64,000 nucleotides of DNA, taken from a virus. The position numbers and the translations under genes were made by a program. The notes under the pieces were generated by a model. That model made no database searches and had not been told where the DNA came from. It saw nothing but the letters and a program-made list of their open reading frames with translations. This document shows positions 1-64,000 of the stretch, one piece after another (the stretch's first letter is position 1; each line of letters begins with the position of its first letter). The stretch lies in the IMG/VR virus record IMGVR_UViG_3300025655_000024, positions 16,180-80,179 of that record; one strand, written 5' to 3'.

Positions 1-1
1 C

Positions 2-574
2 CAAGAAAGAGAACAGGCGGCGATGGAACACGCCTACGATTTGTTTGAGGTATCACCGGGTTATTCGGCAGCGTTGCTCAACGCAACCGATGACTATTAT
101 CAATTGGCTCACGGCATTTCAAGTGACGATGTGCGTGAAACAGCCCTCTCCTTTATCCCCAACATTGAAAATTACACAATGATATTCACTAACCTGATTG
201 CCACTATTATGCGTTCTCCCGTATTGACGGAGGATCATGTGATGATGGCTTCGGAAATGATTTACGACAATTTTCACAACCTCATCATTTGGCTTGAGCA
301 AAAGCAAAATGTGTCCGAGAAGAAGAAAATTGCTTCTCAGCGTGCGGCATGGACAAGTGCATTCAATGCGTGCAAACGCTATACGGATGAAAGCGATGGG
401 GTGGAAAAGGTTATGCAAACCGAATTGTTGGATATGTATGCGACCCAACAATGTATTGCGAACATCACGGCACAAAGGAGGTTTAAGTCATTGAAGGACT
501 CAAGACAAGTCACCATATCAAAGTCGGGTCAGGGTGGTCGTAATTTCGTTGTATTGGCGTGGGGTGGTTCGTGA
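2..574 (+). CDS. 3' end of an unidentified protein, cut by the window edge
   Basis: The reading frame is open to the first bases of the window, so the ATG at 23 is probably internal and the true start lies to the left. The visible 190 residues are mostly helical. Residues 60-95 (after the ATG at 23) resemble the helical segment that follows the ATPase core in replicative primase-helicases, and the last 50 residues look like a winged helix ending in RRFKSLKD and a GQGGRNFVV strand. This would fit the C-terminus of a replication protein, but no catalytic motif is visible and the assignment is inference. The stop overlaps the next start (TGATG at 572-576), so the genes are probably co-translated. 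Confidence 0.6.
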   Translation, partial: QEREQAAMEHAYDLFEVSPGYSAALLNATDDYYQLAHGISSDDVRETALSFIPNIENYTMIFTNLIATIMRSPVLTEDHVMMASEMIYDNFHNLIIWLEQKQNVSEKKKIASQRAAWTSAFNACKRYTDESDGVEKVMQTELLDMYATQQCIANITAQRRFKSLKDSRQVTISKSGQGGRNFVVLAWGGS

Positions 575-1122
575 TGAAAGTGGTGGGTTTGGCCGTTGTT
601 TTTGATGGCGATATTGAAAGTCAAGGCTATCGGGGCGACTTCACCCCAATCCTCTATGCCACCTTTGACGGCAAACACGAAACGGTCTATACCGACCTTG
701 AATTCATACCACGCTTATCACGATGCGAACAAAAATCACTCGCTGAATTTGACTCCAACGGCGTTTTTGTTGCTCACAATTTACCAAAGGATTTCATTGG
801 TGACAACACCACAGACCTCCTTCGTTTGACACAAACAGCGAGTGCCGAAGTGCTTCAAAATGAAGGCAAACGCTACGCCTTAGCCGATTTGTGTCGGTGG
901 AACAAGGTCAGGGGATTTCATCAAGAAATCGCAACCGCCATCAAAAAATACACAGCCTATCGCAAAGGTGATCACCACAAAATAGCACGATGGTCGCTTG
1001 AAGAAGCAAAGCGATGTCAAGAGTTATTCGTGGTCGTTAGGAAGCGTGGCCGCATTCGTTTCGTTGATGCCAACACAGGAAAATTGGCTTTTGCTGAATT
1101 GGATTTTACGGAGGAAGAATGA
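574..1122 (+). CDS. Possible degenerate DEDD/RNase H-like 3'-5' exonuclease
   Basis: I chose the ATG at 574, which overlaps the previous stop as TGATG; a GTG at 559 is in frame but would overlap by 16 bases. The 182-residue protein opens with a hydrophobic strand followed by DGDIES, which resembles the first acidic motif of YprB-like DEDD nucleases. A middle segment, TDLLRL then YALADLCRWNKV, fits the second half of that fold. Near residues 135-155 the sequence HHKIARWSLEEAKRC sits where the last Asp-containing helix is expected, but it has Glu instead of the usual Asp. Activity is therefore uncertain. It could equally be an unrelated protein. Its stop overlaps the next ATG (ATGA at 1119-1122). 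Confidence 0.5.
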   Translation: MKVVGLAVVFDGDIESQGYRGDFTPILYATFDGKHETVYTDLEFIPRLSRCEQKSLAEFDSNGVFVAHNLPKDFIGDNTTDLLRLTQTASAEVLQNEGKRYALADLCRWNKVRGFHQEIATAIKKYTAYRKGDHHKIARWSLEEAKRCQELFVVVRKRGRIRFVDANTGKLAFAELDFTEEE

Positions 1123-1352
1123 TGCCTGTCGTTTCCTGTGCAAATTGTGGTAAAAGACACAAGGCTACACCCAAGCGTTTGCGTCGTAGTCAAGAAACAC
1201 CAAGTCTTTGTTGGAAGTGCAATCGTGATTTGCCTGAAGAATACAGGTGCAAAGGAACGCTAAAGCGTAAGGAAAGGCGATGCGAGCAAAGGGCTTTGGA
1301 CAATGGCTATTGTGGTTATCATCAAGACCAATTCGGTGGTGAAGAAGAATGA
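1119..1352 (+). CDS. Small zinc-binding protein
   Basis: This 77-residue protein has two likely zinc sites. The first is CANC near residue 7 with CWKC near residue 32. The second is RCKG ... RCEQRA ... NGYCGYH near residues 44-68. The second pattern (CKG, C-x3-A, NGYC-x2-H) recurs in the protein at 55786-56040. A GGAGGAAG ribosome binding site at 1110-1117 precedes tandem ATGs at 1119 and 1122. It sits between the exonuclease-like gene and the adenine methyltransferase and overlaps both by 4 bases, so it belongs to the same operon. No enzymatic role is visible; nucleic-acid or protein binding is the usual use of such fingers. Confidence 0.75.
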   Translation: MMPVVSCANCGKRHKATPKRLRRSQETPSLCWKCNRDLPEEYRCKGTLKRKERRCEQRALDNGYCGYHQDQFGGEEE

Positions 1353-2506
1353 GTGCTTTCACACGGGGTTGGGAATTGATGAAAGGCATTGTTTGGAATG
1401 GCCGTGAATATGACGACATTGATGAAATTGACCCTATCATTCGTGGCATTTTGGATGATTACACGCAAGGCACGACACTGCCCGCACTGCCTTGGTCGGG
1501 TGGTGGTAAGCGAAAGGGGACACCTTGGACTCGTATGTTTGCCGAAGGAAGCAGTGCGCCCCTTCATCGTTTGAAGGGGTTCACTAATCCCGAACAAGAA
1601 ATGTTGCCTACGGTGGTGAATTGGGAAGGAGGCAAGACTTCAATCATGCCTCAATTCCGAGCCTTAACCAAGCCTTTGGGTGGTCGTTTTATCCCCGCTG
1701 AGTTATTCGGTGGAAGTGGCTCGTTCATTCTTGGCATGAACGACCCACAAGCACGAGGACTGTATGCTGATCTTAACCCTGACATGACGAACCTTATGGC
1801 TCAATTGAAACAGGGGATGGGCGATGTCAATATCGCCCAAGACCAAGACGATCTTGAGCGTATGGTTGCTGAATTGAATGAAATTCGCTATCGCAGGGAT
1901 GTCATGGGGCAAGAATTGGATGATGATGATTTGATGCGTATGGCTCACTTATTGGTTGGTGCAAATTTAGCAAACAGGAATGGGATGTTCACCTACAAGC
2001 CTTGGGACAAAGAACCTCAAACCTACACCGAAGGAAAAATACAACGCCCGTCATTCCGAGTCCAACCAAAGCGTGTGATGCCAAACGATGTTGGGTCAAT
2101 CAACCTTGACCCCTACGCATCACGATTGCGGAATGTGGACATACGCACAGGTGATTTGCGACAAACCTCCGAAGCCTTAACGCCTGAACATTTGCTTTAC
2201 CTTGACCCACCCTACATATCAAGGGACATTTCCTATGGAGGATCAGAACAACAATTGGAGGGCAAAACCTTCGATCAATTGCAGCGTGACACCATTGATA
2301 TAGCAAATGAACACAAAGGCCCAAGCATTGTTTCAAATTACCTGTATAGCAAAGAAACGGGCGAACCTTTGAAGGAATACATCAACGCCTTGCTGAATGC
2401 CGAAATGCAAATTCATCCATGGATCCGAAAGCCAAAGGGCAACAAGCAACCACAGGTGGAATTGATAGCGACAAAGAATTTCCCACAGCAACGCACGCTG
2501 TTCTAA
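1349..2506 (+). CDS. D12-class DNA N6-adenine methyltransferase
   Basis: The 385-residue protein carries the signature motifs of Dam/D12 methyltransferases, which transfer a methyl group from S-adenosylmethionine to adenine N6 in DNA. The AdoMet-binding motif ELFGGSGSF is at residues 118-126, followed by the acidic strand motif ADLNPD at 140-145. The catalytic DPPY is at 286-289 within LLYLDPPYISRD. It starts with ATG overlapping the previous stop (ATGA). No restriction endonuclease lies beside it, so it is probably an orphan enzyme that marks viral DNA, for example against host restriction. Residues 3-12 (AFTRGWELMK) match a short peptide found in several other proteins of this virus. It ends convergently with the minus-strand gene at 2503, the two stops sharing bases. 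Confidence 0.92.
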   Translation: MSAFTRGWELMKGIVWNGREYDDIDEIDPIIRGILDDYTQGTTLPALPWSGGGKRKGTPWTRMFAEGSSAPLHRLKGFTNPEQEMLPTVVNWEGGKTSIMPQFRALTKPLGGRFIPAELFGGSGSFILGMNDPQARGLYADLNPDMTNLMAQLKQGMGDVNIAQDQDDLERMVAELNEIRYRRDVMGQELDDDDLMRMAHLLVGANLANRNGMFTYKPWDKEPQTYTEGKIQRPSFRVQPKRVMPNDVGSINLDPYASRLRNVDIRTGDLRQTSEALTPEHLLYLDPPYISRDISYGGSEQQLEGKTFDQLQRDTIDIANEHKGPSIVSNYLYSKETGEPLKEYINALLNAEMQIHPWIRKPKGNKQPQVELIATKNFPQQRTLF

Positions 2507-2778
2507 CGGTCACGGCTGATGCGACCACCGCCCGCACCCAAGTCACGCCTCATGCGTGGTCTTGCACCACTCCCTGAGCCACGAACCTTGCTTCGTGCAT
2601 ACCTCGCTCGTGTTCGCTTCTCCTTGTTCTTTCGTGATACGCTATACGCCCTGCGTTTAGCCTGTCGTTCAGCACGACCTTCGGATGGATTGCGAGTGTA
2701 GCCGTGAAATTTGCCTTTCAAGACTCCAAATCCGACAGCGAAGGCATGGGCTTTAGCCTCGGCTTCGCTTTTCGCCAT
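2503..2778 (-). CDS. Small highly basic protein, unknown function
   Basis: This is a 91-residue protein very rich in Arg, Lys, Gly and Ser, with a basic C-terminal half that would suit nucleic-acid binding or packing inside a capsid. Residues 12-21 (AFAVGFGVLK) are a Phe variant of the AFxxGWxxxK peptide seen elsewhere in the genome. It is the last gene of the minus-strand block and overlaps the upstream zinc-ribbon gene by about 60 bases in another frame, so its exact start is uncertain. The motif match is the main argument that the frame is real. Confidence 0.6.
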   Translation of the reverse strand: MAKSEAEAKAHAFAVGFGVLKGKFHGYTRNPSEGRAERQAKRRAYSVSRKNKEKRTRARYARSKVRGSGSGARPRMRRDLGAGGGRISRDR

Positions 2779-2927
2779 ATATTACCGCAGGTATCGCACT
2801 CCCATAAAAATATCCTATCCCGACTCCCCGCATAAAACCCATTGATTCTCCGAGCAAGCCCTACGGTTTGACACGAATCACATCGTTGTTCCAATTTTGC
2901 TCGGAACATTCGCTTCATGGCAATCAA
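2718..2927 (-). CDS. Zinc-ribbon protein
   Basis: The 69-residue product has CDSC near residue 16 and CDTC near residue 45, the knuckle pairs of a zinc ribbon, flanked by basic residues. The start ATG at 2927 overlaps the stop of the upstream gene (ATGA), which supports it; ATG codons at 2918 and 2906 are alternatives. The family and partner cannot be named. It sits at the distal end of the late operon. Confidence 0.65.
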   Translation of the reverse strand: MIAMKRMFRAKLEQRCDSCQTVGLARRINGFYAGSRDRIFLWECDTCGNIWRKAKPRLKPMPSLSDLES

Positions 2928-4075
2928 TACCCTGCGTGCGTGTAATAGAATTCAACCTCACCCACACCAAGTGGGCCGAGAGGGGAAATGACGGTGAGTG
3001 ACAAGTCACCGAAGGTAATCAATTTGCCCGCCACCGTGAAGTGTGGGCCTTCTTTCAAAGGACACATTTGGCTATCACCCGATCCAAACCAAACGGCTGT
3101 GATGAGTCGTGTTGAACCACCCGTTTCGTCAGCGAGTGGGGTAAAAGAAAGCGAACCCGTTGAACCCGAACCCGTGTAGGAAATGGTTTCCTTTGCTTGT
3201 TTGTGAACAGGAGTCAATTGATATGCACCGCCCGCCCCTGAGCCAATGGCTTGGTCGCTTTGAAAGAACAGGTGCGTTTCACCATCACCGTGAATGCTTG
3301 TTGCACTCACTTGAAAGCCATTGGGGTCACGAGCATAGAGTGTGCCTAAGTCGGTGAGGGGCAAAGCCCCCGCTGACAATGCGGGCGTAGTGCCGTAATC
3401 GTTAGATGGGTCAATGCCGTTCCCCGATGGGTCTTTCATCGCAGTTAAGGGGAATGGCCCACCACGAATGAACACACGCTTATCCTCAACCGCAGCGACA
3501 TTCAGTGGTGTAGCATAAGTGACACGCACAGCACCCAAAATGACCGATTGCTTGATGAGGTGAGAGGAAGGCATCTGTGGGTAAATGCCTGTGCTTGTAT
3601 CAACGACTGTGCCACAGACCAAACCAATGTTGTTCGTGGATGTCAATTCGGGATCGGCAATCACCAAGACCCAACACTCTTCGTTGAGGGCTGATGGCAA
3701 CACCATACCGCCCGCATTGAATCGGCTGTTGTAATAGGATGCTGTATCAATGTCAAACGCTGATGCTGAACCAACGGAATAGAACACACCGTCAAGGCAC
3801 ACCACGCCTGAGTCCACAAATATCTCATTAGCGTCACCACCTGCATTGGGTCGGACACAACAATTACCGCTGATAGGATTGTTCCTATCGCCCGCCCCCG
3901 AATCACTGCTGTAATCCGTCAAGGAAATGGGTATGACACCGTTGCCAATGCCACGCTCAAGGAAACCTGTGAGGGTTGCGGTGGACAGCACATCGGTATC
4001 ACGCAATCCATCGGATTGCCATGTCGCACCTGTGCCTGTCTTTTCGTGTCCTTCTCCGAGTCCTGTTGTTCCCAT
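2924..4075 (-). CDS. Putative virion structural protein (tail or fibre)
   Basis: This 383-residue protein is rich in Gly, Ser, Thr and beta-strand patterns. It begins with a Gly/Thr-rich segment, and its C-terminal part (from about residue 280) reads like a beta-sandwich ending in VEFYYTHAGY. Composition and position downstream of the giant tail proteins suggest a tail-fibre or tail-tip component, but the cytosine methyltransferase gene lies between them. A GAGGTGAAAAC ribosome binding site precedes the ATG. No family is recognised. Confidence 0.7.
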   Translation of the reverse strand: MGTTGLGEGHEKTGTGATWQSDGLRDTDVLSTATLTGFLERGIGNGVIPISLTDYSSDSGAGDRNNPISGNCCVRPNAGGDANEIFVDSGVVCLDGVFYSVGSASAFDIDTASYYNSRFNAGGMVLPSALNEECWVLVIADPELTSTNNIGLVCGTVVDTSTGIYPQMPSSHLIKQSVILGAVRVTYATPLNVAAVEDKRVFIRGGPFPLTAMKDPSGNGIDPSNDYGTTPALSAGALPLTDLGTLYARDPNGFQVSATSIHGDGETHLFFQSDQAIGSGAGGAYQLTPVHKQAKETISYTGSGSTGSLSFTPLADETGGSTRLITAVWFGSGDSQMCPLKEGPHFTVAGKLITFGDLSLTVISPLGPLGVGEVEFYYTHAGY

Positions 4076-4084
4076 GTTTTCACC

Positions 4085-5200
4085 TCAAAATAATCTCGTC
4101 TGTATATGCCTTGGGTTGTTCAAGTGGTCTAACACACTTTCTGCCAAGGGATTCGTCACAAACGGTGAAAAGACATTCCCAATGACACCCGTTGAGGCAT
4201 CTGTGACGCTCTTACCCGACCTATATTTGTGACCTTCGGTGGGCGACCAATCGTAATTTTTAGGGAAACCCTGCATTACACCCAATTCCGAAGGAGTCAG
4301 CACACGATTGTAAATGTGCGTTGCAGGATTAGAGGACATCAAACCCGGTATTGTTTGCGATGCAGGGGAGGTGTGTTTCCATGTGTAGCCCTTTCTGTTG
4401 TCATTCCATTCCGACCCACCCGTTCCCACATCAACCGAACCCGTGTCATTGATGAACACATCACCCATCAAATACCGAGCAACATCAGGTCTTATAATCC
4501 CGCGCTGAACCAATTGAGCAAGTGTTTCTTCTTTGTGTCCACGAATTTCTTGTTCTTCTTCAAGCAAATGTGGTAAAGCATCTAATGGCGTGGTTGAAGG
4601 TCGTTGGAGTCGTGGGTCAGACAAGTCAAAACCCTGCCCAAGAACCGCCCTTTCACGATATGTCGGTGCGCCAAATTGTGCTGCCGTGACTTTCGGCATT
4701 CGCATTGATTGAAGCGAATCCATCCACCTCCTACGGTGAGGATTCCATGTGGCGTTTTCCATCAAATACGGTATGACTTTTGGGCTATTCTCAAAAGACC
4801 ATGAGTTAGGAGGGTTTTCGCTTGCTTCCAACATATCCAATAGGTTGCCGTAATTGTTGATGTGAGCCATACCGCGCATGGCTCGCTCATGTCCACTATC
4901 ACCAATGTTCAATGGTGATGCTCTTGAGAAATCAGGGCAAGGTGTGGATGCGTTAATGTGATATTTGCGACCACCCACCGCATCCAAGATTTCTTGCATC
5001 AACCTCGCATTGTCAAATTCATCACTCCCAATTGCCGCCCGTATATGTTTGGCTTCGGGGTGATTGGCAGCATGGGTGTCTAAAGCGGGCTTCCAATAAT
5101 CAACGGCTAATGCCGTAGGAATACCCTGCATTTTGAACCCTTGCGATACGCCACCGCCACCCGAATACAAATCAACGAGAGCAATATCGTCACGCATCAT
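4085..5200 (-). CDS. DNA cytosine-C5 methyltransferase
   Basis: The 371-residue protein shows the ordered motifs of C5 methyltransferases. Motif I is DLYSGGGGVSQGF (residues 10-22). Motif IV, with the catalytic Cys88, is STPCPDFSRA. Motif VI is SFENSPKV (Glu137), and motif VIII is QFGAPTYRERAV (175-186). The C-terminal motifs are LTPSELGVMQGFP and a GKSVTDASTGVIGN stretch corresponding to motif X. The motif IV loop has Pro-Asp where Gln-x is commoner. The enzyme would methylate cytosine C5 in a short recognition sequence, set by the variable region between motifs VIII and IX. It lies within tail genes with no endonuclease beside it and overlaps the upstream stop by 4 bases. An orphan, self-protective role is likely. 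Confidence 0.92.
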   Translation of the reverse strand: MMRDDIALVDLYSGGGGVSQGFKMQGIPTALAVDYWKPALDTHAANHPEAKHIRAAIGSDEFDNARLMQEILDAVGGRKYHINASTPCPDFSRASPLNIGDSGHERAMRGMAHINNYGNLLDMLEASENPPNSWSFENSPKVIPYLMENATWNPHRRRWMDSLQSMRMPKVTAAQFGAPTYRERAVLGQGFDLSDPRLQRPSTTPLDALPHLLEEEQEIRGHKEETLAQLVQRGIIRPDVARYLMGDVFINDTGSVDVGTGGSEWNDNRKGYTWKHTSPASQTIPGLMSSNPATHIYNRVLTPSELGVMQGFPKNYDWSPTEGHKYRSGKSVTDASTGVIGNVFSPFVTNPLAESVLDHLNNPRHIQTRLF

Positions 5201-5538
5201 CTCACTTCCATTACCACATCCACACGGATTTCGGTGGTTTGGTTTTTGCTAATTGGCACAAACGATGCGCGAAATGCGGGGTTGTCAAGGGGGGTTGCCC
5301 CATGCACAACGACCTCTTTCACATCGCTCGCTGCAATCAATTGAGTGTCAAATATGCCTGTCACCGACACGGTGCGATCATCAATGCGTTGAACCGTAGG
5401 TGTGACGGAGAAGGCGACATTACCTGCCCCTCCATCCCTTGTGGTAGCCCGCCCACCCGAAGTGCCAAGACTCATTTGGCTCACAAGTGATTGGAGGTGT
5501 TCGGCTAACTTGGCTTTGATTTGGTCTAAAACGGGCAT
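5197..5538 (-). CDS. Small tail-associated protein, unknown
   Basis: This 113-residue protein follows the giant hub protein directly; start and stop overlap as TAATG around 5538. The N-terminus is a short amphipathic helix, and the rest alternates hydrophobic and polar residues like a beta-sandwich (SVTGIFDTQL, EVVVHG, EIRVDVVMEV). Position suggests a tail-tip or fibre accessory protein. No family is recognised. Confidence 0.7.
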   Translation of the reverse strand: MPVLDQIKAKLAEHLQSLVSQMSLGTSGGRATTRDGGAGNVAFSVTPTVQRIDDRTVSVTGIFDTQLIAASDVKEVVVHGATPLDNPAFRASFVPISKNQTTEIRVDVVMEVR

Positions 5539-8500
5539 TATTTCACCTCATAGAATCGTGATTTGGAGTGTCCGATAGGCAATTGGCGACTTGAAGAAAC
5601 ACGAAGCCTCTCGTTGTCGGACACGGCTACGAGGCTTCCCGCCTTCAAAGTGATGGTGGTTGCGGTGACGGAATTGATATATCCGATGACCTCATGGTTA
5701 GCGTTCAACACCGCATCATGCTGTGCGAACCTCTCCGTAGCATCAACGCCATCAACGGTCATCGTGGTGGTGCTTGTAGCGTAGCCACCGCCATTGTTGA
5801 TTAGAACACCTGTATCACCACCACGCACACCGATGACCCCCAATTGATTCGTTGTTGGTTCGCCACGCCATCGCCCGCCTATAAGCAAACGAGTCCCGTT
5901 CACGAACCGTGTCATCACACGGTGTGCTGAAATCACTTGGATTGGTGCATTCAGGGTAATGTCAATTTGTTCATCGGTTCTTGTGGCATCATCATCGCTC
6001 GTCGTGGATGTTGATGTTTGCAGATCAGCCAACAGCCCTTCAATGCCCTTCTCGTATTGTCCCATCACAATGTCGGTGAGTCCTGTGTTGTAGTCGTTGA
6101 ACACTTCAAAGACAACGAATTCTCCTTTGATTGCTTCCGCTGTGAAATCAACACGGATTATTTCTCCGGGCTTGATGTCACTGCATTTGATGAGTCCTTC
6201 AACACGAATGAGTGCCGAGCCTTGTTCGGTTCTTCGCAATAGTCCCTTTGCCAAACGGAGAGCAACACTTCGTTCCTTTACCCCCAACACCTTCGTCTTG
6301 AGCGTGCGTTCCACGCCTTCGTCATCACCAACCCCGCCCATGCGTTTCATGCGTTCCAAGTCCTTAACAGAAGCCCGAACCGTTTCGTTGATAGCGATTT
6401 CATCACCCTCAACAATCACTTGGTTTGCCATTTCAAGCATTTGACTCACGCTGATATTGCGAGGGCCACTGCTTGTTCCAACCCGCCTCCCCATATCAAT
6501 GAAAATGTTAGGGGAATAAATCAACAACCCTTCTTCACTCAATGATAACTGATAGCCGTCAATTCGTGACAAATCACGCAAAGCATCCATAATACCAATA
6601 CCTCGTGTTTTGCGACTGATGAAGTGATGGCTGTGTAGCATAGCATCACGAAGGTTTGGATGAGCGAATAGAAATGCTTGTCGTGCGACTTCTGTGCTAT
6701 GATGAGCCGATGAATAATCCGCATAAACACCTGCATCGGTGGTTTTTTGTTCAAGGAACACACGGAATTTTTCAAGGTCAATTCCCGGTATGGATTTGAT
6801 GATGTCTTTCATCAACAATAAGGCGGCATCGGTGGTTCGCAACCCAACACCCATAAAGTGTCCAAGTCGCACACTGTTAATCTCCATCCCTGACGCTGAA
6901 AGTGAATTTTCTGTTAGGTTCTTGAATGTCAAGAATGTGTCATAGAAATCACCATCGCCCTCGTTGTTTTGTGCTTTAGCGATCCGCCATTTTTGATTCG
7001 TAGCATCAATGAGGTATGGTGGGAAGCGAGAGGGTATCATTTCAGTCCCATCAACATAGACCTTTGACATTCCCCCTGTTCCTGCGTTCCGTTTGTATGA
7101 AATCAATCCCGTGTTTTGTCCGTCATTCAGCACAAATGTCTGAGCAGATAGCATGAAAAAGTCAGATGGGTTGTAGTGTCCGATTCCACGATAGCCCATG
7201 TTGGTATTGATGATTGCACTATCGTCACTCGTGGTCGCATCCCATTTGTCCGAAAGCAATTTACCAACCGACACAGCGTTATCAACCAAAGAGGGCAACA
7301 CAACCAAGCCGAGTGAAGTGGGTGCTATGTTTTCAATTTTTGACACGGCTGAACCTGTATTTTTGCCCGCACGAACCGTATAGCCTGTGAGATCAGCCGA
7401 GGCACATTGAAATGTCAAAGTCAGTCCGTCAAATGTGTTATGAGTGCGACTTGTATAGGTGATTTGACCCGTCAAACCGATGATGACAAGCACCCCCGAT
7501 TGTGCAAACGAAGTGGCATCATCAACAACGATTTTTGATGGCGAAGCACTCTTTGCATCAAATTTAATCACAGCCTTAGCACCAAGTGCCAACATCGCTG
7601 TGCTTGGTTGCTTGACAACCGCATTAGCGTCTTTGTCGCGCTTGAGGTATGGATTAACCACCACCGTGTCATCCGTTGCATATACCGTTTCTGTTTGTGA
7701 AATGTATTCTCCACCACCTGCATGGGTGCTTTGTGAATATCGGGCTTCCACCAATGGCACAATTCTTCCCTCAGCGTCTTTGCGTGAAGCATCCGCTTTG
7801 AAGTGTTGAAGCATATTTGCTGATGGGATAAGATGCCACACAACATCACGGTTGTTAGCGTCAGGCCACTCAATCGTTGGTGCTGAATCGTAGGGAGAAG
7901 AAATGCCTTGAATGTCGCCAATTTGACTTGTTGTTGTCGTTTCAAACATACCGTAGCGTTTGTCACGGGTGTATGGTTGGTCTTTGCTTCCTGCTTGGGT
8001 GACGGTGCTGTATGGCCCAAGCAACCACCCGTCTTGATTCATGTCGTTGCCGTCACTATCGTTCTTGGTGGTGTAGCCAAACACCTTCAATGGTCGCACC
8101 ATACGAACAATGTAATCCGCATATTTTCGCACAGGTTGTGCCACCTGTGACTTGATTGCCGCATTCTTCCCCCCTTGCTTTGACCGCAAAGCGTCTGTGT
8201 TTTCAGGGCGTTCAAGCCATGTTTTGCGGAGGATAAACACCCCGCCCCATGCGGGCAAATCAGCCGACCCACGAACAGCCCAATGATCACGGACACCGAC
8301 ACCGTTTGCTTGGAGAATGTCATCACTAAACGGATTGCTCACCGCCGCCAAGTCCATGTCCTCATTCAACGACCATTTTGGTTTGGCAACCTTTTGATTT
8401 GGATTGGATTGACCCCCGTATGTTTCATCGGGGCGAGATGCGTCTGTTGTGATGCTTCCTTCCGAACCCCCGTATTTTGTCCATCGTGTGTCCTGCACCC

Positions 8501-11500
8501 ATGATGGAGTGATTGGGAACACTTGACCCACAGCCAAGTCGGAGTGTAGTGATACAGCCTTTGTGCTTGTCACCACATAATCGCTGTTTTCCCCTGTTAA
8601 ATACTCGCTATGCGTTTCAACACTCAAGCCCAAACGAGGTGCAACATCGGATTGCACTTGTCGGTGGTCGGCAATTTCGTGAAGTGGGATGGGGAGTGTT
8701 CCACGCTCGGCTTCGCCTTTGTCTTTCATGTTGAGGTTTGTTCCCCAACCAACCGCAGGGAAGTGTTGGTTGTCGGTATCACCGTTAATTTTGACATCAA
8801 CAGGGTGAGCGTTAAGGTGCAGGTTGTTCCCTTTGTGATGGTAAAATTCACTCCCCACACTCGCCCCAAATTCACTCGCTTGATATACGGCTTCAACAGA
8901 ATTCGCCGCCTTTGTTCTGTCGCCTGAGTGATGGTTCAAGCCGATGATAGGGTCTAACCCCGTGTTCATTGATTTGGCTTGTAAAAATTTAGCCGATGAG
9001 CCTGTGATTGTGGCAAATTCTGTTCGGTGTGCATCCACTACACCCGATGGCATAGCCCTGTGTGATACCATGCCGAGTGTTTCATCTTGAAGCACTCGCC
9101 CCATACCGACCCGTGTTTCAGCCTCAGTCCAAGGCGTGTTGGACAAGCGGTTGAAACCCTCACGCCCAATACCTTCGTTGGTGTGTTGGCTGATAACCAT
9201 GCCAATAGGCACAGTGCGTTCAATCCCTGTGTATGTGCTGTCACCCCATGCCCAATCACCGCCTGTCGGCAAATCGTTCATGCTGTCGTGCTTCCCGCCA
9301 TCAAAACGGGCTGACCGCAATATAGCATCCATTGAGGATGAGGTTTCAGCGGGGTCGCCCGCTAACATATTGAGAGCATCCGAAGCACCCTTGAAACCAA
9401 AGGCTCGCACAGGTAATCGTCGTGACAAATCCACAGCGACCATTGGATTTTGCACCACCGTCATTTCATTCCACTCATACGAATTGGTGGTGTCCTTATC
9501 CAATACCCATTTCGTGATGGCTTTGCGTGGGTTGAGTCCGTCACCAATGCCTTCTCCACGAGAATAGCGGGTGCTTGCACCCCTCAGCACAAAATGCTGA
9601 CGCAATTCAAGCGTGCCGTGTGGCTCACGCAATCCTGTGTGTCCCATCAACACCGCACTCGCTGAACGCTGACCCCAATTTGTGCCGTGTCCACCTGCGT
9701 TAAGTCCGTTGTAGCCGTATTGTTGTAGCCATTGAAATGCGTAAATGCGTTCAAAAGCCATTCCCTTATCCACAGAACCCGTGTCGGTGGCGGGGGCATT
9801 ACGCAAATACAATCCTCGCACTGATGGTTGATACACAGCGTTAGGCATACCTGCTTCACGGTATCGGAATGTCATGTATTGTTCTCGGCTTGTTCCGAGC
9901 AAAGCGGGGTGACTGTATTCAGCAAGCCATGTGCATAGGAACGCATCGGGGATGGCGTTTGAATTGGTGTCACTTGATGAAACTAACGCCAAGTCAGCGT
10001 GCGAGTCCTCCGCATCAAAATCCCCACTGCTTGATGGGGACTCCACATTGGCGACAGGCACAGCCGACATATTCACCATTTCAGGATCGTGAGCAATAAG
10101 TGGGGGAACGGTGGCTAACTCCGTTCCCACACGGGCTGTTCGCCAACCCGCAGGATGACCTGTCAAGGAATAATAGGTGTGTAGCCCATCGGATGCCTCA
10201 AAGCCATTTTGAATCCATGCGGGATTTGGTCGCCCTCCCATGAGCATATATTGCGAAAGCATGAAACCGTTCATGGCAAATTCTTCACCTGCGTTGTGCC
10301 TGTTATTGACGGTTCGTGAGCCAACAGTGAGGGCAATTGGCCCGGATGTTGCCGCACTTCCATACGGCCCAAAAGCCGCAGAATTTTGACTGTAATAAGC
10401 CGAAACCCACTGTGCTTGTTCCGTAGCACCCTCAACCTTCGTATGCAATTGACCGGGTGCAAATAGCAAATCAATTTGGTCGTGGGGCGTAGCACCGTCA
10501 TACCTTCTCCAATTCGGCAACCCTGCGTTTTTGATTTCGCTCATTGGGAAGCCATCGGATGCAAACGACCCTGTATTGTAGGCTTCGCTCTTGACCTCCA
10601 AAGTGTCAAGGTAATAGACGGTGGCTGACGGTGGGTCTATGCCTCCATTGTAGGCTGATTGAAAGCCCCAATGCTTGTGTTCTGTTTCAGCCTCAAAGAG
10701 CAACGAATATGCCGAACCGTGTGAGCGATGCAATTGCCTTCGCAACGCCATAGGTGTGCCTCTTGTGGTTAATGGTGCAACAAAGGAGTGGCCTTGACGA
10801 CCAAAACGGATGCGGTGGTGAGGGTGGAGGTATGAACCGTCAGCCCCGTTATTTGTGTCCAATAGCACCGAACCACGCTCAACATGGTCGCTAAGGCGGT
10901 GTGCCGCAAATAAGCGAGTCGTTCCGCTTGGCACGCCACCTGCGGTGGTGTTGAGCGTGAGTCCAAATTGACTCTCCATTTTGTCGTGAATAATACGCAC
11001 AGCGTGAAAGTGCAAAACCCTGTCGTGTGTGTCAAACGCTGTGACTTGCACATCCTTTGTTGAAGATTCAGCATCACCCGCTAAGCCCGAAGTCGGTGCT
11101 GACAACCCACCCATGCCCCATGTCAAATTATTCCATGCTTGAACACGATCATGCCCGGAACGCACGATGATATTGCCGGGTATTTCGTCTTGTGATGGGA
11201 GGTTGATTTCCAAATTGGGTTCAATTCCGCTTCCAACCGTTGAAGGAAGAGGTGTTTCTGTTCCCGTGTTAGGATTGAGGCGGGTCTGTTTGTAGGTGAA
11301 GTCTTTGATGACCGTTCCGAAAGGCGACCCCCCTTCTAAAATCAATTCCTGTCCTTTGTCATCAACGACTGAAATGCTGTCCCAAACCCGTTCTTCGTTA
11401 GGCACATATAGCCCACGAACACGCTCGGTGCTAACGGTTCTCGTGACACGATAAGGCCGACTCACATAGCCCAAAGAACCCACGAAGGGGCTTGTGCTTG

Positions 11501-14381
11501 TGCTAATTGTCGTGTTTTCGGATTTCAACCCGTTTTTGACAACAGCCTTTGCTTTGTCTGTGGTGCTTTGTCGCATATTGTTGAGTGTCGCATAATCACT
11601 TTCGGTGGCGTTTGTCATTGAACCGTATTTGCTCGCTATTTCATAGCCATTCTCCAATGCAACCGACCAATCACCCGTCTTTTTGATTTTGTAAAGGGGC
11701 TGAGAATCCACTAAATCAATGGTAGTGGGAGAGGATAGGGTGATTGTGGGACAAGCCCGATAAAGCAGGGTATCTGTGGCTATGTCTTTGTCCAAATTGA
11801 GCAAAAACATTCGTGAAAATCTGTATGAACCAAGTGTTGAAGGGGCATAAGCACCACGCCACAAACGACCAAAAATTTCCGACACACTGTTCATCAACAC
11901 ATTGGGGTTGGGGGCATAGGTGTAGTCGCCAATCGTTCCACTGACCGCACCCAACGCTTCAGGAGAAACGGTTGTCACGCCATCAGCATTTGCGTCATAA
12001 ACCTCAAGGTCAATGCCCGCATCAAAATCACTGCTCGTGTAATCAACACCCGTTGGTTTGCCATTATAGCGAATATCGCCACCAATTCCACCACTCACCG
12101 TAATTATGTCGCCCGCTAAATAGCCCGAACCTGCTGATGCTAAATTTACGGTTGCCTTGACGATAGCACCATTGAAGGTCACAATGTCCACCGTCATACC
12201 GACTCCCGATCCCGAAGTCGTTGTAGCCACACCTATACCGTCGCTATACCCCGTTCCTCCGATGAGCAATTCAATAACCTCATAATTCACTTTGCGAATA
12301 AAAATGATAGTCCCCGCATAAAGAGCAATTGTTTGATTATCCACCAATTCAATGGATGACCCATTGATATAACCAACCGTTCCAATTTCAACATTGGTTG
12401 AAGTGACAACAACATCACCAACCGCAAATTCTCCACTCAATGCCGAGAACACCAAGTGATTGTGAGTCGTAGTTAATCCAAGTGAAGCCCTGTGCAATTC
12501 ATCGGTTGCGGTGAGTGCCACCAATGGATCTTCCTGCAATTTTATCGTCGTTGCATTCGGAACATTGTCAATAAGGCCGACGAATTCACCACTTGGACTC
12601 CACACTTCTTGTCCCGCCGCAAATTTGGTGGTGGCATCCGTTCCTGTGACGGTTAAGGTTCTCCCTGATCGGCTTACGAAATCAACACCCGTATTTTGAA
12701 TTGCACCCAACAATTCCAATCCTGTGGTTCGGTGGGTTGGCCCTAATGCCCGCAACCCCATAGAGTGAATACCGCTAACACCATCAACAACACCAACACT
12801 TTGTCCGTCTTTGGTGTAAATCGTATCACCAATTTCAAAGTGGTCGCCAAACGCTGTGTTTGGAGTCATGGCGTTGAATTGGGACACACCCGCACTCAAT
12901 GTTGCGTTGGTGCTGACATAGCACTCCGTTTCTTTCAAAACAAATTCATCCAATTCTGTTCCGAATTCAACATCGTCAAGCAATAATTCATCATCGGCTA
13001 AAGCCGTTCTTTGATCGTTTAGCCCTGTCCATTGAAATGGGTCGGATGCCACTTCACCCATGATAACCGGGCCGTCAAAGGGCATATCAGGCGGTGGTAA
13101 ATCGGGCAATACGCACGAATTCAATCCTTCAATGGAGAATCGGCTATACCCGTGTCCACTCAAAGCGGATGGTTGTGCGCCCCGTGATTCGTGCGTAATG
13201 TCGGGCAACCCCATGTTCCCACCATCCATCGGCTTAGCGGTGAGATACCACACAGGAAGTGGCGCACCAAGACCTTGAACGATTGGGCCACCGTTTGCTG
13301 TTCCCCAATACCCACCGCCTGTCGGCGTGTCACTTTCCCATGACACCACGACAGTGTGCTGTTGTTCTGTTTCATTGTGGATTGTCCATGTTGGTTCGGA
13401 TCCCAACACGCCATCAAAATCATAGGCGGTGTTGTAGGCATACACATTGAAAGCGATTTGACCTGTTTGATTTAATGAGCCAAAATTTGAATCGGCAATC
13501 ACTTCCCACGAATCGTAATAGAGGATGTATTCATTGGATGAAATAGTCGTTGTCAATTTGCCCTTTTGTGGTATGTCGGTTGGCAAACGCACCGTAGGTG
13601 CATTGTTGAGGGCTTCGCCAATATACAATTCATCAAATGACATCAGCACTTTTCCAAGCCGAATTGGGTCACTGTCACTTAGGTCAGTCGCCAAATCCTC
13701 TTTCAAATACACCTTTGTGCCTCTCACTTCAAGGACTGTTCCAACAAAACGACTGTTTGCACCTGCGGTGTATAACTTGTCACCGGGATGGATAGTGCTG
13801 AGAACCAAGTCGTTGCCCGACGATTCTTTCAAGGTGATGTAATTTGCTGAACCCTTTGCTTGATTACCATTGGCTTCCCACTGCAAAGAACCCCCTTCGC
13901 CCCCTGTCAAAAAGCCGAGAGGATTCCAATTTACACCTTCGTAATTGGCTCGCCCTGACATTGATTGGTATTTGGCTCGCAAATATCGCCCCCGTGAATG
14001 CGACCCTGTTTGATTCGCACGAGATGAATTGATAGCGGATGCAATCATCATCGCCGCCTCTTTTGACCCTAAATCATAGGTCAATGACGACGAGGCGGCA
14101 CTCGCCGCATCACTCGCACGCTTCAAATCAATCACATAGAAATTGTCACCGTTGCTATATGTGCCAACGGAGTCATTCGCCAAATTTGTTCGCACCAAAA
14201 AGTGCATACCGAGAGCGTTGCCACCACCCGCCCAAGTGAAAGTGGTCGCATCTGTATATTCGGTGTCAGGATAAGTGAAATGGAGGCTGAAATAGCCACT
14301 TGGGGGTCGTGCGTCATCACTCCCCATAGTGCGTGTGTCGGCAGGGTAGTCCTGTCGCTTGAACGCACTCACCTCAGCCAT
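5538..14381 (-). CDS. Giant tail-tip/hub protein with repeated beta modules
   Basis: At 2,947 residues this is the largest protein of the window. Residues about 2525-2785 resemble the phage baseplate-hub fold (gpD/gp27-type): DALRDLSRIDGYQLSLSEEG, then LLIYSP, a long helical segment, and DIKPGEIIRVDF. This would sit on the tail tube and link to the host. Residues about 705-765 carry a glycine-rich repeat with GTGY and GSGY turns, common in phage tail proteins. Several copies of a module of about 65 residues (pattern ATxxF..GD.V....G..VG.V.......ITL....V.L) occur near residues 180-245, 485-535, 565-630, 645-695 and 2855-2925. The gene starts 1 nt after the upstream stop. Long polypeptides of this kind usually mediate receptor contact. 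The exact domain limits need structure prediction. Confidence 0.85.
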   Translation of the reverse strand: MAEVSAFKRQDYPADTRTMGSDDARPPSGYFSLHFTYPDTEYTDATTFTWAGGGNALGMHFLVRTNLANDSVGTYSNGDNFYVIDLKRASDAASAASSSLTYDLGSKEAAMMIASAINSSRANQTGSHSRGRYLRAKYQSMSGRANYEGVNWNPLGFLTGGEGGSLQWEANGNQAKGSANYITLKESSGNDLVLSTIHPGDKLYTAGANSRFVGTVLEVRGTKVYLKEDLATDLSDSDPIRLGKVLMSFDELYIGEALNNAPTVRLPTDIPQKGKLTTTISSNEYILYYDSWEVIADSNFGSLNQTGQIAFNVYAYNTAYDFDGVLGSEPTWTIHNETEQQHTVVVSWESDTPTGGGYWGTANGGPIVQGLGAPLPVWYLTAKPMDGGNMGLPDITHESRGAQPSALSGHGYSRFSIEGLNSCVLPDLPPPDMPFDGPVIMGEVASDPFQWTGLNDQRTALADDELLLDDVEFGTELDEFVLKETECYVSTNATLSAGVSQFNAMTPNTAFGDHFEIGDTIYTKDGQSVGVVDGVSGIHSMGLRALGPTHRTTGLELLGAIQNTGVDFVSRSGRTLTVTGTDATTKFAAGQEVWSPSGEFVGLIDNVPNATTIKLQEDPLVALTATDELHRASLGLTTTHNHLVFSALSGEFAVGDVVVTSTNVEIGTVGYINGSSIELVDNQTIALYAGTIIFIRKVNYEVIELLIGGTGYSDGIGVATTTSGSGVGMTVDIVTFNGAIVKATVNLASAGSGYLAGDIITVSGGIGGDIRYNGKPTGVDYTSSDFDAGIDLEVYDANADGVTTVSPEALGAVSGTIGDYTYAPNPNVLMNSVSEIFGRLWRGAYAPSTLGSYRFSRMFLLNLDKDIATDTLLYRACPTITLSSPTTIDLVDSQPLYKIKKTGDWSVALENGYEIASKYGSMTNATESDYATLNNMRQSTTDKAKAVVKNGLKSENTTISTSTSPFVGSLGYVSRPYRVTRTVSTERVRGLYVPNEERVWDSISVVDDKGQELILEGGSPFGTVIKDFTYKQTRLNPNTGTETPLPSTVGSGIEPNLEINLPSQDEIPGNIIVRSGHDRVQAWNNLTWGMGGLSAPTSGLAGDAESSTKDVQVTAFDTHDRVLHFHAVRIIHDKMESQFGLTLNTTAGGVPSGTTRLFAAHRLSDHVERGSVLLDTNNGADGSYLHPHHRIRFGRQGHSFVAPLTTRGTPMALRRQLHRSHGSAYSLLFEAETEHKHWGFQSAYNGGIDPPSATVYYLDTLEVKSEAYNTGSFASDGFPMSEIKNAGLPNWRRYDGATPHDQIDLLFAPGQLHTKVEGATEQAQWVSAYYSQNSAAFGPYGSAATSGPIALTVGSRTVNNRHNAGEEFAMNGFMLSQYMLMGGRPNPAWIQNGFEASDGLHTYYSLTGHPAGWRTARVGTELATVPPLIAHDPEMVNMSAVPVANVESPSSSGDFDAEDSHADLALVSSSDTNSNAIPDAFLCTWLAEYSHPALLGTSREQYMTFRYREAGMPNAVYQPSVRGLYLRNAPATDTGSVDKGMAFERIYAFQWLQQYGYNGLNAGGHGTNWGQRSASAVLMGHTGLREPHGTLELRQHFVLRGASTRYSRGEGIGDGLNPRKAITKWVLDKDTTNSYEWNEMTVVQNPMVAVDLSRRLPVRAFGFKGASDALNMLAGDPAETSSSMDAILRSARFDGGKHDSMNDLPTGGDWAWGDSTYTGIERTVPIGMVISQHTNEGIGREGFNRLSNTPWTEAETRVGMGRVLQDETLGMVSHRAMPSGVVDAHRTEFATITGSSAKFLQAKSMNTGLDPIIGLNHHSGDRTKAANSVEAVYQASEFGASVGSEFYHHKGNNLHLNAHPVDVKINGDTDNQHFPAVGWGTNLNMKDKGEAERGTLPIPLHEIADHRQVQSDVAPRLGLSVETHSEYLTGENSDYVVTSTKAVSLHSDLAVGQVFPITPSWVQDTRWTKYGGSEGSITTDASRPDETYGGQSNPNQKVAKPKWSLNEDMDLAAVSNPFSDDILQANGVGVRDHWAVRGSADLPAWGGVFILRKTWLERPENTDALRSKQGGKNAAIKSQVAQPVRKYADYIVRMVRPLKVFGYTTKNDSDGNDMNQDGWLLGPYSTVTQAGSKDQPYTRDKRYGMFETTTTSQIGDIQGISSPYDSAPTIEWPDANNRDVVWHLIPSANMLQHFKADASRKDAEGRIVPLVEARYSQSTHAGGGEYISQTETVYATDDTVVVNPYLKRDKDANAVVKQPSTAMLALGAKAVIKFDAKSASPSKIVVDDATSFAQSGVLVIIGLTGQITYTSRTHNTFDGLTLTFQCASADLTGYTVRAGKNTGSAVSKIENIAPTSLGLVVLPSLVDNAVSVGKLLSDKWDATTSDDSAIINTNMGYRGIGHYNPSDFFMLSAQTFVLNDGQNTGLISYKRNAGTGGMSKVYVDGTEMIPSRFPPYLIDATNQKWRIAKAQNNEGDGDFYDTFLTFKNLTENSLSASGMEINSVRLGHFMGVGLRTTDAALLLMKDIIKSIPGIDLEKFRVFLEQKTTDAGVYADYSSAHHSTEVARQAFLFAHPNLRDAMLHSHHFISRKTRGIGIMDALRDLSRIDGYQLSLSEEGLLIYSPNIFIDMGRRVGTSSGPRNISVSQMLEMANQVIVEGDEIAINETVRASVKDLERMKRMGGVGDDEGVERTLKTKVLGVKERSVALRLAKGLLRRTEQGSALIRVEGLIKCSDIKPGEIIRVDFTAEAIKGEFVVFEVFNDYNTGLTDIVMGQYEKGIEGLLADLQTSTSTTSDDDATRTDEQIDITLNAPIQVISAHRVMTRFVNGTRLLIGGRWRGEPTTNQLGVIGVRGGDTGVLINNGGGYATSTTTMTVDGVDATERFAQHDAVLNANHEVIGYINSVTATTITLKAGSLVAVSDNERLRVSSSRQLPIGHSKSRFYEVK

Positions 14382-14382
14382 G

Positions 14383-17300
14383 TCAATCCCACACCGTTAG
14401 AGCATTATACAATTCCGTCACTTCGTCAGCGGTAAAAGCCTTTTTCCATAGAGCAATATCAGCAAGACCGCCTTTGAAATAAATGGGGTCTGTGTTATTT
14501 GATGTTCCACTGTGATGTCGCCCGTAAAAATATGTCCCCGATACGCTGTAAGAGTGCAAAGCAGTGCCGATGGTGAGCATATTGGTGTTCCTTCCATAAA
14601 ATCCGCTTGAAAGGGCAACACCCTTCTGTAAATCGTCATTGTTGTTCAAAGCGACTATGTTTTTGGTTGTTAGGGTAATTGCGGTTGCCGTCAAAGAGGC
14701 GACGACCCCAACAACATTCCCACTTGGGTCAAACACTGCATCACCGATGCTAAATTGGGTGGTTGCATCAACCGTATCAACGACAATAGTGACATTTTCG
14801 CCCGCTGTGTAGCCACCTGATTTGTTCACAAGGACACCCGATGCTGTCACATGAGGAACACCAATGGCGGTTGGCAAATGTGGGCTGTTTCCTGCTGTTC
14901 CGTTGCGGTATGATGACGAATCAATGTTCCCCAATTGTGTCACGCTTGACCCCAAACCACTCAATTCTTGAACACCGTTCACGAATACAGAAGCGGTTGG
15001 GTATGTTCCTGTTCTCGCCACCACAACATGATGCCATGCGTCTTTGGGCAAAGGTGCGAGAAGCGTAATCCTGTAATCCGATTGGCTTCCCAAAGCCTGT
15101 GCTGTTCTCACCAAAATAATCACATCCATCATGTTTGGGTCAATTGCATTTTCTTTGGTTTCAATGCCCACGCCAAATGTCCCGTTGTTCGTGTCAATGC
15201 CTTGAATGACAGGCCCATTTCCATAGGCTTCGCTTGTCCACGAACCTGTGTTGGGTTTAGCCGAGAACAAAAATGACACCGACCAATCGTCATTGACGGC
15301 ATCAATGATAGGAACACGCAATTGTGGGCTTTGACCCATCCCTGCGGATTGTTTGTGAAGGGATATGGCGGCGTTATCCGCTGTCGCTAAGTCAATTCCT
15401 TTTGATTCGGGATCAACGCTAATGGGTGCATCCACCCCATCAATAGCCGATGCTGAAAAATTGCCGTAGGCGAGCAATTTGCGACCAAAGAGGGTTTCAA
15501 GAACCAATTCTTTCCCGTCTGTTCCGTGATTTGTGCTGAATAGTCCACCTTCATTCAAGCGTGCATAAAACAAGCAATCGTTGTCCATCGTATGTGCTAA
15601 ATTGTCAGCAACGCCTGATGAAACGAGAGTGTATTTTCCATGCAATCCACGATATGTGTTTTCTTTGACGGTATCGCTATTCTTCAATTTGGTGAAATCC
15701 AATACGGCGGCGGATGTTTGAACCTCTTGAAGATTTTGAAAGCCACTATACCCCGTTGGGCCTTGAGAATAATGGTGAGTGTAAAAGTCCGAATAATCGT
15801 TGTCTGTTCCATCGCTGATGTCAAAGACCGTTCCTGTGTGTCCACCACCAAAGAACAGAATACCGTGTGCATCAGGCAAAGGATAGACGATTTTGATGAC
15901 CGCCTCTTTGCTATTGCCTTCGCGATCCACAAACAATTCAGTCCACTTCTTTGTTAGGTCGTCATCAAGGGGTCTTACCGTTCCCAAAAAACAGCACGCA
16001 CCGACTCCATTTACACGGCACTGCGTTGCCCCAATGTTCGCTACGATATTTTCAAAAGTCCCTATCAAAGCATCATCAACGACAATATAACCGAGATTTG
16101 AAGATGAGGTGTTTTGTGATAAACGGCTGATAACATCCAATGCCTTTCTTTCAACGGCAATATGCGGGAATGAATTCGTGTCATAAACGGGCCAAAAGTC
16201 GCCATCCTTTTGACGAGCGTTTTTGACTGATTTGATGATGAATTCGCTTCCGATTCCGTTGTAGGTTCGCAAATTACCACCACCATCCTCCACCCGCCCG
16301 TGAACACCGCCCTGAAATGTGGTAATCGGAATGTGTGTTTCACCATCCATGCCCAATGGCAAAGGGGCGGCAAAGGATGAAGCCTGATATGACCGACTGT
16401 TTGTAGCCAACAAACCACCGTGTCCTATTGCTTGAATAGGGCGATAAGGATAAGGACTGTTGTTGTGAAGCCATAGGGCGAAATTGCGACCTGTTGCACC
16501 CGGAATAGTGCTGTGTATAACAATAGATATGCCCACTTCTCCATCACGGCTCTCCACTTCTTGTCCAATAAATGCACGCACATACCCCATGTGTGTTCCT
16601 GTATCAAGACTTGACACTGTTTCTGTTCCATCGGTTTCGGTGAATAATTGTGGTGGATTGAAGGCACTTCCACCGTTGGTATTTTTTGCATTGGGATGAC
16701 CTGCTTGATTGATGAGTCGGGTGATTTCATTGACACCTTCTTTGAAATTACTGACATTTTTTGAATTGGCAACCGTTCCAAGGTTTATATGGAGTGGGCG
16801 AACATGGTCTAAGGTTTCATCATTACGCTTGCCTTTTAGAGCAAAATGTCCTGTTCGGCATTCAACAGGTGGTTGAAGCGGGAAGTCGTCATCACCAAAC
16901 AAATGGTTGCTCGGATCAAAAGAGAAGCCTTCCATTGTTGGCCCTTTGTTAATTAACAGCCGTGAGTCGTCTGTTGGGTCAATGCAAATCGCTGTTTTGT
17001 TGTCGGATGTTGAACGCCCCAAACACAAAGCATAGCGCATTGGGTCAATGAACGCTTGGGCCATTGTGCTATTGCTCGTTCCAACCGTAGCGGAGAAGCC
17101 CGTGAGTGCCTTGACTGTGCCGTTGTAATGAAAATCATCATCCGATAGCCAACAACCCATCACAACGGGCAAACCGATAATGAATTGGTCTTGCACTTCA
17201 CTCAATGTTGCGTCTTTATCAGCCCAATCGTGCCACGAATCAAAATATAGACGATGGCTCAATCCTTCAATTGACACTTTATACACACGGACACGGATTC

Positions 17301-20205
17301 CGCCCGTGTCGTTTATCACGCCTTCTCCAATCGTGACAGCGAATCCGTTGTCGCCGTTTGGTGTCGCACCCGCCGCCCCAAACGACCAATACGGTGAACC
17401 CAACGGTGTGTTGTTCACCAATGCTTCAGGTATGCCTGTCCTAAGCGTGATGTTTGTTGATGTCACGCTTGACACAACGCCAAGGAGTGAACCTGTGTTG
17501 TGGTTATACACTTCGTCACCGGGTTTGAATTGGGTGGTTGCATCAACCGTATCAACCGTAAGGCTCGTTTGACCGATGGGATGACCACTCAAAGCATTGA
17601 TTAACACACCTGTGCTTGTGGTGTTGTAATTCGGAACATCAATTCCACTTTCTTGAATAAACGGCTGAACATCATCAACCTCAATGTAAGCATCCGTGTA
17701 GGCTGAACCTCCTGTGGCGGTGGTTTCACCGCCTGAATATGTTCCCAATTTCAAATATGACGATGCGTTTTCTCGCATAAAACGAATGATTGTTCGCCCC
17801 GCAACCATGCTATAATTGTGGACTTTGAAGGATGAAACCTCCCCTCGCAACCCCCAATCAATCGCCCACCGATTCTCATAATTTTGCATTTGTGGGCGAT
17901 TAACAGCCGACATGGTGCAATCAACAACGATTTCCATTGACTTATCGCTCGGTAGTGGACTCCTTCGGTATTCACTATCAGGCAAAATTTGCTCAATGTC
18001 ATAGAACATTGAGGGGAACAACGGCAATTCAACCAATGCTCTCGTTGATGCGTAATAGGTGGAGGTTTGCCTGTCGTTTCGCACCGATGGGTTGTTTGTC
18101 CCAATCACCTTATCCTTCCACACAGGCAATTTGCTGTGTTCTGTTCGCACAGGGGCAACATCAATACCGCCTTGCCCCAAACCACCAAGTGTGATGCTCA
18201 CGGTTGGCGATCCCAAATCACCGATTTCTTTGATTGGGAAGCCTTCATTCAAATCAAAATCCCTTTCGCTAATTTTGTCCGTAATGTCAATCAATTGTGA
18301 ACGACCACGAAGGGCTACGCCTCCACTTGACATATCACCACTCACAGGATTGATTTCCTCAACACGCCCTCGCATCAAGGTCATTTCAATTGTGCAATTG
18401 TGATATGAATTGACTCCGTTTTGCTGAGTGTAAATAGTGTTGAGGGTCTTTGTTCTGTTCCTGTTTGACGGATGAATTAACAACAAATGACGGTCTGCCT
18501 CAACGATGTTATCAATGATGTCAAATTGTTCGTAATTGACAGGTTGCATGAATGGGTTGTCATTGTCGTTAAGTGTGTCCTTGTTTTTGTTTGATGATTG
18601 AATGGTGATGGTGTGGTAAATGCTGTCATTTTTGTCAGTGATTGAGCGTGTGTTGCTGATGGCGATTGGAGAACCATACCCATCGTCACGAATGCGGTTG
18701 CCCGCAATTGTTTCTTGAATGACGGTGTGAGCGCAATTTTCAACATTGACGAATGGCGAAATTGCCAAATCCCCCGTGGGATTTGCCCGCAACGAGTGGT
18801 TGGTTAAACCTGATTGAAAATCCTTTGAGGGTATGGCGATGAGTCCACCCGGTGCGTGCAGGGTGAGAGCATCCCATGTGGGCGGTGAACCAAATTGGTC
18901 GGCTGTGTAAGGTCGCCTAATCCAATCCAAAATAGACCGATATACAGGGTAGCCATTGGAGTTATCAACGAACACCGTATTGGTATCGGGCATGGTTTTT
19001 TCAACAATCAACCAACCTTTCTTTGACATGGTGTTGATACCGTCAATGTCGTTTCGGTATGTTTGAGCATGGGATGCGGGTGTGAACCACGAATTGTTGC
19101 CTTTCCACCCCGCAACCAATTCACCTGTTGGATCAATGGCGTTGTAATAGATGAGAATTTGTGGTGGCCCTCCTGCATTACGGAGGGCTTGTGGGGTTTC
19201 CAACACAGCAATTCGGCTCTCCTTCTCAGGAGTGACATGACGAACATAATTTTCGTTTGTTGGCTTGGTTGGGTCAATCATGTCAAACAAAGCATCCTCA
19301 TCGGTGTCCAAGCCTTTTAATGAGAACGGGCGAATGTCCTCCACAGCGATAGCCACCATCGTGTCTTGTGACGACGACACTACATTCCCGTAGGTCGTAT
19401 CAATGAAAGAATTGCCACCTTGAGCAACAATAGCGTGCTTAACGATGCTCGTGCCGACTGTTGTATATGTGCTGACTTGTGATGAGGTTTGCACATTCAA
19501 TGCTTCACCAACAAACACACGCTCGGTCACTTTGACCCTTTCATTTTGAGTCACCAATGTTTTCGCATACGGATCTTCGTATTGGCTTTCAAATTGGTCG
19601 GCTAAACCTTGAACAGTGCGTTTAACAGACTCAATTTTTGGTTGAGGCAATTGCTTCAAAAAGAAGTGACCCTCCACACGATTGTAGGTTGTCAAACCAC
19701 ACATACCTGCAATATCCGTTGTTGGCTCAATGACATTACCTGATACCGATGTGAATTCATCACCCGTCGCAGGTGGGTTGCCACTTCCGAAAATTGTGAT
19801 GGATGGCACACCGTTGAATGCGGCGGTGATGTCACCTGACGAGAGGATGGTTGAACCTCCGTTTGCATGAAGAAAGAAATAATCATCCAAGTCACTAACC
19901 GTGTGTGTTGGAGGTTGAGGCGGGGCGAGCATATTCGCACTGAAATTAGCCAACATAGAAGCCTGTAAAGCCGAACCCGTAGCCAAACCTTTGGTGACAA
20001 GCCAACGGATTGTATGATAAGCCGAAATTGCCGCCTCGTTTTGAAAAATTTCAATCGGTGGGCCTGAATAGCCGGGAAGAATTGGCACAAGCGTAATCGG
20101 CCCACCTTGAGCCAAATTGTTCACGGCATTCGTCAATTCCGTAGTCGCTGTTCCCGAATCGGTAGCGATAGCCGTGAGGATGAGTGTTTCTGTCAATTCA
20201 GTCAT
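14383..20205 (-). CDS. Giant tail protein with C-terminal LamG-like domain
   Basis: The 1,940-residue protein is predicted extracellular and beta-rich. Residues about 1610-1940 form a concanavalin/LamG-type fold: DWSVSFLFSAKP, then DAWHHVVVARTG and ASVFVNGVQ, ending GGLADIALWKKAFTADEV, the usual last strands. Between the last two parts lies a complete copy of the module shared with the giant hub (about 1787-1860), and a second copy lies at about 862-934. The two copies share 29 identical bases (14753-14781 and 17528-17556). LamG folds in tail proteins commonly bind surface sugars, so this may be the adhesin. It lies between the hub gene and another lectin-like protein. Confidence 0.83.
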   Translation of the reverse strand: MTELTETLILTAIATDSGTATTELTNAVNNLAQGGPITLVPILPGYSGPPIEIFQNEAAISAYHTIRWLVTKGLATGSALQASMLANFSANMLAPPQPPTHTVSDLDDYFFLHANGGSTILSSGDITAAFNGVPSITIFGSGNPPATGDEFTSVSGNVIEPTTDIAGMCGLTTYNRVEGHFFLKQLPQPKIESVKRTVQGLADQFESQYEDPYAKTLVTQNERVKVTERVFVGEALNVQTSSQVSTYTTVGTSIVKHAIVAQGGNSFIDTTYGNVVSSSQDTMVAIAVEDIRPFSLKGLDTDEDALFDMIDPTKPTNENYVRHVTPEKESRIAVLETPQALRNAGGPPQILIYYNAIDPTGELVAGWKGNNSWFTPASHAQTYRNDIDGINTMSKKGWLIVEKTMPDTNTVFVDNSNGYPVYRSILDWIRRPYTADQFGSPPTWDALTLHAPGGLIAIPSKDFQSGLTNHSLRANPTGDLAISPFVNVENCAHTVIQETIAGNRIRDDGYGSPIAISNTRSITDKNDSIYHTITIQSSNKNKDTLNDNDNPFMQPVNYEQFDIIDNIVEADRHLLLIHPSNRNRTKTLNTIYTQQNGVNSYHNCTIEMTLMRGRVEEINPVSGDMSSGGVALRGRSQLIDITDKISERDFDLNEGFPIKEIGDLGSPTVSITLGGLGQGGIDVAPVRTEHSKLPVWKDKVIGTNNPSVRNDRQTSTYYASTRALVELPLFPSMFYDIEQILPDSEYRRSPLPSDKSMEIVVDCTMSAVNRPQMQNYENRWAIDWGLRGEVSSFKVHNYSMVAGRTIIRFMRENASSYLKLGTYSGGETTATGGSAYTDAYIEVDDVQPFIQESGIDVPNYNTTSTGVLINALSGHPIGQTSLTVDTVDATTQFKPGDEVYNHNTGSLLGVVSSVTSTNITLRTGIPEALVNNTPLGSPYWSFGAAGATPNGDNGFAVTIGEGVINDTGGIRVRVYKVSIEGLSHRLYFDSWHDWADKDATLSEVQDQFIIGLPVVMGCWLSDDDFHYNGTVKALTGFSATVGTSNSTMAQAFIDPMRYALCLGRSTSDNKTAICIDPTDDSRLLINKGPTMEGFSFDPSNHLFGDDDFPLQPPVECRTGHFALKGKRNDETLDHVRPLHINLGTVANSKNVSNFKEGVNEITRLINQAGHPNAKNTNGGSAFNPPQLFTETDGTETVSSLDTGTHMGYVRAFIGQEVESRDGEVGISIVIHSTIPGATGRNFALWLHNNSPYPYRPIQAIGHGGLLATNSRSYQASSFAAPLPLGMDGETHIPITTFQGGVHGRVEDGGGNLRTYNGIGSEFIIKSVKNARQKDGDFWPVYDTNSFPHIAVERKALDVISRLSQNTSSSNLGYIVVDDALIGTFENIVANIGATQCRVNGVGACCFLGTVRPLDDDLTKKWTELFVDREGNSKEAVIKIVYPLPDAHGILFFGGGHTGTVFDISDGTDNDYSDFYTHHYSQGPTGYSGFQNLQEVQTSAAVLDFTKLKNSDTVKENTYRGLHGKYTLVSSGVADNLAHTMDNDCLFYARLNEGGLFSTNHGTDGKELVLETLFGRKLLAYGNFSASAIDGVDAPISVDPESKGIDLATADNAAISLHKQSAGMGQSPQLRVPIIDAVNDDWSVSFLFSAKPNTGSWTSEAYGNGPVIQGIDTNNGTFGVGIETKENAIDPNMMDVIILVRTAQALGSQSDYRITLLAPLPKDAWHHVVVARTGTYPTASVFVNGVQELSGLGSSVTQLGNIDSSSYRNGTAGNSPHLPTAIGVPHVTASGVLVNKSGGYTAGENVTIVVDTVDATTQFSIGDAVFDPSGNVVGVVASLTATAITLTTKNIVALNNNDDLQKGVALSSGFYGRNTNMLTIGTALHSYSVSGTYFYGRHHSGTSNNTDPIYFKGGLADIALWKKAFTADEVTELYNALTVWD
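14753..14781 (-). repeat. 29-bp identical repeat, copy 1 (module near C-terminus)
   Basis: These 29 bases are identical to 17528-17556 and encode VDTVDATTQ in the shared beta module of the protein at 14383-20205. The flanks differ, so the identity marks either a recent duplication or gene conversion within the gene. Confidence 0.85.
17528..17556 (-). repeat. 29-bp identical repeat, copy 2 (internal module)
   Basis: Second copy of the 29-base identity with 14753-14781, in the internal module (about residues 862-934) of the same protein. Confidence 0.85.
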
Positions 20206-20208
20206 TCA

Positions 20209-22857
20209 TCACACCCCATACCTGTCCTCAAACCACTGCACAACATCGTCATGCTCGGAGGTGCTTAGGTGCTTTGGATAGATAAGCACTTCATGGACAA
20301 TGAAGCCGTTTTGAGCCATATTGTCAATGGCGTTTGTTCCCGCACCGCTTGAAGTCATTTCACCAAACAATTCAATCCCACCCGTTTGTGCGGTAGTGTC
20401 ATCAAAAATGATAGCGGGCGTTGGATTCCAATAGGCATTGGATGTGTCGCTTGAAGCACCACGATTTGACCGCACAAGCATATCAATCGTCAATGATGCT
20501 GATTGCTTTGTCCTAACGGCAACCAAAACAGGTGTTCCTGCGGTTGGCGACGAACCATGAGTGACGAGAGGTGCAGTGTCGCTTTCGGCGGTCATTTGTG
20601 ATGAACCATTGTTCAAGCGGATAACAAGTCCGTCATTTGATTCGGAATGAATCAAGCCCAACGGGTCACTTCCGTATGCCGATGGTGTCACTACAAAATA
20701 GAATGAATGGTCGCCATTAGTCATGCTTGGCCCTCCTGAATAGAGAACACTTGGATGATCAGCACCAATCGCTTTTGAGGTGATTGATGCGTGATGGTTG
20801 ATTCTTGAAGTCCCCGTGTTTCCAAAACCGTTCACCCACGATGACCCCTTGTAATATGTCACGCCTGTTGGATAGTCGGGGATAATAACACCCGATTGGA
20901 TGGTTGGCGTTCCACCCGGCCACATATACGGGCCACTTGGGTTTTGAACGACTTCGGTGATGCTCACAGCGACCAAGCCTGAACGGTTGTTCGCACTCCC
21001 GCAATTCTCTTTCCAACGCCACCCGTTGCCCCACGAATAAAAGTGATAATTCGTTCCTGCACTCGTGGTTGGGCCACCTCGTGCTTTGTTTTTCCACCAA
21101 AATACAAATTCATCGTTGGTGACAACAGCCGTTGCGTCATCACGCAACAATTGGCTTTTGTCATTGGCATCAAGCCAAACCAACAAATCGTTGCCGTGGG
21201 GCGGTTCAATGTCAGCCTGTGTCCCCGAAACCGTATGCAATTTGTTTTTCATTTCATCAGTCAAACGAGCCTTGCGTGAAATCCAATAGGCATCGTTGCC
21301 CAAACCTGTGCGGTCTGTAAAGCGTTGATTTTGGCTAAATCGCGCACGAGTCATTTGTCCTTTGGGTCGGCTTCCCTGTTTGCCGGGATCAACCACCAAA
21401 TCACCGTTGCCGAGTGTGAACCAAACAGGCGTATTGTCCGAATGCTCAAACAAAAATCCCTGTGTGGTTGGTTCAGCCGTATCACCCGACAGCATGGTGG
21501 ATTGCACTACAACACAAGGGGGTCGGCCCAACGAATTGTTGCCCTGAAAGTCAATAGCAACGATACGCACACGCTCAATTGGATTTGCCATCGGGTCAAG
21601 GTTAATTCCGCCTTCGGGTGAATAAGGGGCGGTATCACTCTCACGATAATACGAGAATGGCGAAACACTCCCACCCGTCACAGGATTCGTGCCTGACGCA
21701 TTGACGATGGCGTTGAGGTTTGATACGGGGATGCCATCGGAGTGATAGGTGGCGTTGGTGATGGTTGATGAAATGTCCAACAGCCCACTATCCCACCATG
21801 ATTGAAACGGCAATTCATTGATTGGGACAGAAAGAATGTGCGATGCGAGCATTTCCAAAGCCGTAGCCCTGTCCTCAACGCCCGCAATAACGCTGTCAGG
21901 GAAGTCACGGATGCGAAAATATCCGTATTTGTAGCCACTCGCCAAGTTAAGCGGATGCCCACTCGCTGTGGTGACAGCACCACCCGGATCAATGTTCGTA
22001 AAATCGTAGCCAATGCACACCATCGGTATGGGCATCAATCCATCTGTGTGTTTGCCCACACCGTCTTTACCTTGATGCGGATGGGCGGGGTTCTTGTTGT
22101 TGAAGAAATACAATTGTGGTATGTCATCCTCATCCTCAAAATCCCAAAGCCCCACCGTGTCGGGCGTTGCTGTCAAGGGCTTCACGATTGGGTCAATTGC
22201 ACCCCTGCTTATTCGCACGCTTTCAATAACCCCCCGATATTCGCCTCCTTCACCACCAATGAACAAGTCGGATGAACCTGTTTTGATGAGCCGTTCATCA
22301 CCACCAAAGTCCTGTTCGGCAGCGAGGTTGCCGTTGATGAAAATTGACATTTTCTTTGAGGTGAATTGAGCATTGACATAAATCAATTCACGAGAGGGCA
22401 GTGCTAAATCGTGGGGCTTTGATTGCCCATCGGTATATGTCCCCCACGATACCTGTTCTGTTGGGACATTGAAATCGGTGCTGAGTCTTTCGCTCGTTGT
22501 CCGTGTTTCAACATCAAACACCACAGGTGCGGGTTGAAATGGCTCGCCCACCTTGAGTGTGAATGCGTTTGGTTTGTGAACAATCACCCCACCGTGATCG
22601 GGAATAACGAATGCCTCAATGGTGAATGCACCGATGAGGTTGTTGAGTCCGTTGTTTTCCATTGGGAAGTGCCGTCTGCCTATTTTCGGCTCATCGCTTT
22701 CATAGACCGACACTTTGTTGGTTGCCCCTGTCTTTTCACTATGGCTGTTTGGGAATAAATCAACACCGCTTTCACGGAATGCACCCGTAGGCACAACCAT
22801 CCCATCGGTATAGCCATTTAGCCTCACGGCTTTTGAATAGACCTTGTGGAGAGGCAT
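20209..22857 (-). CDS. Lectin-like (LamG/ConA) tail protein
   Basis: The true start is most likely the ATG at 22857, one base after the upstream stop; the frame is open further but overlaps the upstream gene. The resulting protein has about 881 residues. The first 260 residues have a concanavalin-like pattern: AVRLNGYTDGM, FTIEAFVIPDHGG, KMSIFINGNLAAEQD, and GVIESVRISRGA followed by GLWDFEDE. The C-terminal 280 residues contain a second such fold, from LLVWLDANDKS through HSFYFVVTPS to VHEVLIYPKHLSTSEHDDV, the typical closing helix of lectin-like sandwiches. Host-surface binding is inferred. Confidence 0.8.
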   Translation of the reverse strand: MPLHKVYSKAVRLNGYTDGMVVPTGAFRESGVDLFPNSHSEKTGATNKVSVYESDEPKIGRRHFPMENNGLNNLIGAFTIEAFVIPDHGGVIVHKPNAFTLKVGEPFQPAPVVFDVETRTTSERLSTDFNVPTEQVSWGTYTDGQSKPHDLALPSRELIYVNAQFTSKKMSIFINGNLAAEQDFGGDERLIKTGSSDLFIGGEGGEYRGVIESVRISRGAIDPIVKPLTATPDTVGLWDFEDEDDIPQLYFFNNKNPAHPHQGKDGVGKHTDGLMPIPMVCIGYDFTNIDPGGAVTTASGHPLNLASGYKYGYFRIRDFPDSVIAGVEDRATALEMLASHILSVPINELPFQSWWDSGLLDISSTITNATYHSDGIPVSNLNAIVNASGTNPVTGGSVSPFSYYRESDTAPYSPEGGINLDPMANPIERVRIVAIDFQGNNSLGRPPCVVVQSTMLSGDTAEPTTQGFLFEHSDNTPVWFTLGNGDLVVDPGKQGSRPKGQMTRARFSQNQRFTDRTGLGNDAYWISRKARLTDEMKNKLHTVSGTQADIEPPHGNDLLVWLDANDKSQLLRDDATAVVTNDEFVFWWKNKARGGPTTSAGTNYHFYSWGNGWRWKENCGSANNRSGLVAVSITEVVQNPSGPYMWPGGTPTIQSGVIIPDYPTGVTYYKGSSWVNGFGNTGTSRINHHASITSKAIGADHPSVLYSGGPSMTNGDHSFYFVVTPSAYGSDPLGLIHSESNDGLVIRLNNGSSQMTAESDTAPLVTHGSSPTAGTPVLVAVRTKQSASLTIDMLVRSNRGASSDTSNAYWNPTPAIIFDDTTAQTGGIELFGEMTSSGAGTNAIDNMAQNGFIVHEVLIYPKHLSTSEHDDVVQWFEDRYGV

Positions 22858-22858
22858 A

Positions 22859-24115
22859 TCAAATCCCCAACAATTGTTCCGCTGCCGCAAATTCCAAGTC
22901 GTAATTCCAAACAGAATCGCCCGCTTCGTAGGTTGCCGTGAATTTTTGAACGACACCGCTGATGGCGACACCTTGACGAAGATACGGGTTGGGGCGAACA
23001 ATTTCCCCTGAAATGTTATCAACGGGGTCAAATGCACCCGTGTTTTTGACAGCCGAGAAGTCTGTTCCCGGCCCTGTCGGAATGACGAATTGACGCAATT
23101 CTCGTATATCCAAATTGGATGAAATCAGCGATTCGTATGGGATTCGCAAACCAACAATGTATTTCTTCACGGACTCCGCTTGATCAATGCGAAGCAATTT
23201 GCCCACATCAAACGAAGCGAGCGAATCAGGCATTTCAATCAAATCACCTGTAAATGACTGTGGGTTGATAAGGCCACCACCCGCTGATGCGTTCACGGTC
23301 ATGTTGAGCAAATCCTGCACCTTGTCACCCCGTGTCATGCGAACACCCGACACCCCATTAACAAACGAGGCGGATGAGAAGAAAGAGTGCGACCAATCAG
23401 CGTTCCCACTAACGACCAAATCACCCTGTTTCGTCAATGGCGTATTGCCGTCAGCACTCTTGATAATGTTGGTTAATGTCACCTTTTCCCCTGTCAAAGT
23501 GCCGACCCCTTGATGTGAACCACTGTTCACCTTATCGCCCGCACTTTGTGATATGGTGAAAATATCCGTGATGGCGGTTGTCACCGTATTGACTTTGACT
23601 GATGCACCGTTTAGTGCTGTGACAATCGCATCAGCGATTTCTTCTGTGTTGGCGAGGCTCGCAGGAACATAAACCGGGATGATGCTTTTCGTGGCAACCG
23701 TAGCCGAAGGCACACCCGTTTGATAAAACCGCAGGGTGATGTTCTCTCCCAAGGCAGCCGTCACTTGACCTGACGATTTGAAAACGAATTCTTTGCCATG
23801 CAACGCATCTGTGATGGCATTCATTGTGCTTCTTCCTTGAGCCTGTTGTTGCTTGAACCAAGAGTCGTAAAGCCCTGTGGCTCGTGATAAATCAAGGACA
23901 GCCGTAGCACCAACCGCACTTGATGCCACATTATCATCGGTGAGAATGCCTTTGATGCCAATGCTGAATCGGTTGTCATTCATGTCAAACGCTGCACGCA
24001 CACCTGCAATCGGAATGGGCCACACTTGAACACCACGAAGCACATCAAAGGCAACGGAGGTGGCTTCTAATTCAATGATTTTACCGTCACGCCTAATCAA
24101 TTGAATCATTGGCAT
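22859..24115 (-). CDS. Distal tail protein candidate
   Basis: This is a 418-residue protein just downstream of the tape measure gene, the usual place of the distal tail protein that caps the tube. The preferred start is ATG 24115, preceded by GGGGTGTT; a TTG at 24121 overlaps the tape-measure stop. The sequence has an N-terminal beta region (MIQLIRRDGKIIELEAT), a central insert rich in small residues, and a C-terminal YDLEFAAAEQLLGI typical of tail proteins with a tube-like fold. The assignment rests mainly on gene order. Confidence 0.7.
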   Translation of the reverse strand: MPMIQLIRRDGKIIELEATSVAFDVLRGVQVWPIPIAGVRAAFDMNDNRFSIGIKGILTDDNVASSAVGATAVLDLSRATGLYDSWFKQQQAQGRSTMNAITDALHGKEFVFKSSGQVTAALGENITLRFYQTGVPSATVATKSIIPVYVPASLANTEEIADAIVTALNGASVKVNTVTTAITDIFTISQSAGDKVNSGSHQGVGTLTGEKVTLTNIIKSADGNTPLTKQGDLVVSGNADWSHSFFSSASFVNGVSGVRMTRGDKVQDLLNMTVNASAGGGLINPQSFTGDLIEMPDSLASFDVGKLLRIDQAESVKKYIVGLRIPYESLISSNLDIRELRQFVIPTGPGTDFSAVKNTGAFDPVDNISGEIVRPNPYLRQGVAISGVVQKFTATYEAGDSVWNYDLEFAAAEQLLGI

Positions 24116-24117
24116 AA

Positions 24118-25692
24118 TCAAACACCCCTGCTAAATCCACCACTACGGCTTCGGCTTCTAAACGCCTTTGATACCTCATCACTTATGGCTCTCGCCAATT
24201 TTTGAGGATCGCCACTCGCACCATTGACGGTGATATTGACATTGTTCGTGCCTCCACCACCACCCATGCCTTCAATGGTGACAGGGATTGAACGCCCATC
24301 AGGGAGAGGCACAACGGCTTCTGTTCCGTGTAGGGCTACGGGATAGCCTGATGTCGGCCCTTTGACGACACCGCCATCGGAGAAGCCAAGCAAACCGCCA
24401 ACAGCACCACCGATGCCACTCGCAACACTGCTGATGCCACCGACCACAACATCAATGGCATCAATGATTGGTTGAAGATAGTCCATGATGGCTTCAACAA
24501 TGTTTGCGAAATGTCCTTTGATGCCTTCCCAAACGCCTTTCCATGTGTCACCTATGGACTTGAAAATTTTCGCTGCGCCATCCAAATCCCCTCGCAAAAG
24601 AGCCAATGCAGCACGAATAACCTTGATGACGGTGTTCACCACGCCCATGACAACACCAAGAATGATACCCCACCACGAAATCACCATTTTCGCATATGGT
24701 GCGATGAAGGGCCATAGCACTTGGATAATTTTCATCACTACGGCAATAATCACGCCCGTCACAACAATGATGGTTGAAACAATTTCAAACACAAGTGCGA
24801 TGATGTTTCCTATGAATTCAAAAATCCCCGAATTCTGCAACCAATCCACCAAGAATTGCCACAAATCACGGATGCTTTGAAAGAAATCGCTGATTGCTGA
24901 ATCCCCAAATAGTGCGGTGATAAAACCCCATAGTGTTCCAAGTGCCGTAAAAATAGATGAAATGCCATCAATGACGGTTTGAATTGCACCTGATTCAGCC
25001 AAAGCCGTGTAAAGCGATGTCACGAGTGTCACGCTCGTCAATACGCCTTCGGATATGATGGTGAATAGGATGCCCAATGTTGTCATTATCCCGCCAAAAA
25101 TTTCCTCAGCATTGAAGGGAATAGAAACGCTCGTAGTCAGCGTTTCCCATAGAGCCAACAATTCGTCAATGATTTTCTGTCCGTTTTCAAACACAGGTGC
25201 AAACAAGCCCCCTCCGCCTTCACCACTCAACACACCCTTTAGGACATCAACAGCGGTTTGGATAGCACCAAATACGGTGCTGATGATCGGCATTTCCTCC
25301 AACCAAGCACGAAGTGAACCGCCTCCTTGATCCAACGCAGCGGTAAAGAGCATCATCACCCCAAGAATCGCCATCACCATGCCGACAATGGGAAAAATCG
25401 CCATCGTTAAGCCCTTGAATAATCCAAGAACCATTGTCAGCGGTATAGCCAAACCCTTGAGGGATTTGGTGAGAATACCTCCCGTTTTCGTTTGTTGCTT
25501 AAACGAACCTGTCACGCTATCCGTCGCCATTTGGACTTTGGTGTAGGTTTTGTAAATCGGCCCTAAAGTCTTGAGAAGCATTTGGTGTTGATTGGGCAAA
25601 CGGATGATTTGGTCTTGGTATTTGTTGAGGGTTTGAATGACATCAAGAAGGGCAGCATCCATGCCCATGATTTGCTTGTTTCCCCCCGCCAT
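24118..25692 (-). CDS. Tail tape measure protein
   Basis: The 524-residue protein has the hallmarks of a tape measure: an N-terminal helical part, long hydrophobic stretches (for example near residues 85-120 and 285-345), and a C-terminal segment GLLGFSDGGVVKGPTSGYP then HGTEAVVPLPDGRSIPV, a signature at the end of many such proteins. It sets tail length and may help DNA passage. With the usual 0.15 nm per residue, a tail near 80 nm is expected. The ATG at 25692 overlaps the preceding stop as TGATG. It follows the tail assembly chaperone frames, as in lambda-like phages. Confidence 0.9.
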   Translation of the reverse strand: MAGGNKQIMGMDAALLDVIQTLNKYQDQIIRLPNQHQMLLKTLGPIYKTYTKVQMATDSVTGSFKQQTKTGGILTKSLKGLAIPLTMVLGLFKGLTMAIFPIVGMVMAILGVMMLFTAALDQGGGSLRAWLEEMPIISTVFGAIQTAVDVLKGVLSGEGGGGLFAPVFENGQKIIDELLALWETLTTSVSIPFNAEEIFGGIMTTLGILFTIISEGVLTSVTLVTSLYTALAESGAIQTVIDGISSIFTALGTLWGFITALFGDSAISDFFQSIRDLWQFLVDWLQNSGIFEFIGNIIALVFEIVSTIIVVTGVIIAVVMKIIQVLWPFIAPYAKMVISWWGIILGVVMGVVNTVIKVIRAALALLRGDLDGAAKIFKSIGDTWKGVWEGIKGHFANIVEAIMDYLQPIIDAIDVVVGGISSVASGIGGAVGGLLGFSDGGVVKGPTSGYPVALHGTEAVVPLPDGRSIPVTIEGMGGGGGTNNVNITVNGASGDPQKLARAISDEVSKAFRSRSRSGGFSRGV

Positions 25693-26377
25693 CACTTCAT
25701 CCCCGCATTCATCCGTTCAAAGAAGTCTATGTCGCTTGTGGTCTTGACAGACCTCCCCTTCGTTTGACCCACAGCGTTCTCACGCTTCAATTTGTCCATT
25801 TCTTTTGCCTCTATTTCCTTGAATGCGACCATCGTGTAATAGTCCAAAATCACACGCTCAGGAGGCAACCCATCCCATTGATGAGGCGAGCAATTGAAGA
25901 AGCGACCCAAAAAGAAAACGGGCATTTGGTTAATCAACACAGGCAATTTGTGCTGAGATACAGGGATTTCACCCTCTCCGTTCCATGTTGTAAAGGCACG
26001 AACATCGTCAAGGGTTATTCCAAAGGGCCTGATGGGTTGCTCATGCTTTCGGTGAGTGAATCAAACGAAGGCAGGATTTTCGCCAATTCTTGACCGACTT
26101 CAGGTCGGATGTTGAGCAATTGGCTCTTTGACAATTCGGGTTCAGTCCTCTCAATGCAATTCACGAGCAAGAATTTCCAAAAACCACCGAAATCAATGCT
26201 TGGCTGAGGCGTGCCATCCTCGCCCTGCTTCAATGAAACGAATTTAGTGAGAGCGTTTTGCCTGTCAATCCACGACAGATCCTTAACCCATACGGTCATT
26301 TCACCGAATGGGGTGTCAATCGTGTGTTCTGTTGCGTCTGTTGATGCGACCAAATCATTGGGGTTGGCTTTCTTCAT
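25692..26377 (-). CDS. Tail assembly chaperone, -1 frameshift product (gpGT-like)
   Basis: This entry is the fused product: the first frame is read from the ATG at 26377 to the slippery site at 26021-26027, then a -1 shift leads into a frame open down to 25692. The downstream frame has no good start of its own (a TTG at 25946 is internal) and is open well upstream of the site. The extension reads FGITLDDVRAFTTWNGEGE, then PVFFLGRFF, LPPERVILDYYTMVAF and a charged helix, and ends at the tape measure start. In lambda and many siphophages such a fusion (gpGT) recruits tail tube protein to the tape measure. The fusion is inferred from sequence, not shown. Confidence 0.75.
26015..26377 (-). CDS. 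Tail assembly chaperone, short form (gpG-like)
   Basis: The 120-residue short product ends at TAA 26017-26015. The ATG at 26377 is preceded by AAGGTGAAACAG and is preferred to the TTG at 26428. The sequence has FGEMTVWVKDLSWIDRQNAL, then FGGFWKFLLVNCIERTEPEL and a last part with QLLNIRPEVGQELAKIL, which fits small acidic tail assembly chaperones. Gene order also fits, between tail tube and tape measure with only the SAP-domain gene between. It overlaps that upstream gene by 23 bases. Chaperones of this type are not part of the finished virion. Confidence 0.8.
   Translation of the reverse strand: MKKANPNDLVASTDATEHTIDTPFGEMTVWVKDLSWIDRQNALTKFVSLKQGEDGTPQPSIDFGGFWKFLLVNCIERTEPELSKSQLLNIRPEVGQELAKILPSFDSLTESMSNPSGPLE
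26021..26027 (-). other. -1 ribosomal slippery heptamer C CCT TTG
   Basis: Read in the short chaperone frame, the minus strand has GGC CCT TTG GAA TAA. The heptamer C CCT TTG fits the X XXY YYZ rule exactly (X = C, Y = T), and slipping back one base gives CCC TTT GGA in the long downstream frame. It lies only two codons before the short-form stop, as is usual for tail chaperone genes. Confidence 0.75.
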
Positions 26378-26720
26378 CTGTTTCACCTTCACTGACGGCT
26401 TCGGCTTCACCGCTATCGTCAGCCTCAAGGCGAGCGATTAACTCAGCCTTCGTGCCTGTGGTTGAAAGCCCACGCTGACTACAAAGTGTCATCAATTCAG
26501 TCTTGTTCATTGACTCGTAGTCGGTGGGTGTTTCTTCAACAGGTGCGGGCGTGGATAGTGGTTCGGGGACAGGTGGTGCGGGAGGGGTGATATTCACCGT
26601 TGCCTCCACATTTGACGGGGACAAATTCCCTGCGCTGACAATCACACCATCAGGCATGACAGTCCAATCAAGAGAAGTCTTTCGCCCGTCAATAATCACA
26701 TACCCTGTTAGCCTTACCAT
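26355..26720 (-). CDS. SAP-domain protein in the tail gene block
   Basis: The 121-residue product has an N-terminal beta part, a Pro-rich linker (residues 46-66) and a SAP-type helix-extended-loop-helix at about residues 68-99 (MNKTELMTLCSQRGLSTTGT, KAELIARLE). SAP domains bind DNA in other proteins. The tail is acidic. I chose ATG 26720 over the frame's first codon at 26729. It lies between the tail tube gene and the tail chaperones, an unusual place for a DNA-binding domain; a role in the tail lumen or in DNA ejection is possible but speculative. Confidence 0.75.
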   Translation of the reverse strand: MVRLTGYVIIDGRKTSLDWTVMPDGVIVSAGNLSPSNVEATVNITPPAPPVPEPLSTPAPVEETPTDYESMNKTELMTLCSQRGLSTTGTKAELIARLEADDSGEAEAVSEGETDEESQPQ

Positions 26721-26757
26721 CTGTATCAACCCTCACATTTGTCGCATATAATCCTTT

Positions 26758-28935
26758 TCACAGAATTGGATATGGATTTGTTTCTTCCACTTTAAGATGT
26801 CGCACCGCCAATTCCACATTTGCTGTGACCGGGCCTTTGTCATCAGGGATGGGCATTTCAGCCTTCAATACCGTGTAGTCCTCAATCGTAATGGTCGCTC
26901 TTTGACGGTTGCTTGCCGAACCCGGTTTGCTCAACACAATCGTAATGTCGTTGGTGTTCAAGAAGTGCTTTCGCTGTCGCAATTGCTCAAAGAAGCGATT
27001 GTCCTCCACCAATGCGTTGAATTTGAAGGTGTATTCTCGCTGTGCTTCGGTGATTTCAGTGGCGTAATTGACCGCTGCCTCCGACACTTGATCGGTGGAT
27101 GCGTATGTGCCGTCTGTTCCACGAATGTAATAGCGAGCCGTGTTGGTGTTGTTCACGCTGAATTCCAATTGCGTAGCACGAACCACAGGTGCGCCAAAGG
27201 CACTGAAAATAATGTGTTGAAACAAATATGGCTTCTCACCGTTCACGGCAATACCCGACACCCTTCGCTTGATATTGGTGTTGGCGGTGTTCTCAAACAG
27301 TCGGTGAGGCGTGACAAAGCGTGACTCCGTGTCGGTGAACATACGAGTGGCTTCGTATTCCCCATTCAATTTGACTTCGCCTTCGGTGTCAGCCGAACAG
27401 GTCACGCTGTTCACCTTGCATCCTGAGAACACACGCAATAGGTGTTCCGAGCCGGGTGTAGCATCGCTCTTTCGGAATGATTGCTCAATGGCGAAGGTTG
27501 GGACACTGCTGTTTCCATAGAAGGTGTGAGTGATGCCGTATCGCAATTCATTGGTGGTATCAAGGATAGCGGGGCTTCCTCTTCGTGTTGCGCCTTGTGT
27601 TGAATCGTAGGTGAAAATGATGCGGTCAATTCCACAGGATGTAGCGGTGTGGGTGAGGCAAAATGGTTCTTCAACATATACATATGCACCGTCAATAGCG
27701 ATGACCCTGCGGATTTCATGCTTGTTGATGGTGGGCAATTCATCATCAGCACCGGGAATTTGAATGGTGTCTTTGTCCACGATTTGAATGTATTCGCCCA
27801 CGCTGAATCGCCCTGCAATCGTTGATCCGACATTCACACGAATGTCACCGTGTGCGATGTCGGCCTCCAATTTAGCGAGAAGATAAACAGCCACGCCCGC
27901 TGTTTGAAGGCGGGTTGTAGCACCACTTGTAATGTCGGCAACGGTAATGTTTGTTGTTGAAGCACTGCTATATGACCCATAAAGCATAGCCGTTCCATCG
28001 GCTGAGAGGGTTTTGAACACGCCCGAAGTGCCAACATTTTCATGCCCCGCATCATAATTTGCGGCGAGCGTAATCACAGCACCAACATTTGAAGCGGTTT
28101 TTGCCCCAAGCAAAAAGTCACTGTTTGTTTCAATGTTTGAGCCAAGACCCGTTGCTGTTGTTCCTGACACTTGGGTAATGTCGTCAGCGTTTGCACTGCC
28201 GTATTGTTGTCCACGATATGTGGTTGTTGCGTCTTTGATGTTTAAGGGTGCATCCGTCAAAATAGTGGTGCTTGTGGTTCTGTGAGCCAATTCGCCCCAA
28301 CCAAGAGCCGTGTGTCCACCAAGCCCGTAGCGTAGCCAACGCAGGTTGTGGGCGTTTGTGTCAAACGACCCACCTTGAAGCATCTCACGACCACTCGTTA
28401 GGATGTTCACATCACGACCCATGCCGACAATGTGTTGCTTTCGCACATCCACTTCGGGTTCAGGGAGAGCGAATGAATTGAGCAAACCCAAGAATTGATC
28501 TGCCTTAATTCTGTCATCGGGCGTAGCATAGGTCATTTCAGCATCCATTGTCGGAATGCGTGCCGAATCAATAATGAAATAATCACCCGTGTTTGCGGTG
28601 GTGGCGGCGGTGGCGAGTCGTGGTGAAATGGTGATGGTGGTGTCGGTGTTTGCTGTGATGTAATACGACCTGCGGGTTGAAGCAAAATCATCAGCAGTTA
28701 AGGCGTTTGAACCGCCCGATGAATAAATGCGAAGGGTTGCACCCACAAGCATATTCTTGGGGACTTCTTGATACCAATAGACATTTGACCCAATCGTAAT
28801 GACACTTGAATTGTCGGTTGAGCCGTTTGCGGTAGCCCATCCCGTTGAAGCATTGTCGCCTTGTCCAAAGAAACCTGTTTCCTTAGCCATTGACACCTCA
28901 ACCAAATCACCCTTATACACTTGATTTACTGCCAT
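26758..28935 (-). CDS. Major tail tube protein (large form)
   Basis: The 725-residue protein lies between the tail terminator and the tail chaperones, the canonical position of the tail tube protein. The N-terminus (MAVNQVYKGDLVEVSMAKET) and the C-terminal third (EITEAQREYTFKFNALVEDN, then ITIEDYTVLKAEMPI and VTANVELAVRHLKV) fit a tube fold. At 725 residues it is well above the common 150-300, with inserted beta regions (about residues 40-130 and 240-420) that could be surface domains on the tail. Six bases separate it from the upstream gene. Confidence 0.8.
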   Translation of the reverse strand: MAVNQVYKGDLVEVSMAKETGFFGQGDNASTGWATANGSTDNSSVITIGSNVYWYQEVPKNMLVGATLRIYSSGGSNALTADDFASTRRSYYITANTDTTITISPRLATAATTANTGDYFIIDSARIPTMDAEMTYATPDDRIKADQFLGLLNSFALPEPEVDVRKQHIVGMGRDVNILTSGREMLQGGSFDTNAHNLRWLRYGLGGHTALGWGELAHRTTSTTILTDAPLNIKDATTTYRGQQYGSANADDITQVSGTTATGLGSNIETNSDFLLGAKTASNVGAVITLAANYDAGHENVGTSGVFKTLSADGTAMLYGSYSSASTTNITVADITSGATTRLQTAGVAVYLLAKLEADIAHGDIRVNVGSTIAGRFSVGEYIQIVDKDTIQIPGADDELPTINKHEIRRVIAIDGAYVYVEEPFCLTHTATSCGIDRIIFTYDSTQGATRRGSPAILDTTNELRYGITHTFYGNSSVPTFAIEQSFRKSDATPGSEHLLRVFSGCKVNSVTCSADTEGEVKLNGEYEATRMFTDTESRFVTPHRLFENTANTNIKRRVSGIAVNGEKPYLFQHIIFSAFGAPVVRATQLEFSVNNTNTARYYIRGTDGTYASTDQVSEAAVNYATEITEAQREYTFKFNALVEDNRFFEQLRQRKHFLNTNDITIVLSKPGSASNRQRATITIEDYTVLKAEMPIPDDKGPVTANVELAVRHLKVEETNPYPIL

Positions 28936-28941
28936 TTTTCA

Positions 28942-29376
28942 TCACGCTACTGTCGGTAAGGCTTGGGCGAAGGTGACGACCTCCGCTTGCATTGTGTAGC
29001 GAAACATCCGTTTGCTACGATCTGACAAGTCTGTTCTTGTCTTGAAAATGAGTCGGTCAAAATTAACCCCATCGCCTTTGCGATTTGCGTGAAGAATCCT
29101 CCGCACTTCTTCACGAAGGGCTGACAAACGCTCACGGCTTTTCACGGTGCGAATGTCAATGGTGAGGTTAATGTGTTCATTGACAAAATCAAAGAACAAT
29201 TCAGGTTGGGCTTCGTTGTGAGCCGTTTCAAAAATACGGATAATGTCGTGGTCTTGAAGGCGTGTCCTTTTGCCTTCGCCAACATCCACATTGGCAATAT
29301 CCAAAATGGATGGCTTAGGCGACACATTCCAATTGCGGTCAAGCAACGAAACCACCGTAGCAATTGCGTCACTCAC
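28942..29376 (-). CDS. Tail terminator / tail completion protein candidate
   Basis: This 144-residue alpha/beta protein lies just before the tail tube gene. The pattern matches tail terminator proteins: an N-terminal helix (AIATVVSLLDRNW), a central strand HINLTIDIRTVKS, a helix RLSALREEVRRILHAN, and a final strand MFRYTMQAEVVTFAQ. Such proteins cap the tube and join it to the head. The start is GTG 29376, 8 bases inside the upstream gene (GTGAGTGA). Confidence 0.72.
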   Translation of the reverse strand: MSDAIATVVSLLDRNWNVSPKPSILDIANVDVGEGKRTRLQDHDIIRIFETAHNEAQPELFFDFVNEHINLTIDIRTVKSRERLSALREEVRRILHANRKGDGVNFDRLIFKTRTDLSDRSKRMFRYTMQAEVVTFAQALPTVA

Positions 29377-29614
29377 CCCTCATCGCCTCCGTGAATCGTG
29401 CTAAAGCACTCGCCCTATTTGAAGCGAATGGGTTAGACTCCTTATGCGTTTGCATGATTTTAGCCAAATCCTCATCGGATAACTCAATCCCATCCTCTTG
29501 GTATGTCCTTTTTTCATATTCAACCATGCGTTCAAGGTATGCTTCGCCATTCTCCGCTTCATCCATCAATGCACGCTGCAATTCCTTGCTTGCTTTGTGC
29601 ATTTGCTGAAACAT
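29369..29614 (-). CDS. Small helical protein in the neck region
   Basis: An 81-residue, highly charged helical protein. I chose ATG 29614 because AGGAG lies 8 bases upstream; the GTG at 29641 would overlap the previous gene. It has QMHKASKELQRALMDEAENG then a Glu-rich helix. It may be a neck or completion factor by position, but no family is recognised. Confidence 0.7.
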   Translation of the reverse strand: MFQQMHKASKELQRALMDEAENGEAYLERMVEYEKRTYQEDGIELSDEDLAKIMQTHKESNPFASNRASALARFTEAMRGE

Positions 29615-29637
29615 TTTGATGACTCCTTCCAAGCACC

Positions 29638-29814
29638 TCACTCCTTCATCGCATTCATTCCTGCATCCGTTGCCTTCGCTTTGACATTACAAGTGCCACA
29701 CAGGTCACGACCCGATGTGTTGCTCTCAATCCTTCCGTATTTGCCACAGTCAGCACAATGATCAATGATTCTTCCTTTTGGTGTCACTTGTCGTTGTGGT
29801 GCTTTTTCAATCAT
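29638..29814 (-). CDS. Zinc-ribbon mini-protein
   Basis: The preferred start is the ATG at 29814, with GGGAGG upstream, giving 58 residues. It has CADC and CGTC knuckles 18 residues apart (HCADCGKYGRIES ... DLCGTCN), a classic zinc ribbon. It lies between the connector and a helical protein, so it may be a structural neck component or a regulator. Confidence 0.72.
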   Translation of the reverse strand: MIEKAPQRQVTPKGRIIDHCADCGKYGRIESNTSGRDLCGTCNVKAKATDAGMNAMKE

Positions 29815-29818
29815 GTTA

Positions 29819-31435
29819 TCAGCCTCCCATTCCCGCAACAATTATGCTTTCTTGAAACGGCACGAGCAATTTGGACACTTCCGCCTCCAATTTTTGATGT
29901 TTCTGCGAAATATCAATGTTTTGTGTGCCTTCGGGGAACATGACGCTGTAATCATCGCTCATCAAAATATCCATGACGACCAATTTGGTGCAAGCCTCCT
30001 TGATGGACTTGTCCACATACCTGTTGCCGTAAATGTAAGCACAGCGTAGTGAGTGGTTCTCAAAGAAGGGATATTCGTTGTTGAAGGCAATCATGCCGTT
30101 CTCTTCAACAGACCACCATGACTTTTGGCGTTCCTCATCGGTAATGTCGCACTTGAATGACACTTGATAGATAACATCACCCTCAGCGATGTTGCCGCCA
30201 AAGTCGTTTTGTTGATCGCTGACAATGGTAAAGGTCGTGCCTGAAAGGGTGCAAAGAGCGATACGGTTGGTTGTTCCGCTTTTGATGAACACCAACGCAT
30301 GGCTCTTGACGAAACCGCCCGCACTATCCACCGTGAACGAAGTGGCAGGTGAACCCGTCACGCTCGTCACCGTAGCGGTATGCTCGTTGTATTTGTTGCT
30401 GTCATAGGTGAGGGCAGTGTTGTGAGTCACGGCAATTGTAGCGTTTGCACCACCTTCGGTGCTACGCATGGATGAAATTTCCACTACACCGTCACCGTTG
30501 TCGCTGTTGGCAATAGCCAAGAATTCGTCATGGACATTCAACGCCGCGCTCGCACTCTCCCTATTCTCAACCGTTAGTGAGCCAATTTGAATTGCCGATT
30601 TATTGAATTCGGGGTCTTTGTTCACAAGCGCACCAATGTTCTCGGCAGCGGATTTGTGATCAAAATCCCCCCTCCATTTCGTCTGTGCATCCGAACCTTC
30701 GGTTAGCGTAGCCACACCGTTAGCACCGGGACACAGGAGGATGGATTCGCCTGACACGAGGGTGTGGTCGCTGACCTGCAACCCAATTCGTGCCGCCGCC
30801 ATTTCACGATAATAGTCGCCCTGCCACGCACCCAATTTGAGAATGCGTTGAATGTTGCCGTTTTGTAGGAAAATAGCACCCACATAATCCGTGTAATATC
30901 GCCTTCGGTATGGCTTGAATGTAGTGAAATTTTGATATTCCTCAGCCACCAAGCGTGGTCGCCATGCGTTTCGTGTCACTTTGTCAATGTAGTCTTGACG
31001 AATGCGAATCAATTCTTCAACATGGCTCTTTTTGATGCCTCGCTCTTTGCTGTTTGTGATAGCCGACTGATGTTGAATGTAGGCGTTGTTGGCTGTGGTG
31101 AATGACTCAGCCCCCTTAGCCGTAGCGATGACATACACTTTGCCACCACTCCCCACCGAAGCGATTGAAGTCACGGTGTAGGTTTTGCCGAGAGCATCAG
31201 CATCGTCATAGACCAACACCGTGTCATTAGCGGAATAACCCCACCTGCGATAATCCACACCGCTGATAGGAAATTTGATGTTTGCACCGTCAATCACCGA
31301 ATCATCGCTAAGTGCGGTTGGATCGGGCAACGGCAATTGAAGAAAGTCAGCGACATGGGCTACGGTGGTATAGACCAAATCATCAGGATAAAGAGGGGCA
31401 TCGGGGCGATGACCGGGTGAAAATGTGCGTGGCAT
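29819..31435 (-). CDS. Head-tail connector (adaptor) with inserted beta domain
   Basis: The 538-residue protein begins with a helical part (VYTTVAHVADFLQL; EELIRIRQDYIDKVTR) and ends with NRYVDKSIKEACTKLVVMDI, the helical elements of gp6-like adaptors that bind the portal ring. Between them, residues about 345-420 form a beta module (TATVTSVTGSPATSFTVDS ... FTIVSDQQ) resembling the modules of the giant tail proteins. Gene position between capsid and tail terminator agrees. An AGGTGAGAGTCA ribosome binding site precedes the ATG. Confidence 0.72.
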   Translation of the reverse strand: MPRTFSPGHRPDAPLYPDDLVYTTVAHVADFLQLPLPDPTALSDDSVIDGANIKFPISGVDYRRWGYSANDTVLVYDDADALGKTYTVTSIASVGSGGKVYVIATAKGAESFTTANNAYIQHQSAITNSKERGIKKSHVEELIRIRQDYIDKVTRNAWRPRLVAEEYQNFTTFKPYRRRYYTDYVGAIFLQNGNIQRILKLGAWQGDYYREMAAARIGLQVSDHTLVSGESILLCPGANGVATLTEGSDAQTKWRGDFDHKSAAENIGALVNKDPEFNKSAIQIGSLTVENRESASAALNVHDEFLAIANSDNGDGVVEISSMRSTEGGANATIAVTHNTALTYDSNKYNEHTATVTSVTGSPATSFTVDSAGGFVKSHALVFIKSGTTNRIALCTLSGTTFTIVSDQQNDFGGNIAEGDVIYQVSFKCDITDEERQKSWWSVEENGMIAFNNEYPFFENHSLRCAYIYGNRYVDKSIKEACTKLVVMDILMSDDYSVMFPEGTQNIDISQKHQKLEAEVSKLLVPFQESIIVAGMGG

Positions 31436-31445
31436 TGACTCTCAC

Positions 31446-31769
31446 CTAACCCATGATGTGACTACCCATGTTAAAGTGCATCGCATCCCCGCACACACCG
31501 CATTTGGGTGTCCAACAGAAATAGAGTGTTCCGCACCCACGACATCGTGTGCCTGAGCCTATGTTTTGAATGTTTTTACGCTCGTTGCGTTTGATTTCCA
31601 CCTTTTTGTTGGTGGAGAATTTCTCCATGTTTTTCTTGGAGAACAGGGATTCGCTTTCATCAAATGACGAACCCGAAGCATTGGCGATTTCAGCCATACG
31701 CAATTTGCGCCTTCGCTGAATATCAATTGAAGTGTCAAGGTCAATTTCTTGGACTTTCATTCGTGCCAT
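31446..31769 (-). CDS. Zinc-ribbon protein with charged helical N-terminus
   Basis: The 107-residue product has a basic, helical first 70 residues and a C-terminal zinc ribbon, CRGC near residue 76 and CGVC near residue 90. ATG 31769 is used; another in-frame ATG at 31760 is possible. It lies among neck genes. Function unknown. Confidence 0.72.
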   Translation of the reverse strand: MARMKVQEIDLDTSIDIQRRRKLRMAEIANASGSSFDESESLFSKKNMEKFSTNKKVEIKRNERKNIQNIGSGTRCRGCGTLYFCWTPKCGVCGDAMHFNMGSHIMG

Positions 31770-31795
31770 TTTGGTTCACCCCCGTTGGGCGAACC

Positions 31796-32149
31796 TCATG
31801 CACGAGTGCCTGTCACCGTAATATACACCGTTTGATCGGACAAATCGGCTGTGTCGGAAACAGCACTAAGAGGGGCAAAAACATCAGCAGGGATAGGGGT
31901 TGATTGGTCGTCAGCGGGAACGGACAATGCCTGATAAGCCAACAATTTTTTGTTGGTTCGGTCATATTTCCACACATAGCCACCACCATCGGAGTCAATG
32001 GTGACGGTTTCAATGACAGGGACATATTGAGTTAGGTCAAGCGATTCGCCCGCAGCGAGCCACGAATCATCAGGAGTGATTTTGAGGGAAGCAGAAATCC
32101 TGCTTCCTGATACTTGATTACGCCCTAATTGCACCACTGTCAAAGCCAT
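31796..32149 (-). CDS. Small structural-type beta protein
   Basis: A 117-residue protein with alternating beta patterns (SRISASLKITPDD, ETVTIDSDGGGYVW, QTVYITVTG). I chose ATG 32149 with GGGTGA just upstream over a GTG at 32158. It lies in the run of small proteins after the capsid gene, where decoration and neck proteins occur. Confidence 0.7.
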   Translation of the reverse strand: MALTVVQLGRNQVSGSRISASLKITPDDSWLAAGESLDLTQYVPVIETVTIDSDGGGYVWKYDRTNKKLLAYQALSVPADDQSTPIPADVFAPLSAVSDTADLSDQTVYITVTGTRA

Positions 32150-32177
32150 GTCGCTCACCCTTCCGTATTACTATGTC

Positions 32178-32185
32178 ATATTTAA
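32178..32185 (-). promoter_or_regulatory. TATA-like box
   Basis: The minus strand reads TTAAATAT in one of the few AT-rich gaps of the operon, about 29 bases before the ATG at 32149. That suits an archaeal TATA box for a short-leader transcript. No BRE could be confirmed. Confidence 0.35.
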
Positions 32186-32193
32186 CGATATTC

Positions 32194-32787
32194 TCAATTA
32201 TAGACGATGACAACAAAAATTGAACCCGTGTCCGAAGCCCACGCTGTTCCTGTCGTCAATTTGATTTGCACTTTACCACAAACCATGCCTGTCCACGGTG
32301 CGACTTCATCAACCAATGTAGCCGTTCCTGCACTGCTGAGAGTCTTGGGGGCTTCGGGGGTGGATGAATGTCCACTCACACCTGCACGCACAACGAGAGC
32401 ATTCGCTTGTTGCGCGGGTGCTGCCTGAATTGCCGCACCCTCAGCCGTTTGAAATTTGTAAGGGCGTGGGGAGGCGGTGGTGTAGTCAAGGTTGCTGATT
32501 TGCTCGTGATAGGATAGGGGTAAAGCCGATCCTGCACCGTCATCTAAATCAGCATAAAGCAATTGAAATGTCCCACCATGCACTTGGGTGTTGGTGTTGG
32601 TTGTCAATTTGCTACGGGTTGCGTCAAGGATAATGTTGTTCACTTGACCGTTGAGCAAAACATCAGCCGTCACCGTAGTGTTGCCTGACAAATCGTCTTG
32701 AGTGAATTCATAGACGAGGCGATTGACACGAATGCGACCTGCGTATCGTGCTTCACCGTCATAGAGCGTGGCTTTGTGTTCAGCCAT
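32194..32787 (-). CDS. Structural-type beta protein, decoration candidate
   Basis: A 197-residue protein rich in Thr, Ala and Gly with a beta pattern (RIRVNRLVYEFTQDD, TVTADVLLNGQVNNI) and a C-terminal half ending SDTGSIFVVIVYN. ATG 32787 overlaps the upstream stop as TGATG. A capsid decoration or fibre role is guessed from position. Confidence 0.7.
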   Translation of the reverse strand: MAEHKATLYDGEARYAGRIRVNRLVYEFTQDDLSGNTTVTADVLLNGQVNNIILDATRSKLTTNTNTQVHGGTFQLLYADLDDGAGSALPLSYHEQISNLDYTTASPRPYKFQTAEGAAIQAAPAQQANALVVRAGVSGHSSTPEAPKTLSSAGTATLVDEVAPWTGMVCGKVQIKLTTGTAWASDTGSIFVVIVYN

Positions 32788-33212
32788 CACTCGTCACCCC
32801 CGCTTGATGCGGAGGCTCTAACGGTTTCAATGATGGTGGATTTGTTTGCACGAGCGTCAATTTCAACGCCATTTGCTTCGCACCATTCAACCATTTTCGC
32901 CTTTGTCCATGTTTCGTCAAAGGACTCCGATTCTTCCGTGATTTGTGGTGCTTCTTCCACGACAGGCTCAGGGGTTGGCTCAATAGCCTCAACCATTTGC
33001 TTTGTCTTTTCAGCAACGACTTCTTCATCAAGACCTTTTACAGACCATTGAGGGAAATTGTCGCCCTTGAATCGTTCAGCCAAGTGGCGAGGGATGTCCT
33101 CACGAGTGCTTTGCCGACTGAAACCGTATGTCACTCCACCTTCGGTGAATTCCACATAGGGTCTGTCGCCCACATATTGAACGGTAATCGTCAAAAGACG
33201 ACCCCCAATCAA
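32787..33212 (-). CDS. Protein with C-terminal SAP/HeH-like domain
   Basis: A 141-residue protein with an N-terminal beta region (LTITVQYVGDRPYVEFTEGG), an acidic Pro/Glu-rich linker and a C-terminal helix-extended-helix (about residues 99-132: WTKAKMVEWCEANGVEI, KSTIIETVRAS) resembling SAP/HeH DNA-binding units. The layout echoes the SAP protein at 26355-26720. The start is a TTG; 33212 overlaps the upstream stop, and 33194 has a better GGGGGT site, so the N-terminus is uncertain. Confidence 0.7.
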   Translation of the reverse strand: MIGGRLLTITVQYVGDRPYVEFTEGGVTYGFSRQSTREDIPRHLAERFKGDNFPQWSVKGLDEEVVAEKTKQMVEAIEPTPEPVVEEAPQITEESESFDETWTKAKMVEWCEANGVEIDARANKSTIIETVRASASSGGDE

Positions 33213-33610
33213 GCGTAATACAAAAGGGTCACTCGGTGGGTGTCGCCCGCTGTTCCTGATGCGGTGGTGAAAGCAACAGTGCTTCCTGATGCACGCACAA
33301 GCGTAGGCAATTCGTTGCCACCGCTTCGGTTGGTGACACTCAGCACTTCAAGCACCGTTCCACCGTTTCCAAGACCCGTGATTGCCACAGGCGAGCCTTC
33401 ATCGGAGTCAGCGTCAGCCAAATCCACAACGGTTGCTGTGGATGCTGCCGTCACAACAACATCAACCACCATCAAGTGCAAAGCACCTGCGGCGGCGTTA
33501 GAACCGATTGGGGATTGAAGCCATGCGGTTGAGGTGTTGTCCGACCCCGACCACATTCGCTGATCCAATACTACTGCACTGCCCGTTCCTGTCAAATTCG
33601 TGTTTGCCAT
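33209..33610 (-). CDS. Capsid decoration protein candidate
   Basis: This 133-residue Ala/Thr/Ser/Gly/Val-rich protein directly follows the capsid gene. Small beta-rich proteins (VVDVVVTAASTATVVDL, GTVLEVLSVTN, THRVTLLYYA) at this place are often decoration or cement proteins. AAGGAGAG lies before the ATG, with a TATA-like box upstream. Confidence 0.68.
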   Translation of the reverse strand: MANTNLTGTGSAVVLDQRMWSGSDNTSTAWLQSPIGSNAAAGALHLMVVDVVVTAASTATVVDLADADSDEGSPVAITGLGNGGTVLEVLSVTNRSGGNELPTLVRASGSTVAFTTASGTAGDTHRVTLLYYA

Positions 33611-33633
33611 GTGTATCTCTCCTTGTTTCTCCT

Positions 33634-33640
33634 ATTTAAC
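33634..33640 (-). promoter_or_regulatory. TATA-like box
   Basis: The minus strand reads TTAAATA right after the capsid gene stop, 24 bases before the ATG at 33610. It could drive extra transcription of the decoration gene. The evidence is only composition and spacing. Confidence 0.35.
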
Positions 33641-33641
33641 C

Positions 33642-34808
33642 TCAACTCAAGTCACGGATTTTACCGCTTGCCTTGAAGAAAGCACAAATCAATTCGCCCA
33701 TCGTGTGAAACATTCCCATTTGTCCCAAGCGGTTGATACCGAATGGGTCGCCCGTTTCAATGCCACTCTCGTGGTAAAGGGTAGGCTTGGCGGTGGTGAA
33801 CCACAGGTAGTCGGTGTCAAGGAAATAGAGGCGAGAAGAACCGCCCGTTTCCTTGTGAACATCTTTGGAGGGGATGATTGGGACACCGTTGTAGGTAGCG
33901 ACCATGAAGCCACCCTGAATGCCCGGAACACCCTTCACACCATTGACACCCGGCACGACACGCTTCATTTCAACGAAGCGTTGTTGGGGTTGTAGCAATT
34001 GCTGAATGGTTTCAAGAGTGTCGTAGCCCGTAAGGATGACCTTTGGCTGACCACCTGCTTCCCACACTTGTCGGAACATTCCGTCAAGGATGTTCAGGGA
34101 CAATGCACGCTCGGCACTTGATGCACCTGCATCCACTTGAGCGTCATACCACTGAGCCGACCCTGCGGTTTGACCTGCACGAGTGAGCGAATAGATGTTG
34201 TGATCCGATTCAGCACTCACATCGGAGAAGGTGTTGTAGTCCTCCACATAGGAATTGGAGGTGATACGGTCAAGGGACTCAAAGTCGTTTCCTGCGGTGG
34301 TATCAATGTCACTCAACAGCATTTGGTTGATGTGTTCAGTGTGGTGCTTTGCCATTTCCATTTTGATGACAGCACGAGCATCACCAAGACCGTCATCCTT
34401 GTCAGCAAGGAACATGGCGGTTTCGGTGAGGTCAAAGGTGTGAGCCACAGTCTTTGGCTTGGTGCTGACCTCAGCGAAGGTTGGCTTGGTGGTTTCAGGG
34501 AGGGTTGCGTTCTCAGGAACACCGCCACCCTTCGTGAAGTCGGGCTTGGCGGTGGTGACACGCCATCCACTCTTCTCCCAAGGCTTCTTGGGGAGAATGC
34601 TGAAAGCGTTGAATTCTTGGTTCAATTGCGACCAAACCTTGCGACCAAAAATCGCTTGGTAAGTGCCACTCGTTGAAGAGGCGAGAGGTGAATCGGCTTT
34701 CAAGAGGTCAGTGCCACTGTAAGCCCATGCGTTCTGTCCTGCACCTGCACCGTAATACAGGCGTTCCATGTCCTCAATTGTTCGGATATATCCTTGACTT
34801 CCACTCAT
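33642..34808 (-). CDS. HK97-fold major capsid protein
   Basis: The 388-residue protein has the pattern of HK97-fold capsid proteins. The N-arm leads to the E-loop region (about residues 75-120: KSGWRVTTAKPDF ... VSTKPKTVAHTFDLTETAMF), a spine helix with AKHHTEHINQMLLSDID follows, and the P-domain and A-domain include QPKVILTGYDTLETIQQLL and YNGVPIIPSKDV then SSRLYFLDTDYLWF. It lies right after the protease gene. ATG 34808 follows GAGGTGATTGAAA, a strong site. It forms the icosahedral shell, probably after cleavage of the N-terminal part by the adjacent protease. Confidence 0.9.
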   Translation of the reverse strand: MSGSQGYIRTIEDMERLYYGAGAGQNAWAYSGTDLLKADSPLASSTSGTYQAIFGRKVWSQLNQEFNAFSILPKKPWEKSGWRVTTAKPDFTKGGGVPENATLPETTKPTFAEVSTKPKTVAHTFDLTETAMFLADKDDGLGDARAVIKMEMAKHHTEHINQMLLSDIDTTAGNDFESLDRITSNSYVEDYNTFSDVSAESDHNIYSLTRAGQTAGSAQWYDAQVDAGASSAERALSLNILDGMFRQVWEAGGQPKVILTGYDTLETIQQLLQPQQRFVEMKRVVPGVNGVKGVPGIQGGFMVATYNGVPIIPSKDVHKETGGSSRLYFLDTDYLWFTTAKPTLYHESGIETGDPFGINRLGQMGMFHTMGELICAFFKASGKIRDLS

Positions 34809-34819
34809 TTTCAATCACC

Positions 34820-36148
34820 TCAAAGGTTTCCTCCAACCATTGAACGCTGGCCCAATTCTTCCAAAGCACGCCATGCGTCAAGTCCATTTCCAAGTGCTGC
34901 GTATTCCTCATGCGTTGGCACTCGCACAGCGTTCTCGGAAGGCACAGGAACGGCTGACTTTTGGATTTCAGCGTTCTCAGTGCGGAGGGAGTCAATTTCA
35001 GCCTTCAGGGAGGCGATTTGGGAAGTGAAGTCTTTGGACTTGTGGATTTCCAATGCTCGTTGCGTTTCGGCTTCGTAGCGGTCATTCCACTCCTTCTCCA
35101 CAAGGGACTTCACAGCCTCTTCGTCACGGATTGAGGCGTAGGCTCGGTAGCCACGCTCAAGGGACTCAGGGGAGAGGTCAGCACCCTTGATGACATTTCC
35201 ACCCGTTGATTGTGGGTGTCGCATCTGTGGTGCGTTCTTGATGACATACTTGTTGGCACGAGCGTTGCCGAGAGCAGGTCGTGGGGCGAGGGTTGCATCC
35301 TCACCACTGCCGTAAAGGTCGCCTTGTCCTCGGTGGTTGAAACCATGTTCACCATCAACGCCCACCATGTAGGCTTTGCCGAGTCCAAAGTGATCTCGTA
35401 GGCCATCCAAATCAACACCTTGCTCGTGTGCGAATTTTTCAAGGGTGTCAATGTAGGCGACAGCCGATTGCTCGGCTTTGCCCAAGTCATCCTTTTCGCA
35501 CTCGCACTCGGCCATGTTGCATGAACCGCACACCTTTGCGCTCTTTTCCATTTCCAAGCCTTTGCTGATTCGGGCAAGGGCATCTCTTACTTCGGTCAAA
35601 ACATTCGTTTCTTCGCTCATTTCGTTCACATCCATTTTCAATAGGGTGTATCGGGATTCAGGATTGATTCCCTTTTTGCACAGGGTAATTTCGTGCAATT
35701 CCATGTCCGTAATTTCCCTGTGGCTTCCATGTTCGGGAGTCGTCTTGTTCACTCGGAACAAGGCTTGTCCACCAATGGAGAATGCTCGCAATTCGCCGTT
35801 GCGAATTTGCTTTTGGACTTCACGGGCTTTTTCAATGTCGTTTCGGATTTGGCAAACCACGAATAGCCCGTGATCATCCACTTCGGATTTCCAAACCCGC
35901 CCTTCACTATCAGTGTAGGAAGGAAGGACTTGACCCACTTGAATACCGCTGTGGGCCAATTGAACATTACGATAGGATGGGTTGCTCATAAAGCCCCCAA
36001 ATGCCTTCTTCAATGCACTAACGGGGATTCTGTCACCCTGCTTGTCCACCATATCAACGGAGGCATACCCGGCAATAACCAAGTCCCCATTGGAGTCGGA
36101 CTTCAGGATGAAGTCTTGTCCAACAGCCGACCATGTTGCCGTGTTCAT
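34820..36148 (-). CDS. Prohead maturation protease with C-terminal scaffold-like coil
   Basis: Residues 1-175 fit the U35/HK97 prohead protease family: GDLVIAGYASVDMVDKQGD, then the probable catalytic His66 in VQLAHSG, Ser124 in LRAFSIGG, and an LHEITLCKKGINPES strand. The 442-residue length exceeds a lone protease; residues about 365-410 form a coiled coil (SQIASLKAEIDSLRTENAEI) that may serve as scaffold, since no separate scaffold gene is obvious. A Cys cluster (CGSCNMAECEC, 207-217) could bind zinc. No ribosome binding site is visible before ATG 36148, while a TATA-like box lies about 25 bases upstream, so a leaderless transcript is possible. Confidence 0.9.
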   Translation of the reverse strand: MNTATWSAVGQDFILKSDSNGDLVIAGYASVDMVDKQGDRIPVSALKKAFGGFMSNPSYRNVQLAHSGIQVGQVLPSYTDSEGRVWKSEVDDHGLFVVCQIRNDIEKAREVQKQIRNGELRAFSIGGQALFRVNKTTPEHGSHREITDMELHEITLCKKGINPESRYTLLKMDVNEMSEETNVLTEVRDALARISKGLEMEKSAKVCGSCNMAECECEKDDLGKAEQSAVAYIDTLEKFAHEQGVDLDGLRDHFGLGKAYMVGVDGEHGFNHRGQGDLYGSGEDATLAPRPALGNARANKYVIKNAPQMRHPQSTGGNVIKGADLSPESLERGYRAYASIRDEEAVKSLVEKEWNDRYEAETQRALEIHKSKDFTSQIASLKAEIDSLRTENAEIQKSAVPVPSENAVRVPTHEEYAALGNGLDAWRALEELGQRSMVGGNL

Positions 36149-36171
36149 TAAACAGGGAAAATCGGGTTATC

Positions 36172-36180
36172 CTATATGAA
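36172..36180 (-). promoter_or_regulatory. TATA-like box before the protease-capsid genes
   Basis: In the 44-base gap upstream of the protease the minus strand reads TCATATAGG, about 25 bases before the ATG. The gap is unusual in this packed operon and the gene lacks a ribosome binding site, which fits a promoter giving a leaderless mRNA for the head genes. Confidence 0.4.
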
Positions 36181-36192
36181 GCGTTTGGTTGC

Positions 36193-39100
36193 TCACATAA
36201 TAGGCATTTGTTCATCATCGCCTTCCTGTTCAACGATTACCTCTTTTTCTTCGGCCTGTTCCACATTCGTTTTGCGTGGCACTCTAAACACGGCACGACC
36301 ACCTTCAATATCCAATTCGCCTTCAATTTCGTTGCCAACCTTATCCGTTCTCTTGACGGATATGTGCTTCGGCATATTCAACGGTGTTTCATCAGCCATT
36401 CCGTTAGGGTCAAACATGGGTATGCCCTCGTCATCAACCAAAGAAGTCGGCCCTCGTGGTGAAGTCATCATATCCATTTCACCATCCCATCCGCCACCTG
36501 ATAGTGAACCGCTAATTCTCGCAAGCGTTGTTCCCTGTTTGGTTTCAATGGTGTCATCATCAATTGCTTCATTGACCGACCATTCGCCTTCTTCTGTTCT
36601 TTCAAGGCCATATTCAGCACCATATTGCTCAAGCATATTCTCCGTCAAGCCCTTGATTTTGTCAATAAGGCTCTCCGCTGAGAATGCTTTGTCAGCACTG
36701 ATAATGTGTGATCGTGCGTGGCTCAATATGCTCGCCACCTTATCCTCTTCACCATTTGGCTCAACCAAAGTGGCTCGTGTGAATGTGAAGGTGTCCTTTG
36801 TCACGAATGGTGGTGGATAGAGGGATAACTCCCGCTGACCCATTTTTAGGAGGTGAACACCAACAGAACCCCAAACCCCAATCTGTTTTTCTGCGTGTCG
36901 TGCCAAAGGACTGTTTGGTTCAATGCTCATTACATTGAATGCGTTGCCATCCCACTCGCCTTTCACCACCAACGGTGAACGATGACCGGGATATTCCAAC
37001 AGAATGTTTTCTCCATCGTTTGACACAAACGGCAGGGTTGTGCCTTTTGTCAAACCGTCTTGACTTGGAGTGTATAGCACCCACAAATGATGAGCCTCTT
37101 TGCCCTTAGCAAAGGTGGACTGTGCATCACGAATCCACAGGTCGCCACCAATCGCCTCACTATTTTTCAACAAACCCTCTTTGTCGGTAAATTTCGTATC
37201 AAGAGGCATAGGGAATGATATGTTGTCATTCGTGTGATACATGGTGCGAAGGATTTGGAGTCTGTCCTCCAATGGATCCATGTGAATATCCTCGCCACGA
37301 TGCACCAACAAATCCATAGCACGCAGGTGCTTGCCCTTCAAGAAAGCATCAAACACAAAGTCGCCCATCTGTTCACGGACACCTTCTTTCACAATGTCAG
37401 GCAATTTGATTTCTTTGCCCTTCTTATCCTTAGCAGTGATTTTGCTGCCCTTCTTTTCAACAAACAAACGCTTCCCTTCGGGCTTCTTTTGAACGACCCA
37501 ATCCCCTGAAAAGCCACGCAATTCCTCAATGTCATCCAATTTATACACCGTGTGAGCAGGAACGAGTGGCGTTTCAAAAACACCTGTTGGTTCATAGTCA
37601 TCGGCTTTGAACAAGTCACCGCTAATGACGGGAATGTGACCCATGTTGTTTGTGACATAAAGTGCAGGTGCATCCTTTTCCTTCGGTGCAATTGGGCGGT
37701 CAGCGTGAGTGGGGTCAATCATCTGCAAATGACCTTCGTGGACTGTTTTTTGCAGGGAATCAAACGGCTTATCCTTGACTTCAAAGCGGATGCCGTTTGC
37801 GTCTTTATCCCACTTCCATGCCAATGTTGCGGGCATTTTGTGACCCCAAGCATCCATGTCACCACTCAAATATACAGGCGGAGTGGTGGCTTCACTTGTT
37901 GGGTGAACAGGCCCAACATTGACTTCTTTTGGTGCTAACCCATCCCCAAGCACCATAGGTGCGAGCGTGCGAGTGTTCGGATTTGACCCACGCATCATGT
38001 AATAATTCGCTGCCTGAGCCAATTGCTGAACATTCCCACGACTGATGGTATTCGCCAACACATTCTCATTTGGTGCATTGGTGCTGAATACATCCGAGCC
38101 ATAGCGTTGCATGACTTCTTTTGCCATTTCTTGCATGACTTGACCCAAATTGGCATCCATTTTTTCATAGTGGTCGTTGTGATAAGTGTGATATTGTTCG
38201 TCACCGGGATGACGCTCTCGTGTTGGGCCGATGCGTGGCATACCCATGTCACTGTGGGATGAAATGATTCGCCCAAGTGGTTGTTGAGTGAGAGCCAACG
38301 AGGGAATAATCATCCGCTTGCCACTCCCTGCCACTTCGCTTGGGTGCAGGTGTTGTTGATTGGCAACGGTATTCCAAAGACCCCTTCGCCTGTTGAATGA
38401 ACGCACACGGGGGTTCTCCGATCCTGCCTCCCAACCACTCCCAATTGCTGATTTATGTGGATGGTTTTGCATAACAGGGTGATTGATGGTCTGTGGGAAA
38501 AATGACGAACCACTTCCGTGAAACGAATCGTCTTGGTCGTTTAGAGGATGGGTTCGGTCTGTCAAATATCCCATTAGTGCTTCACCAAGCCAACCCTCAA
38601 ACGCTGCGGGATAGGATTGAGTGAGAGCCGACACCAACGAATTGGCATCACGCCCAACACCGCCCCAAAATTGATACGGACTCCAATAATGATGGGTGTG
38701 TGATGGTTCAATGCCACCTTCGTCATTCAACACAAACGGTGACTTAAAGTGATTCAAACCTTGACGAACAGGCTCAGGACTCACAGGCCCATGATGGTGT
38801 GAAGCCCGTTCCCACCATTTCGCAAGTGGAGTCATACGCTCAAACCAATTGCGCTTTGCACGATCCCATGATATTCCCGCATCGGCTTTGAAATTGTTGG
38901 CAATACGCCTTGCTTCAGGGCTTTCTTCACCTTCTGTTTGCCCCATTTTCTTGAGCAATTCCATGAAAGCGTGCCGTTGCTCAGGGGTTTGCCACTCAGT
39001 CCCAAACAGGTATGAAAGCAAACCAAGACGGCTTGTGTTTTTCGCCATCATCCCCCCTTTCTGTTGAACATTTGCACCCCATTGGCGTGCCTTCATTTCA

Positions 39101-39702
39101 CGATATTCCTCATCGCTCAAAAACGAATTGCGGTCATTACGGTCTTGTTGATACAAGTCCATCATGCTCTCGCTTGGGCGACCAAGCAAATCCTCGTATT
39201 CAAAGGGAACAATATCACGCCTCTCCATTTCTTGCATGGTGTGAAGCATATTGTGTCCATCCTCATCCTCTTTGATCATTTCAAACAAATGCTCAATGAA
39301 ATGAGGGTCGCCCCATTGTGAACCATGTAGCAAAGGCATTACACAGTTATCCCAAGACAACGGGTGGCGTTTGCCAAATGGATTTTCCTCATGTGCTTTC
39401 GGCCAATCCTCAGCGTAATTCGTGCTAAATCGCCGTTGTCCTGCAACATAATCGTCATACCCATCGGGCAAATTGAGGTTTGAAAGAATGCTTGGTTTAT
39501 CCAAATCCTGCATTCGGTATGGCGGTTGTTCCATAGCCATTGGCATCATAGCCATGAGTGCGGAATCCTCCTTCTCAATGGCTTTACCGTCAGCATAGAA
39601 TTCCTCACACGCTTTGAGGTAAAGCGTGGAGTCAAAATTAGGGTTGGTGTGAAAAGAAACCAAAGCATCGGTTCGGATGCGAATGAATTCTTCACGGTTC
39701 AC
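36193..39702 (-). CDS. Large head-region protein with a DNA-ligase-like nucleotidyltransferase domain
   Basis: This is a 1,169-residue protein beside the protease and capsid genes. Residues about 715-880 resemble the adenylation domain of ATP-dependent ligases. Motif I is VVQKKPEGKRL, with Lys740 as the candidate nucleotidyl acceptor (K-x-x-G with Arg745). It is followed by VEKKGSKITAKDKKGKEI, DFVFDAFLKGKHLRAMDLL (motif III region, but the usual Asp-Gly-Glu is changed), LEDRLQIL, and KEGLLKN (motif IV). Later Lys residues near 866-868 could be motif V. The first 700 residues are unlike any ligase, rich in His, Asn and Met, and may be a virion structural part. Start GTG 39702 follows AGGTGATACC. 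Ligase-like status is inference; activity may be lost. Confidence 0.65.
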   Translation of the reverse strand: MNREEFIRIRTDALVSFHTNPNFDSTLYLKACEEFYADGKAIEKEDSALMAMMPMAMEQPPYRMQDLDKPSILSNLNLPDGYDDYVAGQRRFSTNYAEDWPKAHEENPFGKRHPLSWDNCVMPLLHGSQWGDPHFIEHLFEMIKEDEDGHNMLHTMQEMERRDIVPFEYEDLLGRPSESMMDLYQQDRNDRNSFLSDEEYREMKARQWGANVQQKGGMMAKNTSRLGLLSYLFGTEWQTPEQRHAFMELLKKMGQTEGEESPEARRIANNFKADAGISWDRAKRNWFERMTPLAKWWERASHHHGPVSPEPVRQGLNHFKSPFVLNDEGGIEPSHTHHYWSPYQFWGGVGRDANSLVSALTQSYPAAFEGWLGEALMGYLTDRTHPLNDQDDSFHGSGSSFFPQTINHPVMQNHPHKSAIGSGWEAGSENPRVRSFNRRRGLWNTVANQQHLHPSEVAGSGKRMIIPSLALTQQPLGRIISSHSDMGMPRIGPTRERHPGDEQYHTYHNDHYEKMDANLGQVMQEMAKEVMQRYGSDVFSTNAPNENVLANTISRGNVQQLAQAANYYMMRGSNPNTRTLAPMVLGDGLAPKEVNVGPVHPTSEATTPPVYLSGDMDAWGHKMPATLAWKWDKDANGIRFEVKDKPFDSLQKTVHEGHLQMIDPTHADRPIAPKEKDAPALYVTNNMGHIPVISGDLFKADDYEPTGVFETPLVPAHTVYKLDDIEELRGFSGDWVVQKKPEGKRLFVEKKGSKITAKDKKGKEIKLPDIVKEGVREQMGDFVFDAFLKGKHLRAMDLLVHRGEDIHMDPLEDRLQILRTMYHTNDNISFPMPLDTKFTDKEGLLKNSEAIGGDLWIRDAQSTFAKGKEAHHLWVLYTPSQDGLTKGTTLPFVSNDGENILLEYPGHRSPLVVKGEWDGNAFNVMSIEPNSPLARHAEKQIGVWGSVGVHLLKMGQRELSLYPPPFVTKDTFTFTRATLVEPNGEEDKVASILSHARSHIISADKAFSAESLIDKIKGLTENMLEQYGAEYGLERTEEGEWSVNEAIDDDTIETKQGTTLARISGSLSGGGWDGEMDMMTSPRGPTSLVDDEGIPMFDPNGMADETPLNMPKHISVKRTDKVGNEIEGELDIEGGRAVFRVPRKTNVEQAEEKEVIVEQEGDDEQMPIM

Positions 39703-39711
39703 GGTATCACC

Positions 39712-40497
39712 TCATTGGTGATTACCGATCTTCTCAATGAGGAATGCGATTTCATTGAGCAATCCTGAGTCACCACCCATCTTGTGTAGTGTGGCTAAGG
39801 AATCCTCAATGGGTGCGAGGTTTGGCTCGCCTTTCCTGTCGCCACCATCAACCAAATTCATGTGCAGGGTGCTTCCGTTTTCGTCATAGCCCGTCTTAGC
39901 GAAAGCAAAAATTTTCGCTGTTTCACTGATTGGTGACGAAGCAGGGGCTTTTTCTGTGTAAAACGGAATAGTGCCGTTTGTTTGATACGGTTTTGCTTCA
40001 ACGGGCGTTCCACCCGAATAGTCAATGAATTGTGGTGAAATGTTTTCAACGCCACTTTCTTGTTGATATTTAGCGATGATTTCCGAAGTCAAATCCTCTT
40101 TCTTGACCTTCTTTGAATCGGCTTCTTCCTTATCCTTGATTTTATCCGAAATAAACGGATTTGGTGCTGATGCACCGCCCACATTCATTTGGGTTTTCAT
40201 GCTGTGGCGAGGCTTGTTCGTTCCTCCCGTTGATGACGAAACAGGGGCATCGCCTTTCTTGACTTCTTTGAATGGGATTTTCTTATCGCCACGATCAGAC
40301 TTGTAGTCGCCTGTTTCTTTGCCTTTCTTGGAGGCTTCAATTTTCTTGCCAACAGCCTTTTCCCAACCCGACAATTTGCCGTCTTTGTCACGGTCAGCCA
40401 AATGGGGTTTTTCCAAAGTCGCCTTTTCCAATTCCTTAACCAAAGCCAACAATTCTCCGTGTGGAGTCTTTGCGGGTTCGTGCCATCGTGGTTGCAT
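39712..40497 (-). CDS. Lys-rich protein with an EF-hand-like loop
   Basis: The 261-residue product has a perfect 12-residue EF-hand type loop near residues 35-46 (DRDKDGKLSGWE), so Ca2+ binding is plausible, as in dockerin-like single loops. The middle is Lys/Ser/Gly-rich and probably disordered. The C-terminal half is more folded and ends in a helix (SGLLNEIAFLIEKIG). ATG 40497 follows AGGTGATAAAA; the frame is open 9 bases further. It lies between portal-proximal helical proteins and the large ligase-like protein. Function unknown. Confidence 0.75.
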   Translation of the reverse strand: MQPRWHEPAKTPHGELLALVKELEKATLEKPHLADRDKDGKLSGWEKAVGKKIEASKKGKETGDYKSDRGDKKIPFKEVKKGDAPVSSSTGGTNKPRHSMKTQMNVGGASAPNPFISDKIKDKEEADSKKVKKEDLTSEIIAKYQQESGVENISPQFIDYSGGTPVEAKPYQTNGTIPFYTEKAPASSPISETAKIFAFAKTGYDENGSTLHMNLVDGGDRKGEPNLAPIEDSLATLHKMGGDSGLLNEIAFLIEKIGNHQ

Positions 40498-40502
40498 TTT
40501 TA

Positions 40503-40874
40503 TCACCTGTAATTCCTGCTTGAAGGGCTACTTTTTGGAGGCATCGCTGCCTCCATTGATTGCCACATTCGCAATTCCTCATCGGCACTACGCTTTGTAA
40601 TCATAGCACCATCACCTGAATTAAAAGCGGAGGTGAAAGAACCTCCATCGCCCAATTCCCTGTTAAGTGGGTCATAGACTTCATCGGCCATTGGGGTAAT
40701 CGCCCGTAGCCAACCTGCCTTTCGCATCAATGTAGCGGGGTCATCCATAGCCTTCGTGAGCGTGGCGTTTTCGGATTTTAGTGAGGTGACTTCGGCACGA
40801 AGGCTTCTCACCTCAGCGACCAATTCCTTGAGCAAATCAGCGGTTGCTTCTCCAACGGACAATTCCTCACTCAT
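40503..40874 (-). CDS. Small coiled-coil protein
   Basis: A 123-residue protein with an N-terminal coiled coil (DLLKELVAEVRSLRAEVTSL, residues about 14-45) and a Ser/Met-rich tail. ATG 40874 overlaps the upstream stop as TGATG. Coiled coils next to the portal and protease often belong to scaffold or assembly proteins. Confidence 0.72.
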   Translation of the reverse strand: MSEELSVGEATADLLKELVAEVRSLRAEVTSLKSENATLTKAMDDPATLMRKAGWLRAITPMADEVYDPLNRELGDGGSFTSAFNSGDGAMITKRSADEELRMWQSMEAAMPPKSSPSSRNYR

Positions 40875-41446
40875 CACATACCACCCATCATCGGTCCGGG
40901 CATCGGCATACCGCCCGGTGGCATTCCCGCAGGGCCGGGTGAAGGCATATTCATCAACGAGGATAAGTCAGGCATACCCCCGCCCATTTCAGCACCCGGT
41001 GTGTGTTGAACCATAGCGGAGTCTTTCAAACGAATGACTTCGCACATATTGCGGATGTCCTCAACACGATCTCGCAAAGCCATCATAGAGTTAGCGTGTC
41101 CGAGAACGGTATCACCATCAAGGTTTTCGGAATATCGGGATTGGCCGATTGTTCCAATGTGTGCCGTAATGTCGGTGGCAAGATCGGTGAGGCGTTGCTC
41201 AAAATCGGACAGGGCTTCTTTGCTTGAGGAATACACTTTGCCCGATTGAGTGAGGGCATCCATTTCCTTTGGCGTTGGCGCACCCATTGACTCAGGTGGA
41301 GTCGGTGCGGGTGCGGGAGGTGAAACCTGTGCGGGCATCTGTGCCTGTTGTCCCGTTGGGTCGCCATCCTGTTTTCGCAACATCATGCTCTCACGCAAAG
41401 CGACCACTTTCATGCGGTCAGCAATTGATGGTGAAGCACGATACAT
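40874..41446 (-). CDS. Helical protein with Pro/Met/Gly-rich tails
   Basis: A 190-residue protein: an N-terminal helical part (ADRMKVVALRESMMLRKQDG), a Pro-rich linker, a central helical region (EALSDFEQRLTDLATDITAH) and a C-terminal low-complexity tail of Met, Pro and Gly. ATG 41446 lies 5 bases after the upstream stop. Position suggests a head assembly role; no family recognised. Confidence 0.7.
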   Translation of the reverse strand: MYRASPSIADRMKVVALRESMMLRKQDGDPTGQQAQMPAQVSPPAPAPTPPESMGAPTPKEMDALTQSGKVYSSSKEALSDFEQRLTDLATDITAHIGTIGQSRYSENLDGDTVLGHANSMMALRDRVEDIRNMCEVIRLKDSAMVQHTPGAEMGGGMPDLSSLMNMPSPGPAGMPPGGMPMPGPMMGGM

Positions 41447-41451
41447 TTGAA

Positions 41452-41826
41452 TCAGTCCTGTTGTGGTCGCCAAAAGGTTGAGGAACGGCCATATCGGGAC
41501 ACTCCGAGAACGGTTGCCCCCTCAGTGCCGTCATAGTCGCTGACAGTGTTGCGGTGTTGTGCCACATTACCAAGAACACGCCCATCGCCTTGAACAACAC
41601 TCTCATCGCTCTTGGCAATTTGTGCCGTAGCCATGAAAGACTTGTGCAAATCCAAATCACGCTCAAGAATAGCGAGAGCATTCTTTGCCTCACTAATGTG
41701 CTTGGCAACATCATCGGTATTGTTGTGTGCGATTGCCTGTTGCATGGCTTCCATGCTCGCCAAAGCACGCCTTGCCATAGGATCCATTTTCGTAATCAGT
41801 CCAAAATCAAGAAAGCCTTCCGTCAT
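41452..41826 (-). CDS. Helical head-region protein
   Basis: A 124-residue protein starting at ATG 41826 after GGAGGGTTGATTGAG. It has a helical middle (ISEAKNALAILERDLDLHKS). It shares a general layout with the next protein (helical, charged), and they lie together downstream of the portal. Function unknown. Confidence 0.68.
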   Translation of the reverse strand: MTEGFLDFGLITKMDPMARRALASMEAMQQAIAHNNTDDVAKHISEAKNALAILERDLDLHKSFMATAQIAKSDESVVQGDGRVLGNVAQHRNTVSDYDGTEGATVLGVSRYGRSSTFWRPQQD

Positions 41827-41868
41827 CTCAATCAACCCTCCCCACACGCTTCACACAAATGAATGTTT

Positions 41869-43656
41869 TCATAAACCTAACCTCCGATTGAGGTTATTCA
41901 ATTTTTCATCAACATTGGATTCGGCAGGGCTTCTTTCACTTCGCCTGTCTTGAACGGTTTGGCTCATGTGATGCTCTCCGTCAAAGCGATTCACACGGTC
42001 AGGGCTTTTGCCACCACTTCTCCGTGAATGCAAATTCAATTGTGATTTGCCTCGTGTTCTCAATGGTCGCAAATCCGTTCCATGAGTGGTTGTCATAGCC
42101 GAGGGTATGGGGCGAGAGCCATGAATGTCATCCTCAACATTCCGTTTCCAAATTTCATCCATCGTTGGTGGTAAAATGTGGGATTTAGCCATCGCACCCC
42201 CACCTTGTTGCGGTGGCGCACCTTCAGGCGGTGGGCCTGTTTGCGGTGGTGGCGGTGGTGCTTCTTTGTAATCAAAGTGAAGGTAGCCATTGTCATCACG
42301 CAATTGAGCATCATAGCCCGCTTGCTTCATTTGCATCATGTTGCGGATAGCCATTTCATCCCTTCGCATAGCCATGATTTCATCCTCTTCCTCATGTGGA
42401 TTGAGAATGATTTCCCACTCGCTAATTTGAAGGGCTTCAAGCAATAGAGGGAATAGACGATTGTTATACAGGTTTTGACTTGAAGCCAAAGCCCGATTGG
42501 TGACGACAATTTGCATTCCTTCGTTGTTCAAACCACCGCCCGACACATCGTTCATAAACACATTTGATACACCGTAAAACGATGAAATGCGTTGGCGAAT
42601 GTCGTCTTTGATCGGGATGTATTGTAATTCTTCAAGGGTGTCCATCATACGCACATATTCAAGACCACCACGACCCGTTTCTGTTTCAACACCAACCGTA
42701 GGAATGTATTGTGGGTCACGCTCAAGGTGTTCCTGAATGTTGCGTGCGGTTCGCTCAACGGTTTCAAGGTTGGATGATTTAATCACCATCACACCTCTCG
42801 GCATCCGCCTCTTTTGGTAAGCCGAATACACATAATTGTCCATCGCAATCAGCGTGTTCACTTGTCGCCATAGTGTAGCAACGGGCGAGCGACCATACAA
42901 TTTTGAGGGCGACCATTTGCTCAAATGGATGACTTCGCCTTCGGTATAGACCTGTCCTGCACCAACACCTGCGAGGTTCATGTAATGAATGGGAACAACG
43001 GGTAATCCTGTTTTCGGACATTTCTCATCCTTGTCGCTTGTGCGGAATGACCTGTCCAACAGGCTCGTGTATTGCTTGCCCCCACGCACACCACGCTTAT
43101 CGGCAACAATACGCATGAAAATGGGGTCAGCACGAGTGATTTCTTTGATGCGGTAAAATTGTGGTTGTCCTGTGTTGGGATCCACGAAATACTCCTTCGT
43201 GAGAATCAGGTATGCGTCATCAACAATGTTCAAGTCCATTTCCACTTCACGAAGGACTTCAAGGAATGATTGCGACATTCGGTTGTCCTCGTGGAGAAGG
43301 GCGTTTGCATATTCCAATTGTCCCTTATCCGCATCACGAACCTCGCCTCCGCACATACGGCACGAGTCCACTGCCTTGTTGTATTCTTCATCGCACTCTC
43401 GGCACTTTTTCACAAATTTTGGTTTCCATGTCCAACCTTTGCGGAATGTTTCAGTCGCCAAGTGATTGAGAATTGAACGCAACACCAAACACTCGTATGA
43501 GGCAGCGTATAGTGCGGGGATGGTAATACCCTGCAACAATGGAGGCTCTTGGACACCTGTGGTGAACAATGGCATCTGTGGCGTGGGTGTTTCATGGCGT
43601 TCCATGTCCATGCCAAGAGCCGAAAACAAACGGTCAATGCGTTTCTTTTCACTCAT
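41869..43656 (-). CDS. Portal protein with zinc-ribbon insert
   Basis: The 595-residue protein has a portal-family layout: CLVLRSILNHLATETFRKGW near residue 58, LNIVDDAYLILTKEY, HLSKWSPSKLYGRSPVATLW, the stem region with NYVYSAYQKRRMPRGVMVI, and ISSFYGVSNVFMNDVSGGGL then IVVTNRALASSQNLYNNRL. It forms the ring through which DNA enters and leaves. Residues 87-104 contain CREC and CRMC, a zinc ribbon inserted into the wing region. The last 120 residues are Pro-rich and basic, probably disordered. ATG 43656 follows GAGGTGATTGCCC and overlaps the upstream stop by 8 bases. Confidence 0.88.
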   Translation of the reverse strand: MSEKKRIDRLFSALGMDMERHETPTPQMPLFTTGVQEPPLLQGITIPALYAASYECLVLRSILNHLATETFRKGWTWKPKFVKKCRECDEEYNKAVDSCRMCGGEVRDADKGQLEYANALLHEDNRMSQSFLEVLREVEMDLNIVDDAYLILTKEYFVDPNTGQPQFYRIKEITRADPIFMRIVADKRGVRGGKQYTSLLDRSFRTSDKDEKCPKTGLPVVPIHYMNLAGVGAGQVYTEGEVIHLSKWSPSKLYGRSPVATLWRQVNTLIAMDNYVYSAYQKRRMPRGVMVIKSSNLETVERTARNIQEHLERDPQYIPTVGVETETGRGGLEYVRMMDTLEELQYIPIKDDIRQRISSFYGVSNVFMNDVSGGGLNNEGMQIVVTNRALASSQNLYNNRLFPLLLEALQISEWEIILNPHEEEDEIMAMRRDEMAIRNMMQMKQAGYDAQLRDDNGYLHFDYKEAPPPPPQTGPPPEGAPPQQGGGAMAKSHILPPTMDEIWKRNVEDDIHGSRPIPSAMTTTHGTDLRPLRTRGKSQLNLHSRRSGGKSPDRVNRFDGEHHMSQTVQDRRSERSPAESNVDEKLNNLNRRLGL

Positions 43657-44896
43657 GGGCAATCACCTCAAACGCTCGCTTCAATTTGTCCTCCGACATC
43701 CCCCACGCCTTAAGCAATTCAACCTGCTCTTTCTTTGAAGCGTAGGTGTAAGTCAAAAGACGCATAGCCGTTTCATCACCTTCATAGGATTTGAGCAAAA
43801 CCGCAGCATTCCTTTTGTTTTCATTCAAATAGGGATAGGCTTTGCGGGCTGCCTTTTGCACTGAAAGGTCGCCTTCAATGACGAATTGGCGATCTTCCCA
43901 CATAATGTTGCCCACGCCAAGACTCTCCTTTAACACAACGGTAAATTCATCACCTCTTTTGCTCGTGAACGGCAAAAACAAACGAGGCGAACCTGATGGC
44001 GTAATTTCCAAGTGTCCACCAACATCCCAAAGGTTAGCGATGAAATTGTCAGCATTTTTGAGCATGATTTTGGGGGACTGTTTGCCGTAAAGCAGTGCCT
44101 TTGAGTCATTATTCCTCGCTTTGCCAACCACTTCAATGTCAAACAAAAAGCCGTGTGATTTGATGAGCATGGCAATTTCAGCCGAAGTCGCTGTGCTATG
44201 TGATGCGAGCATTTGTGAAGTCATCCCACCATAATCGTCTATGTTTTGTGATGCTTTGCTCAATATGTCATATTCTCGTCGGCTCAAACGGCTTTCAGCG
44301 TTGAGTCGGTCAGACCATTCTTTCCATATTGCTTCTCGTGTTTCTTCGTCAGCGTTTCGTGACGAAACAACCGCTTTACGAAACAGGAATTCCAAGCGTT
44401 CACCATGCGTAGCGAGCATATTGAAATCGTTATCACGGACATCAATGTGTCCCCAATCGCTGTCACGCCACCATGAAAATTCTTTGAGCAAAGCATCCTG
44501 TTCCTGCTTCAACAAATTGATTAGGCGAGGGATAATGGCTTCTTCACCATTTTCCTGCATGATTTTGATTATTTGATCGCCACTTGTGCCAAAATTGTCC
44601 ATGAAATAACTGCGTGTTATTCCCACCGTTGGCGTTGCCGTTGTTCCCGGTTGGTCGGTTGGCATACCTTCGTTTTCGTTGCCTGAAAATCCTTGAATCT
44701 GTGAACCCGCTGTTGCTTGAGGTGGCATTTCCTGCTGTTGCTCTTGTTGGATGGTTTTGGCTTCCTCTTGTTTTGCTTCTTCCAATTCTTTGGTCTTTTC
44801 AGCAACCTTCTCCGAAGCCATTTGCTGATTGTTTGGCAACAATTTGAGGATGGCACTATCCATCGTATTCAGCATGGGATTCCATTCAATTTTCAT
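43649..44896 (-). CDS. Unknown protein between terminase and portal
   Basis: A 415-residue protein with a Glu/Gln-rich coiled-coil N-terminus (residues 28-60), a Pro/Gly/Thr linker, and a mixed alpha/beta core (for example FLFRKAVVSSRNADEETREA, GHLEITPSGSPRLFLPF, DEFTVVLKESLGVG). It ends in helices near residues 355-415. The ATG overlaps the terminase stop (ATGA). No family is recognised; gene order suggests a packaging or portal-associated factor. Confidence 0.75.
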   Translation of the reverse strand: MKIEWNPMLNTMDSAILKLLPNNQQMASEKVAEKTKELEEAKQEEAKTIQQEQQQEMPPQATAGSQIQGFSGNENEGMPTDQPGTTATPTVGITRSYFMDNFGTSGDQIIKIMQENGEEAIIPRLINLLKQEQDALLKEFSWWRDSDWGHIDVRDNDFNMLATHGERLEFLFRKAVVSSRNADEETREAIWKEWSDRLNAESRLSRREYDILSKASQNIDDYGGMTSQMLASHSTATSAEIAMLIKSHGFLFDIEVVGKARNNDSKALLYGKQSPKIMLKNADNFIANLWDVGGHLEITPSGSPRLFLPFTSKRGDEFTVVLKESLGVGNIMWEDRQFVIEGDLSVQKAARKAYPYLNENKRNAAVLLKSYEGDETAMRLLTYTYASKKEQVELLKAWGMSEDKLKRAFEVIAHE

Positions 44897-46329
44897 GCGT
44901 CAGCCCACCCTATTCGTTTTGTCCACGCCTCGCTGTCAAGAATCACGATGCTGTCTTTATACTCCTTCGTAGCCTGAACCGCAAGGGCGAGGGCAATAAC
45001 TGTATCGTCGTGTTTTCCAAGCGACTCCATTTTACCATTCGGCAACATGGTGAACATGGACAATTCGTTTATCAAAATGTCCATCAATCTTCGTGTAGCC
45101 CCATCCTCTTTGTAGGGCAAAATCAAATGCCGTTGTTCAAAGTGCAATTGAAGAGTGTGAATGACCGCTTCTTTTTTCATACGGCTCATGGTGAATGGTT
45201 TGATGGGCAAATCGCTGATTTCTTTCAACACTTGATGAAATGCCTGTGCGAAATTGTTGGTTTCCAATTCCACAATGACGGGATTGTAGCGAGTGTTTAA
45301 TTCTATGATTTTGTCAATTTGGTCGTTGAATGACATTCCTTTTTCACGGTGCATCCAAACCACACGCTTGTGTCGGTTTTCATCCACCGCAATCACGACC
45401 ATGCAGGTGTAGTCGGCTGAACGGTCAGGGCTGATTGCAGGATCCCAACCGATGTAATAATTCACATCCTCTCGGTTGGGGTCGGCATACGGGTCAAATT
45501 CAAACGCATATTCCAAGTCCTTGCATGGTTCAACCATATCTTCGGGGAATAGACTCGCATCGCTCGCAATTGGGCGACACAGGTATTCACGGGTAAATGC
45601 AATTGAAGTCATTTCGCTTCTTCGCCCTTGTAGTGCTTCAAGACTCCAACGCTCAGGCCACAGCGGTTCACCCGTCTGCTCACTAATGGCGGGGTATTCA
45701 CGGACTTGATAGCCACTCAAGCCTTTCAATTCTTGGTAAAGGTCGGTGTAGGAGAACGGAGTGCCGACAATGCACAATTGTGCCGAGTGGTGAAGCACAG
45801 GCAACAAAGCGGTGTAAAACCACGAAGCGATGTGTGCTAATTGTGTTGATGCTTCGCTTGACAGAATATCGTCAAGCACCACGATGTCAGGGTGCGCACC
45901 ACGCACAGCCTTACCGACTGACATAGCCGATATGGATGATTTGTTTGTCATTTTGAATTTCTGTTTCGCCCATCCTCGTGCGGGCTTCAAATGCGAAAGC
46001 ACAGGATTTGACTCAATCAATTCATTCATTTTCGCCATGTGTTCAATGGACTGATGCTGACTGTGTGAAAAGAATAGCACTTCTGTGCCGGGATTGTAAG
46101 CCATTTTCCATAGCAAATAGACTCGGTAAAACACCGATTTGCCGTGATCACGAGAAGCGATTACACAGGTTTTGTTGTGTTCCTCCGACATGGCAAACCA
46201 TTCTTCGTGAAAGTCGGCTAATTGATAGCCTTCTTCTTTGCCACAAATGTCCTCAAAAAAGAATTTGAAATCCCTGCGCCCCATTTCCCAATCCACTTTG
46301 TTGGCGAGGTCAAGGACACCTGCTGACAC
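44893..46329 (-). CDS. terL: Terminase large subunit
   Basis: The 478-residue protein has both halves of a packaging motor. The ATPase part has a Walker A variant VIASRDHGKSVF (residues 56-67) and Walker B DIVVLDDIL (148-156), followed by a coupling motif LCIVGTPF. The nuclease part has acidic residues at Asp296 (YYIGWDPA), Glu354 (VIVELETN) and Asp441-442 (GKHDDTVIALAL), as in RNase H-like terminase nucleases. It cuts concatemers and pumps DNA through the portal. The start is GTG 46329 after AGGTGATGCCCC. It is followed by the unknown 415-residue protein and the portal. Confidence 0.93.
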   Translation of the reverse strand: MSAGVLDLANKVDWEMGRRDFKFFFEDICGKEEGYQLADFHEEWFAMSEEHNKTCVIASRDHGKSVFYRVYLLWKMAYNPGTEVLFFSHSQHQSIEHMAKMNELIESNPVLSHLKPARGWAKQKFKMTNKSSISAMSVGKAVRGAHPDIVVLDDILSSEASTQLAHIASWFYTALLPVLHHSAQLCIVGTPFSYTDLYQELKGLSGYQVREYPAISEQTGEPLWPERWSLEALQGRRSEMTSIAFTREYLCRPIASDASLFPEDMVEPCKDLEYAFEFDPYADPNREDVNYYIGWDPAISPDRSADYTCMVVIAVDENRHKRVVWMHREKGMSFNDQIDKIIELNTRYNPVIVELETNNFAQAFHQVLKEISDLPIKPFTMSRMKKEAVIHTLQLHFEQRHLILPYKEDGATRRLMDILINELSMFTMLPNGKMESLGKHDDTVIALALAVQATKEYKDSIVILDSEAWTKRIGWADA

Positions 46330-46339
46330 GGGGCATCAC

Positions 46340-48433
46340 CTAAACCCAACCATTCGGCAAAAGTGAATAATTGACATCCGCATTGTTTTCTTTCAACAGA
46401 CTGTTTCGCATACCGCTTGGCAAAAGGGATAGGTTGGTGTCATGGCTCATTTTGAAGGTTTCACCAAACAATTCTTCCATTTCATCCATGAATTGTGGAT
46501 GCACTCTTTCAACCTCATCCATGTTATTTTTGATGTGGCTCATGGCTTCTTTCTTACCTTCTTGTGCATCAAGAATCAATTCCCCAACCTCTTCGGATGA
46601 CATATTGCGGATTGCTTTCATTGGAGTGGATTTTTCCTTCGCACCACCCTTTTCGCCACCCACTTTCGTGGTCGCTTCTGTGCTTTCACGAGTCGTTTTT
46701 CTTCGCTTGCTGCGTTTTGTGGCTTCGGTTTCAGTGGCCTTTTTGTCCTCAACAGGTGCGGATTCTTCTCCGCCCCCAAACAGTGTCGTTTGGTCTGTCG
46801 TTGGCAATTTAGTGGCTTGTTCCTCAACCTTTGGTTCGGTTTGCTTTACGCTCTCAGTCTGTTCTTGAGGTTGTCCGAAGCCTGAGTCCCTAATTGCTTC
46901 AAGCATAGCCCTTCCCATAGCGGTTTCATTTTCATCCAACGCACCTCTCGTTTCGCCCGGTTCGGGCAAATTGGTTTGTGGCTCAGGCTCTTTTTTCTTT
47001 GGCGTTCTCTTTCGCTTAGGGCGTTTGAAATTATCAATTATGTTTGGATTTTGGCGTTCCAATTTTTGCCCTGCTTTTGCTTGAGAAGTCCTTTGTGTTC
47101 CATCGCCTTCGGTCAATTTCAATGGAGAACGACCTTGCCCTAATTGTAGGGGATTCCGAATCGGCCCTGACCCTAACCGTTTTACCGAACCATCCTGCAT
47201 TGGTATTTCATCCAAAGGTTCAATTTTTTCTTCTCCCCTTGTTGAAAGTGCGGTGTTGCTTGGTTTTGGTGTAGGGACAGGCAAATGGTTGGGGTTAATT
47301 GGGCGTTTGTATTCCTGCGTGGTTGTTTTTTGTCGTGTCGGTGCAACCGCTTCACGCTTTTGATTTGGACTCAGTGTTTCACCACCAAGCCTTCGGTTCG
47401 CTTCGTTGAGAGTCGGTGTTGGTGTTTCTTCTAAAGTCGGCAATTCGGGGTATTTGCCCGCTTGACGAATGCGCTTCAATTCTCTAATTGCTTCGCCCGA
47501 AGTCATTTTACCACTGTTAATGGCGTTAATCCTTCGTTGTTCAATTTTCTTTCGCTTTGCTTCTATGTCTTTGTAGTTTTGGTTGCGAATTGGGTCTGTC
47601 CTGTCACCCAAATCACCTTGAGTGCGTGGATCCAATTCTTTCTGTTCACTTACCATAGGAATGTCGGTTATATCAAGTGGGCGTGTTGCTTCCTCGGTTG
47701 TTGCACCGACAGTGCGTTTTTCAGGGGCATTGACTCGTAGCATATCTTCCCTTTGATCTCTTTGTCCAAGTGTTTGAAACGCTTCTAACAAGTCTTGACG
47801 AGAAGGTGCTTGCCCTTTCTGTCTGTTTAGCGCGCTTCTCACCGCAGGGTTTTCACCCGGAAATTTGTATTGTCCTCCTTGACTCCACCAAGCAGAAGAA
47901 GGTGGCGAACCACTCACCTGTTCGGTGCTTTCAGTCACAGGTTGTTCAGTGTTGATTTCCTCTCGCCTCGGCACTTGGCTTGGTTCAAGCGGCCTTTCAG
48001 CACCGCCCCCTTGACCGAATCCACCCGGCCCTAAGTCAGCCATCGTTGGTGATTGACCGCTTATTCTTGACGAAGTTGCAGGAACATTAACATTACCTGT
48101 TGCTTGTCCGAATGGGTCATTAAACGCCTGTTCGTTTTGCTGTTGTCGTGTCGGCAAAGGAACACTGTCCGTTAATCTTTGCCCACCCATTTGTTGCAGG
48201 TTGTTTGACACGCTTTGCTGAGGTGTTTTCCTTTCTCCCACCTTATTCTTGATTCGTTGCATAAAACCGGGTCGTTGTTGGCGTGCTTGCATGGCTCGCA
48301 TTTGATCTTCAAAGCCTTTCGTCAAATCCCAAGCCATTGAAAATGCTGTGTCCTTTGTGATGACTTGACGGGGCTGACTCTTCCCCAACATTTCGGCACG
48401 AGCCTTGATGAGCAAATCGTCAAACCTATCCAT
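46340..48433 (-). CDS. Large disordered Lys/Glu/Gln/Pro-rich protein
   Basis: A 697-residue protein, low in hydrophobic residues from about residue 60 to 610, with many Pro, Gln, Arg, Lys and Thr. A basic run KRPKRKRTPKKK lies near residue 480. The ends are more folded; the C-terminus has EEVGELILDAQEGKKEAMSH and ends in LLPSGMRNSLLKENN. Near residue 30 it has TAFSMAWDLTK, a variant of the AFxxGWxxxK peptide. ATG 48433 follows AGGAAGTGATTGAC. Placement before terminase and high charge suggest a virion-internal or scaffold-like protein, by inference only. Confidence 0.75.
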   Translation of the reverse strand: MDRFDDLLIKARAEMLGKSQPRQVITKDTAFSMAWDLTKGFEDQMRAMQARQQRPGFMQRIKNKVGERKTPQQSVSNNLQQMGGQRLTDSVPLPTRQQQNEQAFNDPFGQATGNVNVPATSSRISGQSPTMADLGPGGFGQGGGAERPLEPSQVPRREEINTEQPVTESTEQVSGSPPSSAWWSQGGQYKFPGENPAVRSALNRQKGQAPSRQDLLEAFQTLGQRDQREDMLRVNAPEKRTVGATTEEATRPLDITDIPMVSEQKELDPRTQGDLGDRTDPIRNQNYKDIEAKRKKIEQRRINAINSGKMTSGEAIRELKRIRQAGKYPELPTLEETPTPTLNEANRRLGGETLSPNQKREAVAPTRQKTTTQEYKRPINPNHLPVPTPKPSNTALSTRGEEKIEPLDEIPMQDGSVKRLGSGPIRNPLQLGQGRSPLKLTEGDGTQRTSQAKAGQKLERQNPNIIDNFKRPKRKRTPKKKEPEPQTNLPEPGETRGALDENETAMGRAMLEAIRDSGFGQPQEQTESVKQTEPKVEEQATKLPTTDQTTLFGGGEESAPVEDKKATETEATKRSKRRKTTRESTEATTKVGGEKGGAKEKSTPMKAIRNMSSEEVGELILDAQEGKKEAMSHIKNNMDEVERVHPQFMDEMEELFGETFKMSHDTNLSLLPSGMRNSLLKENNADVNYSLLPNGWV

Positions 48434-48438
48434 GTCAA

Positions 48439-49338
48439 TCACTTCCTGTATCGCAGGTAATCCATTCCTTTGTAAATGCGGTCAGCGGAGTCAAGCATAC
48501 CGATGTTCCAAAATGGTCGGCTTGCTGTCACAATTGTGGGGTCGGAGTTGGGGTCGGGGTTTTGAGGCACAGGGGGTTTTTCGTTTGCGGCTTCACCGGG
48601 TGCGGGCAAAGGCACACTTGGATTTGGTGCTTGACCGGGCAAAGGCACACTTGGGTTTTCAACGGGTGCAGGTGGTGCGCCCGCAGGTGCAGGGGCTTCA
48701 GGTGCAGGGGCTTCAGGTGCAGGGGCTTGTGGCTGTTGCCCTCCACCCTGCTGTCCCATTCGTGCTAACTGACCCATAGCCTGTTGCTGTTTCTGTTGAT
48801 TTTGGCGGTTTTTGAAATAATTCGTTCCCGCTTGAGCGAGTGCCGATAAACCACCTGTGGCAAGCATAGCCATTGGGTTATAGCCCATGCCACCCTGTGC
48901 TTTGGGCTGACCTTGAGCCTGTTGAGCGAGCAATTGAGCGTGCTGTTGAGCGTAGGCGTTGTCACCCCCACCCTGTTGTCCTCCTTGAGCCTGTTGTCCT
49001 GTCGCCTGTTGTAATTGCCCCATCATTTGATTGGCTCGTGTTTCACTGCGCTGACCTTTTCGCGCAGCCGACATCATATTTTGATAGCCTTGTTTTCCTT
49101 GTGGGATAGCCATTTGTTGATCGGGGGGTAAATTTTGATTTTTTTGTCGCACGATGTCAGCCATTTGTTGATTCATTTCGTTTTGTTGCGTAGGGTCTAA
49201 CCTATTGAATTGACGACCTGCTTGCCAATTGGCAAATTTGTCACCAATCATTTGTCCAAGACCCTTTTCCAAATCCTCACGCTCACGAATCATTCTCGCG
49301 CGTGCGAGTCTGTCAATACCGACGCTTCTGTTATTCAT
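48439..49338 (-). CDS. Gln/Pro/Ala-rich low-complexity protein
   Basis: A 299-residue protein. Residues 1-90 are helical and charged, 90-200 are Gln/Gly-rich, and 200-265 carry Pro repeats (PEAPAPEAPAP; two copies of NPSVPLP). The last 30 residues (FWNIGMLDSADRIYKGMDYL) look folded. It overlaps both neighbours by 4 bases. Function unknown; likely a structural or scaffold protein. Confidence 0.72.
   Translation of the reverse strand: MNNRSVGIDRLARARMIREREDLEKGLGQMIGDKFANWQAGRQFNRLDPTQQNEMNQQMADIVRQKNQNLPPDQQMAIPQGKQGYQNMMSAARKGQRSETRANQMMGQLQQATGQQAQGGQQGGGDNAYAQQHAQLLAQQAQGQPKAQGGMGYNPMAMLATGGLSALAQAGTNYFKNRQNQQKQQQAMGQLARMGQQGGGQQPQAPAPEAPAPEAPAPAGAPPAPVENPSVPLPGQAPNPSVPLPAPGEAANEKPPVPQNPDPNSDPTIVTASRPFWNIGMLDSADRIYKGMDYLRYRK
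48686..48730 (-). repeat. Three tandem 15-bp repeats in the Pro-rich gene
   Basis: Three copies of ggtgcaggggcttca (plus-strand sense, the last two bases differing in the third) encode repeated PEAPA units in the protein at 48439-49338. Such in-frame repeats change length easily by slippage. Confidence 0.85.
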
Positions 49339-51182
49339 TCAAATGCCACCTTTACCAATTGAAACAATTCATAGTCCACGCCCATTGATTTGGATATTTC
49401 CTCCCAATGACCCCGACTGTTGAGAATCGTGATAACATCGGTTGGAGGGATGTTATAGCGTGATGCCATCTCTCCTATATCGTTTGTGCTATGTGATGAA
49501 AATGTGTGAGTGGGCATGGATTTGACAATCACATCATTGTTGAGTGCGATTTCCCGTTGGACTTGTTCAAGAGCGTGAGCAATTTCCTCTTTGCCGATGA
49601 GGTTCAAAAAGCCTCCAATGCCTGTGCCAATTGCATCGGCAAGTCTTTCGCTCATTCCTCTCCAACCCGGCAGATACTTTGGGTTCATCTCCGCTTGTTG
49701 TTCGGGAGTCTGTGTTAGCGTATCAACATTGAGGTCAGCGGGTGGCATTTGCGGAGGAACAGCGGGCTGACGCTGTGGTGGCGGATGCTGTGGCTGTGGC
49801 GGTGGTTGGTGAATAGGTGGTGCGGGCGGTTGTTGTTGCACAGGCACAGGTGGTGCGGGTGGTTCAACACGAACAGGAGGTGCTTGTGGTTGCACCTGCC
49901 TTTCCACCGCAGGTTGTTCGGGTGGTGCTTGTGGCACTTGTGCGCCACGCATATCAGGGCGAATCAATTGTGAAGGGTCATTGATGTGTTCAGGCACAAT
50001 ACCGGGATTCTGTTGGTTGATGTAGCGGATAATTCCATCAACCAACCTATCCTCACGCCTTTTCCCTTGACCCATTTGCATGGCATCGTCAAGAGTGAAG
50101 TCATCGGGCAATTGATAATGCTCTTTGAATTTGCCGAAAATTTGCTGACCGTAATAGCCAAAATTGTTCCTCGCTTGGTCAAGGAGGCTGACACCTCGTT
50201 TGCTTTGCCAATGGTCGTCAGGGAGGTAATTGACATATTGTGCTGCATTCGCCATTTGGTTCTGTTGTTCAATCGCTGCCTGTGCCGCATCCGCTTCTTG
50301 AGGTTGATGAGGCGAGGTGTTGCGAATGTTGTAAGAGCGTGATAGTGGACTCATTTGGTGGGGCATATATTGAGCCAAAACAGGATGAGAAGCCCAAAAT
50401 TGCTTCACCATTTCAGGCGTGAGGTTATCACGATTATAGCCCTGCTTTGCCAAATTGTCCATCATGTCGTAAATGTGTTTGCTCGCCTCGTGGGTGATGA
50501 ACACGCTGTTCGGTTGAACACGGTGGGATTCAATGTATTCTCGTGTTTTGCGACCACCACGCATTTGTTGAAGCCCCTCGTGATACGGGCGATTCCACGA
50601 TTCAGCGAATTTGTTTTCTTGATCGCGATTGCCAATCCGCAATTTGCGTTGTCCAAATTGGTCGTATTCCCAAGGCGAGTCTTTGTTTTGTGCGCCCCAC
50701 ACACCTTCACGCCATTCAGCGTTTAGCACAGTCCTCCCCATATCACTCTCAAACGGTGCGGGTAATGGTTCGGGAATTTTGCTTGGGTCTTTGCCTGTTG
50801 CGAGCAATTCAGCACGCTTTGCCTCCCAAATATGATTTTGAGCATTGACGGCAGCGTTGATTGTTCCCGCCCCTGCACTAATGGCTTTTTGCACAGCCTG
50901 TTGGTAAAGTCCCTCTTGACCCGCCTGTGGCCCGGCATGAATGATTGCTGCGGTTGTTGCATCCACAGCACCTTGATAAATCGCCTCCCAAACAGCATCC
51001 GCTTCAACGCCTGATAGTGCGCCACCACCAATGTCATCCATTGGTCGTGGGAATGCTTCAAGGCCGTTTTGTCCTGTCATCCCAACCAATTGGTCTATGA
51101 GGGCATTGAAATCGTAATGACCTTCCCCCTTGATAATCAAACAGGTATCAAGAATAGCCCAAGGGTTGCTTGACAGAATCAT
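49335..51182 (-). CDS. Large protein with Pro-rich linker
   Basis: A 615-residue protein. Residues 1-140 include an Ala-rich helical stretch, 140-410 are mixed and His/Tyr/Asn-rich, 415-490 are a Pro/Gln/Val-rich linker, and the last 120 residues look folded, with YNIPPTDVITILNSRGHW and a C-terminal VDYELFQLVKVAFE. It lies in the block of disordered proteins before terminase. ATG overlaps the upstream stop (ATGA). No family recognised. Confidence 0.75.
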   Translation of the reverse strand: MILSSNPWAILDTCLIIKGEGHYDFNALIDQLVGMTGQNGLEAFPRPMDDIGGGALSGVEADAVWEAIYQGAVDATTAAIIHAGPQAGQEGLYQQAVQKAISAGAGTINAAVNAQNHIWEAKRAELLATGKDPSKIPEPLPAPFESDMGRTVLNAEWREGVWGAQNKDSPWEYDQFGQRKLRIGNRDQENKFAESWNRPYHEGLQQMRGGRKTREYIESHRVQPNSVFITHEASKHIYDMMDNLAKQGYNRDNLTPEMVKQFWASHPVLAQYMPHQMSPLSRSYNIRNTSPHQPQEADAAQAAIEQQNQMANAAQYVNYLPDDHWQSKRGVSLLDQARNNFGYYGQQIFGKFKEHYQLPDDFTLDDAMQMGQGKRREDRLVDGIIRYINQQNPGIVPEHINDPSQLIRPDMRGAQVPQAPPEQPAVERQVQPQAPPVRVEPPAPPVPVQQQPPAPPIHQPPPQPQHPPPQRQPAVPPQMPPADLNVDTLTQTPEQQAEMNPKYLPGWRGMSERLADAIGTGIGGFLNLIGKEEIAHALEQVQREIALNNDVIVKSMPTHTFSSHSTNDIGEMASRYNIPPTDVITILNSRGHWEEISKSMGVDYELFQLVKVAFE

Positions 51183-52846
51183 CGCTTCCCCACCACACCC
51201 GTCACCAAAGGAATAGAAGTGTCCCCAAAGCGATATGCTGATTTGTCCTCTTCACGCTCAAGACTCTCATCACCCGGTGCGGAGGCTCGCTCAGGACTCG
51301 CTTGATTGCCACGCTTTGCGTTTTCATCAAATACGGGAGGGGACTTCTTCAAGCCCTCAATGATTTTCACCAATTTGTCCAATTGTCGCTTCAAGTCGCT
51401 GATTTCCAAACGAGTCAATGATTTGGACTTCATCAATGGTTCAGCGGATAGTGGATCGTGCATCAATGACCCCGTTGCCATAGCACCTTTAGACGGCTTA
51501 AATTGACTCATGCTCGTTCCCTTTGGGGCTGAAACACCCATTTTCGTGCCACTTGGATTCATACCGATGGTTTGGATTTTGCCCTGCAAACCCGAAGTGT
51601 CACGGTGAACGGTAATGTCACGAGGCAACGCACCCTGTTGCCTTCGCATTTTTTCGTTAGCCAATTTTCGTTGGTAGGCGATTGGATCGCGAAGGCGTAG
51701 CGGAATACCTGCTGCGCGAGGATTACCTGAAAACATTCTTCGCTCACTAAACGCCTGACGCTTGGTTTCACGGTCAATGTTCTGTTCAGCGGATGCCGCC
51801 CTTCGTGCCGTTTTACCTTTGATGTCACGGCTCGCTTCTTTTTTGCCCCGCTTCATTTGACGCTTTCGTTCACGCTTCTTTTTGCTTTTGGATTTGCGCT
51901 CATCCTCATCGGATTCTTCATCCTCATCGTATTTGCGACCCTTTTTTTTTCGTCGGGCTTTGAGAATTTCCGAAGTCAAAACGGGGTCGGCGGATGCGTA
52001 TTTCATTTGCCACGCTGTTTGAAGCACAGGATTGAGTGAAAATGATTCTTCTTCACTTGGTTGCTCGGTGGGCGTTGGGAAAAAATGACGAACATCGGCA
52101 TCGTTGAACCCATATTCGTTTTTGAAATCCTCAACGATTTGATTACCGACCATCGGCCCTTGTTCCAAGAAGTCCTCCGCTTGTTGAAGTGTTTGCACAT
52201 CGGTTGGGTTATCAAGTCCCGCCACAAATCGCCCCGATTTGAATTGTCCTCCGGGCAATTTCTTGACACCAATTAGGCTGACAAAGGGTTTTTGGTTATG
52301 TTCAGCAATTTCTTCGGCATCCATTTGATTGTCAAGGGCTTCGGAATCAAAAATTTCTTCGGCTACTTCATCGGGGTTTCTTTTGATAATACTCCCCCAA
52401 ACGCTTTCAAAAATATCGTTGCTACGACCAAAAAGCAAACCCGGCCCTTCACGCATGACAGGACTGATTTGCGCCCCTGTGCTTGCTGACAAACCACCGG
52501 GCAAACCCATGTCCACGCCTGTGCGTGCCTCAGCGAGCATATCCTCGTCTTTGCTTTGAGGTGTTGATGCGAGCGTATCAGCAATTTCTTCAGGCTTGAT
52601 TGAAATGTGAGGCAAATCACCTTCCATTTCCTTGAGTGCCTTTTCCCTTCGCTTCATTGGACTTAACTGATCACGAAACGACTGTGATTCTCCACCTTCA
52701 CGGCTGTGATGGGACAACCCATCAGCATCCTCGTTTGGATTCACATCATAGTCGCCCATCATTTCACGCCCGTTGAACCCTCCTGTGAATTCTTGAACCC
52801 GTATGGATTCTTCATTCACATTTCTTCGGGGGTTGGCTACGGGCAT
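51179..52846 (-). CDS. Highly charged disordered protein with basic tract
   Basis: A 555-residue protein. The N-terminal 130 residues are acidic and polar. The middle region has short hydrophobic parts (FESVWGSIIKRNP at 146-158, a loose match to the AFxxGWxxxK peptide; KPFVSLIGVKKLPGG). Residues about 290-400 are extremely Lys/Arg/Glu-rich, encoded partly by a run of nine A (plus-strand T at 51942-51950). A C-terminal coiled coil with ISDLKRQLDKLVKIIEGLKK is near 480-500. ATG follows GAGGTGACACT. A role in condensing DNA or in scaffolding is possible but unproven. Confidence 0.75.
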   Translation of the reverse strand: MPVANPRRNVNEESIRVQEFTGGFNGREMMGDYDVNPNEDADGLSHHSREGGESQSFRDQLSPMKRREKALKEMEGDLPHISIKPEEIADTLASTPQSKDEDMLAEARTGVDMGLPGGLSASTGAQISPVMREGPGLLFGRSNDIFESVWGSIIKRNPDEVAEEIFDSEALDNQMDAEEIAEHNQKPFVSLIGVKKLPGGQFKSGRFVAGLDNPTDVQTLQQAEDFLEQGPMVGNQIVEDFKNEYGFNDADVRHFFPTPTEQPSEEESFSLNPVLQTAWQMKYASADPVLTSEILKARRKKKGRKYDEDEESDEDERKSKSKKKRERKRQMKRGKKEASRDIKGKTARRAASAEQNIDRETKRQAFSERRMFSGNPRAAGIPLRLRDPIAYQRKLANEKMRRQQGALPRDITVHRDTSGLQGKIQTIGMNPSGTKMGVSAPKGTSMSQFKPSKGAMATGSLMHDPLSAEPLMKSKSLTRLEISDLKRQLDKLVKIIEGLKKSPPVFDENAKRGNQASPERASAPGDESLEREEDKSAYRFGDTSIPLVTGVVGKR

Positions 52847-52855
52847 AGTGTCACC

Positions 52856-53494
52856 TCAATGGTTAATGGGTTTGCTACAAAACGGACAATCTTCCCTGCC
52901 TTCTGTCAATTTGTCGTAGTCTAAAGGCTCAATTTCAAAGTCACGGACTTGATAGGCTTCGTCTATGTTTGGCCCGTAGCGGTCAAAATCCGAATAGGTT
53001 TCCATCATTACATCGCCAATGCCTTGACCGCAAACGGGACAATCGCCACCCGAAGTGTGCAAATTTTCCATCCCTTCAATGTCCAAGTCCTTGATGCGCT
53101 CCATGTAGCCACACTCTCCACAAGCGAAATTGAGTCGCCCGTTTTCTTCTTGAATAATCAAGCCTTCTCCACGACACTCAGGGCATTGATGCGAGGATAT
53201 TGCTCTTGGTTCATTCTTAACGATTTTCCAACCCACACCAAACGCCTTTGCCATCCCTTGATGGCTCGCGCAATACTGCCCCTCGCTATCAACACGAGCC
53301 ATGCACATTGAATTAGCACAGGTTGGATAGGTCAAGAACCGTTTCTTTTCAACGGCTTTCTTCAAATCCTTGTCTTTGTAGCATGGGCATTTTGGATCAC
53401 TCTTTGAGCAATTCATTACGCCTTTTTTCATGCACGCACATGGGCTTGATTTTGTAGCCCCACAACAACATGAATCACGCTTCAACAATTCCAC
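52856..53494 (-). CDS. Cys-rich multi-zinc protein
   Basis: This 212-residue protein has about four zinc sites: an N-terminal cluster (CCCGATKSSPCACMKKG ... CPCYK), a TCANSMC ... YCASH unit near residues 59-78, a ribbon with CPEC/CGEC near 104-127, and CPVC and CPFC pairs near 152 and 205. Residues 84-93 are AFGVGWKIVK, one of the clearest copies of the recurring AFxxGWxxxK peptide. The start GTG 53494 is uncertain because it overlaps the upstream gene by 13 bases; a TTG at 53485 is an alternative. Protein or nucleic-acid binding is likely. Confidence 0.72.
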   Translation of the reverse strand: MELLKRDSCCCGATKSSPCACMKKGVMNCSKSDPKCPCYKDKDLKKAVEKKRFLTYPTCANSMCMARVDSEGQYCASHQGMAKAFGVGWKIVKNEPRAISSHQCPECRGEGLIIQEENGRLNFACGECGYMERIKDLDIEGMENLHTSGGDCPVCGQGIGDVMMETYSDFDRYGPNIDEAYQVRDFEIEPLDYDKLTEGREDCPFCSKPINH

Positions 53495-53952
53495 CTCTTC
53501 AATGCAGCACCCTTTGGTGTCAATTTACCACCTTTGCTCGTTGGCCCTTTGACACCTGACATCCTTGCACAAAACGACTTTCGCCTCTTGGCTTTCTTTG
53601 AACCGGGTTTGAGTGTTGATGGTTTTTCAGTGACGGGTGGTTTCAGGTTTGCACCCTCTTCACGCTTGAATTTTGCACGCCCTTTGGCATTCAACCCACC
53701 TTCACGACTGTGGCGATTTGGGTTGTAGCCATGAAACGGTTTGTCGGACTTTTTGCTCAACAACGCCTTTGCCAATGTATCACAGGTTTCGCAATCACAC
53801 GCTGACTTTTTTGTGTCACTTGGCACACAATTTGGGACTTTTTTGCCCCGCTTGGTTTTCATGCCCACTTGTTCGTAGCCATCCCAACACGGATCTTCTT
53901 TGACGAATTCCCATCCAACCAAAAACGCACCGTCACCAATTGCCATCATCAT
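53482..53952 (-). CDS. DUF6321-like protein shared with marine tailed phages
   Basis: The 156-residue protein has three parts. The N-terminus AFLVGWEFVK (residues 9-18) is the recurring peptide. Next is DPCWDGYEQVGMKTKRGKKV followed by PNCVP, a segment I know from many marine phage proteins. The C-terminal half reads NRHSREGGLNAKGR ... KKAKRRKSFCARMSGVKGP and ends in ALKRWNC, which matches the DUF6321-type proteins of marine tailed phages, of unknown function. Its presence in a probable archaeal virus suggests exchange with bacterial viruses. ATG 53952 overlaps the upstream stop. Confidence 0.8.
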   Translation of the reverse strand: MMMAIGDGAFLVGWEFVKEDPCWDGYEQVGMKTKRGKKVPNCVPSDTKKSACDCETCDTLAKALLSKKSDKPFHGYNPNRHSREGGLNAKGRAKFKREEGANLKPPVTEKPSTLKPGSKKAKRRKSFCARMSGVKGPTSKGGKLTPKGAALKRWNC

Positions 53953-54371
53953 CGTTGCCCCCTAAATTTGTTGTAGGTTGCCGCCACTTTCAACGGCAAC
54001 GAGGAATACCACTTTGCTAATTTTGGCGTAGCCGAATAGGAACGCACCATAGGCTTGAAGGCTTCATCAATTGCTTTAAGCAATTCATCGGCTTCTTTTC
54101 GTGAAACCATCGGCAAAGGTTGTGCTAAATCGCTGAAAGCCATACGAATGACAACAATTGCCCCGTATGCTTCCTCCGCATATTTCGTGTGCGTTTCCAT
54201 CCCAAAAGCATCCAAACCCTTCTCCCACAGTCGCACCGTTTCCTCCAATGCGTCACAAAGCGTGGAGGTTTGCTCTATGGACACGATGTTGCTTGGGGTT
54301 TCCAAAAGCAACCCATATTCCGTGTTTTTCAACATGAGTGCGGGGATGGTTTGGTAGTCTTTGTTTGTCAT
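53949..54371 (-). CDS. Unknown helical protein
   Basis: A 140-residue helical protein starting at ATG 54371, which overlaps the upstream stop as TAATG and follows GGAGATGGC. It contains LCDALEETVRLWEKGLDAFG and ADELLKAIDEAFKPMVRS. No family recognised. Confidence 0.7.
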   Translation of the reverse strand: MTNKDYQTIPALMLKNTEYGLLLETPSNIVSIEQTSTLCDALEETVRLWEKGLDAFGMETHTKYAEEAYGAIVVIRMAFSDLAQPLPMVSRKEADELLKAIDEAFKPMVRSYSATPKLAKWYSSLPLKVAATYNKFRGQR

Positions 54372-55063
54372 TATGCCATCTCCTGATTCCACGCTTGATC
54401 AAATGCACCCGAACCCCCACCGAGTCCTTTTGCTCTCATCGCCCTTAGATGTTCCATGTAATTGCGTTCTAACCTGTCACCAAATCTCCGAATGACTTCT
54501 TCTAATGGTTGTTCTTCTGTCCCAAGCAACCCTGCGATGTCATCAACCCCGATTTGAAAACCACCCATAGGCAGCATCCCAAAAGACCTCACATTTCCTT
54601 GATCATCGCCATGCTTCAAATGGTCTAAGTGTATATCCATATCAGCGGGTGTTTGTGCATTGATTATACCACCAACGCCTTCGTTATTGACATAGTGCCA
54701 TTCCCCATTTGGACTTTGGACAACCCATTGGTCGCCCCAAGATACCTTCGGGCGACTATATTCTTCATCATTTGAAAACGGCAAAGCCATATTAACCATC
54801 GGATAACCCTGCTCATCAATCTGTCCTGCATCAACAAATTCTTGGTATTGTTTTTCATCCAACACATGAGCAAACGGATGACGCATTTGTGGTGCTTTGT
54901 ATGTTCCTGCTTGAATTTGAGCCAAAACATTGTCGTGGTATCGTTGAGCCATTTCCTGCAATTTGACAGGATCCAGCCTTCGCATCATTATGTTTGAAGG
55001 TTCTCTTGGTGGGCGTTCTCGCTTGCTGATGGCCCAACCCTTCTCAAACGCTCTATTATTCAT
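54371..55063 (-). CDS. Unknown protein carrying the AFxxGWxxxK peptide
   Basis: A 230-residue protein from ATG 55063, which overlaps the upstream stop by 8 bases (ATGAATAA). It begins with MNNRAFEKGWAISK, a clear copy of the recurring peptide, and ends with GAFDQAWNQEM, a looser second copy. The middle part is mixed (PKVSWGDQWVVQSPNGEWHY; FGMLPMGGFQIGVDDIAGLL). It lies just downstream of the candidate small terminase. Function unknown. Confidence 0.72.
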   Translation of the reverse strand: MNNRAFEKGWAISKRERPPREPSNIMMRRLDPVKLQEMAQRYHDNVLAQIQAGTYKAPQMRHPFAHVLDEKQYQEFVDAGQIDEQGYPMVNMALPFSNDEEYSRPKVSWGDQWVVQSPNGEWHYVNNEGVGGIINAQTPADMDIHLDHLKHGDDQGNVRSFGMLPMGGFQIGVDDIAGLLGTEEQPLEEVIRRFGDRLERNYMEHLRAMRAKGLGGGSGAFDQAWNQEMA

Positions 55064-55766
55064 CACCAAGCACCCCCGCATCAGCCAAAGCCTTTCGCAT
55101 CATTCGCCATTCATCAGGCGACTTCTCACTAAAGTGAGCCTGTATAACGGTCAGCACATTAACCTGTTGTGAATTTTCAATGTTCTCGGCTGTGCTTAGG
55201 TGTTTTGCTAAGTCGCCAAGTGTGTCACGGACTTCACGGTGCAATTTCACCGCAGCATCCAATCCTTTGTAGTCAAGCATTCCCGTTTCTTCCCGTTCCG
55301 CTTGCATCAAATTGAGGTGATCGTTGAACAACCCATTCAAGCGTTGAAGGTTGCTATCGGTTTGACGAATTGCATCGGCTACGCTCGTGATAGCCGTTGG
55401 CAACGCTTCAATTGCCGCCTGTCGCTGAATAACAGGCTGAGTGTGATTTTCCATGTGGTGTGATAAAGCACTTGAAGAAACCTCTAAATCCTCAGCCATT
55501 TGGTCTATGTCAATCAAACGCTCAAGAATGGCGACTTCAATGTTGGCTCGCTCAGGGTGTGTGCAAAGCGGGCAATCGCTATTGCTGTTGTTGTGATATT
55601 CCCCCGAATGTCGCCTCATGTGCCTGTGAGCCGTTCCTTCCGCCCAATCCTGATTACGATCCATGTCTTGAACATCAATCAGCCCAATGCGGATATTCTG
55701 TTCCATCGTGTCACGACTTGGGTGCAAACAGAAGGGGCAATTCCGCCTTGTCTGCCGACCCACCAT
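55056..55766 (-). CDS. Candidate small terminase with tandem zinc-helix-turn-helix units
   Basis: The 236-residue protein has two similar N-terminal units of about 45 residues. Unit 1 starts with CPFC (10-13) and ends with HRHMRRH (47-53). Unit 2 starts with CPLC (65-68), has a helix-turn-helix DIDQMAEDLEVSSSALSHHM, and ends near His108. The C-terminal half is helical (LNGLFNDHLNLMQAEREETG, AAVKLHREVRDTLGDLAKHL), as in small terminases that form rings on DNA. A TerS role is inferred from this layout and from the absence of another candidate; a plain regulator is the alternative. Confidence 0.65.
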   Translation of the reverse strand: MVGRQTRRNCPFCLHPSRDTMEQNIRIGLIDVQDMDRNQDWAEGTAHRHMRRHSGEYHNNSNSDCPLCTHPERANIEVAILERLIDIDQMAEDLEVSSSALSHHMENHTQPVIQRQAAIEALPTAITSVADAIRQTDSNLQRLNGLFNDHLNLMQAEREETGMLDYKGLDAAVKLHREVRDTLGDLAKHLSTAENIENSQQVNVLTVIQAHFSEKSPDEWRMMRKALADAGVLGDE

Positions 55767-55785
55767 GCTTTATGCGAAGGCATTC

Positions 55786-56040
55786 TCATTTATTTGGTTG
55801 CCGATGATGATAGCAATATCCATTATGGATAGCCTCTTTGCGACACGGCTCACCCGCCCTTGTCACGCCTTTACAACGGTCACTATCAAGGAATTCCTTT
55901 TTGACAACGACTTTTTCTTGTAGTGGTTGGGGTTTTAGAGGCTGTTCCACTTTCGGAGGTTGCCATTGACTCCTGTTCGCCTCAATACCGAAAGGAAGAA
56001 TACTGACGCACAGCCACCGTGAAAGTGAATAACATTCCAA
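55786..56040 (-). CDS. Small zinc-finger protein
   Basis: An 84-residue frame whose C-terminal part (residues about 55-82) reads RCKGVTRAGEPCRKEA ... NGYCYHH, a zinc motif found also in the protein at 1119-1352. The first 20 residues overlap the membrane protein at 55982-56230 by 59 bases and look unnatural, so the real start may be a non-ATG codon further in. Confidence 0.6.
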   Translation of the reverse strand: MECYSLSRWLCVSILPFGIEANRSQWQPPKVEQPLKPQPLQEKVVVKKEFLDSDRCKGVTRAGEPCRKEAIHNGYCYHHRQPNK

Positions 56041-56230
56041 AGAAAAAGCCCATGATTTGACTCGTGGACATTTCAGGGCCTTTCCACACCATAATCAAAA
56101 ATCCCACAAGAATAAATGAAATGATGAAGATCATGGTTGCACTTTCAACGAGCATTTTTTGCGGGCTTAACAGATTAACACCCGCACTCGCCCAATTGAT
56201 TTCAGCCTCTTTGTTTCGTTCTTCCGTCAT
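55982..56230 (-). CDS. Small two-helix membrane protein, holin candidate
   Basis: The 82-residue protein has two hydrophobic segments (about 32-50, MIFIISFILVGFLIMVW, and 58-75, IMGFFFGMLFTFTVAV) and a short polar tail. Size and topology resemble small holins, but no lysis enzyme is visible nearby. It could instead work with the neighbouring GTPase and membrane proteins. ATG 56230 follows GAGGTGTGACAA. Confidence 0.7.
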   Translation of the reverse strand: MTEERNKEAEINWASAGVNLLSPQKMLVESATMIFIISFILVGFLIMVWKGPEMSTSQIMGFFFGMLFTFTVAVRQYSSFRY

Positions 56231-56240
56231 TTGTCACACC

Positions 56241-56894
56241 TCACAAAAGTGCCGTTCCACCGATGGCCGCACCTGTTTTCATCATGTTGCCCATACCACC
56301 TTGTTGTTGGACTTGATTACCAAGCATACCACCAAGAAGGCTTCCAAAGAAGCCGGGTTGATTCTGTTGCATCATCCCGCCTCCTTGTTGATGAGCCATG
56401 AGGAACATTTGCATTTGCTGTTGATTTTGATTGAGGATTTGCTGTGCTTGGGATTGAACCTTTTGAAGCGTCAAAGCCAAATTTTCACTTGAAAGGGTTT
56501 GTAATTGGGAAGGCATTGTTCCCGCATCCAATTTGATAGCATCACCTTCTTGTTTGAAATTGACACCTGAAAAGAAGTCTTTCATGCACATAAGCATGAT
56601 TTCACCCATCAATTCCATAAGCAAAGGCAAATTTTGCGAAACAATGAACATTGACATTGGGTCATACATTTGAAGCAATTTTGAAGTGGCTATTACAGGG
56701 TCGTTTGCCGCCTGTTGCATTATTGGATTTTGGGATTGCATCATCATCATGGTTGGATCCATGCCGTAGCCACCCATGCCGTAGCCACCCATGCCCATGT
56801 TGCCCATGCCCATGCCCATCATGTTAGACTGTCCCATTTGTCCACCACCAAAAGTGGTTGTGCTATCCGTTTTATTTCCTCCAAACAATCCCAT
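56241..56894 (-). CDS. Met/Gly/Gln-rich protein
   Basis: A 217-residue protein starting MGLFGGNK. Residues 15-55 are a Met/Gly/Tyr repeat (two GMGGY units). A central hydrophobic, Met-rich helix pair (about 85-110, IVSQNLPLLMELMGEIMLM) precedes a Gln-rich coil, and the C-terminus is Gly-rich and hydrophobic. It may be membrane-associated. It lies in the cluster with the GTPase. ATG follows AGGTGATAAC. Confidence 0.72.
   Translation of the reverse strand: MGLFGGNKTDSTTTFGGGQMGQSNMMGMGMGNMGMGGYGMGGYGMDPTMMMMQSQNPIMQQAANDPVIATSKLLQMYDPMSMFIVSQNLPLLMELMGEIMLMCMKDFFSGVNFKQEGDAIKLDAGTMPSQLQTLSSENLALTLQKVQSQAQQILNQNQQQMQMFLMAHQQGGGMMQQNQPGFFGSLLGGMLGNQVQQQGGMGNMMKTGAAIGGTALL
56761..56790 (-). repeat. 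Tandem 15-bp repeat in the Met/Gly-rich gene
   Basis: Two perfect copies of atgccgtagccaccc (plus-strand sense) encode the GMGGY repeats of the protein at 56241-56894, followed by shorter ATGCCC repeats. Confidence 0.85.
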
Positions 56895-56902
56895 GTTATC
56901 AC

Positions 56903-57805
56903 CTATTGTGCGATTTGTTCCTGCATCATTGTGGTATTCACTTGTTGTGGCGTGATGCCCACCATTTGCTGTTGTTGAGCCATTTGTTCCATTTGTAAGG
57001 CTCGCAAATCAAAAGTCACCGTCACCAAATCCGCTACACCCGAAACGGGGTTAGGGTGTTGGGTCAAAGTCACTCCCTTTGAATGTTGTGCGTCTTGTTG
57101 AATCATGTTGAAAAATTCAGCGTATTTTAACAATGATTCGGGCGTTGAACGGTTTTGTGCTTTAGCCGACCCCGAAAAGCCCGGCACGCGCATGAAGCGC
57201 GTTCCCTTTGATACCTTTGAGAATCCTTCTTGTTCAAGAGTGTGTTCTTCAATCATGCACCGAAGGGTATGGTAAATGTGCAAATGTGCGGGACAAAGCG
57301 TGCTTGACATTTCATCCCCGTGATCGCCATGTGTGCGTGCATGAGGCTTTCGTGCTTGTTGAGTGTCCTCATCAAACCAATAAATGTCAGCCAACGACAA
57401 TCCTGTGCGCTCATCGTTAATGTGGTGATAAGCATTATCGCCCTCAAGGAAACGCCTCACATCCACACCACAACAGGCACACTCGTGTGCCGCATTGTAG
57501 CGATATACCTTGAATAAACCCAAATTGTAATTCGGTGGTCGGAGAGCCTTGCGAAGCATTTTGATGTTTTTCTTTCGTGCCTTTGCAGGATTTTTGGGGT
57601 TGGTAATCAATTTGATTTCAACCGTGGGGATGACAATTTCTTGATCCATACCCGCACCCTGTGACCCTGACGAAGCCATTTCAGCCCGTTGCTGTGCCTT
57701 GAGGAATTCAAAGGCGATTCCTGTTTGGGATGAAAGGGTTTTCAAATCGGCATCCGATAAGCCGTTGAGCGACATTCCGCCACGAGCGAATGGGTTCATA
57801 CGCAT
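56903..57805 (-). CDS. HNH-like (treble-clef) protein
   Basis: I chose ATG 57805, with GGAGGGAG just upstream; the frame is open to 57898 but that would overlap the GTPase gene. The 300-residue product has a Cys/His cluster like an HNH nuclease: HECACCG (Cys109-Cys112), AYHHINDE (His127-128) and TLCPAHLHIYH (Cys171, His174, His179). The spacing is long and the assignment tentative. HNH proteins near terminase genes help DNA cutting in some phages. The C-terminus is Gln/Met-rich. Confidence 0.6.
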   Translation of the reverse strand: MRMNPFARGGMSLNGLSDADLKTLSSQTGIAFEFLKAQQRAEMASSGSQGAGMDQEIVIPTVEIKLITNPKNPAKARKKNIKMLRKALRPPNYNLGLFKVYRYNAAHECACCGVDVRRFLEGDNAYHHINDERTGLSLADIYWFDEDTQQARKPHARTHGDHGDEMSSTLCPAHLHIYHTLRCMIEEHTLEQEGFSKVSKGTRFMRVPGFSGSAKAQNRSTPESLLKYAEFFNMIQQDAQHSKGVTLTQHPNPVSGVADLVTVTFDLRALQMEQMAQQQQMVGITPQQVNTTMMQEQIAQ

Positions 57806-57857
57806 AGACTCCCTCCGAACCATGTGAGTCCTAACACATTCAAAATGGTTTCCCCCC

Positions 57858-58586
57858 TCATAACATTTGAACCGTGTCATAAATAGCACGCTCAACATTC
57901 AATCCATATTGGGCTGACATAGCCTCAACATTCGTAGCGATTCCCGCTTTACGCAAACGCCTCATTTCCTCTTGAAAAGGCAACACCAAAGGGTGTTGTC
58001 GCTTCATGCCTTCATCCCACATCCTTTGAGAATCAACATCCCACCACAAATCCATTTTGTTCATCAACAAACAGACGACTTTTGGTTTGAAAATTTTCGC
58101 CTTTTTCTTCAAATAACGATTGAAAGACTTTGGGAATTTCGTGTTAGTCATAATGTCCACAAGGTATTTCAAACCCCCAACGGCTTCTCCCAACAGGTAT
58201 TGGGATTGTAGGATTCGGTGATCAACGACATAGAAAACAATGCTGATATTCCGCCCAACCATGTCCTCAGCCCACATATTCCAATAGCGTGCTTGACCGC
58301 CAAAATCAGCGGTTGAAATGGGAATTTTTTCACCATTCCATCTCACCTGTTTTTTTGTTGTGTGAGGCATGGTGAATTGCCCATGCTTCATGGCGTGTGT
58401 TGTGCGGAGTGCTAACGGTATCGGCTCAATGTCGCCCGGCACTGTGAGGTATTGGTCTAAAGTCGTTTTACCCGACATAGATGGGCCATAAACCCCAAAT
58501 TTGTGGGGTTTTAGGATTCTGTAAATGTATGATCCCAATTGGGCTGAACCAAGCAACAGATGCCCAACAAACATCCACGATGACAT
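57858..58586 (-). CDS. ARF/SR-beta-like small GTPase
   Basis: The 242-residue protein has the ordered motifs of Ras-superfamily GTPases, closest to the ARF/SR-beta branch. G1 is FGVYGPSMSGKTTL (P-loop GPSMSGKT, 34-41). G3 is ADFGGQARYW (DFGGQ, 94-98), the D-x-G-G-Q form typical of ARF-like proteins. G4 is LLMNKMDLW (NKMD, 176-179), and G5 is probably EAMSAQYG (about 221-228). A hydrophobic N-terminus (residues 5-23) may anchor it to the membrane, as in SR-beta. The Gln of DFGGQ is kept, so GTP hydrolysis is plausible. It sits among three or four small membrane proteins and was probably taken from an archaeal host. Its role in the virus is unknown. Confidence 0.85.
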   Translation of the reverse strand: MSSWMFVGHLLLGSAQLGSYIYRILKPHKFGVYGPSMSGKTTLDQYLTVPGDIEPIPLALRTTHAMKHGQFTMPHTTKKQVRWNGEKIPISTADFGGQARYWNMWAEDMVGRNISIVFYVVDHRILQSQYLLGEAVGGLKYLVDIMTNTKFPKSFNRYLKKKAKIFKPKVVCLLMNKMDLWWDVDSQRMWDEGMKRQHPLVLPFQEEMRRLRKAGIATNVEAMSAQYGLNVERAIYDTVQML

Positions 58587-58591
58587 TCAAA

Positions 58592-58816
58592 TCACGCACC
58601 AAACATCCATTCCCATACGGATGTTGGTGTGATTTGCCAAAACGCATCAAGTCCGACCATTACAAGAAACGAAAGCGAAGCACCAACCAAGAAGGCGAGA
58701 ATTGCTTTGATTGTCCAAGTCATGCGCTCAAGCCTTCGCTCATAGGCGTTTTCAGCGAGGATGTTCGCCATCGCTTCCGCCTGTCTTTCTTGTTGCGTGT
58801 TAAACGGCCAAGCCAT
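58592..58816 (-). CDS. Small single-pass membrane protein
   Basis: A 74-residue protein with an amphipathic N-terminal helix (QQERQAEAMANILAENAYER) and one membrane segment (about 36-60, IKAILAFLVGASLSFLVMVG). It lies 5 bases upstream of the GTPase gene and is probably co-translated with it. A partner role for the GTPase is inferred from position only. Confidence 0.75.
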   Translation of the reverse strand: MAWPFNTQQERQAEAMANILAENAYERRLERMTWTIKAILAFLVGASLSFLVMVGLDAFWQITPTSVWEWMFGA

Positions 58817-58829
58817 GACAATGCCTCAG

Positions 58830-59273
58830 TTATTGGTGTTCGGGTTCTTTTTTGGACTCTTCGGTTTGAACAGGAACGGTAAATGTGGTTGATTGCTGTT
58901 GTCCGTAATTGCCGTTGTAAAAATCTTGGTTGTTTGAATACTTCCGCATTCTTCGTGCTTGAAGGCGAGCCTGTTGCGTTTGCCACTTATCGTAGCGGGA
59001 TTCTTGAGCGAATTCCGCACGCATAGCGAGGCTATCACGAAGCCCACCCACATGAAACAGCACCATTGACAAACATAGGAAACCGAAACAAATCAAACCG
59101 AATTGAAGGCCCAATTCGCCCGCACTCGCATCAGGCAAATACCACCCCAAGTGTGATACTCCAACAGCAGTGCCGACCAACAATGATTGCCACAGCAACA
59201 TGGCAATCAAGTTAATGTCAATTCGGTTTTCATCCATCGCCCAAGGCGGAACAGGTGGTTTCATTTCTTGCAT
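58830..59273 (-). CDS. Two-pass membrane protein with charged C-terminal tail
   Basis: A 147-residue protein. Two membrane segments (about 22-46 and 54-78) are followed by a basic helix (WQTQQARLQARRMRKYSNNQ) and a Gln/Ser/Thr/Glu-rich tail. It starts 2 bases after the RHH regulator gene (TAACAATG). It belongs to the GTPase-membrane cluster; function unknown. Confidence 0.75.
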   Translation of the reverse strand: MQEMKPPVPPWAMDENRIDINLIAMLLWQSLLVGTAVGVSHLGWYLPDASAGELGLQFGLICFGFLCLSMVLFHVGGLRDSLAMRAEFAQESRYDKWQTQQARLQARRMRKYSNNQDFYNGNYGQQQSTTFTVPVQTEESKKEPEHQ

Positions 59274-59275
59274 TG

Positions 59276-59416
59276 TTAATCATCCTCCTTCTTTTGTTTG
59301 TTGAAATACTCGCTAATGATGTGATTGATGAACGAGGATTTTGACTCGCGCCCCCTTGCAGCCTCCATTTTAGCAAATAAATCATCGCTCATCACGACTG
59401 ATACATGACGGCTCAT
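59276..59416 (-). CDS. Ribbon-helix-helix transcription regulator
   Basis: A 46-residue protein (ATG 59416, TAA 59278-59276) with a strand SRHVSVVMSDDLF and two helices (AKMEAARG, SKSSFINHIISEYF), the pattern of CopG/Arc-type DNA-binding dimers. A Lys/Asp tail follows. It lies at the head of the membrane-GTPase cluster and is likely to regulate it or another viral promoter. It is shorter than usual ORF cut-offs, so it is easily missed. Confidence 0.82.
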   Translation of the reverse strand: MSRHVSVVMSDDLFAKMEAARGRESKSSFINHIISEYFNKQKKEDD

Positions 59417-59455
59417 GTGTGCTTGTCAAGAATGAGAAGCATATCAAGGTTGTGA

Positions 59456-60532
59456 TTATTGTGAGCCTTTCAGCACAGCCCACCCATGCTCAAAGGCATC
59501 CTGTGGTTCGGAGAGCGTGAAATCAAGCAAATCACGCTGTTGTCGGCTATTCGGCACAAATCGTGAATGCCCAAAGCGAGCCAATGTTTCCAATGGGTCA
59601 AAGCCCTCAATGTTGGTGGCAACCATTTCAAGCCTATCACCACGACTTTCAGCCTTTGCACCCGATTTGTCGGGGCGAATCATTATTTGAGCGTTTAAGC
59701 CCAAGTCAGCATATTTTGACGCTGCATCAGCGGAGTCAAAGGCAACAATTGGCTGACCCTCATTGATGCGTTCATTCAGGGCTGAAAGGTATCGTTGCAT
59801 ATCGTAATTTTCGGAATATGAAGAAGGTTGGTTTTCATAGGGCGGATCCGAAGCGAGCAAATTGCTTAGGTTAATGTCCCATTCGTTGAGTGCATCCGCA
59901 GCATCACCTTGACGCAATTCCACATTTTCAAAAATAGGTTGATAATCAAGGAAATTTACATCTTCGCCTGTTTTGAAAGGTGTCAAAGTCCCCGAAGGTA
60001 TGTTGTTGTAGCCCGTTGGCATCCGCACCATTCCTTGAAACCCTGTTTTTTTGTTCATGTAATACATTTGAGCCATTTCATATTCTTCTATGGGTGTCAA
60101 AGGAATTCCTTGTTTGATTTTATGCAGGTAATAATTCAAAGAACCCTTTTTGGGCAAATTGCCTTGTTGAATGGCACGCAGGGTTGCACCACGAACATCC
60201 TCACGCCATTTAGCAGGTGTCATGTCACTATCGTATTGACTAAAGGGAATTGTCAAGCCACCTTCGGTATTTTTCAAATGGCGCAGCATATTGACGAGTC
60301 CTGCGTCATATTCGTTCATTCGCACTTGACCCGTTGGCATCAAACCCTGAACAAATCCACCCGGACCACTTGCAGGATCGTCTAAGCCCGTTGTTCCCGC
60401 CATTTGTTCAGCCACACGCATGAGAGTGTTGTAGTGCGGTTGGTTTTTATTGCCGGGATGTTTGATGAATGAGGATATGCTTTTTCCTCGCAACCAATTC
60501 GGATTTCTCCGAAATGCGTTGATGTCCACCAT
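59456..60532 (-). CDS. Second D12-class DNA adenine methyltransferase
   Basis: A 358-residue protein with a full D12 pattern, more diverged than the enzyme at 1349-2506. It has a Gly-rich motif I region SGPGGFVQGL (about 56-65) followed by MNEYDAGLVNMLRHLKN, then the D12 signature NKKTGFQGMVRMPTGYNNIP and SGTLTPF (about 160-186), and DPPY (229-232) in LLASDPPYENQ. The last residues, DAFEHGWAVLK then GSQ, carry the recurring AFxxGWxxxK peptide at the extreme C-terminus. The start ATG 60532 overlaps the upstream stop as TGATG. No endonuclease is adjacent. Confidence 0.82.
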   Translation of the reverse strand: MVDINAFRRNPNWLRGKSISSFIKHPGNKNQPHYNTLMRVAEQMAGTTGLDDPASGPGGFVQGLMPTGQVRMNEYDAGLVNMLRHLKNTEGGLTIPFSQYDSDMTPAKWREDVRGATLRAIQQGNLPKKGSLNYYLHKIKQGIPLTPIEEYEMAQMYYMNKKTGFQGMVRMPTGYNNIPSGTLTPFKTGEDVNFLDYQPIFENVELRQGDAADALNEWDINLSNLLASDPPYENQPSSYSENYDMQRYLSALNERINEGQPIVAFDSADAASKYADLGLNAQIMIRPDKSGAKAESRGDRLEMVATNIEGFDPLETLARFGHSRFVPNSRQQRDLLDFTLSEPQDAFEHGWAVLKGSQ

Positions 60533-62046
60533 CACAAGCCCTCCAATTCAAAGTCCTCATCAAAAATGCGTGGTTGAATGAAAGGTTGTCCTCTCAAATT
60601 AGGGGGCATAATCGTGTCCCGAATTTGACGGGCATTGATTGCACCCTTTGCCCGTTCCACCAATTCACGCATTTGATCCATGTTGAATTGTTCTATTCCA
60701 TCGTCAGCCATTTCTTGCGTCATGGTGACAGGTCTTGCTCGGTTTGGCATCACGGGATTGATTTGTGTTCCTTTGGGAACGGACATTGACATTTGACCCC
60801 TCACAGGATAACGGGCTTCGGGTGCATAATGCCATTGTTCCGCCCTTTGTTGCTCATTTGGCATCATATTGTTCACAGTGATATTGGTGTTGGGGTTAAT
60901 GCCCATTTCACGCAATCCACGATCCAACGCACGCATAGAAGCCAATCCCGCAGGTGAGGCGAGTGCTTCTTCTATCCGCCCCGTGTTTTCCAAAAGCGAA
61001 GCCATTGTGTTCAAACCAAGCCCCATGCCCCTGAAAAGTGGGTTCACATCAATCATCGGGCCTTGACCCAATGCACTGATTTTTCCCGAAGTGACAGGCA
61101 TAGTGGTTTGTCCTTTTTCCCGCAATTCGTCAGCATACGCCAAATAATTGGGGACACCACCACCGTATTGAACCATTTGCGGATAATAGAACGAATAATT
61201 CTCTAATCGGTTTCGCAATTCATTGGGTAAAGGCATACGCCCTGCATATTGTTTGGCGTTATCAAACAACATTTGCACTACATGGAGAGGAATTTCTTTG
61301 TGTCCAAGAAATTCTTCGGGCGAAGAAGATATGCCTTGTTCCGCCAACGCCTCCCACCATTCATCGTCATCGTCATAATCATCTCTTCGCAACCCAACAC
61401 TCTCAGGTGTTTCATACCCCAAGCGTGTAGCAAATTCTGTTGGGTCTTGTTCCAATTGCTCTAAGTGTTGTATTGCGGATGTGATAGGGATTCTCCCCAA
61501 TGTTTCAATGCCCAATTCAGGTGGTATTTCACGCTGAAATGGCCCTGCATCAGCCATGAGGTGCGGTTGATACCACATATTGTAAGTGAAATCATCCCGC
61601 CCTATTTGTTTTTGAATGGCGTTCCACCCTGCCTCAAAAGCATCCTCCGATGCGGTGAACATACCCCCAAAGGATTCGGATGAACACGCATCCCATTCAT
61701 TTTGAACCCGTGTCAAATCTTCAACCAAGGTAAAACCGTCTGCTGCCCTTGTTCTATCCGCAACCCAAGGTTGAGCGAGCCACTCTTCCAATTCTTTTTG
61801 TAATTTTTCGCATGGTTGTTCAATGATGATTTCAATATCATCCCATGAGGCTTTTCCAAAATGTTTCCTCAACACCTCACGAAATTTCATTCGTGCTTCT
61901 TCACAACATTTGTCGCCACCCATATCGGCTTGAACGGCATCCTCAGCCTCAACGGTGATTTCAGGGTCATACATTGACGGCTCATTCACATTGGCGGGGT
62001 GTGTGAAAATACGGGGTTGCCCCTGTGGTCTTTCAAGTCCGACCAT
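60532..62046 (-). CDS. Unknown protein with AFxxGW peptide
   Basis: A 504-residue protein. The first 100 residues are helical and acidic (KCCEEARMKFREVLRKHFG; QKELEEWLAQP). Residues 136-146 are AFEAGWNAIQK, a looser copy of the recurring peptide. The middle has acidic stretches (DDYDDDDEWWEAL), and the last 170 residues include a short repeated-helix region (GLNTMASLLENTGRIEEAL, RALDRGLREMG). It starts 2 bases after the upstream stop. No family recognised. Confidence 0.75.
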   Translation of the reverse strand: MVGLERPQGQPRIFTHPANVNEPSMYDPEITVEAEDAVQADMGGDKCCEEARMKFREVLRKHFGKASWDDIEIIIEQPCEKLQKELEEWLAQPWVADRTRAADGFTLVEDLTRVQNEWDACSSESFGGMFTASEDAFEAGWNAIQKQIGRDDFTYNMWYQPHLMADAGPFQREIPPELGIETLGRIPITSAIQHLEQLEQDPTEFATRLGYETPESVGLRRDDYDDDDEWWEALAEQGISSSPEEFLGHKEIPLHVVQMLFDNAKQYAGRMPLPNELRNRLENYSFYYPQMVQYGGGVPNYLAYADELREKGQTTMPVTSGKISALGQGPMIDVNPLFRGMGLGLNTMASLLENTGRIEEALASPAGLASMRALDRGLREMGINPNTNITVNNMMPNEQQRAEQWHYAPEARYPVRGQMSMSVPKGTQINPVMPNRARPVTMTQEMADDGIEQFNMDQMRELVERAKGAINARQIRDTIMPPNLRGQPFIQPRIFDEDFELEGL

Positions 62047-62048
62047 GT

Positions 62049-63203
62049 TTATTGCCCCCTATTCAACAATTGCCAAATGATTTCCATTTCCTCGTTTGAT
62101 ATGCTTGGGTTGTCGTGATCCAAATAGGTGATGTTTGACCCTCGCCTAAAGCAATTGCGACACTTTAGGCTGTTGGTGAGTGGGTCAATGACCTTATCAC
62201 ATTTGGCGGGGTTGCCCGGCAAAGAAGCAGGGCAAACAGAAGCACCCTCCACCACATTGTCATAATTGGTGAAATCAATTGCGGGGTGTTTGCCCAATTC
62301 TCTCAAGGGTCGTGACAAATTGTTGAAGTCCGACTTACCGGGTAATGATACCTTGACCGCCAAATTTTCAGGGAAGGCATCATCCTCCCAACCCCTCGCA
62401 TCCAAAAATTGCTGAATAAAGGGTATTTGGCGTGTTGAAAGCCACCCATTGACTGATGGGTTTTCTTCCATGACATTGGATATGAGAGCCAATTCACCCG
62501 CCCCCATCAAGTCGCCCGCTGCCTTGAAACGCACTACGGGTTGGTCTTTTCTTGAACCTCTTTCAAGCATAGCCGATGGAGTCAAATTGTGAGCAACAGC
62601 ACTTCCAAACGCTTCAGGGTTGTTCAACACTTTGTCCAAATTGTTCCAAATTCGTGCTTGGGGACTGTTCAAAGCATATGTTCCTTGACACGCATAACAA
62701 TGTCCACAAGCAGTGTTGGGGTCATTGGGTGTTGAATAAACACAGGCTCTTGGCGGAGTGTCAAAAAATGAAGGGCCGGGCATTTTTCGTGTTTTGCTAT
62801 ACGGGGCGAATTCTCTTGGCTTGAGTCCCGCATCCGCCCCCGTCAAAGAATCCTGCACTTCATCCCATTCGGGTATTGGGACATTGGCTTCAAGTGGGTA
62901 ATCCACCACTCTTGGTTGCCCGTTGCTACGCAAATAGGCATCAACGATTTTTGGGTTGTTGATTATCCATTCGGTAATGTCCATAGACCTATTCGCTTTT
63001 GGGTCAGGCAATTTGCCCCCGTATCGCTTTTCCCACCAAAACATATCGTCGGGATCGCCTAATGCTTTGATGAGCAGATGGCCCAACGACATGGTTAAGG
63101 CATCCGCCATGTGTTTTGCACGCCTCTTCAATTGAAAATCCTTTTTGTCAAGGTTGTCAATCATCACAGGGTTAATATGCTTGGTTTGTGTGGCGGTGAA
63201 CAT
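62049..63203 (-). CDS. GP88-family protein
   Basis: The 384-residue protein (ATG 63203) resembles the phage GP88 family, known from mycobacteriophage and other phage proteins of unknown function. A first Cys cluster lies at about residues 154-172 (ACVYST ... TACGHCYACQG), with the family's CYA turn. It is followed by VVRFKAAGDLMGAGEL, GWLSTRQIPFIQQFL and a C-terminal cluster CPASLPGNPAKC ... LKCRNCFRRG. The Cys pattern may hold zinc or an Fe-S cluster. Its start codon overlaps that of the divergent thermosome gene, so both promoters lie inside the other's coding region. Confidence 0.78.
   Translation of the reverse strand: MFTATQTKHINPVMIDNLDKKDFQLKRRAKHMADALTMSLGHLLIKALGDPDDMFWWEKRYGGKLPDPKANRSMDITEWIINNPKIVDAYLRSNGQPRVVDYPLEANVPIPEWDEVQDSLTGADAGLKPREFAPYSKTRKMPGPSFFDTPPRACVYSTPNDPNTACGHCYACQGTYALNSPQARIWNNLDKVLNNPEAFGSAVAHNLTPSAMLERGSRKDQPVVRFKAAGDLMGAGELALISNVMEENPSVNGWLSTRQIPFIQQFLDARGWEDDAFPENLAVKVSLPGKSDFNNLSRPLRELGKHPAIDFTNYDNVVEGASVCPASLPGNPAKCDKVIDPLTNSLKCRNCFRRGSNITYLDHDNPSISNEEMEIIWQLLNRGQ
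63172..63178 (+). promoter_or_regulatory. TATA-like box for the thermosome gene
   Basis: TTAATAT lies 24 to 30 bases upstream of the thermosome ATG, inside the coding sequence of the divergent GP88 gene. Spacing fits an archaeal TATA box for a short leader; there is also a GGTGA site at 63195-63199. Confidence 0.35.
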
Positions 63204-64000
63204 GATGCCCAACGGTCAAGCACCCGTATTCATTTTGCGTGAAGGAACAGAAAGAAGTCATGGTCGTGTAGCCCAATCCAACAATATCGCTGCGGCGCGA
63301 GCCGTTGCCGATGCTGTGCGTTCAACGCTTGGGCCGAAGGGCATGGACAAAATGCTCGTTGATGAGGGCGGTGATGTCATCATCACAAACGATGGGGCTA
63401 CAATCCTTCGTGAAATGGACATTGAACACCCCGCAGCGAAGATGATTATTGAAGTGTCAAAGACTCAAGAGCAGGAGTGTTATGACGGCACTACAACGGC
63501 AGTTATTCTCTCAGGTGAATTGTTGAAGAAGTCGGAGGAATTGATTTCACAAAACATCCACCCAACCACCATTTGCGACACATTCCGTAAAGTCGGAACG
63601 GAATTGAATGCGATGATTGACGACTTGGCGATTGACGGTGATGCCGATGCTCTTTTGAGCGTGGCTCAAACCTCGCTCACGGGTAAATCCGCAGGGTCAA
63701 TCAAGGAATTCTTGGGTCGCATTTGCGTTGATGCTGTCGCACGCCTCTCAGCGAGTGGTCGTGTGGACTTGAATGAAATCATGGTCGTCAAGGCTGTCGG
63801 TGGCGAGGCTATTGACAGTCGCTTGGTTTCGTCAGTGGTTCTTGACAAAGAACGCTGTCACCCCAATATGCCCATTTCAGTCACCTCACCGAAGGTTTTG
63901 CTTTACAACAATTCCTTGATGGTGCAAACCACTGAAATGGATGCCAATATCCAAATCACCGATCCCAATCAAATCACCGCATTCCTTGAGCAAGAAGAGG
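63202..64000 (+). CDS. Thermosome (group II chaperonin) subunit, cut by the window edge
   Basis: The reading frame starts at ATG 63202 (or 63205) after GGCGGTGAAC and runs off the window, so about 266 residues are visible, roughly half of a normal subunit. The equatorial-domain motifs are clear: [54 protein letters not shown] and ILSGELLKK. This is the archaeal/eukaryotic CCT type that folds proteins in a double ring using ATP. The usual GDGTTT reads YDGTTT here: the key Asp is kept but the first Gly is Tyr. Known magroviruses are reported, as I recall, to carry chaperonins, which fits an archaeal virus. It may help fold the large capsid or tail proteins. Confidence 0.92.

Follow-up and report, generated by a model that had tools for sequence, protein, structure and literature searches.

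Comparative sequence evidence for programmed −1 ribosomal frameshifting during expression of a tail chaperone in a magrovirus-like virus of marine archaea

Comparative analysis of a 64,000-nt stretch of viral DNA (IMG/VR record IMGVR_UViG_3300025655_000024, positions 16,180 to 80,179; hereafter the window) leads us to propose, with high confidence, that a magrovirus-like tailed virus whose hosts are marine archaea uses a programmed −1 ribosomal frameshift to translate its tail chaperone gene. This is not the first archaeal case; it is of the same kind as lambda G/GT and has an unusual, invariant heptamer. The relatives of this locus very probably provide unusually clear evolutionary evidence that tail chaperone −1 frameshifting also operates in marine archaea.

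Results and Discussion

Organization of the probable frameshift locus

The gene G (26015..26377, minus strand) encodes a predicted tail assembly chaperone of 120 aa in the zero frame, from an ATG start to a TAA stop (26015..26017, minus strand). Its 3′ end on the minus strand reads ...TCA GGC CCT TTG GAA TAA, as described in the first-pass annotation of this DNA, and includes the in-frame X XXY YYZ heptamer C CCT TTG (26027..26021), which is separated from the G stop by a single codon. An open −1 frame extends from 26060 to a TGA at 25692 (minus strand), and the extension T comprises 111 codons when counted from the heptamer (25692..26027, minus strand). The range previously given for G plus T (25692-26377) is correct; the −1 frame, which had been said to be open upstream of the site, opens only 33 nt 5′ of the heptamer, and the overlap is short. 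The first ATG, GTG or TTG of the −1 frame in the window is a TTG at 25946. Directly downstream lies the tape measure protein gene (24118..25695, minus strand; PHROG tape measure families, best E 3.8e-13), whose start overlaps the T stop. A count over 44 genes on the minus strand of the window placed in-frame X XXY YYZ heptamers at 0.46% of codons, and the site in G is the only one located at most four codons from a stop. From this we conclude that the placement of the heptamer at the end of G is far beyond chance.

The predicted fold of G and its homology to G of HVTV-1 identify it as a tail assembly chaperone. PHROG tail assembly chaperone families were matched by 14 of 23 G members, and a profile alignment with G of HVTV-1 (hhalign) gave an E value of 8.7e-6. 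The AlphaFold model of G is confident (pLDDT 85) and matches the tail assembly chaperone of HHTV-2 in a fold search (E 5e-6); a fold search of G against the PDB gave no significant match. For the T domain, the searches made returned no recognised family. A viral fold search found nothing significant, annotated phages gave no tblastn hit to the T frame, and T is not detectably related to that of the Druskaviridae (HVTV-1, HCTV-5). The chaperone match of G, the slippery heptamer, the startless −1 frame and the adjacent tape measure gene agree with the gpG/gpGT arrangement that the first-pass annotation had put forward.

Two further observations concern the neighbouring genes. The gene directly 5′ of G (26355..26729, minus strand) encodes a protein with a C-terminal SAP domain (Pfam PF02037, E 5.6e-11), which makes it an odd neighbour for a tail gene. 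Past the tail genes, two giant ORFs follow on the minus strand (5538..14381, 2947 aa; 14383..20205, 1940 aa). Pfam gave no match for the former and only a Laminin-G-like stretch in the latter; both are possibly adhesins or fibres.

Conservation of the slip site and of both reading frames

Relatives were gathered stepwise by IMG/VR scans with the G and T frames, which yielded 56 distinct loci in which automated matching to G and T profiles detected both parts. The second part lies in the −1 frame in all 56 loci, and CCCTTTG is located exactly 10 nt (one codon) 5′ of the G stop in every one of them, with no substitute heptamer; the expectation that the heptamer and both frames would recur in related genomes was thus borne out. 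The G and T proteins of related loci diverge to about 35-40% identity to those of the window, and the G stop itself varies among TAA, TGA and TAG. In a codon alignment of 23 sequences, CCT and TTG of G together with CCC and TTT of T are the only invariant codons among about 55 degenerate, amino-acid-conserved columns, and other conserved codons near the heptamer drift. The G residue following the heptamer is E, A, V or G and tracks the free third base of the Gly codon in the T frame, which points to selection on the −1 frame right after the slip site.

That the break between the frames is a sequencing error or the trace of a decayed gene, the true protein being encoded in a single frame, might be suspected since the loci come from metagenome assemblies. 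This explanation is refuted by the comparative data, as 56 distinct loci, drawn from many assemblies, all show the identical break between frames that are intact and conserved, and we regard its probability as negligible.

For the analysis of start codons and RNA structure we used 39 representatives, which are <85% identical around the slip site. None of them has a start codon between the opening of the −1 frame and the heptamer, which is consistent with the earlier claim that this frame has no good start of its own. In 19 of the 39 the −1 frame opens just 0-6 nt before the heptamer, which leaves the heptamer as the sole point of passage from G into the T frame in these 19. T could instead be a separate gene with its own internal start, e.g. 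TTG, or be translated by termination-reinitiation at the G stop. TTG codons are indeed present in the −1 frame past the G stop, and 15 of the 39 representatives carry a start-like codon 8 codons after the heptamer, but no start position is common to most of these relatives and three lack any start within 40 codons. Moreover, the motif GIT.DD is conserved in the −1 frame ahead of any start codon, and even the synonymous sites of the heptamer do not vary, which makes a separate T gene very unlikely. Relatives without the heptamer, or with a T start before it, would have spoken against frameshifting; none were encountered (56 loci and 39 representatives, respectively).

A predicted hairpin downstream of the slip site

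A putative 3′ stimulatory hairpin is located at 25971..26015 (minus strand) of the window, with an outer stem CCCTT/GAGGG and its first pair 5-6 nt past the heptamer. When a folding window of 50 nt starting 4 nt 3′ of the heptamer was applied to the 39 representatives, the mean z was −2.37 at the hairpin position; at 33 other offsets within G and T it never fell below −0.91 and averaged about −0.3. The first hairpin pair is located 5-8 nt 3′ of the heptamer in 33 of the 39 representatives, and pairing is kept while the stems differ by lineage (CCCTT/GAGGG, CTTCTCC/GGAGAAG, CCTACCC/GGGTAGG, CTTACCC/GGGTAAG). In 18 same-register sequences, both-sided changes were found in 5 of 9 hairpin pairs, and the covariation score was reached by none of 500 shuffles and was lower for slid registers, a control that leans towards the chosen register, which was taken from single-sequence folds. 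The evidence for the hairpin is weaker with smaller sequence sets. In several representatives, among them L007, L025, L051 and L113, the hairpin has no excess stability, and the outer pairs are missing from some representatives. We conclude that the predicted RNA structure falls in the range, 5-9 nt after the heptamer, where a 3′ stimulator of programmed −1 frameshifting is expected, and that it is weak in some members. The first-pass annotation had suggested looking for a downstream pseudoknot; the structure found is a hairpin, and a pseudoknot was not demonstrated.

The frames might also be joined by slippage of the RNA polymerase instead of the ribosome, which occurs in some other genes (PMC5009743). 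However, the heptamer keeps one phase relative to the reading frame in 56 of 56 loci and the hairpin follows at ribosomal spacing. In addition, the longest run at the site consists of three identical bases, fewer than known cases of polymerase slippage require. Transcriptional slippage is therefore extremely unlikely to make the shift.

Other signals were considered as well. RNAalifold applied to the whole junction paired the heptamer with the downstream GAGGG, a structure that we discounted, since the heptamer would be covered by a ribosome positioned on the slip site, and an Rfam search of the frameshift region returned no family. Strong Shine-Dalgarno (SD)-like pairing is present 10-20 nt 5′ of the heptamer in about 90% of the representatives and absent in the window, and synonymous randomisation (41/300) gave no indication of selection on this element beyond the amino acids Gly-Gly-Glu. 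On these two grounds, a bacterial dnaX-like 5′ internal Shine-Dalgarno stimulator was rejected.

Proposed mechanism

We infer as follows that slippage occurs, how efficient it is and what G and GT do. Most ribosomes would read G through to the TAA, while a minority, holding tRNA-Pro at CCU and tRNA-Leu at UUG, would slip one base back to CCC UUU, stalled during the slip by the hairpin starting 5-8 nt downstream. The slipped ribosomes would then read GGA AUA ACC... in the −1 frame and produce a G-T fusion with the junction GPL/GITLDD. By analogy to lambda, G and GT might coat the tape measure protein, with the T part recruiting tail tube subunits, and the frameshift would set the G:GT ratio.

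Under tandem slippage the A-site UUG has already been read as Leu when the shift takes place, and the predicted junction peptide is therefore GPLGITLDDVR. The peptide proposed earlier, GPFGITLDDVR, requires the P-site tRNA to slip by itself (CCU to CCC), in which case Phe is inserted to give GPFGITLDD. Such a variant of the −1 frameshift is favoured by the wobble mismatch that arises when the A-site UUG re-pairs as UUU, and P-site slippage is one route seen for fucA1 in E. coli (PMC8211752). The same mismatch, like a heptamer with Z = G, which is disfavoured in the classical rule (PMC8211752), counts against the proposed frameshift in general. X XXY YYZ sites, however, usually shift by tandem slippage, and the invariance of the full heptamer (56/56) is expected if both tRNAs re-pair, so that we consider P-site-only slippage rather unlikely and prefer the tandem shift. 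As a tentative idea, which we consider somewhat doubtful, the invariance of C CCU UUG may reflect a peculiarity of the tRNA-Pro, tRNA-Leu or ribosome of Poseidoniales, and a dnaX-type three-part signal (SD-like GGCGGTGA, heptamer and hairpin) may also operate.

Comparison with known frameshift systems

The programmed −1 frameshift of lambda gpG/gpGT is conserved in phage tail chaperones (Xu, Hendrix and Duda 2004, as reviewed in PMC5009743). As in lambda, a short chaperone gene is located just 5′ of the tape measure gene, an X XXY YYZ site is found near its end and the −1 frame extension lacks its own start. Unlike in lambda, the heptamer is C CCT TTG, a conserved 3′ hairpin follows, the host machinery would be archaeal and T of the window is not homologous by sequence search. 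The heptamer, the startless −1 overlap, the position of the tape measure gene and the homology and modelled fold of G nevertheless suggest that the locus belongs to the lambda G/GT kind.

Tail chaperone −1 frameshifting was predicted earlier in HVTV-1, HCTV-1/2/5 and Hardycor1 (PMC5009743, PMC8211752, PMC7911831), and a joined chaperone CDS is annotated in the records of HVTV-1, HCTV-1 and HCTV-5 (NC_020158, NC_021330, NC_021327). The slip sites in these joined-CDS records are G GGA AAG or G GGA AAC, 34 nt 5′ of the stop. The Druskaviridae HVTV-1 and HCTV-5 are likewise archaeal tailed viruses with a related capsid protein and a related G, but they carry G GGA AAG 34 nt before the stop (L085:5585-6339 and L088:5733-6487), whereas C CCT TTG precedes the stop of the window by 10 nt. 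As G is homologous and the slip site differs, the site has apparently moved or changed between lineages.

Experimentally, −1 frameshifting by archaeal ribosomes was shown only for fucA1 of S. solfataricus, a cellular gene with A AAA AAT whose interruption is absent from most fucA1 relatives, the viral cases being predictions in haloviruses (PMC8211752). The suggestion that the locus reveals programmed −1 frameshifting in archaea is thus supported with regard to the process and not with regard to its newness, since haloviral cases had already been predicted and annotated. The relatives add several dozen natural versions of a single site that have diverged and whose hairpins covary. They come from viruses of marine archaea belonging to an abundant group not yet in culture, and represent a ready test set for frameshifting by archaeal ribosomes. 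They also guide annotation of the GT product, which is missed by gene callers.

Affiliation of the virus

The 80-kb record encodes an RFC small subunit, whose best solved match is archaeal RFCS, a family B polymerase (PolB) with archaeal best matches, an XPF/ERCC4 nuclease and a weakly matched clamp. ERCC4 matches archaea only (14 control genomes) and is present in 13 of 19 related contigs, while PolB and RFC were found in 8 of the 19. Archaeal viruses are the only matches to the capsid protein among 50,697 phage records. The archaeal RFC, PolB and XPF, together with capsid relatives restricted to archaeal viruses, argue for the archaeal virus assumed in the first-pass annotation, and from these genes we infer a marine archaeal host; two scans of cellular genomes revealed no provirus or host relative of the frameshift locus.

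The virus appears magrovirus-like and fits the magroviruses of Poseidoniales (Magrovirales; PMC10768690, PMC10160649). These archaeal Caudoviricetes are of marine or estuarine origin, encode RFC-S, a sliding clamp, PolB and an ERCC4 nuclease, and share with the virus the opposite orientation of the replication and structural modules. By predicted gene content, the Magrovirales set of RFC, clamp, PolB and ERCC4 occurs here in one tailed-virus genome, with a weak match for the clamp. A tail assembly chaperone gene is annotated in magroviruses (PMC10768690, PMC10160649), and we found no report of a frameshift in the magrovirus papers searched. Membership in the Druskaviridae, a family proposed to descend from marine archaeal viruses of this sort (PMC8651126), was rejected, since the major capsid protein is only 31-32% identical to that of HVTV-1 and the slip site and T differ.

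Three contigs of 86-107 kb (L055, L058 and L060) carry the same frameshift and ERCC4, with no relative of family B polymerase or RFC detected, and may use another replication set or be incomplete. Finally, at least three DNA methyltransferases of different classes occur in one virus genome (1349..2506, plus strand; 4085..5200, minus strand; L037:11348-12973).
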